Positions 1-64,000 of a DNA stretch of 64,000 nt are shown here, in pieces. The stretch is from the NCBI GenBank assembly GCA_015183035.1, contig JACZZP010000018.1, positions 930,001 to 994,000 on the forward strand, written 5' to 3'. Position numbers and translations under genes: made by a program. The notes beneath the pieces were generated by a model, which saw nothing but the letters and a program-made list of their open reading frames with translations, ran no database searches and was not told the DNA's origin. The stretch comes from Meloidogyne chitwoodi. Its lineage: Eukaryota; Nematoda; Chromadorea; Rhabditida; Meloidogynidae. Within the stretch, counting starts at the first letter, position 1. The number at the start of each line of letters is the position of its first letter.

Positions 1-774
<774 letters not shown>

Positions 775-1227
775 TGATGTAATTTCTTAATATGTCAAAG
801 CAGAAAATATTTTAACTTCAATTCTGAAAGAATCTAAAAACGTAAGTATTAAAACAAATAAATAAAAAAACAAAACAGAAAAAACAAAACAATACAGTCA
901 TCGAAAACTAAGTTTGTGGCAGTCTCAAAAAATCTACTGTTAACAATGACAAGTACCTAAATTTTTTGAAGGAAGAAAAGAAAAAATCCGCACTCAAACT
1001 GCTTGTGATACAGAGAGCAAAAGAAAGAAAATAGTGTTAAATTTGAATGTAAGCTTTTTGGCGCACCTGTAAAACATTTCGCCATAAAAATTTCCTTTTT
1101 CTGCAAGCGGTAAATTTTCACATATTTGTAAACTTATATTTAGGAGTTCGCTTATTACTTTTACGATTTTCTAGTTATTTTATATATTTTTAGATATAAA
1201 CATTTCACTTTATTTTATTGTTAAAAA

Positions 1228-1508
1228 ATGACTGGGGAAGCTATTCTTTCGACCGCAGTAATAACCTTTATTAATTTTATTTTGATTGCTTATTTTTATA
1301 TTAATCAAAACATTTTAAGAATATTCTGTCTACATGGGCAGCATTGGTATCGATTTGCATCGCAATCCTGACTCTTATTTTTGTTATTGGCAGTTTTTTG
1401 CATGAAAAAGTGGTGTCGTTCGCACGTGATATGCAATCGTTCGCACGTGATATGCAACAGATGAAAACGGACATGACTCAATTAAAGCAAAAGTTCAACA
1501 TTGAGTGA
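1228..1508 (+). CDS. Small spliced single-pass membrane protein, unknown
   Basis: Two-exon gene, too short to stand out as one reading frame. Exon 1 (1228-1257) encodes MTGEAILSTA. A 62 bp GT..AG intron (1258-1319) follows, and exon 2 (1320-1508) continues in phase to a TGA, giving 72 residues. Residues about 14-36 form one strongly hydrophobic segment (ALVSICIAILTLIFVIGSF), followed by a polar heptad-like tail ending MTQLKQKFNIE. The tail holds SFARDMQ twice, from a 21 bp tandem duplication at 1416-1457. The layout, one membrane helix followed by a coiled tail, resembles the N-terminal domain of nematode cuticle collagens, but no Gly-X-Y region follows. It could be a collagen relic, a small membrane protein, or chance. 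It lies between divergent DHX15 and MTG2. Confidence 0.45.
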
Positions 1509-1737
1509 TGATTTGACTGTGAAGAGTATTATCTTTAAAGTGACTTATTTAAAACGATCTCTTTTGTTGTTGCTCATAATATCTTTGTGATAAACCAGAT
1601 TGACTAATTATTTGTTTGCTAATTTAAGATTTTATATTTTCATATTACTTATTTCGAACTATTTTTACAAAGTTTTCGTAATTCTTTATCCAAAAGTTGT
1701 TTTTGCCGTGTAAAATTTTATCATTCTCAACTTTTAA

Positions 1738-3388
1738 ATGAAAGTCATTAAAATTTTATCAAGATGTTCAAAAAATGATTATACTTGGATAAAGCGATCT
1801 CTCTCCACAGCATTATTTGAAACTAATCAAAATGTTGACTTGTCACACAAAACACCGGTGCTTCCAAAAAAGTCAAGATCAACAGGCGAACCTCTCGACT
1901 TTATCGACTACCAAAAAATACTTTGTTATGGTGGAAACGGCGGTAATGGAATGATTTCTTTTCTACGCGAGAAGAACATAGAATTCGGTTTTTTATTTAA
2001 ATAGTTAAATTATTTCAAATTTGATTTAGGAGGACCGGATGGCGGAAATGGTGGAAACGGAGGCCATATCATCTTCAGAGGTATTTTACATATTTATACT
2101 GTTATTTTCATCTAAATTTAGCGAATTCAAAAGTTAGTGATTTATCGAAAGTAGATTTGCTTATGAAAGCAGAAAATGGACAACCTGGTAAAATTTAAAT
2201 CTTTTTAATTTAATTTGTAATATAAACTTTTAAGGACAAGAAAAATGTTGTCATGGTAAAAATGGTGGGCACCTATATGTAGATGTGCCATTAAATACAC
2301 TTATTAAACGACCAAGTGATGATGAACTTTGTCCTGTAAAAGATTCAATATGGGAACTAACTCGTGAAGGAGAAATGTTTATTGCTGCTAGAGGTGGTGC
2401 TGGCGGACATGGAAATGCCTTTTACTTATCTAATATGACGCGGAAACCATTAAAGGCTGAAGAAGGAGGTCGTGGTGAAAAGGTTAAATATAAAAAAGAC
2501 ACTAATAAAAGAATATATATAATATGTAAATAAAAATTTTAATCCGTTGGAAATAAATTTTCTTTTGATGAAAAGTTGTTGCCAGAAGTAAAAATATAAT
2601 ATATAAAATTATAATAAAATCAAAAGACATATATTAAATTAATTCGAAAATTTTAGATTGCCTACGACATAGAAATGCGTGTAATGGCAACCGCTGGTTT
2701 TGTTGGCTTTCCAAACGCGGGTAAATCGTAGGTTTTTGTTTTCTTGTTTTGAAACTCAATTTTCTCATTTTCAGTACACTTCTCAGGTCAATATCTCGTG
2801 CTAAACCAAAGGTGGCAGCTTATCCTTTTACAACACTTAAACCTAGTGTTGGAATGGTTCAATATTCGGACTACTTTCAAGTCGCCGGTTTATTTAATAT
2901 TTATTTTTTGAATAGAAAAATTTATAGTTGCCGATATACCCGGTTTAGTAAAAGGAGCACATAAAAATGAAGGACTTGGTTTCAGTTTTTTGAGGCATAT
3001 TCTTCGTTGCGAATGCATACTTTATGTTATTGATTGTTCTCAATCAGATTTGCGAAATCAATGGATTTCATTAAGAAGAGAATTAGAATTGTACGATGAA
3101 GATTTAAAGAAAAAAGAAAATGCAATTGTTTTCAACAAAATAGACGCAGTGAAGAACAGAGTATTTTTTCAAATTTTTATTAAAATTTAATAATAAAATA
3201 TATTTATTCAGGAAGAATTTGAAAAAGATGTTGCAAAAACATTTGCTGGTGAAAGGCTATTTTTCATTTCTGGCAAATATAGATTAGACCTTGATCCTTT
3301 ATTAATGTATTTACGTGAAAAACATGAAAGATTTTTACTTGAAAGGGAAGCTTTATCGAAAAAAGAAGAAGAACAAATGATGATGTAA
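1738..3388 (+). CDS. Mitochondrial Obg-family GTPase (MTG2/GTPBP5)
   Basis: GTPase that acts late in assembly of the mitochondrial large ribosomal subunit. The N-terminus is basic and presequence-like ([13 protein letters not shown]). An Obg fold follows with its glycine-rich strands ([39 protein letters not shown]). The G domain follows: G1 GFPNAGKS with the codon for the following Thr completed across an intron, G2/switch [12 protein letters not shown]3 [10 protein letters not shown], and G4 NKID. The gene has about eight short exons. The intron after GGRGEK is longer, about 175 bp (2483-2656), and joins to [24 protein letters not shown]. Stop at 3386-3388. There is no C-terminal TGS/OCT extension, as usual for mitochondrial members. 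Confidence 0.86.
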
Positions 3389-3453
3389 CTTTTTTATAGC
3401 AAAAATAAAATTGATTTTCTTTGTATTTCTTTTAAAAAATTATAATAAATAAT

Positions 3454-5477
3454 TTAAGTTAAAGGAATAAGTTTTGATTTAAGAAATCCATCTCTCCTAT
3501 TTAATATTCTTCCCCAATTTAATAAATGTTTTTCTGACTGCCGTACTCTTTCAGCTTTCCTTAGCAATAATGGAAAATCTTTTCCAGGTAGTGGAAGACG
3601 TGCTGCTAAATTTGCATCAAATAAACATCCATTATTTAAATTTTGACCAGAATTAATATCCAAATTAAAATACAACACGGAAAACCCAGTCATAAAAGCA
3701 TCAACTCCTATAATTTGTTAAATTTATTAATATTAAAAAGCAGAATATACCAGCTCGATGCCTTCCTCTGCTCTCAAAAGAGTCTAAATGGCTCAAAGAT
3801 GCTATTGATTTTGATGTAGTTGCTTTAATACAATGTTCATTATTTTCATAAATTAATTCTTCACTCGTCTTTTCAGGCTTTGTTTTAAATTTTTTTGTTC
3901 CATTAAGTTGAATATTCTTAAATTATTATTGATTTTAAAGAGAAAGACAAGAAGAGAATTATTCTTCAATTTAAATTGTTATCCTCAAATTTTATTTGAA
4001 TTCAGTTAATTTTTAATCTATAATAATAAAAATACCGATTTGCACTTTAATTCTTCATTGTCATTATTCAATTCATTTTCATCGCTATAAGATTTCCGCT
4101 TTCTTTTTCGTCGTCTCTTCTCTTTTTCCCTTCTGATTATCTCACGTTTATCCTCATAATCTATTAAAAGATCAACATCATGTTCTTTTTGACAATTTTG
4201 ACGATTTTTGCAGCTACCAAAATTCTAATTATAATAATGCAAAATTTTTTTTAAATTGTCTAATAAAACCTTGTAGTTTTCACATAATTCCTCATATTGA
4301 ATATTTGTTGTATTTTTTTTTAGAAAATTTTCACTTAGTCCAACATTTATTCTACTAAAAAGAATTTCACTTTTAACATCTTTTGGTAGCTTGGAAAACT
4401 TAATAGACACAAAAGATTTGTTTAGAGTTTCCATCCGAAGATGATTTAAACGTTGAGCTTTTCTAAAGACATATTCCAAATATGACTTTTCAAACTAAAT
4501 TATAAAATATTTATATAATTCTTAATATGAACAATATATAAGATATTCTTCTCTCAAAGACCACCTTGGGATAATTCATAATTAGATACTGAGAATTTCA
4601 GAGGAATAAATAATTAATTTATCAATAATATTTGTAAAAGAACCTCTTCACTCCTTAACGCTAAGTATTTTGAATCCAAAATGGTAGGAGATTCAATGTT
4701 AACAAAATTTGATCCGTCAGTAATTCCAAACCAATCTGCTACATTTGCGACAAATTCATCCACACATTCTGGTAATGATGTATAAAAATGTTCATAAATA
4801 AATAACAAATCATTAAGTCCATTATGAAATGCAAGAGATACACCAGACGCAAGAATTTCTTCGAAAAGTGACTTGAAAATATTTTCTCTACCATTTGCCT
4901 TAATTTTAACAATTATCAGAGTATGTCAATTAATTTATTATTATTGTCAAAACTTACTGATTTTGTATATCTGATACCATGACTAAACAAACGGTTGAAG
5001 TCAAATCCGTGCGAAGAAAGAAATACAAACGCCTCAGGATCAGCAACAAAAGGTTTTGATTCAAGCGAAAGTAGATCAAAAATCTAAATAAAATTGAAAA
5101 CATTACTATCACAAACTCTTCCTAGTATTTTTTAAAATAATTTTTTAGTTTTTATATTTAACCTTGCATTTGTAAGAAATATTCCAAGGATCGTTTGACT
5201 GTTTCCTTCGGAATGTGGCAATTCCCATAGACAAAATAGTACGAGTTCTTACAGTTTCTTTCGCAACTTTGTACCGATCAGAAAATGCTTTCTTGTTGGG
5301 AGCATCACCAAGACCACTAAATTCCTAAAAATAAAAGTAGAGTAAAATATATAACAAAAAAACCAAGTCAATTGCGACGATATGTGCTTGTTGAATCGAA
5401 TTTAAAAGCTGTGGCCATACTATACCAATATTTTCTCGGTTTATTTCAGCGACCGGTATTTTACTTTTAAAAGACAT
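3454..5477 (-). CDS. TOE1-type 3'-exonuclease (CAF1/DEDDh family)
   Basis: Target-of-EGR1 deadenylase, a nuclear/Cajal-body 3'-exonuclease that trims the tails of snRNA precursors. Seen in order: WPQLLNSIQQAHIVAIDL spliced to EFSGLGD (the D-x-E ExoI motif), RYKVAKETVRTRTILSMG, FLSSHGFDFNRLFSHGIRY, the ExoII region FHNGLNDLLFIYEHFYTSLP, and DSKYLA. A CCCH-like finger ending NCQKEHDVDLLIDYED comes next, then an Arg/Lys nuclear signal (EKRRRKRKRK), and the ExoIII segment RHRAGVDAFMTGF. The D-E-D-D-h residues all appear present. HDVDLLID after the finger is typical of TOE1 rather than PARN. Its start is about 150 bp downstream of the ILKAP stop on the same strand, compatible with an operon. Confidence 0.87.
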
Positions 5478-5625
5478 AATCCTTAATTAAAAAATAAATA
5501 CGTACACACAAAAAAGAACTAGTTAAAATATAAATTAAAATTATTAAATAATTATAAATATATCCTTTAACAAAAATAAAATGTCACCAAACAAATATTT
5601 TGACTAACACAAAATATTGAAGAAA

Positions 5626-7130
5626 TTAATACATTTTAATCATTTCATCTTTCTTTATAAAAACAATAATTATAACAGAAACATTATCGCCACATCCACG
5701 TCTTATTGCATCTGCACAAATTTCATCTGAGATATATGACCATAAAGATGTCTCATCTTCATTTAAATTTGATGCTGTTCTACGTTTGAAACAATTCAAA
5801 ACAAATTGGATAGCAGAATCTGGAGTAAAACTTTTCCAAAGTCCATCACATGCCAAAATTAAAAACCTAAAAATTAAAAAAGTTAAATTAATAATAAAAA
5901 AGGAATTTACGAACATATCATTCAAACCAATTGTTAACTTTTTAATATCAGGTGTACAAATAACTCCATGTGATTTCATTTGTCCATCTCCAATTGAACG
6001 TGACACCTCTAAAATTCCCATAACACGACCATCTCTAAAATTATTATTCAATTTATTAGTTAAAAAAACATTCTCAATTTAAATATGTTCGCCTCCCAAT
6101 TCTAAATTTTGTTAATAAAAAGAATTAAACTTACTTAACAGACCCTCCTGCTTTCTGTATACGCATTCTTTCTTCAAAAATCATTGGACTATGATCAACA
6201 GTTAATTGTAGTGCCATACTTTCCTTTTTATCAGGTTTATATCGACAAATAACAGCCTACAATTAGACTGAAAAATTAATACAAAAAAACATTTTAACCT
6301 TTGAATCACCAATATTTGCACAAAAAATTGATTCATTTAAAAGCAATATTGTTGTACAAGTAGTACCATCTCTCAAAGTTGGCTTACTTAAATTATAAAA
6401 TTAATTTAAAAAAAAAATAAAAAAAACCTCTTCTTGGCTTGAGTAAGAAAATCATCATCAACAGATTTATATGTTTCTATGAAAATCTTTTTTATAAACC
6501 TTTCAAAAAGAGCAATATCAGAATTTTGTTTAACATCTTAATTTTATATAAATTTATTGTTATCGTAAAAATAATTAAATAAAGTACATTTTCTGGAGAC
6601 ATCAACAAATTTCAAAACAAAGTTTTTTGTACAATATTCGGCTGCACGTTCACCAGCATGACCATCAAAAAGTGCATAAAAGGCGAAACGTCCATTACTA
6701 AAATTTTGGATCCAAAATATGAATCAATTTATTGATTCCATGAGCCCATACACTCCTTGTGGTTTCAGCAAAGTTTCCATCTGACTCTGTAATGAATCAA
6801 TTAAAAGATGTCGATCATGCATTTCTTCCCGTTCTCCTTTCCTGGCTGCACAAACGCTCAAAAGGTAATTCGCTGCCACAGATTCGACTAAAGATAATTA
6901 AATTTTTTTAAATATAACACCAATTCCCGGAAAAGAAAATTACCTGAAGTACTGGATCCTACAAAAAACGAGACATTTGTTCCATCCACTCCATCAGCCT
7001 TAATTCTTTTTGGTTCAGAATCTGAAATAAAACTCCCATTTCCCCCAGAATCTTCATCGTCTGATCCATATAATGAGAAAATCGGAGTATTTGATTTCCT
7101 TTTTTGAGAAATACTATCGTTGGAATTCAT
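5626..7130 (-). CDS. PP2C-family Ser/Thr phosphatase, ILKAP type
   Basis: Metal-dependent phosphatase of the PPM family, closest to integrin-linked-kinase-associated phosphatase. The N-terminus is acidic and Ser-rich (MNSNDSISQKRKSNTP, then SLYGSDDEDSGGNGSF) with a PKRIK cluster. PP2C motifs in order: AARKGEREEMHDRH, the metal site FYALFDGHAGERAAEY, RDGTTCTTILL, FCANIGDSKAVICRY, FEERMRIQKAGGSV, DGRVMGILEVSRSIGDGQMK, FLILACDGLWKSFTP, and the last metal Asp in GCGDNVSVIII. KAGG-VRDGRV-G-LEVSRSIGDGQ is the ILKAP signature. About seven exons. The SMC2 stop lies 221 bp upstream and the TOE1 start about 150 bp downstream, all on the same strand. Confidence 0.87.
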
Positions 7131-7350
7131 TTCTAAAATTAATTACAGTTACAAAATAAAATCTTATAAAATAAAAAATATATAATGTGATTTAATACAA
7201 AATGTAATAAAATAAATAAATAAAACAAAATTTTTATTTAAATGTCAAAAATAAATGGAAATGAATAGCTTAGGGAGATCAAAATTTTAATAAAATAATT
7301 TAAAAACAAATAGAAAAAGATTTAATTGAGATTGTAATTTTTGTTAAAAT

Positions 7351-10300
7351 TTATTGCCGAATATTTTCTTGTCTTGATATGATTGAACGTCCATCTTTAA
7401 ACTGAACACGATATACAACATTAGCATTATCAAAAAATCCTTGCTTCAAAGACACAACAATAAACTAAAAAAATCTTTATTAAAAAATATAAAAATAAAT
7501 TTACCTGACTCTGACTAAAATGATTTTTGATCATTTTTCCAATATTTTCAGTATGTGAAATATCTAATGCTGCATCAATTTCATCAAGAATATAAAAAGG
7601 TGCTGGTTTAAATTTTAACATCGACAAAATTAAAGAAAGGGCAATAAGAGAGCGTTGTCCACCAGAAAGTTCACTAATACTCTAAAATTTAACACATTTT
7701 GTTGAGATTTACATTAATTATTTTCAAATTTATTTAATTAATAAATATAATGACCTTATATTTCTCATTAAATGCGACTCGAACTTCCAATCCTGAAAGA
7801 CAATTTTCAGCTCCGGCAGAAGGAACAAGTTCTGCGCTTGCACCAGGAAGAAGAGTTGAATAAATAGAACAAAAATCCTTAAAAATTATGAATAAATGGA
7901 ATAAAATTTATTTATATTACAATGCTAATCTGTTTATGCGCAGCAATAATTTCTCTCTTTTTTCTTTCATCAAGTTGTTCAATTGTTTCGTAAAGTTGAT
8001 TTTTATCTTTAACTAACTGAGAACGTTTAGCATCTAATTCTTGACATTGTTCTTCTGCAGTATCCAATAAATGTATTGCTCTAGAAAAATATTAATTATA
8101 CTAATAATAAAATTAAAAAATAAAGAAGTTAACCCTCTAATCATTGAAAATTTACTTTTTGTTTATTGTACGTGAGAGTTCTTTAATCCTATCCTTGCGC
8201 TGTTCAATTTCTATTTTCGCAAGATCAAATGTAAAGTTGGTAAAATCATAATCACTTCCTTGTATTCCAAAATTTTCCTTCTCTTCTAAAATCCAATGGT
8301 GTGTTCGTTCCAATTGCTGAGCCTGAATAATATAAAATTTATTAAAATATAAATAAATTTAAACTCTTTTGGAAAATTCCTTTGAATCTTTAAGAGCTTT
8401 CAGTTCATCTCTATTATTTGATTGTTGTTTGTTCTCCAATTGACTTATTCTTTTCTTTAATTCACTAATTTCAGCAGCCTTTGCACGGAATGTTTTGTCT
8501 TTAGAACGAATATCTTTATTATAATTGTCCAACTCATCTTGAAGATTACGAACAGTCTCCTTTATTAAATTAAATATTAGCATGGTATTAATTAAAAAAA
8601 AATAAACATTTGCTTCGGCAACTTTTATGTTAAATGCTTCAAGTTCTGCAATCTTTTCTTCATAGGATCTGTCCATTTGTTCAAGCTCTTTTCCATCATT
8701 TTCAATTGATTTTTCTAATGAATTAATTTCTTCTCTGAAATTTAAAATTAATACTAAAAGTATAAAATAAAAAAACCTCAGACTTGCAAGACTTTCTTTT
8801 GCATTAATAAAAGTGTCTTTTATTCTCTCAAGTTCTTTTTTAGCATTATCTAATTCAGTTTGTGCATTTCTCTTTTCTTTTTCCTGTAAAACGAAGTTAT
8901 ATAAAAAAATAAAGAAAAATTAAATACTAGGAAATTTTCGTCTTTCTTCTGCTGTTCTAGTTCACATATGTGTTGTTTCAGTATATCAACATCAGATAGA
9001 CCATTTGCTATTACTTCTTTTGCATTTTTCATTTCAAGCTCCAGACGTTCAATTTCCTCAGTTAACACTTCAAAGGTATTAAATTTAAGCGCCGAATTTG
9101 CTGCATCCAAATGTTGTTTCATATCCCGTAACTTTGTAGTTAAATCTTCAAAACGATTTTGGATTGGACGAAGAGAAGCAAGTTTTGCTATAAAAAAAGG
9201 TTTGCAAAAAAACATTTAAAAATACAAATTAAAGAATTAATCTCTTGATTAATAGCAACAATTCTTTCATATTTGCCAAAAATATTGTGAAGTGCATGTA
9301 AGACAGATACTTTTTGACTTCGTGAACCGCCGGTTAAAATTCCACGAGGATTAAAATCTTCTCCATTCAACGTTACCGTTCGACAATTTACGTTTTTATT
9401 TTTATAAGTTAACATATCTGCTTGTTCCATCGTTAAACAAATCTAAAAAAAATCTTACAATTAACTCCTCAAAATAAATAAATATATTAAAAATACCAAA
9501 GAATTTCCAAAGACATAGTTTATGACTGGTTCCAATTCTGGTGGATATTCAATTAAATCTCGAGGCACGAAAACATTATCATCACCAACCATGCATTTTG
9601 CCTCTTGAATTTTAGACAGACTAACAACACCGCGGACTTCAATTTTATCCATGGGAAGCATAGTTACACGATTTTGAATACATTTTTTGTCAATAAGAAT
9701 TTTAGCAAATTCAGCTTTATTAACCACAATATTATAAATCTGTAATGGAAGATAAATTAAATATGTTAAAAATAAGTTTAAAATAGTATAATTTTGAGCA
9801 AAAAATTCCTCTAAACAAATCAAAAAAAACAAACCCTTCCTCCCCCGACAACTTCTAGTGCTGTTGCAAATTTAGGATCCTTCAATTTGAATAATTTAGC
9901 AACAATTCCTCTAACATTTTTACGATCAAATCCATCATAAGGATCTTTGTAATTAAATTGTAAATTGAAATATCTAAAAAGTAAAATAAGTATATATAAA
10001 TCAGATAATTAAATATTACTTTGCCTCAAAACCGTCAATTTCGTTGGTAATTTCAGCATGTTCTTGGCATAAACGTCTACGTTGATTTTCTAAATTTTTT
10101 TCAAACTCGGGATTAAAATTTAATGAATGAAGTTCTTGCTGAAATGTAATGAATAAAAAATTTTTTAAATAAAACTAAAAACCTCAATTTTAGTAATATC
10201 GGTCTCTATTTTCTTTTTCAATTCATGACTTCCAGTGGAACGACGTTTAGAAGAGGCAAGTTCCAAACGCTTTTTCTCGATAATTTTTCCCGACTGTGTT

Positions 10301-12772
10301 ATTTGCATCTCTAATTTTTGTAAATTTGTTTGTTGCTCAGAAAGTTTTGTTCTTGTAACTAAAATTGTTTAAAATAAGCTAACTCTTGTAATCTGACGTA
10401 AAAATAAACCTATCTAGGATTTCTATTTATTATATTCTCATATTAAAAACTAACAGACAATCTAATATGTTTTAATAAATAAATAAAATTTACATATCAA
10501 GTTTAAACATATAAATAATAAAATATTCACCTGTCAGTTGTGCCTCTAAAGTAACAGCATTTCCCATCTCATCAGTAGTCATCCCAAGAGCCAGTGCTTC
10601 TAGCTTCTGGCGTGCTTTTTGAACAGCTTCTTCTGCTGATAAACCACACTGTTCCACTGTTCCATTTTCAGATAGAGCAGTGGCAAGTTGTTTTTTCTTT
10701 GTTTCCAAATGTTGTCTATCACTAAGTAATGATTCATTTTTACGCTTGATAGATATCTGTAGCTCGTTTAAATTAGCCTGTAAAAAGTAAAGTTTATAAA
10801 CTTTTTTAAAATAAAAAACTTCTTTTCCATCTTTTTCAGACTCAATCCTTGCAAGAGAATTCTGTTTTTCTTTAAGTAATTTTTCCAAATTCTGCAATTC
10901 AGGAGCCATATTTTTAGTTCTTTCTGATTCCATTTGTTGTAAAGTTTGTTCCTCACGTTTTGTTTCTGCTTTTAATTCAGTAATTTCTTTTTCTAGTTCC
11001 TTGATACGTTGTCGAAATGTTTGAGTCTTATTTTCAAGTTCTTTTATTTGAAGCTAAAGTGGAAAAATATCAATTCTTTTAAAAAATAACGAAGTTTGAT
11101 AAATGTTTTGTCCAATTTTTTAATAAATTTTTAATTCCATGTTCTTATATCTAAATATAATACCTGACTATTATGATAATCGTACGCATTAAACTTCCGT
11201 TCAAGAACTTCCAGTTCACGTTCAATCCTCTGGTATTCCAAATAATTTTCTCGGTCCTTCTTTAACCGCTCAACACGAGGAAATATGTCTTCATCAAATA
11301 GCTAAACTAAAAAATTAAAAGAAAAGTCGCGAAAAAACCCTGCTAATCTCTTCAACTTTGGCATCCTTTTTTTCAATTACGCGAATGGCATTTTGTTTTT
11401 TACATTCATACATACGTACACCAGCCGCTTCTTCTAACATTGAAAGAATCTAAATAAAATTAAATAAATAAAGAACTAGTTAAATTAACCTCTAATGGCT
11501 TCATTCCGAGAACTTTAGTTATACGTCCTTGCATGATTAAAAAATGTGGATTGTTCACATTTATACCAACCATTCGAAAGAGATCAGAAACACGCTGATT
11601 AGTTGCAATTGTTCCATTAATCTGATAAGTATTCCTTCCATTTATAATTATCTAAAAATTTAATGTCGAATTTTATTTAGTTTTAAAATACCTGTCTTTT
11701 AACAACAATCTCTTTACACTTGCTGTACCCAGCTGGCTGCTGATCGCTATTATCAAAAACAATAGTAACCGTTGCACGATTTACACCAGCTTGGCCTTGT
11801 TTATAAACGAGATCAGTCAGAGTGTGTGCACGGACATTTGCCTTAAACAGATTAATAATTTCAATTTTCTTAAAATTAAAAGAAACGGTACTTTTTTGGT
11901 TTGGGGGGCATTCTGCGGACATTTTTTGCGGACAATTATTATTATATATTTTAGTAGTCTATATTATTTGATTTTTGCCTTAAGGCATATATTGACTTTA
12001 TTCACACAAATAAGAATCATGATTGACAAATACATTAGAAATATCACGAAAAGCACAGTTGGACCTATTGGGTGTGTTTTATTACTTCTCCATTTTTGGG
12101 TCCATTGCTAGTTGGTCTTGGAGCAAACTTGGACCTATTCGTTGAAATTTATTCTAAATATTTTATTGTTCGTGTAAAGGCAATCAGACCAAAATACCTT
12201 CTACACATTAGAGTAAATTTCACCGAATAGGTCCAAGTTTGCTCCAAGACCAACCAGCCATGGGCACAAAAATGGAGAAGTAATAAAACACACCCAGTAG
12301 GTCCAACTGTGCTTTTTGGTGATATTTCTAATGTACTACCAACCATTGCTGAAGCCCTTCTTTTTGTAAGCTGATCTTGTTGTATAATTGTGACAAAGTA
12401 AAATTTTGAAGAGTTTGAATCATTTTTCTAAATAATCGATTGACAAAAATGTAAATGATTTACACCTTTTTGTTAGTCTATGTACTCCTTTTATATGCCT
12501 TAAGGCAAAAATCAAATAATATAGACTACTAAAATATATAATAATAATTGTCCGCAAAAAATGTCCGCAGAATGCCCCCCAAACCAAAAAAGTACCAAAG
12601 AAACTCTTACCAAATTAGTTATGCCAAGTAGAAAACAAATTGCATCCAAAATGTTTGATTTACCAGAGCCATTTAAACCAGTTATGGCGTTAAACTGTGG
12701 ATCTAGTTTGTCTACTATCTCACGTTGAGAATATGATTTAAATCCTTCGATTTCAATCTTTTTAATACGCAT
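7351..12772 (-). CDS. Condensin subunit SMC2 (MIX-1 orthologue)
   Basis: ATPase arm of condensin, needed for mitotic chromosome compaction; the C. elegans orthologue MIX-1 also works in dosage compensation. The start at 12772 gives [18 protein letters not shown], then Walker [37 protein letters not shown] and [15 protein letters not shown] follow, diagnostic for SMC2. Two long coiled coils flank a hinge (about 9400-9950, with [19 protein letters not shown] after it). The C-terminal head has the LSGG signature around 7650 and Walker [13 protein letters not shown], ending [18 protein letters not shown] at 7351. About 18 exons. Intron 1 is enlarged by a 710 bp mobile element. No frame break was seen; the short tail lacks the basic extension of vertebrate SMC2. 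Confidence 0.92.
11887..12596. mobile_element. Inverted-repeat (MITE-like) element, 8 bp TSD, in SMC2 intron 1
   Basis: A 710 bp element with terminal inverted repeats of more than 100 bp. The outer ends are GGTACTTTTTTGGTTTGGGG on the left and the exact complement on the right. It is flanked by a perfect 8 bp direct repeat AAAGAAAC (11879-11886 and 12597-12604). Removing it leaves a normal intron of about 50 bp, so it inserted about 10 bp inside the SMC2 donor site. A second, inner inverted repeat (about 12040-12150 and 12200-12330) contains TTGGACCTATTGGG and AATAAAACACACCCA. The same inner sequence recurs in the element at 48178-48702. No transposase reading frame was found, so it is non-autonomous. 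The 8 bp duplication fits hAT, Merlin or P superfamilies. Confidence 0.9.
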
Positions 12773-12794
12773 TCTGTTAAAAAAAGATAGTTAG

Positions 12795-13559
12795 CACAGC
12801 GGGTCAACCCAGTTAACAGGCACGACTTAGGTTAGAGAAAAGATTTGCAGTGTTGTTATGTCTTAGTATGGTAGATCTGGGAAGTTAGGCAGCGGTGGTG
12901 AGAAATGTGGGAAAGAAAAGAAGAGAGAAGGAGAAATGGTCAGAAGCGTAAAAAGTTGCAAAATGGTCAGTATGAAAAGGGTCAATGAGAGAAATTTCTC
13001 TCTTGTATAAGGGGAATTAGTAGGAACTTATAGTATGAGAATATCATAATCGAATTTTTTCAAATTTTGTATAGTTGTAGCATTATATCTTTACTACAAT
13101 TATACAAATTTTGAGCTGCGAACAAACTTAAATAACTGAGTTATAATTTTTTGAAAATCGACGAAAATTGCCATATTTTTGGCCATAACTTCCTTCAAAG
13201 ATTTCCAATCTCTTTTATTTTAATTTCAATCGACTAAGCGTTGCTTTCTGCTTTTTTCATCATTCCCTATTTTGCTTCTTTCACGGAAAAAACGCATTTC
13301 TGTAGTTTCCTATAGAAAAAAAATTCAATTTATAGAAAATTTTTCTAATTTTTTTCTTATAATATTCTTAAAACTATAATCTATGAAATTGTTAGACAAA
13401 ATTAAAATCTGTTAACTAAAAGTTGAGATATTGGATTTTAAAGTTGGTAACCTCATTTCTGGGTAAAATGAAAAACAAGAGTAATGATTAAAACGAGAGA
13501 GCGAATTATAGAAAGAAAGAAAACGAGACACTTCATTAAGTCCGCCTTAACCCGCTGTG
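12795..13559. mobile_element. Putative element with short CACAGCGGGT ends, 6 bp flanking repeat
   Basis: The left end CACAGCGGGTCAACCC (12795) and right end TTAACCCGCTGTG (13559) are inverted. Both are flanked by AGTTAG (12789-12794 and 13560-13565). The 765 bp interior has no convincing reading frame. It holds a poly-purine stretch (12890-12960) and AT-rich sequence with a TTTTTTCA/TGAAAAAA character. The element begins only about 20 bp upstream of the SMC2 start codon, so it now makes up the SMC2 5' flank. With only about 13 bp of inverted ends the call rests mainly on the flanking duplication. Confidence 0.55.
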
Positions 13560-13625
13560 AGTTAGTTTAATCAATTTAGAAATGGTTTTTGATATTTACA
13601 CTGTACGTACATATTTGGCTCTACT

Positions 13626-13722
13626 ACTTTTCGTCAATGGACTTTCCGTCAACGGACCATTCGTCAATACCTTTCGTCAACGGACTTTTCGATAAGACTT
13701 TTCGTCAACGGACTTTTCGTCA
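13626..13722. repeat. Short tandem repeat, TTTTCGTCAACGGAC unit
   Basis: About six degenerate copies of a 15-17 bp unit, TTTTCGTCAACGGAC, between two inverted-repeat blocks. No coding potential. A related motif (CATTCGTCACTGAACCTTTCG) occurs at 25935-25960. Confidence 0.75.
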
Positions 13723-13761
13723 ATGAATAAAATTTGAAAAATAAGAGAAAAATACTAATTA

Positions 13762-14097
13762 AAAACGATAAAGGTGTCGTTTCAGAATAGCTAGCTTAAC
13801 TTTTTTTTTATTTTAAACCGTTTCAAATAGTTTTGATATCAATCGAGAGAGCTCGAAAAGTGGATTCTTTACACTAATGGACAGATCACAAAAGTTGGGA
13901 CTAAAAAAGACGCTCGAAAAAACGAATCGCGATCTTCCACTTTATCATGCTATAACTTTTACTGGGATGATATCTGCTCGGATTTATCAAATTGGTAAAA
14001 ATAATCCGCTTATCGAGAGCTTTTGATTAATAAAAGAACTGTTCAGATCGGTTTACTACTCTGAAACAGCTGACTCCGAAACGACCTTTATCGTTTT
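13762..14097. mobile_element. Small inverted-repeat element upstream of ced-6
   Basis: About 336 bp bounded by AAAACGATAAAGGTGTCGTT on the left and AACGACCTTTATCGTTTT on the right, imperfect inverted ends of about 32 bp. The interior has GATATCAATCGAGAGAGCTC and a partly complementary GCTTATCGAGAGCTTTTGAT. No clear target duplication. Its right end is about 44 bp from the CED-6 start codon, so it abuts the probable trans-splice acceptor. Confidence 0.6.
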
Positions 14098-14141
14098 GAA
14101 ATTTTGTCATAGAATGGATAAATAATTTTTTACAATTTTAG

Positions 14142-15902
14142 ATGGAGGTTTATAAAACAATTAAAAGATCTGTGTCTTCTGCAACCAGCGTGATTGGTTC
14201 TTCTCGATTTTCTAATCAAAATTCATTTGTACCTGAACCAAGAAATGAACCAATTTATACTTGGATTCATCCACCAGGTTTTTTCTAATTAAAAAATTTA
14301 ATTCTCCTTTCCCATTTATCAGATTTATTAATAAAAGGGCGTGTTGAATATACAGTAAAAATGCTTGGACATGTTGAAGTTGGTAATCAAAAAGGATTAG
14401 CGGTTGTGCGAGATGCTATTGCTAAAATTCGTCAACAGGCTATAACAAAACAAAATGACACTGGTCAAATTCCAAAATCAAGAAAGGTTTTTTTTATTTT
14501 TTATTATCTAATTAATCTAAATTAAAGGTAATTATTCAAATTAATATTAATGAAGTTAATGTAATTGATTTTAAAACTAGAGGAATTCAATTTAAGGTTT
14601 TGCTAATTTTTTATTTGAAATATTTTTTTTAATTTAAGCATCCAATAAATCACATTTCTTATTGTGCTAAAGACAAGGTTAAAAAATTTAGTTATAAAAT
14701 ATTCATTGAACTTCTTTAAGAAAATGCTTACTTATATTGCTAAAAACGATGTTGATAAACTTCAATGTTTTGTATTTATGAGTGATAAAATGGCTGAAAA
14801 TATTGAACAAACAATTTGTCAAGCCTTTGATCTCATTCATGAAGTTTTAAATTTTAAATATTTCTTTATTAATTTTTAATGTTAAAAGCGTTATGCAAAA
14901 AAGAAGGTACAAGCATTTGAAGATCAAAATCAAATAATTCTTTTATTGAGGAAAAAAGTTTCTGAATTGGAAAATTATTCTTCTCAATTAGAAACTAAAT
15001 TGTCACGTTGTGTTTGTACAAAAAGTAATAAGGTTGTTATTTTTTGTCTTTTTTAAGAAATATTTTTGTTATATTTTTTAGTTTAATATTTATGTGAAAT
15101 ATTAACTTAAAATTAGTCTTATCTTTTTAAATATAATTTTTTCATTTTATTTTTAGGATGTGCTAATTCCTCTTTCTCCAATTCCGCCTGTTCCCCCTCA
15201 AGGAGGCAGTTCTAATATTTGCAATGTTTATTCTTCTTTCCCTTCAAAATCTTTTTCTTCCCCTCCTCCTTTGCCCTTAGCTCCACCGCCACGCCGAGCA
15301 AGTGCTACACATACTGATACAAATAGAATATTGGCAGAAGTTTTTGAACAACAACAAAGACAGAACGGCCCTCTTTATGATCCTCCTAATAAAAAAGACC
15401 TTTTTGATGTTTTTATTAATTTTTCTTCTTTAAAAATATTTTTATATATTTAGAATGATTTTGATCCACGAGCGAATGAAAAAAAGAATGAAATTGGCTC
15501 GGCTGATTCAGAAGAAACAACAAAGTCGAATACACCGCAAGATCTTGACGCATTACTTAATCGACATGATTTTCAGTATTTTTTAAATATTAATTTAATT
15601 TATAAAATGACATCTTCTGGCTTTTGTTTTCTAAGCAATTTATCAAAATATTATTTCGTTCATTTTACCAAATTTGCTTTTCTGTCCTTTTTTCTTTGAC
15701 CGGGTTATGATAACTTAATTTGAAATTTTTTTTTTAAATTTTTATTTCTTTTTTTAGAAGTAAAGAAGCAAAAAATGATCAATTTCATTCGGATAGAGGA
15801 GATCTTGGGGAGGATGCTTTTAAAGATTGGGCTGAAAATCAAGAAGACGAATCAGATGATAATTGCAGTCAACTTCCTGGGCCATCATCTTCAAAAGATT
15901 AA
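14142..15902 (+). CDS. ced-6: CED-6/GULP engulfment adaptor (PTB domain)
   Basis: Cytosolic adaptor that binds the NPxY tail of the phagocytic receptor CED-1 during apoptotic-cell clearance. The PTB domain runs from about residue 40 to 200: YTWIHPPDLLIKGRVEYTV, then KMLGHVEVGNQKGLAVVRDA. HPINHISYCAKDK is spliced to KMLTYIAKNDVDKLQCFVF, then MSDKMAENIEQTICQAFDL. A leucine-rich coiled coil follows (QNQIILLLRKKVSELENYSSQ), which in GULP dimerises the protein. A proline-rich region (IPPVPPQGG, SSPPPLPLAPPPRRAS) and an acidic tail with FDPR end the protein. The ATG at 14142 directly follows TTTTACAATTTTAG, a good acceptor for spliced-leader addition. Stop at 15900-15902. About nine exons. Confidence 0.86.
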
Positions 15903-16159
15903 TAAAATTTTAATTAATAAAAAAATTTCTTTAAAATACTTAATTCTTTTTTTGGGTTTACTGGGTCATAAACCACTCTTTCTTAATTTTTAAATTTTCA
16001 GTGATTTTTTAAAAAATAATTATTATCTTGTGATTTACAGATTTTCATGTGTTCTTTTTTTAATTTGTATTCTTACCTTATTTTATTCCTAAATTTATTT
16101 TAAAAATCTCTTATTATTTTTGTACTTAAAAATAACTTGTATAAAATAATATTTTTTTA

Positions 16160-16420
16160 ACAAAATTTTCGGGTACACCTCAACTGAGTCTGCATGATTG
16201 AGTCTGACTCAACTGAGTCATGATTTGTTCAAAGTCAAGTAAATTCGTTTATTTTCATTTCATTCGATTCAGCTCGAAGAGCTCTTTCAAATGAGCTATC
16301 ATTTGTATTTTTATATAATTCGTATCTATTTAGGAAAGAACTTGAGTTAAGTTTTAAAACGGTGACTCGAGTCTGATCCAGACTCAGTTGGACTGCTCCT
16401 TTATAATTCTATAAAAGTTT
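16160..16420. other. Intergenic spacer with TGACTCA-like palindromes
   Basis: Gap between ced-6 and ABHD16A with several CTCAACTGAGTC and GACTCAACTGAGTCATGA motifs and a related copy near 16370-16395. They may be an eroded inverted repeat. Nothing coding is seen. Confidence 0.4.
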
Positions 16421-16527
16421 ACTCCGGCCTCCACGTCTCATTATTATTCCTAATTTCCATTTCCCCAACTTCATCTTATTGATTTTATAATAAATATTTT
16501 AAATTTAAGATTTAACAAAAACATTGG

Positions 16528-18604
16528 ATGGATATGATTCTTTTAATTTCTGCAATGTTTGGTCCAAGGCTTTATCGTTTAATAGATCAAAGAAGATTAT
16601 ATGAACCAAATATATTAGAATCTATTGGAAATAAAATGTTTTCTGTTGCTAAATGTGTTAATGGAATAACTATTGCAATGTCACCATTAATTATTCCTTA
16701 TGTTTTATTTTCATGGTCACCTGCCAGTTATTCATCAACAGCAAAATTTATTGCAATATTTTATTTTTCGGCTTTTGTGTTAAGAACTTGTGGACGTTTA
16801 ACAAAGTTTGAGATTTTTTAAAATTATTTTTTTAATTTAAATTTTAGCAATGAATATTCAAAATTTATTAATGCTCTTGATCGTGCAAAAATTCGTCCAA
16901 ATTCAGAAAACAAAGATCGTTTAAAACGTTATGATTATGAGGTAATTTTTTGATTTAATTTTTTTGTTTTTTCACAAAAAAATAATACATATTTAAAAAT
17001 TATATTTTTTAATTTAAAAAAAAAGATATTTGCTGCACCAATTGATTTTTCTGCTTCAACTGTTTCCAATTCAAAATGGTTTGCTCCACCCTTTGTTCAA
17101 AAAAATGATTTAATTGAACCATTTAATACAATAAGAAGTTGGTCTTCATGGATTATTGCTAATACTTTTGGTCGTAGAATTCTTTATCCTGGATCTTTAA
17201 CAATTTTACATATTCTTGCACAAAATCAATTATTAGAAGGACGTAGTAAACTTTTGGAAAAAGTAAAAATAAATTTAAATTTTAAATTATATTTTAATTT
17301 TTAGGGTGGTCGAAGAAATATTTTATTAACAGAAGATAAAAATAAAATTGATACAATTTTTATTGATAATCGTTCATCTGAAGAAAATGAAAATGGAAAA
17401 ACTTTAGTGTAAGTGATTTCTTTTAATTTTTTTTGAGTTTTGATTTTATAATAATATGTTCAGAGATTATAATAAATTGTTTAAAATTTATTTATTTTTG
17501 GCCTTAATTTTCATTTTAATTTTTTTTTCAGAATTTGCTGTGAAGGGAATGCTGGTTTTTATGAAATGGGAATACTGATGACACCATTAAGTCTTAATTA
17601 TTCAGTTCTAGGATGGAATATACCTGGTTTTATTTTTCTCTTTTTTATAAAAAAATGTTCTCGTTTTTATAGGTTTTGCTGAAAGTACAGGAATTCCAAA
17701 ACCAAGGGCAGTTCTTATTGCAATGCAGGCAGTTATGAAATTTGCAATTAGAAATCTTGAATTTGAACCTGAACAAATTGTCCTTTTTGGGTGGTCTATT
17801 GGAGGTTTTTCTTTTATAAAAAATTATAAAAAATTTTTAAAGGTTTTCCTGCTACTTGGGCAGCAGCGAATCATCCAGATGTTCGAGCTCTTATTTTAGA
17901 TGCTAGTTTTGATGATTTGGTTTTTTTTAATATTTTTGAGGGGAAATTTTCTTTATTTTTTAGGCAGAATTAGCAGTTGCTAAAATGCCGTCTGCTTTAA
18001 GTTCCTTTGTGAGATATACAGTTCGTAAATATTTGAATTTACCTATTTCTTTACAGGTTTAATTTTATATTTTTAATATTTTTTTAATTAAAACTTTTTT
18101 CTAGCTAAATCGTTATCAAGGTCCTGTACTAATAATAAGACGTTGGGATGATGAAATAATTGTAACTAATGATGAAAGTGATGAAGCAAGGAGAAGCTCA
18201 AACCGTGCAAATTGGATATTAATTAAATTGCTTAAAAATAGATATCCTGGTCTTATAAATGATGAAGAAGATGAAGAAATTGTTAATGAATGGTTTTTAT
18301 TATTTTAAATAGATGTATTTAAATTAAATTCTAGGCTTGCTAAAGAACCTCAGCAACGTTTATTGGATTATCCTCCAGAGAGTTCTGCAGACCCTGAGAA
18401 TATTCCAAGTGAAGATGAACTTATTGAACTTGAACCAGAAGAAAGGCAACGGTTAATTTAACATTTTTTAGATTATTTTTTTTTGTAAATTTTAGTTTAA
18501 TCCATCAATTGTGCACTAAATATTTTGTTGATTTTATGGATGCAACTCATAGTGTTCCTCTTGATCCGCTTCATTTTAATATTCCAAATAGAATTGCAGA
18601 ATAA
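16528..18604 (+). CDS. ABHD16A-type phosphatidylserine lipase
   Basis: Membrane serine hydrolase that makes lysophosphatidylserine (ABHD16A/BAT5). The N-terminus FGPRLYRLID aligns with the start of vertebrate ABHD16A, followed by two hydrophobic segments (about residues 45-95). Conserved blocks: NTFGRRILYPGSLTILH, ICCEGNAGFYEMGI, SVLGWNIPGFAESTGIP, and the nucleophile elbow LFGWSIGGFPATWAA. LILDASFDDL, NRYQGPVLIIRRWDDEII (acid region) and MDATHSVPLD with the catalytic His follow. The acid sits in RRWDDE as in ABHD16A. About 11 exons with short introns. Stop 18602-18604. The start is the first Met of the conserved block. Confidence 0.88.
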
Positions 18605-19252
18605 ATTATTATAAAATTAAAAATAATAAATTATTTTATGGATCTCTCCTCCATTATTCTCTTAATTTTTATTATGTTATTGTGTAAAATTTGTAATAAA
18701 AAATGATTTTTATGGAGGTAGAAAAATGTTCTTTTTATTAAACATAATAAGCATTTGTAAAAACTGTTGGTTGCCGAATTGCTTAATTTTTGAGATTAAT
18801 TTAATATATTTATTGAGAATTTAGCATCCGTATAAACAAACATATATTAAACAAAATTTAGTTATTATAAAAATAATTAAAATTCTCTTATTAAAAAAAG
18901 AAATGTTATATTTTAAAGCAATTTATAAATTCCAAACAAATAAAAAATATTTATAATAGAATTAGCGTATTATATAATATAAAAATTACAATCATACAAA
19001 GACAACAGAAAAATAAATTTTAGAATTGTTACTAATTTTTAAAAGAAAATGAAGTTATTAAATAAAAAATAAAATAATATAGAGACGAATCACAACACAA
19101 ACATTATTTTTTTTAGTATTTTAGATATATAAATAAATGTTAAATGGAAGAAAAGCTACACAATCTGGGGTTATTTTTTTAATTTTAAACCTTCACGAGT
19201 CTTTAACAGCAACAAAAACAACCGGTAGGAGAAAGTATTTTTTGTTATGTTG
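18605..19252. other. 3' intergenic between convergent genes
   Basis: AT-rich, convergent 3' ends of ABHD16A (+) and kinesin (-). Several AATAAA-like signals on both strands; no gene seen. Confidence 0.5.
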
Positions 19253-23346
<4,094 letters not shown>

Positions 23347-24470
23347 CCTTTTAAAGTTGAATGGTTAAAATAAGAAGTTAAATATTAGAGTCAGATAGTT
23401 ACAAAAATATTAATTAATTAATTAAAATTAAATTTAAATAAAAAAGAATGAATTTATTTCTAACAAAAATAAAAGATTAAAATTAAAAAAAGATAAGAAA
23501 ACTTTTCCTTTTACCAACAAAAAGGTTATTTGAGTAAATGGTGGATAAATGGTTTAGAAAATTGAAAATGTTAAATAATCATGAAATTTTATTGACTTGC
23601 AATTCTCATGTAATTTACGGATTATGAGCTTTTTGAGAGTAAACAAACAAACATATACATATATTTCTTTTTTCTTTTACTACAGGTAAATAATGTACAT
23701 AAATAAATTGCGCATTTTTACGCCATGTACAATTTTAATATTTTTTTATATAAAAAGTAGAGAAAATTGGTTAGTTTGAATGAGGATTGTATGTATAAAG
23801 GAAGGGGGAGAAGGAGGCGCATAGCAAAATATCAAAGGGCTTTCTGATGGCCTTTTTTTACTTTAACCAATCTCTACTCAATTTGAGTATTTGTGTGTTA
23901 AGCAGCTGCGAGAGAAAATAAAAAGAAAAAATATTTTTGTTCTATTAGGTGAAAAAGATGAAAATTAGCAGACAAAAATGAAAACTTGTTCAGCCGTCTC
24001 CAATTTTCTTCCACATTCAAACACCACAGCTGTGTGGTGTTAGTGAACGTGGACATTTTTGCAATGAATAGAAAAAGGTTTTTTTAGACAATCAAAAAGC
24101 TAATTTAAAAGTGAAGGATAAATTTTAAAGTAAAAAAACTTTAAAATAATTATAATAAAATTTAAATAAATTCTCAAGTCTTTTACTAGAAACTTAAATT
24201 TTATAAAAAATGAAGAGTTGTGTGACCAAATATGAATATATTTATCAAACATTATTTAGATTGCTCTATTTTGCCCAATTCATATATTGAAATGACTGAA
24301 AGATTTAAATATTTGCTCGAAGACAATATTCGATTATTAAAAAAATAATATTAAAGATAAAAAGTATTAACTTTTACATAAATAATTAAAAAAAATAAAA
24401 ATCATCTTTTACTCACACGAATAATTTTATAATAAAAGTCACATAATTTACTATGTAAATTAATTTTTAA
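23347..24470. other. Intergenic 5' region of unc-116
   Basis: AT-rich. It holds one notable hairpin at 24020-24041: AACACCACA, loop GCTG, TGTGGTGTT (9 bp stem). No gene was recognised on either strand. Confidence 0.5.
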
Positions 24471-25784
24471 TTAATTTCAACTTCTCCTTCACTAATAACT
24501 TTTAAACTTAAAAGTTCAAGTCCAATTTGCTCAATTTTTTCCTTCTTATCTCCTTTAAGCAATTCTGCAATTATTTTATAATTTCCAGGTTCAATTAATC
24601 CAACCTAAAATTATTTAAATTAAAAAATACAAAATAAATTGGAATGACCCGAAGATTAAATTTTAATTTTTATGGGTTAAATCTAACAAAATTTTCTAAA
24701 AATTATTTGAAAAATCGACAGATATTATTTAACGGGGTTAGTCAAAATAAGCCTTAGAAATTTAAAAAGAGTGCCAAATTAGTTTTGAGTTACTAATTAG
24801 GAACAATTCTCCTATAATAAATAGTAAAAAAAATCAAACCATTTCCAAATTTCCCTTCTCCCAATCTTCAACTTCAACAGTCTCAAAGAATCCTTTAAGT
24901 TTTCCATGAATCGATTTTGCATGTTTTGCTGGAACAGAAACACGAACACGCATTTTTGCACGATCAATTTTTAAATTTTCTCGAAGTTTCGGAATCATTT
25001 CAAGAGCCTAAATATTATATAATTTTTAAAAATTTAAAAGAAAAACTTGTTGTTTGGCAGAATGGTTCGATTTTAATGAAAAATGTGCATCACGCAAAGC
25101 ATTTTCTATTGTCTAAAAAGATTTATTTAAAAATTTTAAATTATGAACACTTTACAGCCAAAGAATAAGGCCTTTGAGTTTCCGGATTAACACACATATT
25201 AGCAATTAAATTAGCCACTTCCTAAAAAATAAAATATTAAATAAATTAAAAAATAACCTTAAAAGAGCTTTCCGATGTAAGTTGGCGTTCTTTATCAGAA
25301 ACTTGTAAATCACCCTTTTCCAGAATCTAAAATTTTTTTTAAATATAATTCTAGAAAGTATTAAAGACACGCTTATCGTTCAGAATCTGAGTTTTGTAAT
25401 TAAAAAATCATAGTTTATAAAACTCTAGGAATCAAAATCCAAATTATTATAATATAAAAATTAAAAAAATTTACAATTTTACAAATGTCAAGTTGATTGT
25501 CAATTTCAAAACATTCAACAAGATCATCTCTCTTTGCAAGTTGACCTTTAGCAACATTTACAAAAACATTTTGAGTTTGTAAAACTTCATCAATATTCTT
25601 TTCGCTAAATTATTTTTTAATTAAAATTAATTATTGTAAAAATATTATACGTTTTATTTCGCCAATTTAAAACTTTATTTTTATAGCAGGCAATTTCAAA
25701 ACGTTTTCCACATTTTTTAATCCGAACTATAGCAACATTAGTTAAAAGTTTTTGATTTGTTGGTGTTTTTATTTGTCCAGGCAT
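24471..25784 (-). CDS. SBDS ribosome maturation factor
   Basis: Orthologue of the Shwachman-Diamond protein, which with the GTPase EFL1 ejects eIF6 from new 60S subunits. The start at 25784 gives [20 protein letters not shown], then [23 protein letters not shown] in two runs. The domain I loop follows ([21 protein letters not shown], then [11 protein letters not shown]). Next are [15 protein letters not shown] and [15 protein letters not shown], the SBDS core signature, then [19 protein letters not shown]. Domain III comes last ([18 protein letters not shown]), ending [11 protein letters not shown]. About 250 residues, the family's usual length; seven short exons. Confidence 0.9.
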
Positions 25785-25923
25785 TTTATAAAAAAATTTT
25801 CTTTAACTAAATTCCTTGTTTAAATAATAAAAAATAAAGATTTTATAAAACAAAATTTAGGTATACATATTTATATGTAAAACAATATTAAAATTTTTAA
25901 AATCAAATATCTTAAAAATAATT

Positions 25924-26200
25924 TAGGTGGCCGAACCATTCGTCACTGAACCTTTCGCCACTAAAATCATATTTTTATAAATAACTGGTACTGTGACTTA
26001 TAAATACTAGTTTCTTTTATTTCTGGACCGATTTGAACGAGTGAGGTGTCATTTGAAAGAGCTCCGAAAATTGAGTCAATCCAGATGTGGGAAAAGTTGG
26101 TCCGACAAATAGCAGCCGAGTTACAGACATTTGAAACTCAAAAACAATAGGGGGATAAATCTCATCTATTACCGCGGGGCTGTTCCCCAACTATCTTCGC
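25924..26200. repeat. Dispersed repeat with GAGTGAGGTGTCATT core
   Basis: Contains GAGTGAGGTGTCATTTGAAA followed by CGAGTTACAGACATTTG. The same core and order recur at about 31655-31785 and, inverted, at 32090-32210 inside the fold-back element. Non-coding. Confidence 0.65.
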
Positions 26201-26361
26201 GGAAAACTCCAAAAATATCAAATTATATAAAAGAGAATGTTTGTCAGTTTGTCTGTTTGTCTTTTATAGACAAATTATTGGGGGAAGTGAAAATGGGTTT
26301 TTTATATTAGTTTTTGACAGTTGGATACTATATAAACCGCTTATTTTCTCATCATTCTTGT

Positions 26362-26473
26362 GTTTGGTTGTGGCTTAGGTTACGCCGTTTGGTTGTGGCC
26401 GATGTTACGCCGTTTGGTTGTGGCTTAGGTTACGCCGTTTGGTTGTGGCCGATGTTACGCCGTTTGGTGGTGG
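26362..26473. repeat. 25 bp tandem repeat with 50 bp higher order
   Basis: Four complete 25 bp units plus a partial fifth. Units alternate in the order A-B-A-B; they share GTTTGGTTGTGG at the start and GTTACGCC at the end and differ in the middle (CTTAG versus CCGAT). The alternation shows that a 50 bp pair was duplicated. Reading frames across it are a by-product. Confidence 0.85.
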
Positions 26474-26490
26474 TAAGGGAGGTCGGTGCT

Positions 26491-26989
26491 ATGTGATTTG
26501 GGCAGTGGTGATTTGGGCATTGAGTTATTTGGGCAGTGATGATTTGGGCAGTAAATATTTCTTTTTAAAAATGATTTGTATTAGATTGGTAGGGCTCATA
26601 TTATAATTACCAAAAACCTAGTCTTACCTGACAATAAGGTAGAGACCGGAACCGGACCCCTTTACCCGTTTTTTTTTGGAGTCACCGGGTTGAAATCGGG
26701 ACCCGGAATTCCGGGTTTACCCGGTTGATCCCGGCCGGTCATTTATTTCCAAAAACCCGGACCCGATTTTTTCAAAATTCCGGTCTCTACAATAAGGAGC
26801 TTTTTTAACACAACACCAGTATTCGATCCCTTTACTAATTTTTGATTCAGCTTCAAAACTATAGTTAAAGCCTTGAAGTCAAAGTAAAGTTTTCCCTCTG
26901 ATATTTTTTAACAAAAAGAAATGTTTACTGCCCAAATCACCACTGCCCAAATAACTCACTGTCAAAATCACCACTGCCCAAATCACCAT
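26491..26989. mobile_element. Inverted-repeat element with TGATTTGGGCAGTG subrepeats
   Basis: Roughly 80 bp inverted ends (about 26491-26570 and 26913-26989). Each is built from three to four copies of a TGATTTGGGCAGTG motif. A separate 150 bp element (26640-26789) is nested inside it. No target duplication was found. Confidence 0.7.
26640..26789. mobile_element. 150 bp hAT-like MITE, 8 bp TSD
   Basis: Ends TAGAGACCGGAA and TTCCGGTCTCTA, flanked by a perfect 8 bp duplication CAATAAGG (26632-26639 and 26790-26797). TAGAG fits the hAT terminal pattern (Y-A-R-N-G) and 8 bp is the hAT target size. The interior is a GC-rich run of CCCGG and CCGGG motifs, unlike the surrounding AT-rich DNA. Confidence 0.88.
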
Positions 26990-27167
26990 CCACGCATCGA
27001 AGAGGAGCCGAAATTCCGTTCGCTGAGTCAACTAATCACCTTCTATGTAATTTTTCTCCTTTAAAAAAAATTTATAATTTAATTTTTAGGACATCTACGC
27101 GAAATTGGAAGACAATATGGAGCCGTTCCCTAGGAAAGGCTTAAATTCTGAGGAGACTAGCAAATAA
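26987..27167 (+). pseudogene. Two-exon relic resembling the end of an SH2 domain
   Basis: Exon 26987-27046 reads HPRIEEEPKFRSLSQLITFY. A GT..AG intron (27047-27089) joins it in phase to DIYAKLEDNMEPFPRKGLNS, continuing EETSK and a stop at 27165-27167. F-x-S-L-x-x-L-I-x-F-Y is the shape of the last helix of SH2 domains. The upstream part is missing: the frame runs straight into the repeat element ending at 26989. GC content is higher than in surrounding DNA, as expected of old coding sequence. Likely a gene fragment cut off by mobile-element activity; it could also be the last exons of a gene with a very distant start. Confidence 0.4.
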
Positions 27168-27602
27168 TTGTGCGGAACAACTACTGATTATAGAAGTCAG
27201 AAAGGATTGTAATGGGTATATGATGAGGATTTGTGTGATATATAATAATATATAAATAATAAAATAATAATTATAATGTAATAATCTCTTATTGTTTTTG
27301 TAAATAATGTAAATATTTATTATGTTGTTTTGTTAATTAAATGTTTATTAATTTTTTTGTTTCAATTTTTTAAGTGTAAGGGAAAATCTTAGAATCTCGC
27401 CTATAAATTCCAAAAGTCAATAAAAGATATCAAAAACTGGTTAGTCATTTTTCTAACATTTTATAAATTAATTAATCAATTTAAAACGAAAGTCATCTTT
27501 GTGAAAATAAAACTAAAAATCCAACAACTAACTAATGCTCTCTGATTGCTGTATTATTTGAATTGTATTATCTTCTGTGTTTTTTTAAATTTATATCCTT
27601 AC

Positions 27603-27841
27603 AAGGGAACATATCAACATGATACTCACCGATTTGGTAAAAGTTATACCATTCGAAAGAGCTTATTTAGTAGGTACAGGAAGAGGATAAGGAACATTTT
27701 TTTGAAACTTTAAAAGCTCATAACTTTACAATACCTTAAAACGGGCACATAAAAATTTGGATTCTGTACCTACTAAATAAGCTCTTTCGAATGGTATAAC
27801 TTTTACCAAAATCTGTGAGTATCATGTTGATATGTTCCCTT
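27603..27841. mobile_element. 239 bp fold-back element
   Basis: Inverted ends of about 70 bp starting AAGGGAACATATCAACATGA and containing TTATACCATTCGAAAGAGC, with a loop of about 95 bp. No target duplication was identified. No coding potential. Confidence 0.8.
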
Positions 27842-28452
27842 AACAGTTTTATTTTAATAATATTATTTTAACTTTAATAAAGAATGAACAATCTCTTATA
27901 CATTAAAATAATGTTTTTATAATTTTTAACAATTGAAATAAATATTTTCTTTAAATTTATTTTATTATTAATGTTGTTTATATTCAATGGTATAACTTTC
28001 TAGAAGACTGTTAAATGTAAAAAAGCTTTAAATATTTATATTTAAAGCCAATTGCTTTTTCCTTTCTTTCTTTTTTATTTAAAGTTTTATGTTATATTTT
28101 TAATCAATTTTTTTCCAAGTAGATCAACTTTATAAAATAACACAACAGATTTAGTATTTTTATTACTACATATTTCTCATTTAAGTTTGTAACTTTTAAT
28201 GGGTGGGAGAGAAAAACAATAAAAAAAGTTTTTTATTTTCAAGATGCAGCTGCTTGTTAGTTTATTTTTAATAAAATTCTTTTCTTTAAATATTATAAAG
28301 AATTTATTTTATTAATTATTAAAAAAATATTTTATTAAATAGTTTAAATTATTTCTTAAGCAATAATATACTAGTCAGATTTTTTAAGTATTTATTTTAA
28401 TTTTCTTTAAAGTTAAAAATTTTTTTTTAGAATTTAATAAATTTCACAAAAA
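27842..28452. other. 5' flank of troponin T gene 1
   Basis: AT-rich with no gene seen. TTTTTTTTAG at about 28422-28431, shortly ahead of the ATG, is a candidate spliced-leader acceptor. Confidence 0.45.
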
Positions 28453-30989
28453 ATGTCAGAAGAGGAATATACTGATGAAGAATATGAAGAAGAAGTAGAA
28501 GAAGAAATAGTAGAATCTGCTCCTCCATCTCCAGCTAAACCTAAACTTTCTAAAGAAGAAATTAAAGAAATTGATGAAAATATTAATCAAGAAGAAGAAG
28601 AAGAATTAAAATCGTAAATAAATATTTTTTAATCATTTAATTTTAAATACTTTGCTTTGGGTCTGGGATAATTTAGAAAAAAGGATTTGATTTTTAATTT
28701 CAATTATATTTTTTAATAAAAAAAATATAATTTAATTAATTTATTTTTTAAAGACCTTCTTTGGATAAAAAAGAAATTCCACAAATACAAGAAAAAGAAG
28801 ATGAAAAAGAAATTCAAGAATTACATCCACAATTACGTAAAACAGAACAAAAACAAAAAGAGCCAGAAGAAAAAGAATTAACTGAAGCAGAAATAGCAAT
28901 GATTGAAGCAAGAAAAAGACATGAAGCTGAAGAAGAAGCTAAAATGGTTGGATATGAAGAACGTAGAAAACAAGAAATGGAACAATTAGAAAAAGAATTA
29001 AATGAATTAAAAGAGCAACATAAAAGACGTTTAGAAGAAAGAAAAAAAGAAGAAGCTGAAATGGCTGCAATTAGAAAACAAGATGAAGAACGTAGACGAA
29101 AAGAAGAAGTAAGAGAAAAAGAGTTTTTTATTATTGGTTATACATACATAAAAGTTAGAGTATTTTTCATTTAGGTATATAAAAAAGAGTTTACCAGAGA
29201 ATATCTCTCATACTTTTTTGTATCTTATTTGTTAGATGTTAAGTGGATATTTTTATTTATTATAGTATCTTCACTTTTGAGTCTGGAATAATTACCAACT
29301 TAAACCTTACCCTTATTCTTCCCATTCTTTCCCTAAATTTATTTTTTACCAACTTTTTAAGTAAAAACCCTTTATTAAAAAATTTAAATTAAAAATAATT
29401 TGTTTTTTAAAAAGGAACAAAGAAAAATTCGTGCTGATGAAGAAAAAGCAAAAAAAGAAGCTGAAAAACATAAAAGGCAAATGATGATGGCTGGTTCTTT
29501 TATTGGTGGTGCTACAGGAGAAAAGGGTGTTAAAAATTTTGTTATTGAGAAAAGAGGAGAAGGTGAAGATAAATCTGGATCAAAATCTGAAAGTGGGCCA
29601 AGACGTAAAGGCCCTTCAGCTGCTGAAGCTGCCGAAGCAAAGGTATGGATATACTCTTTTTTTAGACTTCAACTTTTAGAAATTTAAACAATAGTATTTA
29701 TAATAGAGAAAGGATTTTTTATTTAAAATATTTTATTATTTGACATTTCCGGATATTGGTTAGAGATAAAGAGAGAGAGAGAGTAGTGAATTAAATAAAC
29801 TTAAGTAAGAAAAAATCTGGAATTATTAAAAAGTTTATTTAGGTAGATCATTTAATTAATAATTTATTTGTTCTGTTTATTAATAATTTTTTTAAATTTA
29901 ATTTTTTTAAAGCGTAATTATATGGCAATTGTTAATCGTCCAATTGATGTTTCTAATATGTTACCTAATGATATAAAAGCAAAAATTAAACAATTACATG
30001 CACGTATTGTAAAATTAGAAGGAGAAAAATATGATTTAGAAAAACGTAAAGGACGTCAAGAATATGATTTAAAAGAACTTAGTGAACGTCAAAAACAAGC
30101 AGCACGTCAAAAAGCATTAGATACTGGTGTTGATCCTACAGAAGTTGAGGATTCTAATTTTCCTGTAATTTTATAATTTAAATTGAGAATATTTTAGTTA
30201 TTTTATTTAGCCTTTTTGATTCTGAGATTAATCAGAAGGATTTTTAAAATAATAAGAGATGAAATTTTGGGTTATTAGGAACACATTGAATATATAAGTA
30301 AATAAATTATTGTACTATTCCCTTATACTTATCTTTCAACAATATTAATTAATTTATTATTATTTTTAGCCAAAAGTTAGAGTAGCTTCGAAATTTGATC
30401 GAAAAACTGATCGTAGAGAATATGGAGAACGTCGTGAAATGTTTGAAAATCCAAATGCTCCACCTGAACCAGAAATTGCCCATGGAAGTGGACGTCCCCC
30501 ATCAGAATGGGGTCGAAAAGAATTTGAAGAATTGGAACAAATTAGAAAGAATTTAGAACCACCAAAATATGCTGAACAAATTAAAGCTGAAGGAGATGCT
30601 GCACGTCCACCTGTGCCTATTATTCCATTACAAATACCTGGAAATTGGAATTCTGAAAAAGAAAATATTAATAAAAAGAAGAAAAGAATATCTTTAAAAA
30701 ATGAAGAAAATGATGAAGAAAATAATAATATTGTTGATAGTAGTGGTGGTGGTGGAGGTGGAAGTAGTTGGCGTGATAAAATTAAAGAAAAAGAGGTTTT
30801 TTTAAATTTTTTAAAATAAAAATATAATTATGGTCCTTTTGTTAGTAATTAATATAACATTAATTAGATAATTAAATTTTCTAAATAAATTAATTTTATA
30901 ATTTATTTATATTTTTTAGTAAAATATGAATTTAAATTAATTTTTTTATTTTTAAGGCTCCTGCACCTCCACCTAAAACACGTGCCTGA
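28453..30989 (+). CDS. Troponin T, copy 1
   Basis: Thin-filament protein that anchors the troponin complex to tropomyosin in muscle. The acidic N-terminus is [20 protein letters not shown]. The tropomyosin-binding helix begins [20 protein letters not shown] with long Glu/Arg/Lys heptads, then [34 protein letters not shown] starts the troponin I/C-binding coiled coil ([20 protein letters not shown]). [20 protein letters not shown], then [20 protein letters not shown], and a low-complexity tail with a Gly run (SGGGGGGSS) end it, last residues [10 protein letters not shown]. Seven exons. It lies about 4.7 kb upstream of a second troponin T on the same strand, and two tracts are identical between the copies (29879-30148 and 30474-30571). 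Confidence 0.92.
29879..30148 (+). repeat. 270 bp tract identical to 39099-39368
   Basis: Every base matches the second troponin T gene over 270 bp. The tract includes about 34 bp of intron before the acceptor and the exon encoding [15 protein letters not shown] through DPTEVE. Identity stops abruptly on both sides. A second shared tract without differences, 98 bp, is 30474-30571 against 39535-39632. Confidence 0.95.
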
Positions 30990-31342
30990 ATTTATAAGAA
31001 AAGAAAGAATATATTAATAATTAATTAATATTATTTAGTAAAATTAAATAATTATATACTTTCATTTTTTAAATTTTAGTTAATTAAATAAAAAATATTT
31101 TAATAATTTTCTTCACTTTTATAAATATTAGTTTTGTTAAAAAAGTAAACCTTTTTGATATAATTAAATAAAAATATTAAATTATCTGAGTTTTTTAAAA
31201 AAAAAAAGAAAATTCAGTTTAAAAATAAAAATTAATTTAATATTGAGTCTTTTATCCATTTAAATTATTGAACTTTTTCAATATATATACATATGTATGT
31301 ATCCAAATAAAATGATAGAATATTTTTTTATTATAAAATCCT
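30990..31342. other. 3' flank of troponin T copy 1
   Basis: AT-rich, no gene seen, up to the left target duplication of the fold-back element (31335-31342). Confidence 0.5.
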
Positions 31343-32618
31343 GGTGCGACGACATTTGCGCCGTTGACATTTGCGCCGCGACACTTGCGCTGCGACTTAT
31401 GCGCCGACGACATTTGCGGCGACGACTTTTGCGCCGACGACTTTTGCGCCGGAAATATTTTAAAACGCGATATTTGCGCCGCCTTTAAATTTAAAAAAAA
31501 AGTAATATGTATTTATTAAAGGATTAAAAAATTATTAAAAAATTAAACTAAAATGTATCAACTAAATAAATCCGATTAAGATTCTAAATATTCATTCTTT
31601 TAAATATTTGGCTATTGTATGTTATAGCGGACTTTTTCTTTCTGTACCGATCCGGATGAGTGAGGTGTCATTCGAAAGCTCTTGCAAAACTTAGTCGAAC
31701 TAGACATGGGGGAAGTTGATCCGACGTCTATAAGCCGAGTTACAGGTCCCCGAATATTGAAAAATTATAGGGGGGACCAAGCTCTACTAAGTGATTACTG
31801 CGGCTGCACTTTAATTATTTTCACTGATGTGAATTAATTATGTAATTTGCGCCGTAGAATAACGCATGTACCAAAAGCCAACGAGAGATGGGCTCTCAAA
31901 TGAAGAAGTCATAAAACACTCCCAATTGGTCCAAGTTTGGCGTGTTTCTAGCAAACTTCGATCCTTCATAGCTTTGTTCAAAATCGTTCAATCAAAACGA
32001 TTTTGGTCTCATTCGATAGGTCTCGAAGAGTTCTTTCGAATGAGCTATATACTCATATTCGAATTTTTCACCCCAAAAATGAGCTTACTCCCCCTATGAT
32101 TTTTCAATTTTCGGGGACCTGTAACTCGGCTCTTAGACGTCGGATCAACTTCCCCCATGTCTGCAAGAGCTTTCGAATGACACCTCACTCATCCGGATCG
32201 GTACAGAAAGAAAAAGTCTCTATAACATACAATATTCAAATATTTAACTGCACAAATATAGCTGCAGTCTTTTTTCATTCATTAGAGCATAAAAAAGGAA
32301 TTGATAATTGGGTTGATTAGTTGCTAATTAATATTTCAAACCTGTTAGGCTGTTGAAAATTTTAATAATATCATTTAAATAAATGATTAAATTTAATTTT
32401 AAAATCATTTTAGACTTAATTCTTTTTAAAATTTAATTTTTTAAATCTTTAATATTACTTTACTTTTTTAATTTAAAGGCGGCGCAAATGTCGCGTTTTA
32501 AAATATTTCCGGCGCAAAAGTCGTCGGCGCAAAAGTCGTCGCCGCAAATGTCGTCGGCGCATAAGTCGCAGCGCAAGTGTCGCGGCGCAAATGTCAACGG
32601 CGCAAATGTCCTGCAACC
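31343..32618. mobile_element. 1.28 kb fold-back element, 8 bp TSD, GC-rich subterminal repeats
   Basis: The left end GGTGCGACGACATTTGCGCCG-like sequence and the inverted right end (CGGCGCAAATGTCCTGCAACC) are flanked by a perfect 8 bp duplication AAAATCCT (31335-31342 and 32619-32626). Inverted arms of about 150 bp are built of a CGACGACTTTTGCGC unit repeated some eight times. A second inverted pair (about 31640-31790 and 32090-32230, with GAGTGAGGTGTCATTCGAAA) lies inside. A segment near 31908-31940 (AAAACACTCCCAATTGGTCC) matches the inner module of the elements at 11887 and 48178. Reading frames in the arms are Arg/Leu-rich and mirrored, so not genes. No transposase seen. Confidence 0.9.
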
Positions 32619-32781
32619 AAAATCCTATAGAAGAAAATCGTAAAGAAGTGAGATTATCTAATTTTATTTTTTTAAAAAGTAACAAATTTAATCTTGCCAA
32701 AATTTTAAAACGTTTAAAAACAAAGCTCACAAAAAAAAAACAATTAACCAACATTACCACACTTCAACAATCACAATTTAA

Positions 32782-32876
32782 GCTTCCCCGAAAGTAAAGC
32801 AATTCCAAAATTTTCCAAGCCGCCACTCCTGCGAGGGCTGAAGTTAACACAAACCTCAAACTTGGGTAATTAAACC
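32782..32876 (-). ncRNA. SL1 spliced-leader RNA gene
   Basis: On the minus strand the 22 nt nematode SL1 leader is perfect: it opens GGTTTAATTACC at 32876 and closes CAAGTTTGAG at 32855, directly followed by a GT donor (GTTTGTG). Downstream, AGCC (about 32840) and GGCT (about 32819) can form the second stem. AAAATTTTGGAA at 32804-32815 is the Sm-protein site, matching the AATTTTGG core of C. elegans SL1 RNA. A terminal hairpin GCTT...AAGC (32800-32782) closes the RNA. Total about 95 nt, the normal size. The RNA donates the leader to the 5' ends of trans-spliced mRNAs. No 5S rRNA gene is next to it, unlike the C. elegans SL1-5S array. The exact 3' end is estimated from the hairpin. Confidence 0.93.
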
Positions 32877-33408
32877 GAAGCTGAAAAGAAAACTAAAACA
32901 TATAAGCAAAAGTAACATTTAAATTTCAATCGCGAAATAAAAGAATAACATTTTCTGACATTGAAACAATAAAAGATAAATAAACATTTACCACTCTCTT
33001 CTTTTTTATTTCTCTAACTCAAAAGAAATTATTTAGTTTGAGTAAAAAATGTCAAATAGAAATAAAATAAACGAAACATCTAATTCTCTTTTACATTTAA
33101 AAATGTCCATAAGGGAAAATTATTTAAAATTGTCACGCAGCAATTGAACAATTGTTAATATTTATTTTCTTTAAGCAAATATAAAAAATTAAATGTAAAG
33201 AATATATAATTAATTAATTAAATAAGATAATTATTCTTTAATATAATTAAAATTAAAAAAACTTTTTTTTTATTTTAAAAATCATTAAAAAATTAATTTA
33301 ATATTCTAATTTTGCCTTGTGTCTCTTAACTTTTATTACTTTTTTACTATTTATTTATTTTTTTTCTTAAAATTTTATATTTGAAATAATTTAATAAATA
33401 TTATTAAT

Positions 33409-34045
33409 AAGGGGCGGATTTTTAGTCAAATGACTTTTTTTTTGCGACATTGGCATAACGTAAAACGTTCAAAAAACGTGTTTTTAGCTCGGTTGGAAGA
33501 GTATTGAACGACTTTTATTTGACTATTTTGGACTATTTTAGACTTTTTATAACTTTTTGACTATTTTAGACTTTTTGGTATTATTTTTGACTTTTTTGTG
33601 CTTTTTCAAGATATTTATGCCTAAAAATCAGAAAAATTTATAAAAAGTTGGAAAACTTCTTAAGTTTAAACAATTTTTCAATTTTTCTTTCAACTTTTCT
33701 TAAAAATAAAAAAAAATTTATCTGGCATTTTGTCAATTTTTTCTTTGTGACATTTTGTCACTTTGTCGCTTACTGACATTTTTTCATAAGAAACGAATGC
33801 TTTACTAAGCCAATTTTGAGAAATATTTAATCTGCGTTTATAATTTAAAAAATGACAAAAAAATGACTAGTATTTTTTGTTTTGACCTTATTTAGATTAA
33901 AAAAATTTTTTTTATACACATTTTTGTATTTTAAACTTGATTTTTTGTGACTTTTTTGTGACTATTTTGGTGACTATTTTGGATTTTTAGTGACTATTTT
34001 AGGCGACTATTTTGCAATTTTATTTTGACTAAAAATCCGCCCCTT
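33409..34045. mobile_element. 637 bp inverted-repeat element, AAGGGGCGGATTTTTAGTCA ends
   Basis: Left end AAGGGGCGGATTTTTAGTCA and right end TGACTAAAAATCCGCCCCTT are perfect inverted repeats of about 22 bp. The interior is a series of GACTATTTT, GACTTTTT and GTGACTATTTTGG motifs on an AT-rich background. The flanks are TTATTAAT and AATTATTA; no unambiguous duplication. No reading frame. Confidence 0.8.
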
Positions 34046-35663
34046 AATTATTAATTAAATATATATATTTTATTAAATAATTATATTTTTTTATTTAAAT
34101 AATTTTAATTTTTTTTTTAATTTTTATTTTATATTTAAAACACAAAATCTTTTCTTTTTATAATTTATTATTTAAAAAAAAACCAAATGTTTTAGTAAAT
34201 TGTTTGGTTTCCGTTCGTTTAAAAATAAAATTATATAAATAAATACTAAATATATTTGTCAGTTGTTTCAATAAATAAAAATTGTTCTTTTTTTTTAAAG
34301 ATTTATATAAAATATATATTTTTTAAATAATTAAATATATTCTTTTTTTATTTTTTATATCTTCTACTATTTTCTTTACTTAAAAGTTCTTCTCTCAAAA
34401 AATTGCGTAGGCGATTCTAATCACTTAAAAAAAGAAGCATTTGCCTTTAAATTTTTTAAAAAACCTTAAAAGCTAAACCTAAGTTTTATATAAAAAGAGA
34501 GAAATAAAATAATATATTTTTTTAATAAAGAAAAAGACATCTGTCGTTAAAGATTTTTAAAAATATTTTATTTTTAATTTTCAAACATTTTCTTTTTCTT
34601 CTTCTAATAAATACACATAAATATATATTCTTTTTATTCCCGCCTTATTTTAGGTAAAAATCTTTTTCTTTATTTTCTAAATATTTTTTTAAAAATTTAG
34701 GTTCTCATTCATTATATCCAAAAAAGAAGAATATTTTAAAATAAAATATTAATATTTTAATATTTTTATTTCTTTTACTACTAAATTGGAAAATTATTAA
34801 ATTAATTAATTAAATATTTAAGAGGTTAGTTTATTTTTAATTTTTATTTAAAAATTTAATAAAGAATTTTGCAATAAAAATTAATAAAAACAGGGCAAGA
34901 TAATCTTTTAATAAAAATTTAAATTAAAAAGATATTAAACTTATACCAATTTAAATTTTATTTTTATTTTATAAAATTAGAAATATTTAAAAAATTAAAA
35001 AGTTTTTAATTATTTTTAAAAAATATCAACTTTATGAAAAAAAAGATTTTTTTCTAAAATAATTTTCAGCTAATCTAATTTAAGAAAAAATAATTTTATA
35101 TAAATAAATTTATTTTTAGAAAATAATAATTTTACTACTTTTTTAGATTTTAATATTTTTCTTTAAATAAAAATTTACCAAATATTTTATTTTTAAAATT
35201 TTTCACGTTTTACGTATTTTTACAATTTTTAAGATGGAAAACGTTAATTTTGATTTTTAAAAAAAGGAACAGCTGTCTGTGCCTTCTATAAATCTGTTCA
35301 AAATTGGCAGAAAAAAAGGCGGAGGAGTAAAAAAATAAAAAGAAAAATCTAAAAACATAAATACTTTTAATTTTAAAGAAAATCTTTTCCCTTTTTTAAA
35401 ATTGCGAAATCACCCTCGAATTTAAGTAACATAAACAAAAAAAATATTGCAAAATTCTTTATTAGGGTTATGATAATTCTGCGCTGAAAAAATAAATTAT
35501 AAGGTCATTTCGGTGTTATAACATATTAATTTAAATAAAAGCAAAGAACTTATCAGCGCCGAATTGTCTTTGACTTTAATAATTTAAAAAAATTTCTGAA
35601 TTACCAAAATTTTTAGTTTATCATCTTTTTATTTGAACATCAAAAAACAAAAACTAAAAAATA
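34046..35663. other. AT-rich 5' flank of troponin T copy 2
   Basis: No gene seen. At 35471-35560 two inverted motifs, ATTCTGCGCTGA and TCAGCGCCGAAT, bound about 90 bp and may be a small degenerate element. The region probably contains the muscle promoter, but no specific site could be assigned. Confidence 0.45.
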
Positions 35664-38600
35664 ATGTCTGATCAGGAAGAGTAGTGAGTTATTTATATAA
35701 TTGTGTTTTTTCTTATAAGATTTTCTTTTTCTCCTTTTTGTATCATTTTTTAAATTTCTTTTTTTTTTGTTATTTCTATAGCAATTTAAAAATATTTTAT
35801 ATATACATATTAAAAAATGTTTTCAAAAAATCGTTGTTCTCAAAATTCCAAAACTTCTTCTTCTATTTATTTTCCCTCATCATCATCATTATATTCAACA
35901 AAATCTTCTATTGGTCCAACAGTTGCAACAGCAGCAGCAGTCTCTTCTTCTTCTTCTACAAAAAATAATAGTTTAAAACCTTCATATCAACGTCCATCAA
36001 GTTATTCACCTAAAAGACATTCATTATTGTCAAAAGAAAAAGCAACAAAAAATCGTCTTTATTTTTCTTCACCTTTTCTTTTAAAAAGACAAAATGCCAA
36101 AGAAGAAAATGAAAAAGAAAATAAAAATTTTTTTGATAAATATTGGGCAAGTAAATATTTACGTGAAAGAAAACAACAAAAAGAAAATAGTGAAACATTT
36201 ACTTCTCAACCGGAAAAAGAAAAAAAGAAAGAAGAAATAGTAGAAGAAAATATAAAAGATGATACATTCAAAAAGGTTTGAAATTATTTAAATAAACTTG
36301 ACATTAGAGTATATGTACTATAATTTTTTAATAAGAAAAATGAGAATTAAATATATTTGTTAATATAATTGTTATATTTACTTTTAAATTTATTTTTAAA
36401 TTTAATTAATTTAAAAATATTTAGAGACTTTTAACTGCACATAAAACTGTTGATCAGCTTCTTCAAAGAAGAGGACTTTCATCTCATAATGATTTACAAA
36501 GGGAAAGAGAATTGTTGCTAAAACAATATGAAAAATTATTGGAAGATGTTAAAAAAGAAGAAAAAGAGGAGAAAAGACAAAGAAATGAATCTTTAAATTC
36601 TTCAGATTCTGGATTATCTGAAGATTATTCTGAAAGGGAAAAGAGACCTGAGAATAATAAAATTGAAAGAGAAGAAGATGATGAAGAAGTGGAAGACGAA
36701 GAGGAGAGAAAAGAAGAAAATAATGAAAAAGGAAATGAAGAGAAGAAAAAAGATAAAAATAACCAAAATAACGAGGAATTGGAGGATAAAGATAATTGGG
36801 AGATAAAAAATTTATCACCAATTGCACCACTTGTAGAAGAAGAAGAAATAGAGGAAAATGAAGAAAAAATAAAAAAATCAAATAATACAAGACAAAATTC
36901 ATTAACTTCTAATCAACAATTTCCTTCATTAAATAAAAGAGAGATAAGAGAAATATTACAATCTGCACGTTATAATTTAAGAAGAATGTCTGATAAAAAT
37001 GAGAAAGAAAAAAGACCTTCAAAAAAGAAAAGTAAAGAAATTGAAAAAATAATTTTAAGAAAAAATAGTAGTGGAAAAGGGAGAAAACCTTGTAGAGTAG
37101 AGGCTGAATTACCTTCAATTATGAGAGCAGAAGAATTAATTGAAAGGTTAGAAATACTTGTGAAGAAAAGAGGGAAAGAAGAAAATAAAGAGAAGAAGGA
37201 AGAGAAAGAAACAGAAAAAAGAAAGAAAATAAATGAAAGAAGAGAAATGGAAGAAAATGAAGATGAAGAGAGAAAAGAAAAAAAGATAAAAAATATAAAA
37301 GAAATTATTTTTGAAGATAAAAATGAACAAAGTTGTTCAAATTTTATCAAAAATCCTTCAATATTTACTAATCGTATAAATTCATCTAATTTTGAAGCTC
37401 TTTGGTCTAAATTAACTTTAAATTTAAATGAAAAACAAAAAGAAGATTTAGATCGTCGATTAATTAATAATTATTTTGGTAATCGTCGTCCACCAGTACC
37501 TGAATGGTTATTTAGACCAGTTTATTGTACAAAATGTTGTTATTGTATTCATCGTAAAATTCCAAAAACAATCAAATCTTGGCCTTTATTTTTACAACTT
37601 TTAACACCAAAAGAAAAACAAAAAACAAATTGGAGATATGGAATTGAAAATATGGAAGATATGCAAGAATTATTAAGAGCTAAAAAAATATTATTAAAAC
37701 AAATATCTTCTTTTGAAGAAAATGAAGAAGAAGAAGAAGAAAATAGAGGAAGAGGAAGAAGATTAATTGAAATTGAAGGAGAAGAAGAATTAAATTTAAA
37801 ATGGAAAATAAAATCTTCAACTAAATTATCTCATTGTTTTTGTCCTTTATTAATTAAACATAGACATGGATTAAATCATATTAATATTAAAAGAGCAGCA
37901 AATTCAAAAAATAAAAAAAGAATTAAAAAAACAAATAATGGTTGGATACCTAGTTGGAGAAAAAAAGAAAATAATAAAAATTGGTTAATTAATTAAATTT
38001 TAAATATTAGATAATTTTATTTTTCAGGTTTTTCAGCAAAATAATTTTTCTTTTTATTTTTTTTTCTCTCTTCTTTTATTCTTATTCTCTTATCTTTTTT
38101 AATTTTATTTTAAATTATTATTTTTTTTAAACAAAATTTATTTTTTTAGTAGCGAAGAAGAGATCGAAGAGGAAGTCGAAGAAGGACAAGACGAAGTTAG
38201 TATTGCTGCTCAAGAAGTATCAAAACAAGAAGATGTACCACCACCTTCATCTCCTTTGAAAAGTCCACCGGCTTCTCCTCTAAAAAGTCCAAAAAGTGAA
38301 AAGCCTGAATCAGTACAGGCTGAAGAATTTGATGAAGAAGAAGGAGATGAACCACCTCTTTCACCTTCAAAGTAAGGAGAGATTTAAATAATATTTTTAT
38401 TTAATTTATTGACTTGTTTGATGTTTAAACTCATAAATACCTATATTTAGTATATTTAATTTTTTTAAAGGGAAGTACGTCGTTCTAGTGTTAGTACTGA
38501 TGTGACTGGACCACAGGCTCAGTAAGTTTTGATTAAAAAAATAATTTATGTACTAAAAATATTTTCTTCTTTTTTCTTTTTTAAAGACTTCGTAAAACAG

Positions 38601-39838
38601 AAATTAAACAAAAAGAGCCAGAAGAAAAAGAAATGACTGAGGCAGAGGCAGCAATGTTAGCAGCAAAGAAACGTCATGAAGAGGAAGAAGAAGCTAAAAT
38701 GAGAGATAATGATGAACGTCGTCGTCAAGAAATGGTTGCCGTTGAACAAGAACTACAAGAATTAAAAGAACGTCAAATTCAACGAAAAGCTGAAAGAGAA
38801 CAAGAAGAACGTGAATTAGCTGAACGTAGACGTCAAGATGAAGAACGTCGTCGTCAAGCAGAAGAAGAACGTAAAGCAAGAATTGAAGCTGAAAAATTAC
38901 GTAGAGAAGAAGAAAAAAGAAAAAGACAATTAATGATGGCTGGATCTTTTGGTGGGGTTGTTCAAACTGAAGGAGAAGGAGGAAAAAATTTTGTTATTCC
39001 TGAAAAGGGTGCTGGAGGTCAAGCACCTGGATTACCTGGACAAGCTAGTAAACCACGTGGACTTTCAAAAGAACAACAAGAAGAAGCTAAAGTAAAAAAT
39101 TAATAATTTTTTTAAATTTAATTTTTTTAAAGCGTAATTATATGGCAATTGTTAATCGTCCAATTGATGTTTCTAATATGTTACCTAATGATATAAAAGC
39201 AAAAATTAAACAATTACATGCACGTATTGTAAAATTAGAAGGAGAAAAATATGATTTAGAAAAACGTAAAGGACGTCAAGAATATGATTTAAAAGAACTT
39301 AGTGAACGTCAAAAACAAGCAGCACGTCAAAAAGCATTAGATACTGGTGTTGATCCTACAGAAGTTGAAAACACAAACCTCCCTGTGAGAAAATGAAAAA
39401 CTCTTTAAAATTTTTAAAATTATTTTTTAGCCAAAAGTTCGAGTGGCTTCTAAATTTGACAGACAAACTGACCGCCGAGATTATGTTGAACGCCGTGATC
39501 TTTTTGAAAAACCACCACCAGAATTAATTCCAACAATTGCCCATGGAAGTGGACGTCCCCCATCAGAATGGGGTCGAAAAGAATTTGAAGAATTGGAACA
39601 AATTAGAAAGAATTTAGAACCACCAAAATATGTTGAACAAGTTAAAGCTGAAGGAGATGAAGCACGTCCACCTGTGCCTGTTATTCCATTACAAATACCC
39701 TCTGAGAAATTTATTAATGCCGATGGACCAATAGAAGCTGCTCCTGAACCCCCCGCAAAGGTAAATAATTGGAAAATAATATATTTTTATTTTTTCCAAT
39801 TAAATTTTTAGCCTTCTCGCCGAATTGCTGCAAAATAA
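35664..39838 (+). CDS. Troponin T, copy 2 (host of a nested gene)
   Basis: Second troponin T. Exon 1 (35664-35683) encodes MSDQEE plus two bases of a Tyr codon, followed by a GTGAGT donor. The next troponin exon starts at 38150, restoring TAT and continuing [20 protein letters not shown]. Intron 1 is therefore 2,466 bp and contains the complete gene at 35817-37996. Then come a Pro/Ser linker ([14 protein letters not shown]), [20 protein letters not shown], a long charged helix, [15 protein letters not shown], the [15 protein letters not shown] exon shared with copy 1, and [20 protein letters not shown]. The C-terminus is PSRRIAAK. Compared with copy 1 the N-terminus and tail differ strongly, pointing to different muscle use. 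Confidence 0.9.
35817..37996 (+). CDS. Nested orphan gene in troponin T intron 1; charged protein with Cys/His clusters
   Basis: Two exons on the same strand as the host, 35817-36275 and 36425-37996, joined in phase (TFKK to [16 protein letters not shown]), 676 codons. Residues 1-75 are Ser/Thr/Ala-rich. About 80-150 are basic with [17 protein letters not shown]. 154-200 look helical ([20 protein letters not shown]). About 200-450 are a low-complexity Glu/Lys/Asn stretch. The conserved-looking C-terminal part has [40 protein letters not shown] and [16 protein letters not shown]. These two Cys/His clusters (about residues 520 and 623) could bind metal. No family was recognised. There is no signal peptide. 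Long antisense frames across it reflect purine bias only. Confidence 0.72.
39099..39368 (+). repeat. 270 bp tract identical to 29879-30148
   Basis: Partner of the tract in troponin T copy 1, including the intron bases before the acceptor. Neighbouring exons of the two genes differ at many sites and the introns after it differ in length (about 220 bp in copy 1, about 47 bp in copy 2). Confidence 0.95.
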
Positions 39839-40058
39839 AAAGATGATTTTAATACTTTAAAAATGATAAGAAAATGAATGAGAGAATAATAAATGAAAAA
39901 CAAATAAATAACAATTATATAATCAATAAAAAATCTATGTAGAACATTTGCCTTGTTTTTTAAAATTTATTCATAAAATCAGAATTTAAGAATAAAAATA
40001 TATCAAGGCATTTCAAATAAATATTTTTTTTGTTTAATACATCTTTTCAGATTAACAT

Positions 40059-40294
40059 TTATTTATTAGGTCCGAGAATTTCAAAAATTCGTTCTTTTAA
40101 ATCAGGATCTTCTGTTAAGCATTTATTGAAGAATTTATGATCATGAAAAACTTTAACTAGAATCTAAAAAAGTTATAAATAAATTAACTAATATTATTTA
40201 AAAAAATAAATAAATAATGTTATACCTCATAGAGTGTTTCAATCTCTTCACAACATTGTTTTGAATAAGCTTTTTTTGAAGAATTATTTTCCAT
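40059..40294 (-). CDS. Small two-exon gene, 57 residues, unknown
   Basis: On the minus strand the start at 40294 reads MENNSSKKAYSKQCCEEIET, then LYE. An AT-rich GT..AG intron follows, and ILVKVFHDHKFFNKCLTEDP continues to EILGPNK and a stop at 40059. The phase is kept across the intron and both sides look like one amphipathic helical protein. The Cys pair at 14-15 and a Cys at about 38 recall small helical mitochondrial proteins, but the spacing is not a clean twin CX9C. I do not recognise the family. It converges with the second troponin T gene. Confidence 0.55.
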
Positions 40295-43200
40295 TGTATG
40301 TCAATTTAATTTTTTTCTGATTTAATTAATAAATAAATTTAAAAAATAATAAGACTCTAATGTCAAATATTAAACAATAATATAAGGACTTTTCATCACC
40401 AAAGTATCATCACCAAACTCTAACGGCCAATAAGTTTTCAAATAATACGATAAGTATAAGGATATATTTATTTATTTATTACAACAAATCTCTTTATTTA
40501 AAAGTATATAGATAGATATTATTCTTTTTCAGACAAATTGATTAACTTTAAATTTTAAAATTATTAAAAATACTAAATTTGTTTGTATTTAATTTAAAAT
40601 TAAATATACCTAACCTTTTATTTTATAAGAAATTTAAAATATTAATTAAAAATATATAACCCACGCCTGTAGAAGCGAGCTTATTTGTCTTGGTGCAATA
40701 GATTTGCTTTTTACAAAACAAGCTTACACCACTACAAGTATGGATATATATATTTTCTTTATTTATTTAAGAAAAAAGTAAAATAATTTTAATAAAAAAT
40801 AAATATAATTGAAAATAAAAGTACCCTTTTTAATAATATAATTTTTATTTTTTGATAAGAAAGTAAAAATATTTAGTAGGTCAAAATATATTAATATTAA
40901 TTTATCATCTAAAAACTTATCTTTTATTTTTTATCTTAATAAAAATAATAATAATTAATTAATATTATTTTTTAGTAAATAAAAGAAAATATTTAAAAGA
41001 GAAAATAAAAATATATTTTAAATTAATAAATTAAATTTTTAACATTTTTATTAACAAAAATATACAAATAAATTAATTAATTTATTTTTTTTTCAATTCT
41101 GAAATTATTAATTAATATATAAATAAATTTTAATTATAAATAAAAATAAATAAACTTTAAAAAATTAAAAAATAAATATTTAAAATTTATTTTTTAAATA
41201 TTTATAAGGGAAAAGGTAAAGAAAGGTGAGATGATTGGAAAGAAAAATATATTAATTAATTAAAATAATAATTATATTTTAGTAATTTGATGGGAGACCC
41301 GAAATTGATTTTTTATTTATTTTATTTTTATTTAAATAATAATAATAAATATTTAAATAATTTATTCTTTTTTTATCTCTCTAAAGAGAATGGTTAGTAA
41401 TACCTATAGTCCACCCAATAATTTTTTTGGTTAAGGAAAATTTATTTTAATTAAAAATTAATTAATTAATTGAAGAAAGGAAATTTAAAAATTGCCAAAA
41501 TTAATTATTTAATTAAATATATTTATTTATTTGATTGGGTGATATTAGTAAAGTTGGTTTTAATTGGCGAGAAAAAAAAAAAGAAAATCCAAAATATTTA
41601 TAAAAAGAGGAAGAAAATCAAGTTAAAAATGGGAAATTAAAAGTCCGCCTTGTTATTCTTCTTTTTCTTTTTTTATCTAAAAAATCCTTCAATCTTTTTT
41701 GCTTCAAAACTGCTTCAAGTATTTATTTCTTTTTCTTCTTTTAGTTAGGCACATCACAACAAATAATTTATGGCGCGAGCGGTTATAAAATAAAAAAATA
41801 TATATTTATATATAAGAATTTGGACAAAATTTTAGAGAAGAGAAATATTTTTATATATTTTAAAGAGAGGGGCGTGCTGTGAAAAAAAAGAAAAAGTTTT
41901 TATAAAATAAATATAATTATATTAAAAACGATTTATTATACATATATTAGCCTCTTTATATAGAAAAGTAAAATAAATATATTGATGAACTGATAAATAA
42001 ATATATGGGAAAATAATTTTAATATTTTTTTATTTCGCCGCATCTCCCAGTTCAGTGCCAAAATTGAGTGTCCGATTAATAAATTAAATTAGAGAATATT
42101 TAATATAACTAAAAAAGTAATTATTATTTGACACTAAAATTTTGGCACCAAAGTGGAGGGGAAGTTTGCAAAGAAATATAAAATTTTAAATTAATTAAGG
42201 ATTTGTTGCATTTTTTTCTTTCCAAATTTTTTATACAATTTTAACATCATTTATTGTTAAAAAGACCATAATAAATTAATTTTTTTTATTTTTTAAATAT
42301 TTCTAAAAAATTCTTTTCTTTTCCTTTATTTATTTATTTCTTCTTATTCGCCAATTGGCCAAATATTTTATTTTATTTTAAACATTAATTTATCTAAACA
42401 GTTGTTTTATTTTAAATAAAAATATATTTATTTATATAAAACAATTCTCTTTTTATTTTTTATTATTTATTTACATTATATTACTACTATATATTTATTT
42501 ATATAAAATAAATATTTAAATTTAATTATTTTATTTTTATTTTCTGTAAAAAATAAATAAATTTTAATTAATTAAATAAATAAATAAATAATTTAAATTA
42601 ATTTAATTGTTTTATTTTTAATAAAAAAATTAAAAATAAATTGTCTAATATTATTAAATAAATTCAAAATAAATAAAAATAAATATTAATTTTATTAAAA
42701 TATTTAAAAATAAAAATATTACAATTTCTTTTATTTTTACCTTCTGTTTTGGTAAAAATATTTTCTTTTTAAAGATTAAAATAAAATATATTTATTTATT
42801 TTTACTTTAAAGCAAACAAAATGAGAAGAAAAAAATATTAAAAAAAAAAAAAGATTAAAATAAAATAAAATTATTTTGGCATTTTTTATTATTTTTTTAA
42901 TAAAAAGTTGTTAATTAATTAATTAATATATAATTAATTAATTATTATTTTAAATATTATTATTTAATTAAAACACAAAAATTAAGGCTCCTTTTAAATA
43001 ATTGGGAGAGTTCTGAAACTGTTATATTTTGCTGGGTACTTTTGAGTGCTCATATCGGACAAATATAGACTTTGTGATCCGGGGGATCCTTACCGCCGAA
43101 ACAGCTCCCGCTCAGAATCTATATAATGAATATATTCATTTATTTAAAATATCCCTATATAATATTTTTATAAAAATAAATAAATAATAATAAATTAAAA

Positions 43201-44786
43201 GTATTTGCTATTATACACAATATGGACAGAAAATGACAAATTACTTTTAAAAATAAATTTAAAAAATGGCCTTGCTAAATAAATAAAAGAAAAGAGAAAC
43301 ACAACGGATTTGCATAAAAAAGAAAAGAAATAAAGAAAGATCAAATCGAGAAAATAATAAATGTATTTATTTATTTATCTTATTTAAATTTAAAAAAAAA
43401 AAAGAAAATAAAAATTAATTATTTTATTTTAAATATAAATAATTAATATTATTTACTATTTCTCTTAATTTTTAAATTTAATTCAATTTTTTAATTTTAG
43501 TTAGCAGTAAAAAACAAATTTAAATTTTATAAAATAAATATTTATTTATTTTTAATAAAAAATCTCTTTTTTAATAGTTAACGATTTTTAAATAAAATTA
43601 AAAAAAAAAAGATTAATTAATTATAATTATATTTTAATTAATAAAATACCTAAATTAAAAAAAAAGAATTTTAAATTAAATTATTAATTTTTATTTATTT
43701 AATCAATTTATTTAATTTAAAATAATTAAAAAGCGTGTAAATATTCTCTTCTCTCTTTCAACTAATTTTACAGTAATAAATAAATACTCTTTTTATTTCT
43801 TTTTCTTACGCTGTCAGAATTTTTATTTTTATTTAATTTTTCAGTCAGTCACACATTTAAAGTAAATATTATTATTATATTTTTTAGTCTTTTCTATTCA
43901 TCAAAAAAAAATATCATGCCCGCCCAGTCAGCCAATTGGAGATTTTTATTTAAAAATAAATAAATAAAAAAGTTTAGTCAAGGACAACTTTTTTGAATGA
44001 AAATATTTAAAAAATAAAAAGAAGATATAATTCTCGTGAGAATAAAAATAAAAAGTGAGAAAAGAAAAATAAAAAAGTTAAAGAAAAGACACAAGTGAAG
44101 TCAATCAGAAAAAGTCAGAAACTGTCTATTTGATTTATGGCCAACAAAAGAAGGAATTTATAAATAAATATATTTTCTTTTTCTCTCTTCTCAAGAACGT
44201 TAGACAGTCGTCGCATGAGAGAGACAAAATGTTTTAAAGGTATTTTTTGAAGAGGTCGTTTTGGTACTGGCAGATATAAATATTAATTTTAAAATAATTT
44301 AATTATATAAAATAATAATATTTATTTTAAAATTAAAATATTATTATTTAAATAAACACAAAATACTATCTAATTATATTTATATTAAAAAATATTTTTA
44401 TCTTTTTTAGCGTCAAAACGTCTCTTCAATTTTTAATCATTTTATTTATTTATTTTAAACAAAACCACCCGCTCCGCCCATCACTCATCTTTACTTTTTT
44501 CTTTTTTTTTTAACCCTTCTTTTACTATCAGGCCATTCATTTTCTTCTTCTTTTATTTAATATTTCTATAATATTTACTTACTTCAAAATTTTTTTCTTT
44601 TTAATCTTTTTATAATTGCCGACTTTTTTTTAAAAAAGATAAATTTTTAAGTTTTCTAAATTCTTAAATTTTTCTTAACGCCTGTTTTTTTTAAATTAAT
44701 TATTTTTAAATTAATTCTGATAAATTTGTTGCCTTTTTAATTAACAAATATATTTTCAGTTTTTTTAAAATTAATTTAAAATAATA
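40295..44786. other. 4.5 kb AT-rich region upstream of the Hox1 gene
   Basis: No gene seen. It holds a short inverted-repeat element at about 42046-42160 (CAGTGCCAAAATTGAGTGTC and an inverted copy around GACACTAAAATTTTGGCAC). It also holds a solo repeat at about 42985-43110 (GCTGGGTACTTTTG, CCGCCGAAACAGC) whose inverted relative lies at 53460-53580. Long runs of TTAATTAA fill the rest. The non-repeat parts are the likely regulatory DNA of the Hox1 gene. Confidence 0.5.
44131..44143 (+). promoter_or_regulatory. Candidate Hox/PBC composite site upstream of Hox1
   Basis: TGATTTATGG fits the TGATNNAT(G/T)(G/A) consensus bound by Hox with PBX/CEH-20 cofactors, about 650 bp before the start codon. 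labial-class genes are known to autoregulate through such sites. GATTTATGGCCA also occurs at 63607-63618 upstream of the second Hox gene. Inference only. Confidence 0.3.
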
Positions 44787-46394
44787 ATGAGTTGTTCGGC
44801 AGATTCTTCTTTTAATTATTTACCTTCTAATAATAATAATAATATAATACAATCACAATTAGATAATTTAAATTATTATCAAAATATTCAGCAACACCAT
44901 TCACAACAAACATTTCAACAAATTGGAAATAATGGGAGAATTATTAAACAGGTTTTTTTAAATTAAAATAAATAAATAAATTAATTTTTTAGCCTTCTTC
45001 TACACAATCACAACATAATCAATTTATACAACAATCTAATAATAATAATTATTTATCTAATAATAATTTAATTTCAATTTGTCCTAATATTGATCAACAA
45101 CAAAATGACCATCTTTTTTCTTCAGATCAACAACAACAAACAATTAATAATAATAATAATTGGATATTAAATTCTTCTTCTTCTTCTTGTAATAATGATG
45201 GATTTAATTTAATTGATTTTTATGGAAATAATAATAATAATATAATTTTAAATAATTTAAAAGAAGAAGAAACATTAAATAGATCTTCTAATTATTCAAC
45301 AATAATATCTAATAATAATAATTTAACATTTAATTCACCAATAATAATTACAAAACAAACTAAAAAAAGAGGCCCAAGTAATTAAATATTTTTAATTTTA
45401 TTTAATTAATACCCTTAGGGGAACAAAAAGGTAATAATACCTACAAAAGATTTTTGTAATAAAAATCATTTTTTATACCATCGTCTCATTGAATTTTTTT
45501 TGAGAATATAATTTATATAATTAATTATTTTTAAATTAAAAAAGGAGGAAAAAGAAATCAACAACAAAAAAATCAAAATAATAATTTAATAAAATCAGCA
45601 AATTTAAATGAATCAACAAAACCTTTAGAACAATATAAATGGATGCAAATAAAAAGAAATACAAATAATAATAATTTAAAATCTTTAATAACAAATAATA
45701 CCTCAACATCATTTGGAAATTTGACAGGTTAAATTAATTAAATATTTTTATTTTTTTGGGTCATCTTTGACACCTTTTTTAAGGAAAAGGGCCATAAATA
45801 AATCAAAAAATATTTTTATTTTTTAGCATTAAATAGTCAATATTCTTCTAAAGAATTAATTAATAATAATAATTCTTTAAATAATTCTAATAAATTAATT
45901 TCATCTTTATCTTCTCCTTTGGAATCACAAGAAAATGTAACTAATAGAACTAATTTTACTTATCATCAATTAACTGAATTAGAAAAAGAATTTCATACAA
46001 ATAAGTTAATATTTTAAATTAATTAAATTATTATTTAAATTTATTTAAGATATTTACAAAAAAATAGAAGAGCAGAAATTGCTTTAATGTTACAATTACA
46101 TGAATCTCAAATTAAAATTTGGTTTCAAAATAGAAGAATGAAGGTTTTTTATTTTAATTTATTTTATTTATTTTAATTTAATTAATTTAAAAGTTAAAAA
46201 AACAACAAAAAGAAACTGCTTTTTTACGTGCATCTTCAACAAATTTTAATAATAATTTAAAAACAACACAACAATTAAATAATAATAATAATAAATTAAA
46301 AAATAATAATAATAATATAGGATTATCATATTCTTCTTCATTAAATGGTTCTTCTTGTTCTTCTTCATCTTCTCCTTCACCAAAAAGGCATTAA
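44787..46394 (+). CDS. ceh-13: Hox1/labial-class homeobox gene (ceh-13 type)
   Basis: Anterior Hox transcription factor. Residues before the homeodomain are Asn/Gln/Ser-rich with long Asn runs. The labial-type hexapeptide lies in [10 protein letters not shown] (exon at about 45544-45728). The homeodomain starts [20 protein letters not shown], is interrupted by an intron, resumes [20 protein letters not shown] and ends [12 protein letters not shown] before another intron, then [26 protein letters not shown] is the labial/Hox1 signature. The tail is Asn/Ser-rich, ending SPSPKRH at 46394. Six exons, all phases checked at the homeodomain. In C. elegans ceh-13 neighbours lin-39; here another Hox gene lies 12 kb further on in opposite orientation. 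Confidence 0.9.
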
Positions 46395-46584
46395 ATAATT
46401 TTTTAATATTATTTTTTATTTTATATGTATGTTGTACATAATATATCTAATTTTACTGTAAAAATAAGATTTACACTTTAACATTTAAATAAATAGGAGG
46501 AAAAGAGTTTTTTTTGAAGATAATAGAAGAAATTTAAATATTTAAAGAGAGATAAATAAATAAAACTTAAGTTTAATTAAATGT

Positions 46585-46659
46585 TTATATGTAGCTAAGT
46601 TGGTTAACTCATTGGATTCCCTTTGTAGGTCAGTAATGGGTTCGAGTCTTACTTATAGC
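46585..46659 (+). other. tRNA-like sequence with pol III A and B boxes (pseudo-tRNA or SINE head)
   Basis: TAGCTAAGTTGG (46592-46603) fits the A-box consensus TRGCNNAGYNGG at all positions. GGTTCGAGTCT (46639-46649) fits the B box at 10 of 11, at roughly normal tRNA spacing. Acceptor, anticodon and T stems pair poorly, so no anticodon is assigned. Best seen as a decayed tRNA or tRNA-derived element 190 bp past the Hox1 stop. Confidence 0.5.
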
Positions 46660-48177
46660 TAATTTTTTATTTTTTAATATAACTTTTTACAGTAATTTAG
46701 TTTTGACCATAATAAATTTAAAAAAAATATAATATACCTCTCTGGACTGTAATACAATTAATATATATTTTAAATAATATTATTTATATATTTTGTCAAT
46801 TATTATTATTTAATTTTTGTATTTTTATTTTCAACTCTTTTTCATTTTTTTGTTTCAAATTTTCTTGTCAAATAAAAATTTTTTTGTAAAAATATAGTTT
46901 TAATTTTAGACTTAAAATTACCAAAATAAATTAAAAGAAATTAATAAAGGGAAATATATTAATTAATTAATTAATTAAATTATTTAGGTACTTTTTAAAT
47001 AATTATTTTTGACATAATTAGAGTCTTTTTAAATTAAATAAATTTTAATTAATAAAAATATTTTGTATTATTATTATTTTTAAAAAATCGGTCATTCATT
47101 TACAGTATTTTTAATTAATTAATTATTTATATATTCACTATTTATTTATTAATATAATTTTCTCTCTTTTCTCTAAAATACCATTTCTCTCTATCGGCAT
47201 AACTTTTCTATTTTATAATTATTTTATTTATTTATTTATTCGCTCAGCCCACCCAAATAAATAAATTATAACTAGATTATTTTTTATTTTTTTCTTCCTT
47301 ATTTTTTTTTAAACCATCACCACAGTCAGTCACACACAAAACTTTTTACTAATAAAATGAGAATTCTTCTTTTCTAAAAAGAAAAACGGCGGTTAAAGTT
47401 TTTGGAGAGAAAGAAAAAAGGATGTGGTAAAAGGACAAAAAATGATGGATTACCTGGTGGTGAAAGTAACGACTAAAAAAATTTAGAAGAAAATAAAAAT
47501 AAAATAATATATTTTAATAATATTAAAAATAATAAAGGGGTTAATTTAACCTTAAAAATTATTAAAAAAAGTTAAGGTAAATTATTTAAAAATTAAAATT
47601 TTTGGATGTTAAAATAAAATAAAAAATAAATATTTAAATTTATATAAATATTTTTAATAATAATAATTTATTTTTGAATATATTACAGTCTTCTCTCTTC
47701 TCTCTCTCTTTATATTTAATTAATCTCCTCTTATATATCTTTTCCCAATTATTTATATTATACAAAAATTATTTTCCCATTCCCGATATATTATTCTTAT
47801 CTAAACTTTTCTTTCAAATTATTATTTAATTAATTATATTAAAAAATAGCAAAACATGTTTTTGTTGTTTTATTTTTCCCTCTCTAAATGGATATTTTAT
47901 TATTTTATATAATGAGTCTAAAATATTCTCATTTTCTTTTCAATCATTTCCTTTTATTTAAATAAAGCTTATCTTTTAAGCTAATCGCTAAATAAACCAA
48001 AAAATAATAGTTTTGTTTTTACTATTCCTTTTATTATTTATTTATACCATTAACCCCTAGGGCTTTTTTGGGAGATCAATTGCTTTGAAATGTTAGGGTT
48101 GTTTGGGCGCATGATGTGATATAGTGGTGAATTTGTTATTTACGAACATTAACTAGCTAATAAATAAATAAAAATTA
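46660..48177. other. AT-rich intergenic region
   Basis: No gene seen on either strand; simple TTAATTAA and TTTATTTATT sequence. Confidence 0.45.
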
Positions 48178-48702
48178 GGTACTTGTACTCTTATTCTGCC
48201 CACCCCCCTTCCTTATTCAATGCCGCGACTTTTTTTTACTGCGCCGAAAAAATACTCTAGACTGGCTTGATTGATATTGCAAAACTGATGTTTAATAACA
48301 GTTATGAAAAGATCAAGTTTGCTGTAAACACGTCAAACTTGGATCTATTGGGAGTGTGTTTTATTATTTACTTGGATCTATTCATTGAACTTTACTCTAA
48401 TGTGTGGAAGGTATTTTGTCAATGGTGTTTTGTCGATCAATAGAAATCTTACATTATAGTAAATTTTAATGAATATATCCAAGTTTGTGCCAAGACCAAC
48501 CAGCCATGGGCCAAAAATGAAGAAATAATAAAACACACTCCCAATAGAAATTGAAACGTAAACATAAATTCAAACGTAACACGCCTTTACGCACCAAGTT
48601 TTCTTGGGGCAATATCAATCAAGTCATCTAAACTATTTTTTCGGTCCGTAAAAAAGTCGCTGCATTGAATAAGGAAGAGGACGGAATAAGGGTACAAGTA
48701 CC
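48178..48702. mobile_element. 525 bp GGTAC-ended element, near 8 bp TSD
   Basis: Inverted ends of about 95 bp, left GGTACTTGTACTCTTATTCT and right the complement with few changes (GGTACTTGTACCCTTATTCC when read inward). Flanks AAAAATTA and AAAAATAA agree at 7 of 8 bases. The interior carries ACTTGGATCTATTGGGAGTG and, inverted, CAAGACCAACCAGCCATGGG, the same inner module as in the SMC2-intron element. Non-coding. Confidence 0.82.
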
Positions 48703-49706
48703 AAAAATAAAAAAATTAAATAAATAAATATTTAGCGCCGAAATGGCATTATCTATTGCTTGAAAGGATTAATTTATTTGCCCAATAATCGCCTTTTGTT
48801 TTTCTTTTTTATTTTCTCTTTTGTTGACGGCAACTTTAGAAATTATAAAAATAAAAGAAATGACTATCCTTTTATATTGTTGTTTAGCCAGCGGCTAATT
48901 TAAATAAAATATTGCCGTTAATATTTTCTTTTTATTTAATAAAATTAAATTGCGCAATAAGACCATATGGGGAAAAGATTGAATGTTTTTTTTTATTTTT
49001 TATTAAAGGAGTGGAACAGAAATAGCTGAAAATGATTTAAAATAATAATTGGGAATTTTAATAGACAAATAATAATATTTGAATGTTTTTAAGATTTAAA
49101 AAAATCAAAAAAATACGGTAAGGAAAGACAAAACTAAAAGAACAAAAATGGAAAAACTTTAAAAGAAAATTCTTAGTGTTTTGAGATGATCGATTTTATC
49201 AATCTTTAAATTAAATTATTTTATTTTTAATATATTTATTAAATTTAAATGTTTAAATGTTATGGTTTAAATATAATTGAGAATTTTGGATTAATTTTTT
49301 ATATTTTGGTTTTTATAATTTAATTAAATATTTAATTAAATAATCTCATCATAATTATTTAAAATTTTTAAACTTTTTTTATTTCTTGTCATTCTTCTGT
49401 GATCGACCTTGTCCATCGTTCAGAGGTGTAATACGGAAAGATAAAGCAATACAAAGGCGGTGTTTTTCTTAAAAATATCGGTCAACATAAATATCTTCTT
49501 TTTTAGTTTGATGGACATTTTTTCTTTTTCATTGCCGCTCAATCCCGAAGGGATAAATTGAGGTTATAATTGGTGATGAGAAGAATATTTGGCCGGTCAG
49601 CAGTATTTTAGGGGTAAAATTATATAAGAGAAATTTTTAAAAAATTAAGAAGGAAGAAACATTTGAAGATAAAATTTTTATAAATTTATTAAAACTAGTG
49701 GAAGCG
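48703..49706. other. AT-rich intergenic region
   Basis: Nothing recognised beyond simple AT-rich sequence. Confidence 0.4.
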
Positions 49707-49848
49707 TGCACTACTCAGTAGTGCAGTACATGGGATGTAAGAATAGCATAATGTATTGAAAAATTTGGAAAGTTAAAAAAATTTAGTGTAAAAAAATATT
49801 TATGGGTTTTGAAAAGCCCTAACGGGCTTTGGGGCGCGCTTCGCGCGC
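49707..49848. repeat. Three strong hairpins in 140 bp
   Basis: 49707-49725: TGCACTAC TCA GTAGTGCA (8 bp stem, 3 nt loop). 49813-49830: AAAGCCC TAAC GGGCTTT (7 bp stem). 49834-49848: GCGCGC TTC GCGCGC (6 bp stem, TTC loop). CTAG follows two bases later. The last two stand out in otherwise AT-rich DNA. Confidence 0.8.
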
Positions 49849-49984
49849 TGCTAGAATGTTTGAATGCTTTTTTAAATGTGATGTGGTCCAAATGTATGTT
49901 ACACTTCAGCTTTCGGCACTCGCACCTTCATAAAAGTCGATTTTTCATTATCCCCACGAAATCACGACTTTTTTAAATTTATTT

Positions 49985-50310
49985 GGCCATTTCAGTGCCA
50001 CACTCAATATTGGCACCAAAATGACCATGCCCATTGAATTCCCCATACTCGATTACATATTATTCCCTTAAATCCCGTATTATTTTTAAATATTTTTTAT
50101 TAGGCTGTTTCATTGCGACACTCAACTCTGGCACCATAATAACATGTCCCAAAAAATTCCCGATAGTCGATAACTATTATCCCCAATAAATCTCACATTA
50201 TGTTTGAATAAATATTTAATAGGTCGTTTCAATGCCAACTCAATTTGGGCACCAAAATGACCATGTCCATTGAATTCTCCATACTCGATTACCCATTGTC
50301 CCAATGTTAG
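49985..50310. repeat. Three tandem copies of a ~119 bp repeat
   Basis: Units start near 49985, 50104 and 50223. Each has GTTTCA-TGCC, ACTCAA, GGCACCA and CATACTCGATTAC-like parts. Related single pieces occur at 42046-42160 and 53140-53200. They lead straight into the minisatellite. Confidence 0.75.
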
Positions 50311-50322
50311 ATCATTCTTATG

Positions 50323-50990
50323 GCAAACTCGGGCCTTCGACCCACAGTTACAAAATTGCAGATGGATGTCACTCCTCGGGCCTTCGGTTCCTCATTGAAG
50401 ATGGGTGACACACCTCGGGCCTTCGGCCCTCGGTTCCTCATTGCAGATGGGTGTCTCTCCTCGGGCCTTCGGCCCTCGTTTCTTCATTGCAGATGGGTGT
50501 CTCACTTCGGGCCTTCGGCCCTCGGTTCCATCATTGCAGATGGATGTCTCTCCTCGGGCCTCGATTCTTCTTTGCAGATGGATGTCACTCCTCGGGCCTT
50601 CGGCCCTTGGTTCCATCATTGCAGATGGGTGTCTCTCCTCGGGCCTTCGGCCCTCGTTTTTCATTGCAGATGGGTCTCTCCTCGGGCCTTCGGCCCTCGG
50701 TTCTTCAATGAAGATGGATGTCACTCCTCGGACCTTCGGCCCTCGGTTCCATCATTGCAGATGGATGTCACACCTCGGCCTTCGGCCCTCGGTCCATCAT
50801 TGCAGATGGGTGTCTCTCCTCGGGCCTTCGGCCCTCGTTTCTTCATTGCAGATGGGTGTCTCACTTCGGGCCTTCGGCCCTCGGTTCCATCATTGCAGAT
50901 GGATGTCTTTCCTCGGGCCTTCGGGCCTCGATTCTTCTTTGCAGATGGGTCTCTCTTCGATTAATTATTGCAGATAGATGCCAAAATTGA
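50323..50990. repeat. Minisatellite array A (about 14 units of 43-48 bp)
   Basis: Unit: CTCGGGCCTTCGGCCCTCGG followed by TTCCATCATTGCAGATGGGTGTCTC. Each full unit contains GGGCC TTC GGCCC, a 5 bp stem with a three-base loop. Unit length varies, so reading frames run through on both strands and encode shifting versions of the same peptides (RAFGPRF, SLQMGVS). These are not genes. Confidence 0.93.
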
Positions 50991-51697
50991 GCCTTCAGCC
51001 CTCTGTATCCTCAATTTCAGATGTGTTTTCCCTAATAATCCCGATAGTTTAAATTTTGAACCTCTGCAACTTGGTCAAAATTTACCCTAAAATTTTACAA
51101 AAAATATTTTTAGACTCAGCTTTATGAGGGCTTTCAAATGATATACCATTTGCCCATATTACATTAATTTTGATGTTTGCCATTTTCAACTCAAATTTTT
51201 TGATGGAATTTTATATAAAAAATTAAAAAAAATCATAACTATTTCAAAAGTAACCTTTTTTGAAAATTTTAAAATTTTATTAGGTGTTAAAAATTATGCT
51301 CTATTTTATAAAAATATCTTCAGTCAAATCCCATGGCAAAAATCTCATAATTTTTTCACAAAACAGAAAAATTTCGAATTTTCACAAATTCGACCCTAAC
51401 TAACCCTAACCTTAAAATTTTTAAATTTTTCTTCACTCAAAAAATAACTAATTTTTTACCTCATTTAATAAACCTTGTTTCATTTCAATCCGACCAAAAC
51501 TCGTAAAGTTGAGGTCGATTGAAGTTTTTTTGAAATATGCCAATAGGAGTACCCCTTTGGATAAATTTTTGAAAAAATTTTTTTCTTAAAAAATGACTTT
51601 TAAGGGGTAACAACACCTCCCGAACTCAAATCCATTCACAGAAAAATTTTAAAAAATTTCCCCGCAAAGTTAGAGTCAAAAAACCCTTTTAGTCGCT
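50991..51697. repeat. Spacer copy 1 of duplicated ~1.37 kb unit
   Basis: Non-coding AT-rich spacer, starting with CCTCAATTTCAGATGTGTTT. It matches 52346-53040 closely throughout (ATATACCATTTGCCCATATT against ATATATCATTTGACCATATT, for example). It includes the short motif CCCTAACTAACCCTAACC. Confidence 0.88.
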
Positions 51698-52345
51698 CTC
51701 GGGCCTTCGGCCCTCGTTTCTTCATTACAGATGTCATCTCAGGCCTTCGGCCCTTGGTTCATTATTTCAGATGGATGTCACATTCGGGCCTTCGGCCCTC
51801 GTTTCATCATTTCAGATGGATGCCAAACCTTGGGCCTTCGGCCCTCGGTTCTTTATTTCAGATGGATGTCACACTCGGGCCTTCGGCCCTCATTCTTCAT
51901 TTCTGATGGATGCCAAACCTCATGCTTTCGGCCCTCGTTTCTTCATTGCAGATGGATATTTCACCTCGGGCCTTCGGCCCTCAGTTCTTTAATACTGATT
52001 GATCACACTCGGGCCTTCGGCCCTCGTTTTTTCATTACAGATGGATGTCATACCTCTGGCCTTCGGCCCTCGTTTCTTCATTGCAGATGGGTGTCTCACC
52101 TTGGCCCTCGGTTCCATCATTGCAGAAGGGTGTCTCACCTTGGCCCTCAGTTCCATCATTGCAGATGGGTGTCTCACCTTGGCCCTCGGTTCCATCATTG
52201 CAGAAGGGTGTCTCACCTCGGGCCTTCGGCCCTCGTTCTTCATTGCAAATGGATGTCACTCCTCGGGCCTTCGGCCCTTGGTTCATCATCGCAGATGGGT
52301 CTCTCATCGGGCCGTCGGCCCTCGGTTAAAAAATTGGGCCTTCGG
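51698..52345. repeat. Minisatellite array B (about 16 units)
   Basis: Same GGGCCTTCGGCCC-containing unit as array A, with more variants, including a sub-run where the hairpin is shortened to CACCTTGGCCCTCGG (52100-52200). Together with spacer copies it forms array-spacer-array-spacer. Confidence 0.92.
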
Positions 52346-53040
52346 TCTTCTGTATCCTCAATTTCAGATGTGTTTTCCATAATAATCTCCATAGTTTAAT
52401 TTCGATCTATTGTAACTTGGTCAAAACTGGCCCAAAAATTTAAATAAAAATATTTTTAGACTCAGCGTTATGAGGGCCTTCAAATGATATATCATTTGAC
52501 CATATTACATTAATTTTGATGTTTGCCATTTTCAACTCAAAATTTTTGATGGAATTTTATACCAAAAATTTAAAAAAATCATAACTATTTCAAAAGTTAC
52601 CTTTTTTGAAAATTTTAAAATTTTATTAGGTGTTAAAAATTATGCTTGATTTTATAAAAATACATTGAGTCCAATCCCATGAAAAAAATCTCAAAATTTT
52701 TTCAAAAAACAGAAAAATTTCGAATTTTCACAAATTCGACCCTAACTACCCCTAACCCTAAAATTTTTCAAATTTTTCTTCACTCAAAAAATAACTAATT
52801 TTTAGTTTTATTTATTAAACTTTATTTCATTTCAATCCGACCAAAATTGATAAAGTTAAGGTCATTTGAAAATTTTCGAAAATATTTCAATTGGGGTACC
52901 CCTTGGAAAAATTTTGAAAAATTTTTTTTTGTAAAAAACATCTCAAATGATGTAACAATAGCCCTTGAATTCAAATCCGTTCCAAGAAAAATTTTAAAAA
53001 ATTTCTCCGCAAAGTTAGAGTCAAAAAACCCTTTTAGTCG
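52346..53040. repeat. Spacer copy 2
   Basis: Second copy of the spacer. It ends with GCAAAGTTAGAGTCAAAAAA CCCTTTTAGTCGC, the same bases that precede array B in copy 1. This marks the duplication boundary. Confidence 0.88.
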
Positions 53041-53249
53041 CGAAATCTTTAAAGACTCTAACTCCCTCAGACTCAAATGTACCCCCAACATGTCATATAT
53101 ATTCTTGAGTCTCATTAAACCCTCCATCACATGGCATATTTTGCACTCAACATTTTGGCACTGAAATGTCCCAACACCCAGTTCATTGCCACGTTTGAGT
53201 GTCACCTCACTTCCAAATCTGTAGAATCCTTCTAAATCGAATGATACAC

Positions 53250-53580
53250 TTACAAAAAAAATTTGGACTTTTTACATCAACTCCCCATAAAGTTATGGTT
53301 CGGCGAATATATGGGGCGTCTGCGAATTCGCGCCTACCGGGTTCCCCGTTGATCTTTTTTCAAAAAAATTTTTTTATTCGTCATCTACTAATCGTGGGAC
53401 GGGGCCCTCTAAGCGGAAATTTTCCGCTATCTCCTCCCGTTCCCGAGATAGACCAAGAACGGGGGCTGTTTCGGCGGGAAGGGACCCCCGCACCAAAAAA
53501 TCCATAATTTTCCTGAATGCCCCACCAAAAGTACCCAGCAACATGTACAACTTTTAAACCTCTCCCAGTCTTTTAAAAAG
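53250..53580. repeat. GC-rich dispersed repeat
   Basis: Contains CGAATATATGGGGCGTCTGC, GTGGGACGGGGCCCTCT and GGGGGCTGTTTCGGCGGGAA. Its right part is an inverted relative of 42985-43110. No gene. Confidence 0.65.
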
Positions 53581-55070
53581 CCCTGGAGTTTTTGAAAGGC
53601 GAAGTTTAACTTATTTATAGTTTCTTTTGAATTAATGAATTATTTGTCCATAATTATTTAAATTTTAGTAGAATGAAGAAAAAGATATCAGATAATTCTT
53701 GAAAAAGTTCATTGAACGATATAATATTCTTTTTTTAAAAACATTTTTCAGTTAATTTTTAATTCTTTTTTTTTCAGTTTTTTAATTTAAAGTCTAAATA
53801 TATAATTAATATATATCTTTTTTGTTTTTTTATAATTTACATTTCTCATAAATTTTATAAATGATAATTTTATACCAAATAATATATAAATTAAAGCAAT
53901 AAAATCGAAAAAACTTTGTAAAGTTTATTCTTTAAAGTAAAATACAGGCAAAAGTAATTGTTCAAACAAATGTCCTGTGGCAGTACTCCGCTAAGCATTC
54001 TGAATATTTTTTTGTATTTAGAATGACAGCACAAGCATTCTGATAGTAAAACAGTCAAAAAATTAATTACAGTTTTTGCAATAATTAAATGTAAAGCCAT
54101 TTAATGTTTAACTTTGGGGACAAAAGCCCGAATTTTTTTCCCGGAATTTTTACATTTAATAATTATTTTAGAGTCATAAAATCAACAATTTTTAAATTTT
54201 TGACAAAGATTATATAATTCTTAATGCGAAAATTGCCAACTGATATGATCGTTAATACAAATATACTTTCTTTATATTTTCAAAAATCTAGAGGATATAT
54301 CTGATCAGAATCAAAGTTAAAAGAGAGCTTAAAATAATCCAGGTTATTTTAAATCCAAGCCTTATAAGTCATTACCACATGCTATAAATGGGACAAAAGC
54401 TCTGTTTACGGGATATTCAAAAGAAGAAATTCAATCATCTTAAAATAAATTTAATAAAAAGTAATTTGGAGATTTTTTTGGATATGCCTCGCTAATTTTT
54501 TGACCAGAAAAAATAGTAACGGGAATTTCTTGTTTCAGGTCCTGGTCGAGCACATCTATTTACGATCCTGGCCCCTTACCTCAATTGACCCATTTGATTT
54601 CTTATTTTGAAGTTTTATCTCGTGACCCGACATTTCGTCCCACCGACAAAAAACTATAGGCTCGGGTAAACGAAATGTAGATTTTTTACCGTAGAGGCGA
54701 AATGTCATGCAATTTGTTAGACGAAATGTACAGGTCATTTTTCTTTTTGTTTGCTTATACTCTCTCATTATCTCTCGTCTCTTTTCTAACGCAGGACTAC
54801 TAGGCGCAAGCCATTAAGGCGCAAAATTTTTGTCATACTTTTTGGTCTAGGATATTATTGGAGTTGTTGTTGTTTCTAATCTGTCCTTCCTTAGTCTTCG
54901 ACTGTTATTCATACATTTTTAAATCAGAACTTACGAAAAACTCTTTATTTATTTTACTATATCTCGGCAGAATAGTGATTATTTTTTCGTTTTTTAATTA
55001 TTTATACAACTTTTAGCTGCAACTAATTTATTTTTAGTTTTTGTTTTGAGTATATTTCTTATAACAAAAA
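53581..55070. other. Intergenic 5' flank of the COX6B operon
   Basis: Mostly AT-rich. At 54620-54740 there are three CGAAATGT motifs in a moderately GC-rich stretch, probably another repeat scrap. Short frames at 53891-54100 and 54556-54768 lack any support. Confidence 0.45.
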
Positions 55071-55579
55071 ATGCCTATAACTGTTGAAGGATTTGAAATA
55101 CCTGATACATTTAGTGAGCGTTTGCAGAAGTTGAAGGAAAAAGGTGGACCGCTTATGCCCAATCCGAATGATCCAGTTAGTTTTTTAAATTTACTATCAA
55201 TCTAACTAATATTAACTAACTTATAGAAAATTTGGACTCAAGAATTTCATGAGAATTCGAAAAATGAGTCTGCTTGGGTTTGCATTTAATTTAAAAGAAT
55301 TAATTTTTGTTAAATTTAGGCCGCTCCATATGATTCGCGTTTTCCACAGCAGCGTAAGCAGCGCCATTGTTTCAGTATGTATTTTTAAATTTAATATATC
55401 AGTTATTTTTTTCAGCCTATTATGTTGACTTCTTTCGTTGTAAGGAGCTGATGGGAGATGATTACGAGCCTTGTAAATTCTTCCAAAATGTCTACCGTGA
55501 TATTTGTCCAGGTTTTTGGGTTGAAAAGTGGGATGAATATCGTGAGGAAGGTCGATTCCCAGCTAAATTCGATCGTTAA
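55071..55579 (+). CDS. Cytochrome c oxidase subunit 6B (COX6B)
   Basis: Intermembrane-space subunit of respiratory complex IV. Four exons: MPITVEGFEIPDTFSERLQK, then KIWTQEFHENSKNESAW, AAPYDSRFPQQRKQRHCF, and TYYVDFFRCKELMGDDYEPC. After splicing, the first helix is C-x9-C (CFTYYVDFFRC) and the second C-x10-C (CKFFQNVYRDIC), the COX6B pattern. It ends FWVEKWDEYREEGRFPAKFD, matching the WV-DWDEQR-EG-FPGK signature. First of three same-strand genes with gaps of 166 and 135 bp. Confidence 0.92.
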
Positions 55580-55745
55580 AAGAAAAATAGGTGATTTTAG
55601 GCACAGCTTCTTGATTTATCAAAGTTATTTTATGTAACAGTAAATATGTAGTAAATGATTAAATGTTTATTTGTTTGTTTATATTTGTTTTTTCTTTTTT
55701 ATATTTAAATTTTAATTTGAAATTTTTCCATTTTTTAAATTTTTG

Positions 55746-56540
55746 ATGGTATTCAATGGAGAGCATGTTAAAATATCACCTGAAGAATTTAAAAGAAGGG
55801 AAATATTTTTAACAGAAGGACAGATTAAATATAATGTTTTTGATCCGTTTAGTTGGTCTCTCTCATCAAAGTTGGCTTTAGCTTCTTTCATTGTTGGTTT
55901 ATCATCGGTATGAATTTAATAATATGAAACAATATTAATTTGTTGTGGATAATATAATTATATTTTCTCTAATGTTAAATTTCAGAGTAGTATGTACAAC
56001 GTATGGTACAGAAAGCCGTGGTACAGTGGTTTGTATTTTTATTTATCTATATAAACGTAAACAATTGGGGAATTTTTTTGAAAACAATGTATTATTTTGT
56101 TAGTTTGTAGAGATTTCCCGATCTATAGAATTTTCGTTCCTTAAAAATTGTTAATATTAAAACAGCAATTTTTCCAAAATCTGCAATTTTATTTGGTGCT
56201 GTAACATTTGCCTATTTTGTTGGTAGAGGAAGAGTTATTAATATGGCTACAAGAGATGCAGTTATTGAACATTATATGCAATTGCACCCAGATGACTTTG
56301 AACGGACTACAGATTGTGTGCATTTAGTTATTATCAAAAAAAATTATTTTTTTCTAAGAATTTAATTTTTTATTTCTAAAAATTTGTTAAGTTGTTTTTC
56401 CTTATCCTCTTAAAAAAATATTATTCAATTAATTTATTTAAGATAATGGCCGTCCCTACAAAGAAATTTTAATGCCTTGGTTTCCTCGCAGAGGTGCTTA
56501 TCCTAGGAAAGAAAAAGACGAATATGATAATTCTGAATAA
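55746..56540 (+). CDS. NADH dehydrogenase subunit C2 (NDUFC2/B14.5b)
   Basis: Accessory subunit of respiratory complex I in the inner mitochondrial membrane. It starts MVFNGEHVKISPEEFKRREI, followed by a hydrophobic helix (KLALASFIVGLSSS), MYNVWYRKPWYS and a second helix (SAILFGAVTFAYFVGRG). Then comes the diagnostic HYMQLHPDDFERT and YKEILMPWFPRRG, equivalent to YMKLHPEDF and Y-EI in vertebrate NDUFC2. Stop 56538-56540. It lies 166 bp after COX6B and 135 bp before RP2, spacing typical of nematode operons. Confidence 0.8.
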
Positions 56541-56675
56541 TGTTTTTTGTTTCTTTTGTTTATTTTTAGTAAATATATAAATAGGTTTGAATATTTATAA
56601 TTTATTTTAATTGTCGATTTTTTATTCGAAATATATTTTATTTTTTAATGTTTTTAATTTATAAAAATCTTTTAG

Positions 56676-57681
56676 ATGTTTACATTTACACATAAACCGT
56701 CAAAAAAAGGTTCTAAAGGTGGAGGTGGAAGTTCCTCTTCAGAGGATTTGGCTGCCAGTGGAGGAAGATCATCTCCGTCAGAAAGTGGATCTATGTCATC
56801 TGCACAGGGTTATCCACCTTTAATGAATTCTGATAATGCATTTATTGATATGCACGAACAAACTTGTGTTAGGGAATCTGGACAATTAAATGGTCTTCAA
56901 TTTACGATACGAGGGTGCTCGGTATGCTTAATTATCTTTTCCTAAAGTTTAATTAAAAAATGAACCGTTAAACCAAATACATTTATTTAAAAATTTCTAA
57001 TCAATTCAGAGCTCGGTTCTAGCTTTATTGGACTACGTGTCCTCAATTATTATTGAAGATTGCAATGATTGCGTTTTCATATGCGGGCCTTCTCGTGGAA
57101 GGTTTTTTAATTTTAGTTATTTTAAAAATTGATTTAAGTGTTTTTATGAGAAATTGTACAAATTGTCTTTTACTTGCTGCATGTTATCAATTTAGGGCTT
57201 CAAATTGTAATAATATTGAAGCTCATCTACATACAACAACTCAACCGGTTTTTTGAATTATTAAGAAACTTTTTGTTAAATTTTATTTTTAGACAATTGA
57301 GGATACTAATTTGATTGTTGCACCGCTTTTAATGAGTTATCAAGAAATGGACGGTATTTTTATATTTGTTAATTCAAAAAATGGTTTCATATATTAAATT
57401 TAAAATAATATTTTTTGTCAAAAAACTATTTAATTAAATCACCGCATCCAATAAAAAAAATTTCAGCCCATATGGCAGCAGCAGGGCTTGACAGAACAAA
57501 AAATTTATGGAAAGAGGTTCGTAATTTTACGCCTGATACAGGTAGTTTTCAATCAATGCCGTTTGATCCATTTGGTAATGGGGCTATTGCTTGTGAAGTT
57601 GTAACTGATGAATTACTTGAACGGCTCAGCACTTTTATGGAACAGGAATGTTCACATGAACTCTTGTTAGGCCCTTCTTAG
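56676..57681 (+). CDS. RP2/XRP2 orthologue, ARL3 GTPase-activating protein
   Basis: C-CAP/cofactor-C-like protein that stimulates GTP hydrolysis by ARL3 and so unloads lipidated cargo at the ciliary base. The Gly/Ser-rich N-terminus MFTFTHKPSKKGSKGGGGSS is followed by the beta-helix: SGQLNGLQFTIRGCS, VSSIIIEDCNDCVFICGPSR, SVFMRNCTNCLLLAACYQFR (with the catalytic Arg of QFR) and THTTQP-type turns. It ends WKEVRNFTPDTGSFQSMPFD. Five exons in phase. Vertebrate RP2 begins MGC for double acylation; this protein lacks Gly2 and Cys3. The ATG follows an acceptor-like TCTTTTAG, so it is probably the true, trans-spliced start. Confidence 0.85.
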
Positions 57682-58561
57682 TTTATTTGTATTTTTTATT
57701 TTAAAAAGGATTTTCTTAAAATATTATTCTAACAAAAACAATATCTTTTAATTTTTGTCAATTTTTTTATATTTTAATTGAAATTGAATTGACTCTTTAT
57801 TAAAGAATTTACTTCTCTTTATAACGTCCATTTGCTCGGGTAATAAAAATATTTTTCCGATTTATTTAAATCCGAAGATTGTGATTTAGTAAATACACAC
57901 TAACTTTCATTATGGCCATATTACTATTTTTAAGATTCGTTCATCTTACATTAAAAAACCAAAATTTTGTTTAGATAAAAAATACTTTTAATGATCAATA
58001 AAAAATATTGGACAGAAATATATATATATGAAAATTTATTTAGCACTGGATTTATAATCGCATTTTTATTCTCTTTTAATGTTGCTTTTGTTTTAATAAA
58101 AATTTGCCATCCCTGCTAGAGCTTTAAAATGATGATTTAGAAAATCAAAACCTCACACAAAAACAACATTTTAGTAGCAAAAATATGAAAAAAATTTATA
58201 CCGGATACTTTTTAACTTTATAAGTATTAAAAAAAATTAATTCTTTAAACTAGTACTACATATATATTTATTCAAAATTATAGCAATTTCTTAATTTCAT
58301 TTTAATTTATTCCAGATTACACAATTTTTATGAGGTGTGACTATAATTTTGAAGAACAAAATAATAATAAAAGAAATGATATTAATTTTTTTAATTTAAA
58401 ATTGATAATTTTCTGCTTAATTAGTGGAAATAATTTTTCAACAAAATAAATTTATTATTCTAATTTTACAACATTATGACTCCCTAAATATATATCTTTA
58501 TATTTGTTGGTATTTTTGAGATCTGAGAGAATATTTAATTTTTGTCTCTTCTCAAATACTC
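57682..58561. other. Convergent 3' intergenic region
   Basis: AT-rich, between RP2 (+) and the second Hox gene (-). Nothing else seen. Confidence 0.5.
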
Positions 58562-61500
58562 TCAAAGTGAATGACCAATTTCATTACTCCGGAAATGGAA
58601 ATGGCTTAAATTAGTTTTATCTTCAATCATTAATGTAATTGGAGCAGCTCTCTCTGTTCGATCCTCTTCTTCACCAGCACTTTCAGTGCCACAAAAATCT
58701 GTGCATTTTATTTCTTTCTGGGTAAAATTAAAAGTTTAAAAAAAATTAAATAATTATTTTTATTTGCGTTTATAATGAAAACGGATCAGATTTATTGTTT
58801 AAAGTTAGATCAAAAGGAAGTTCGCATATTAGTTTAAAAATTAATTAACAAGAGGGAAGAACTGAGAACAAAATCTCCTAAAAGCCACAAAAAACTTTCT
58901 TATTAATAAAAGCTCTAAACCAAAACACTCATCAATAATTAATTTATTTATTACAATAGAAAAAGATTTACATAATATCACATAAGAAAATAGGGACAAT
59001 AAGAATCACACAAGAAAATTAGGGGAATTATTACATAATACAATTATATATTTATGAGAGGGGATATCCTATCACTGGCATCATCTTCATCTGACTGCCG
59101 CTTACATGTTGTACTCGATTGGAAGGTTCTTTCGGCGCACCATCCCGTCTCCCTGGAACCACTCACGGCGGAATTGCTTGGCTGCTCCCTCCGGTGTGTT
59201 GGTCCATTCGACAGTGACACGATCGTTGTTGGTCGCTTCCGCAGCAGGATCGAAGGCGTCACAAGAGATGGCGATGTTGATGGCCTCCTTCGGGTCGAGA
59301 ACACCATTTGGCGGGTCCATGTTCAGACGGCGAGGATTGGTAGTCTTGAAGGCGAAACCGATACGATGACCACCAGAGTTGATGACCTTTAATTGAAAAA
59401 GAAAGAAATATTAGTTGTTATTAAGTAGAAAATAAATTAAAATTTAACCTTCATATAGTAGGTATGCTTGTCATCGAACGGAGCGTTGAAGATCACCTTC
59501 ACGGCTGGTAGAGTCGTGATGTCGCCGGGTGGAACAGATGCCATCTTTTAGAACGGTTGTTTCGTTGATGTTGTTGTGTAGAGGTAGTAGAAAGCTGTTT
59601 GATACTTAGTGAGTATTCGATCAAGTTTTTATACCAAAAAGTTCAAGAATAAATATAACTATAAAAGCTTGCTCAAATCTTCATTTATTATCAACCAGCT
59701 TTCTTCAACTCCAAACAACAAACATCAACAAAACAACTCCAAATGGCATCTGTTCCACCCGGCGACATCACGACTCTACCAGCCGTGAAGGTGATCTTCA
59801 ACGCTCCGTTCGATGATAAGCATACCTACTATATGAAGGTTAAATTTTAATTTATTTTCACTTTAATAACACTAATATTTCTTTCGTTCTAATTAAAGGT
59901 CATCAACTCTGGTGGTCATCGTATCGGTTTCGCCTTCAAGACTACCAATCCTCGCCGTCTGAACATGGACCCGCCAAATGGTGTTCTCGACCCGAAGGAG
60001 GCCATCAACATCGCCATCTCTTGTGACGCCTTCGATCCTGCTGCGGAAGCGACCAACAACGATCGTGTCACTGTCGAATGGACCAACACACCGGAGGGAG
60101 CAGCCAAGCAATTCCGCCGCGAGTGGTTCCAGGGAGACGGGATGGTGCGCCGAAAGAACCTTCCAATCGAGTACAACATGTAAGCGGCAGTCAGATGAAG
60201 ATGATGCCAGTGATAGGATATCCCCTCTCATAAATATATAATTGTATTATGTAATAATTCCCCTAATTTTCTTGTGTGATTCTTATTGTCCCTATTTTCT
60301 TATGTGATATTATGTAAATCTTTTTCTATTGTAATAAATAAATTAATTATTGATGTGTTTTGTTGTTTTTTCTAAAATTAATTTCTTAAGGATCATTTTC
60401 TTTTTATTTAATATATTCATTCCATCTAATTCCTTTCACTTTTTTGCCTTATATTCTAAAAATAAATTCAAACCTTTTGTTTCATTCGTCTGTTTTGAAA
60501 CCAAATTTTAACCTTAAAAAGGAGATATATTTAAATTTATTAAATTAAATAACTTGTCTTTCAGTTAATTGTAATGCTTCTGAGATTTCTTGTCTTCTTT
60601 TTCTTGTTAAATATTTATTATAATGAAATTCTTTTTCTAATTCCAAAGTTTGATTCCGAGAATATGTTTGTCTTGTACGTTTTCCATCACTGCAACCTTT
60701 TAACCCTAAAATTGTTTTTTTTAATATTTTTAAGTAAATGTAATATTTTTTTGTTACAAATCTATATAAATTATTTTACCATTTCTTAAACTTTTAAAAT
60801 CTTTTTCTTAGATTTTACCTTATTTCCTGTTTTTTATTTCCTATAAATTTCCAACAAAAATATAAAACAACATTCCATTGAAAAAAAAAGAATATATTTC
60901 CCCCTAATTCTCGTATATTATATTTGGCCATATTTCATCCGGCTGTCTACTTTTGATCTTTACCGACATTTTTTAGATAAAAAGGACAGCACGACGGCAA
61001 AAAAAAAAAAAAGTAAAAAGGGAATATAAAAAAGAAAAGAAGAATTAAAGAAGTTAGAGAGAGAGAGACGAGAATTAGACATAAAAAATAAATATTTTTA
61101 AAATAATTTAATTATTTTTAAAAAATGAGTGATTTAATATACTTAATTTTTTAATTAAAATATTATTTAATAAAATATTTATTTATTGCCTTTTTTTTAA
61201 TTTAAAGATAATTAATTAATTTAATTATATTTATTTATTTATATTTTTCTTATAATATTAAATTTTCTTTTTCTGATTTACAACCTCTTTTTACAACTTT
61301 AAAAGGCTTAACAAGAAAAACGCGCGAAAAAAAAAGAAATAAAAAAGAAAATGCCGACTTTCCCTTTTTTGCAATTTTTTATTATTCTCGTCATACTAAA
61401 AAATAATAAATAAAAAAAATAATTTTTGGCCAAATAAATGTTAAAAAAAGTTTTATTTTCCTGTCGCCAAATATTTTTTATAAAAACAAAAAATAAAGGG

Positions 61501-62454
61501 AAAATTAATTATCCAAATAAATCTAGTGATTTTTAGTCAAAATTTAAAAGAAATGTTAAAAAAATAAATAAAAGAGATTTTAAATATATTTAATTAATAA
61601 AAGAAAATATTTAAATAATTTAATTTAAAAAAAATAATTTATTATTTTTAAATTATCGTAATTTTTTCTTTAAGATATTAATCTATAAATATTAGAAAAA
61701 TAGCAAAATAAAATAAATAATAAATATTTTTAAATGAAAAATAAATAAATATTAATTATAATATTAATTAATTTTAAAAATTTAATTAATTAAAATTAAT
61801 TTAATTATTTTAATTATTTTAATTAATTTAATTATTTTAATTATTTTAATTAATTTTAATTTAATTATTTATTATTTACCATTCATTTTCATCCAAGGAA
61901 ATGTTTGAACATTTAAAAGTTTATTATTATTATTAGGAGAAGTATTATTAAAAATAGAAGATGAAGAAGAACAAGAAGGACCAACACAATTATTATTATT
62001 ATTTTCTAAAAAAGAATTTGAAGGAATTACAGAAACTGAAGAAGGAACTGTTGCAGCAGTTGTTGGGGATGATGATGAGCCATAAAAACTTTAAAAAATA
62101 AAATTTAATTTTAAATATAAAATAAAAATAATATTATTTTTATTCAAAAGAAATTATTTAAAAATAATATTTATTTTTATTTATTTTTAAATATTATTAA
62201 AAATACCCAGCAACAGCTTGATTTGTAACTTCAGCCCATTGGGCAGCAGTTAAAACATTTTTAATATAATTATTATTATTATTATTATTTAATTGTTGAT
62301 TATTTAATAAATATATTTGTTGATTTTGATTTTCATAAAAATTATTTAAATTATTATTTTCTCCTCTTTTTTGTTCTTCATTATTTGACCAATAAATTGA
62401 AGAATTATTTAAAGAAGATTCTTGATTATTATTATTATTATTATTTCTATACAT
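58562..62454 (-). CDS. Central-class Hox gene (lin-39/mab-5 type) with MSP genes in its last intron
   Basis: Five exons, minus strand: 62454-62207, 62088-61880, 60705-60554, 60512-60474, 58717-58562; 267 residues, every phase fits. Exon 1 is Asn-rich (MYRN then a run of Asn). Exon 2 ends with the Hox hexapeptide [10 protein letters not shown]. Exon 3 starts [20 protein letters not shown], continues [20 protein letters not shown] and ends LTERQ at the classic position-44 intron. Exon 4 is [13 protein letters not shown]. Exon 5 continues [20 protein letters not shown] and ends NEIGHSL. YPWM-type hexapeptide and [17 protein letters not shown] mark an Antp/Scr/Dfd-class gene. Adjacency to ceh-13 favours lin-39; the RQTY arm favours mab-5. 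The 1,756 bp last intron contains two MSP genes. Confidence 0.87.
59102..59544 (-). CDS. Major sperm protein, copy 1
   Basis: Cytoskeletal protein that drives amoeboid movement of nematode sperm and also signals to oocytes. Two exons, 126 residues: [32 protein letters not shown], intron, [40 protein letters not shown], then [20 protein letters not shown] and [13 protein letters not shown]. The immunoglobulin-like fold and C-terminal RKNLPIEYN are diagnostic. Coding GC is much higher than the surroundings. Differences from copy 2 that I found are synonymous, so the proteins appear identical. Minus-strand TATAAAA at 59627-59633, about 85 bp before the ATG. Confidence 0.96.
59545..59742. promoter_or_regulatory. 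Shared bidirectional MSP promoter region
   Basis: Only 198 bp separate the two start codons. TATAAAA occurs on the minus strand at 59627-59633 (for copy 1) and on the plus strand at 59660-59666 (for copy 2), so the two TATA boxes are back to back with 26 bp between them. A TGATAA motif (minus strand, about 59688-59693) could be a GATA-factor site, the type known to act on C. elegans msp genes. Confidence 0.7.
59743..60183 (+). CDS. Major sperm protein, copy 2
   Basis: Divergent twin of copy 1. Exons 59743-59838 and 59899-60183, intron 60 bp, 126 residues, same protein sequence as far as I can read. Two synonymous differences were noted: GAT for GAC in FDDKH and CGC for CGT before EWFQG. The 3' flank with AATAAATAAATT repeats that of copy 1. 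It lies on the strand opposite to its Hox host. Confidence 0.96.
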
Positions 62455-64000
62455 TCTCTCCTCTTTTTTAAATTATAAATTAATTTAATTAAAATATATA
62501 AATATTTTATTTTGTTGAAATATTAATTAAATAAAATATTAAAAAATATTAAAAATTTAAAATATTATTAAATAAATTAAAATTAAAACAAATATTATAT
62601 TTAATATTTAAAAATAAATAATTAATTAATTAAATATTTATTTTATTTAATTTTCTTTTTTTTAAATAAATAAAAATATTGGACTGAAAAAAACAATGAA
62701 AAAAAAAATAAAAAGAATAAACAAATTGATTGATAAGAAAAAAAAGGCGGGACTAAAAATATTTTAGACAAAAAAAGCAACCAATAAAAGATGAAGAAAT
62801 ATTTTAAATTTTTAAAAATTAAATAATTTAATTTTTTTTAAATATTAAAAAAATAAATAAAGTTAAAAACAAAAATTAATTAATTAAAAAATAAATAAAT
62901 AATTATTTAAAAGATAATTCAAAAAATTAAATCTTCCCCCTATAATTTATTTATTTTTAATTTAAAAATATTACCTTTAAAACAGTTAATTTAAATAAAA
63001 TAAAAATTGGACTTTTTTAAATTAATTTAATTTTATTTTTTAAATTTAATTTTATTTAATTTTTATTAAAATAAAATAATAGAGGTATATTTATTTGTTT
63101 TAAAAAACTAATGTTTATAAATTAATACATAATTAAAATATTACTTGTTTAAATTTTAATTAAAATAAAACTCATTTTTTGTTTTATTGTTATTGTTGTA
63201 ACAAACAAGTTTATTTTTTAAAACATGTTTTTCAATTGTTCCCTAAAGTTTAATTTTTTTTTTAAAAACAAGTTTATTTTAAATAAATAAATATAAAATT
63301 AAATTAAAAATAAATACTTATTTAATTAATAATTAAAAATAATTCAGAATTATTCTCAAATTAATTTTTATTTAAATAATTTAGTCTTAAAAAATTATGA
63401 GAAAATTACTTAAAATTAAATTAAATAAATATATTTATTTTCCAAAAACTTTTTGTGTAATTCTGTTTTTTAAAAATTAAAAATATTAGAGGAAATAGAG
63501 AATATAAAATTAAAAAGGATTATTATTAAAAATATATTTTAAATAATATACAATTAAATAGACAACAAACACATCTGCAAAGGAAGAAAAAGAAAATAAA
63601 AATAAAGATTTATGGCCAGGCGGAAAAAAATGTCGAAAATGACCTTGGCAAATTTTTAGAGAAAATAAATAAAAATAATTTTAAAAATAAGTTTTGTTAA
63701 TTTAAATAAAATAAATAAAATTAAATATTTAAATTATTTAATAATCTTATAGAAATTAAAAAATTAAATTTAATAATTTTAAATAAATTAAAAATTATTT
63801 TTTAATTAAAAATACAGTAGGAAAAATAAAATAAATTAAATTAAATTAAAATATTCAACTATAGAATACCAAAAATTAACTTAAAATGGCCTCCAGCTGA
63901 GAATTCACAAAAAAAAAGAAAATAATAAATAAATAATAATATAGTAATTCTTTGATATAAATAAATTAAATTTAATTGGATTATTATTATTTAAAAAATA
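62455..64000. other. AT-rich 5' flank of the second Hox gene
   Basis: No gene seen. GATTTATGGCCA at 63607-63618 is shared with the Hox1 upstream region (44132-44143). AACAAGTTTATTTT-like motifs recur at about 63202 and 63270. Probably contains the promoter. Confidence 0.45.

Follow-up and report, generated by a model that had tools for sequence, protein, structure and literature searches.

Two head-to-head major sperm protein genes within the final intron of a mab-5-like Hox gene of Meloidogyne chitwoodi, and a hairpin predicted in the Hox pre-mRNA

Two intact genes for major sperm protein (MSP), one on each strand, were located inside the last intron of a mab-5-like Hox gene of Meloidogyne chitwoodi. 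This arrangement had been claimed in the original prediction; the exons and phases were found to hold, and a gene model of M. incognita concurred. The window, i.e., the whole stretch of DNA analysed, comprised 64,000 nt (positions 930,001–994,000 of contig C10) in an assembly of 47.48 Mb and 30 contigs. Within the intron, the two MSP genes were placed head to head and formed an inverted repeat of 1,452 bp. Judged from the sequence, the Hox gene is probably functional, and its exons 4 and 5 would be spliced over the palindromic pair with the help of a hairpin that masks the MSP signals. The coordinates of the features are listed in Table 1.

TABLE 1. Coordinates in the window of the Hox gene and of the MSP pair in its fourth intron.
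Feature	Position	Strand	Remark
Hox exon 1	62207..62454	-	start codon at 62454; M. incognita model P0001 (A0A914LCK3) likewise opens MYRN
Hox exon 2	61880..62088	-	hexapeptide-like FPWMKMNG; identical FPWMKMNG in relatives P0001, P0011 and P0013
Hox exon 3	60554..60705	-	bulk of homeodomain
Hox exon 4	60474..60512	-	ends RRMKQK, phase-0 donor
Hox intron 4	58718..60473	-	1,756 nt, holds both MSP genes
Hox exon 5	58562..58717	-	ends IGHSL and stop
MSP palindrome unit	58917..60368	both
MSP(-) exon 1	59449..59544	-	Hox strand
MSP(-) exon 2	59102..59386	-	includes stop; PF00635
MSP(-) poly(A) signal AATAAATAAA	58943..58952	-	within arm
Bidirectional core	59627..59666		TATAAAA minus 59633-59627, plus 59660-59666; 26 bp between
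MSP(+) exon 1	59743..59838	+	antisense to Hox transcript
MSP(+) exon 2	59899..60183	+	includes stop
MSP(+) poly(A) signal	60333..60342	+	about 130 bp before Hox exon 4

The Hox gene was situated on the minus strand and contained five exons with a product of 267 aa, all phases being consistent. The four introns measured 118, 1174, 41 and 1756 nt, and GT...AG borders were present in all of them. The length and phases proposed originally were reproduced together with the exon coordinates, including the end of exon 4 at 60474. The spliced protein matched the Pfam homeodomain profile PF00046 with an E-value of 1.2e-21, which was its sole Pfam match. The motifs of the mab-5 (HOX6–8) group, defined from the nematode relatives in the protein search, were both found in the spliced protein, namely, a homeodomain with RRMKxKKE and FPWMKM upstream of it. 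Among the matches listed in that search, the top two were Meloidogyne models, one of which was named mab-5; vertebrate Hox proteins came next by E-value, and the cyst nematode protein P0011 was higher in identity (84%). By these features the Hox gene is mab-5-like.

Two other homeobox exons with a Pfam homeodomain match were observed within about 15 kb, one on each side (window 45802–46176 on the plus strand; C10:1001418–1001576 on the minus strand). One of them read as labial/ceh-13-like and one as AbdB-like. The AbdB-like gene merits classification because, according to PMC11603191, egl-5 has undergone losses in the crown group of root-knot and cyst nematodes. A convergent neighbour gene was also seen in the window at 56676–57681 (plus strand), one exon of which had a weak match to TBCC (tubulin binding cofactor C) just below the Pfam cut-off.

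The MSP family is known for expression in sperm only, which is the basis for calling the pair sperm-specific. Both MSP genes of the window lay entirely between exons 4 and 5 of the Hox gene, and the equal order was found in P0001 of M. incognita. Each gene was intact with one intron, the encoded proteins of 126 aa were identical, and the start codons were 198 bp apart. In comparison with solved structures, the protein matched PDB 2bvu and 1msp with an E-value of about 1e-64. The core characters of MSP were present (about 126–127 aa, PF00635 and one intron near lysine 32/33), and the same intron position is described for Meloidogyne MSP in the accessible text of PMC2893452. Between the arms of the palindrome, complementarity reached 99% along 478 bp and 97% along 129 bp; the value for the whole unit was only 93.9% because the promoter centre was asymmetric. 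Hence, the earlier description as a near-perfect 1.4 kb palindrome applied to most of the gene bodies and the 3' ends, but not to the centre. The description of the pair as TATA-driven agreed, as far as sequence can tell, with the two TATAAAA boxes of the core, whose spacing was 26–29 bp across the five units that share this layout.

The reality of exon 5 was evaluated from its reading frame, its composition and its conservation. Without splicing, exon 4 read RRMKQKV and then a stop. The 6 kb beyond exon 4 contained 281 AG sites, each of which was tested as an acceptor, and K/R followed by E/D was in phase at two of them, 58717 and 58653, after which the frame remained open for 51 and 7 codons, respectively. 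Other last exons were rejected, since none of the sites besides 58717 fitted both RRMKxKKE and a long frame; over these 6 kb, the claim that this exon alone restores the motif was upheld. A K–E start with 51 open codons occurred in 7 of 20,000 simulated stretches, which were drawn from a first-order AT-rich background with a length of 554 nt (the intron without the palindrome, plus 250 nt). Exon 5 was single-copy, its sole match in the 47.5-Mb assembly being itself. Its peptide of 51 residues was identical at 36 positions to the tail of the M. incognita model (P0001) and at 36 positions to the M. graminicola mab-5 model (P0002), and the tails of these two species were also identical to each other at 36/51. 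The GC content was 35% in exon 5 and 20–22% in its flanks. Moreover, RRMKxKKE was found in 15 of 18 relatives, chosen as nematode or unnamed out of the 120 listed; the exceptions were the two Meloidogyne models and P0116 (RRMKNKKV). Exon 5 (58717–58562) looks real on this evidence.

The best database match was A0A914LCK3 of M. incognita (4 member sequences), which is named Major sperm protein and carries both PF00046 and PF00635. This model ran through Hox exons 1–4 to RRMKQK, 23 further residues, MSP up to FQGDGM and the exon 5 tail ending in IGHSL. Its MSP part was identical to the window MSP at 113/114 residues. Gene models follow the genomic order on one strand; thus, by that model, M. incognita would carry an MSP gene downstream of the homeodomain exon and ahead of the same last exon, oriented like Hox, i.e., in the same Hox intron and on the same strand. 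The fusion itself is read here as a prediction artefact. In P0123 (A0A914NCL8; M. incognita representative; UniRef n=34, Meloidogyne), an antisense reading of MSP exon 2 was followed by sense MSP when inspected by eye. Such an order is the mark of a divergent pair, suggesting that divergent MSP pairs are present in M. incognita too. Both entries look like annotation chimeras, one of Hox and MSP and the other of antisense MSP and MSP. In the M. graminicola model P0002, exon 4 was joined to a site five codons before the expected acceptor; exon 5 was present, and the model contained no MSP. With the fused protein as the query, no further homeodomain–MSP protein appeared in the best 120 of 3,863 matches, and with Hox exons 3–5 as the query, no further Meloidogyne protein was added in the best 120 of 2,983 matches.

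The fold of the Hox RNA from exon 4 to exon 5 (1,951 nt) was computed thermodynamically, without proteins or transcription kinetics. The predicted energy was -1340 kcal/mol, 691 of the 836 pairs were formed across the arms, and the longest uninterrupted helix contained 464 pairs. The predicted mean probability of being unpaired was 0.001 for the MSP donor in the Hox RNA versus 0.417 in the lone MSP RNA, and 0.082 versus 0.538 for the MSP acceptor. For the MSP poly(A) signal AATAAATAAA, the corresponding predictions were 0.002 and 0.661. The donor and acceptor of the Hox gene itself had predicted values of 0.352 and 0.676 in the Hox RNA. The Hox strand of intron 4 carried seven AATAAA motifs; three were external to the palindrome, and a fourth was in its centre. 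These four were predicted to stay open, at 60408 (0.922), 59689 (0.81), 58796 (0.485) and 58764 (0.502), and the other three were predicted to be buried at 0.002 each, namely, the two of the MSP(-) signal and that at 59856. Since four are predicted to remain open, the masking is incomplete and the hairpin cannot be the sole guard against early polyadenylation.

A sequence of events compatible with these predictions can be proposed. In the male germ line, the two TATA boxes of the MSP pair would drive its transcription outward. As this transcription would start near the centre, each MSP mRNA would contain one arm only, whereas the Hox transcript would contain both. During Hox transcription, the antisense MSP(+) arm would be synthesised before the MSP(-) arm, which would fold back on it while emerging; the masking strand would therefore already be present as the MSP(-) signals emerge. 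The resulting duplex would bury the MSP donor, acceptor and poly(A) signal and would loop 1,452 nt out of the 1,756-nt intron. This looping may allow Hox exons 4 and 5, which are 304 nt apart outside the palindrome, to be joined with less interference. We infer that the palindrome would make the same-strand nested MSP gene largely invisible to Hox RNA processing.

The same duplex may be given another role, in which the Hox intron would also serve as a hairpin-RNA gene and the excised dsRNA would feed an RNAi pathway that silences MSP outside sperm, wherever mab-5 is transcribed. This role is considered unlikely; if true, it would couple body patterning to repression of the sperm programme. The MSP(-) arm contained 607 22-mers, of which 466 matched perfectly in unit C10a, 469 in C10b, 167 in C4, 167 in C5a and none in C12 (these units are described below). 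The candidate targets of such an intronic dsRNA would be the eight arms encoding standard MSP.

Other explanations of the locus were weighed against splicing over the pair. Exon 5 may be unused, so that the Hox mRNA would end soon after exon 4 with RRMKQKV and the MSP pair would merely lie downstream. The immediate stop on reading through exon 4 accords with this, as does the AATAAA at 60408, which is 66 nt into the intron and predicted to be open. However, the homeodomain would then be truncated, the exon 5 frame restores RRMKxKKE and shares 36/51 residues with each of two other species' models, and the GC content of exon 5 stands out from its flanks; an early end is considered very improbable. 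Another alternative is the formation of Hox–MSP chimeric mRNAs as in A0A914LCK3, with the same-strand MSP exons acting as alternative Hox exons. The model itself exists, and in the window Hox exon 4 and MSP(-) exon 2 are both in phase 0, so that a skip to 59386 would stay in frame for 94 codons. But in the M. incognita model the junction to exon 5 departs inside the MSP coding sequence, as expected of a predictor bridging two genes, in the window an in-frame TAA at 6–4 nt before the MSP(-) start blocks fusion through exon 1, and the MSP acceptor is hidden in the predicted fold. Chimeric mRNAs are thus regarded as quite improbable.

Inverted duplications are a known artefact of long reads, and the palindrome could accordingly be a fold-back formed in the assembly or library. 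The arms differed, however, at 24/82 positions in the 5' leader and 8/60 in the MSP intron, and the centre was asymmetric. Furthermore, four more units of the same layout occurred elsewhere in the assembly, and the same antisense–sense order was seen in P0123 of M. incognita. Five units of one layout and arms that differ in places make an assembly fold-back unlikely, and an artefact of either kind is rated as extremely improbable. Splicing of the Hox gene from exon 4 to exon 5 over a genuine nested pair remains the preferred reading.

The genomic distribution of such units was explored with the PF00635 profile, which gave at least 31 matches genome-wide; 14 of those listed were arranged in seven head-to-head pairs. 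Palindromes at the DNA level were found in six of the seven (the window unit, C10a, C10b, C4, C5a and C12), and none was detected at the remaining pair at C5:1916 kb. One layout of 1.4–1.5 kb was common to the window unit, C10a, C10b, C4 and C5a. The six arms of C10a, C10b and C4 encoded exactly the window MSP. Unlike the other units, C5a (C5:696730–698221) encoded two divergent 123-aa versions of MSP that differed from each other, which may reflect relaxed selection or a new function. The C12 unit (C12:1195725–1197189) consisted of divergent MSP-domain genes with 93% arms and no DNA match to the five units, indicating that the head-to-head layout recurs in what appears to be another branch of the MSP-domain family.

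The similarity of the arms was unevenly distributed. In the window unit, the arms had 0/168 differences in the 3' UTR, compared with 10/165–167 against the C10 units. The 5' leaders and the MSP intron were the divergent segments noted above, and the MSP(-) copy of the intron differed at only 2–3/53–54 positions from the C10 copies. In the coding exons, the arms differed at 1/96 and 1/282 positions, no fewer than against the C10 units. The C4 arms had 0 differences from the start codon to the 3' end, and no homogenisation was seen for those of C5a. This pattern would be compatible with patchy gene conversion acting both inside palindromes and from unit to unit. The homology between arms and between units faded soon after the poly(A) signal. 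No obvious target-site duplication was seen by eye in the alignment, and a mobile fold-back element is not favoured.

C10a was flanked by a matrixin gene (plus strand; PF00413, HExxH at 1176923) and a CUB gene (minus strand) that was astacin-looking by eye, and it is probably intergenic. C10b, which starts at C10:1201021, was about 1.7 kb upstream of a minus-strand homeobox gene and short of a plus-strand Myb-domain gene; it is probably intergenic as well. The homeobox gene beside C10b (C10:1198235–1199290, minus strand; match at C10:1198377) was of the paired type and split by introns. Its frames read HRTIFSQEQICK, ELENLFKKENYPNVQQREELSQKTKLAEDRIQV and KVWFQNRRAKWRK, with FAINELLGL upstream, and we take it to resemble VSX/ceh-10. 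Partial matches to the MSP unit, below a full palindrome, were observed at C10:656454–657131, C8:422579–423421, C2:181076–181464 and C10:722036–722269, and these are possibly decayed units.

The nested pair was compared with known systems through the available portions of the sources cited. As in the nested genes of metazoans (PMC8467205), the internal gene is complete in a host intron. Internal genes are described in that portion as often testis-specific in the fly and over-represented as such in the mouse, and a nematode MSP pair would be a parallel case. The 'simple' nested pairs considered there have one internal gene, on the opposite strand in 74.3% (human) and 77.8% (mouse) of cases, whereas the present intron belongs to a Hox gene and contains a palindrome of two identical genes, one per strand. 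The inverted-repeat divergent pairs of Caenorhabditis (PMC1803023) are likewise head-to-head, near-identical genes; according to the text available, they duplicate as an entity, and gene conversion has been proposed to maintain the similarity of their arms. The word 'intron' is absent from that text, whereas the present repeat is inside a host intron and must therefore appear in the host pre-mRNA.

For the MSP family, gene conversion in Caenorhabditis clusters is described in the accessible part of PMC5765362. The sources on this family (PMC5765362, PMC2478646, PMC2893452) share with the present case the same protein, the short intron near lysine 32/33 and purifying selection; head-to-head palindromes or a location inside another gene are not reported in the parts available. 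In Drosophila, testis genes are silenced by hairpin RNAs (PMC10317233, PMC10292708). As far as the available text extends, these resemble the present repeat in being long inverted repeats homologous to male germ-line genes, whereas the repeat of the window is made up of intact coding genes in a Hox intron and its duplex is a prediction. None of the literature matches listed described an MSP gene inside a Hox gene. Nested genes and inverted-repeat gene pairs are known separately; their union in a Hox intron, together with an MSP at the corresponding place in a gene model of a second species and a predicted self-masking hairpin, was absent from those matches and appears to be new.

The nesting offers an explanation for the puzzling entry A0A914LCK3, a 'Major sperm protein' with a homeodomain. 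The locus would be a natural case in which the pre-mRNA of a host gene has to mature although it contains an entire gene on the same strand, with splice sites and a poly(A) signal of that gene's own. The inverted copy could mask the signals of the nested gene, which suggests how nested genes might be tolerated. Furthermore, this arrangement gives a Hox gene, in a genus of crop parasites, an intron that could yield a large dsRNA with homology to a gene family of the male germ line.
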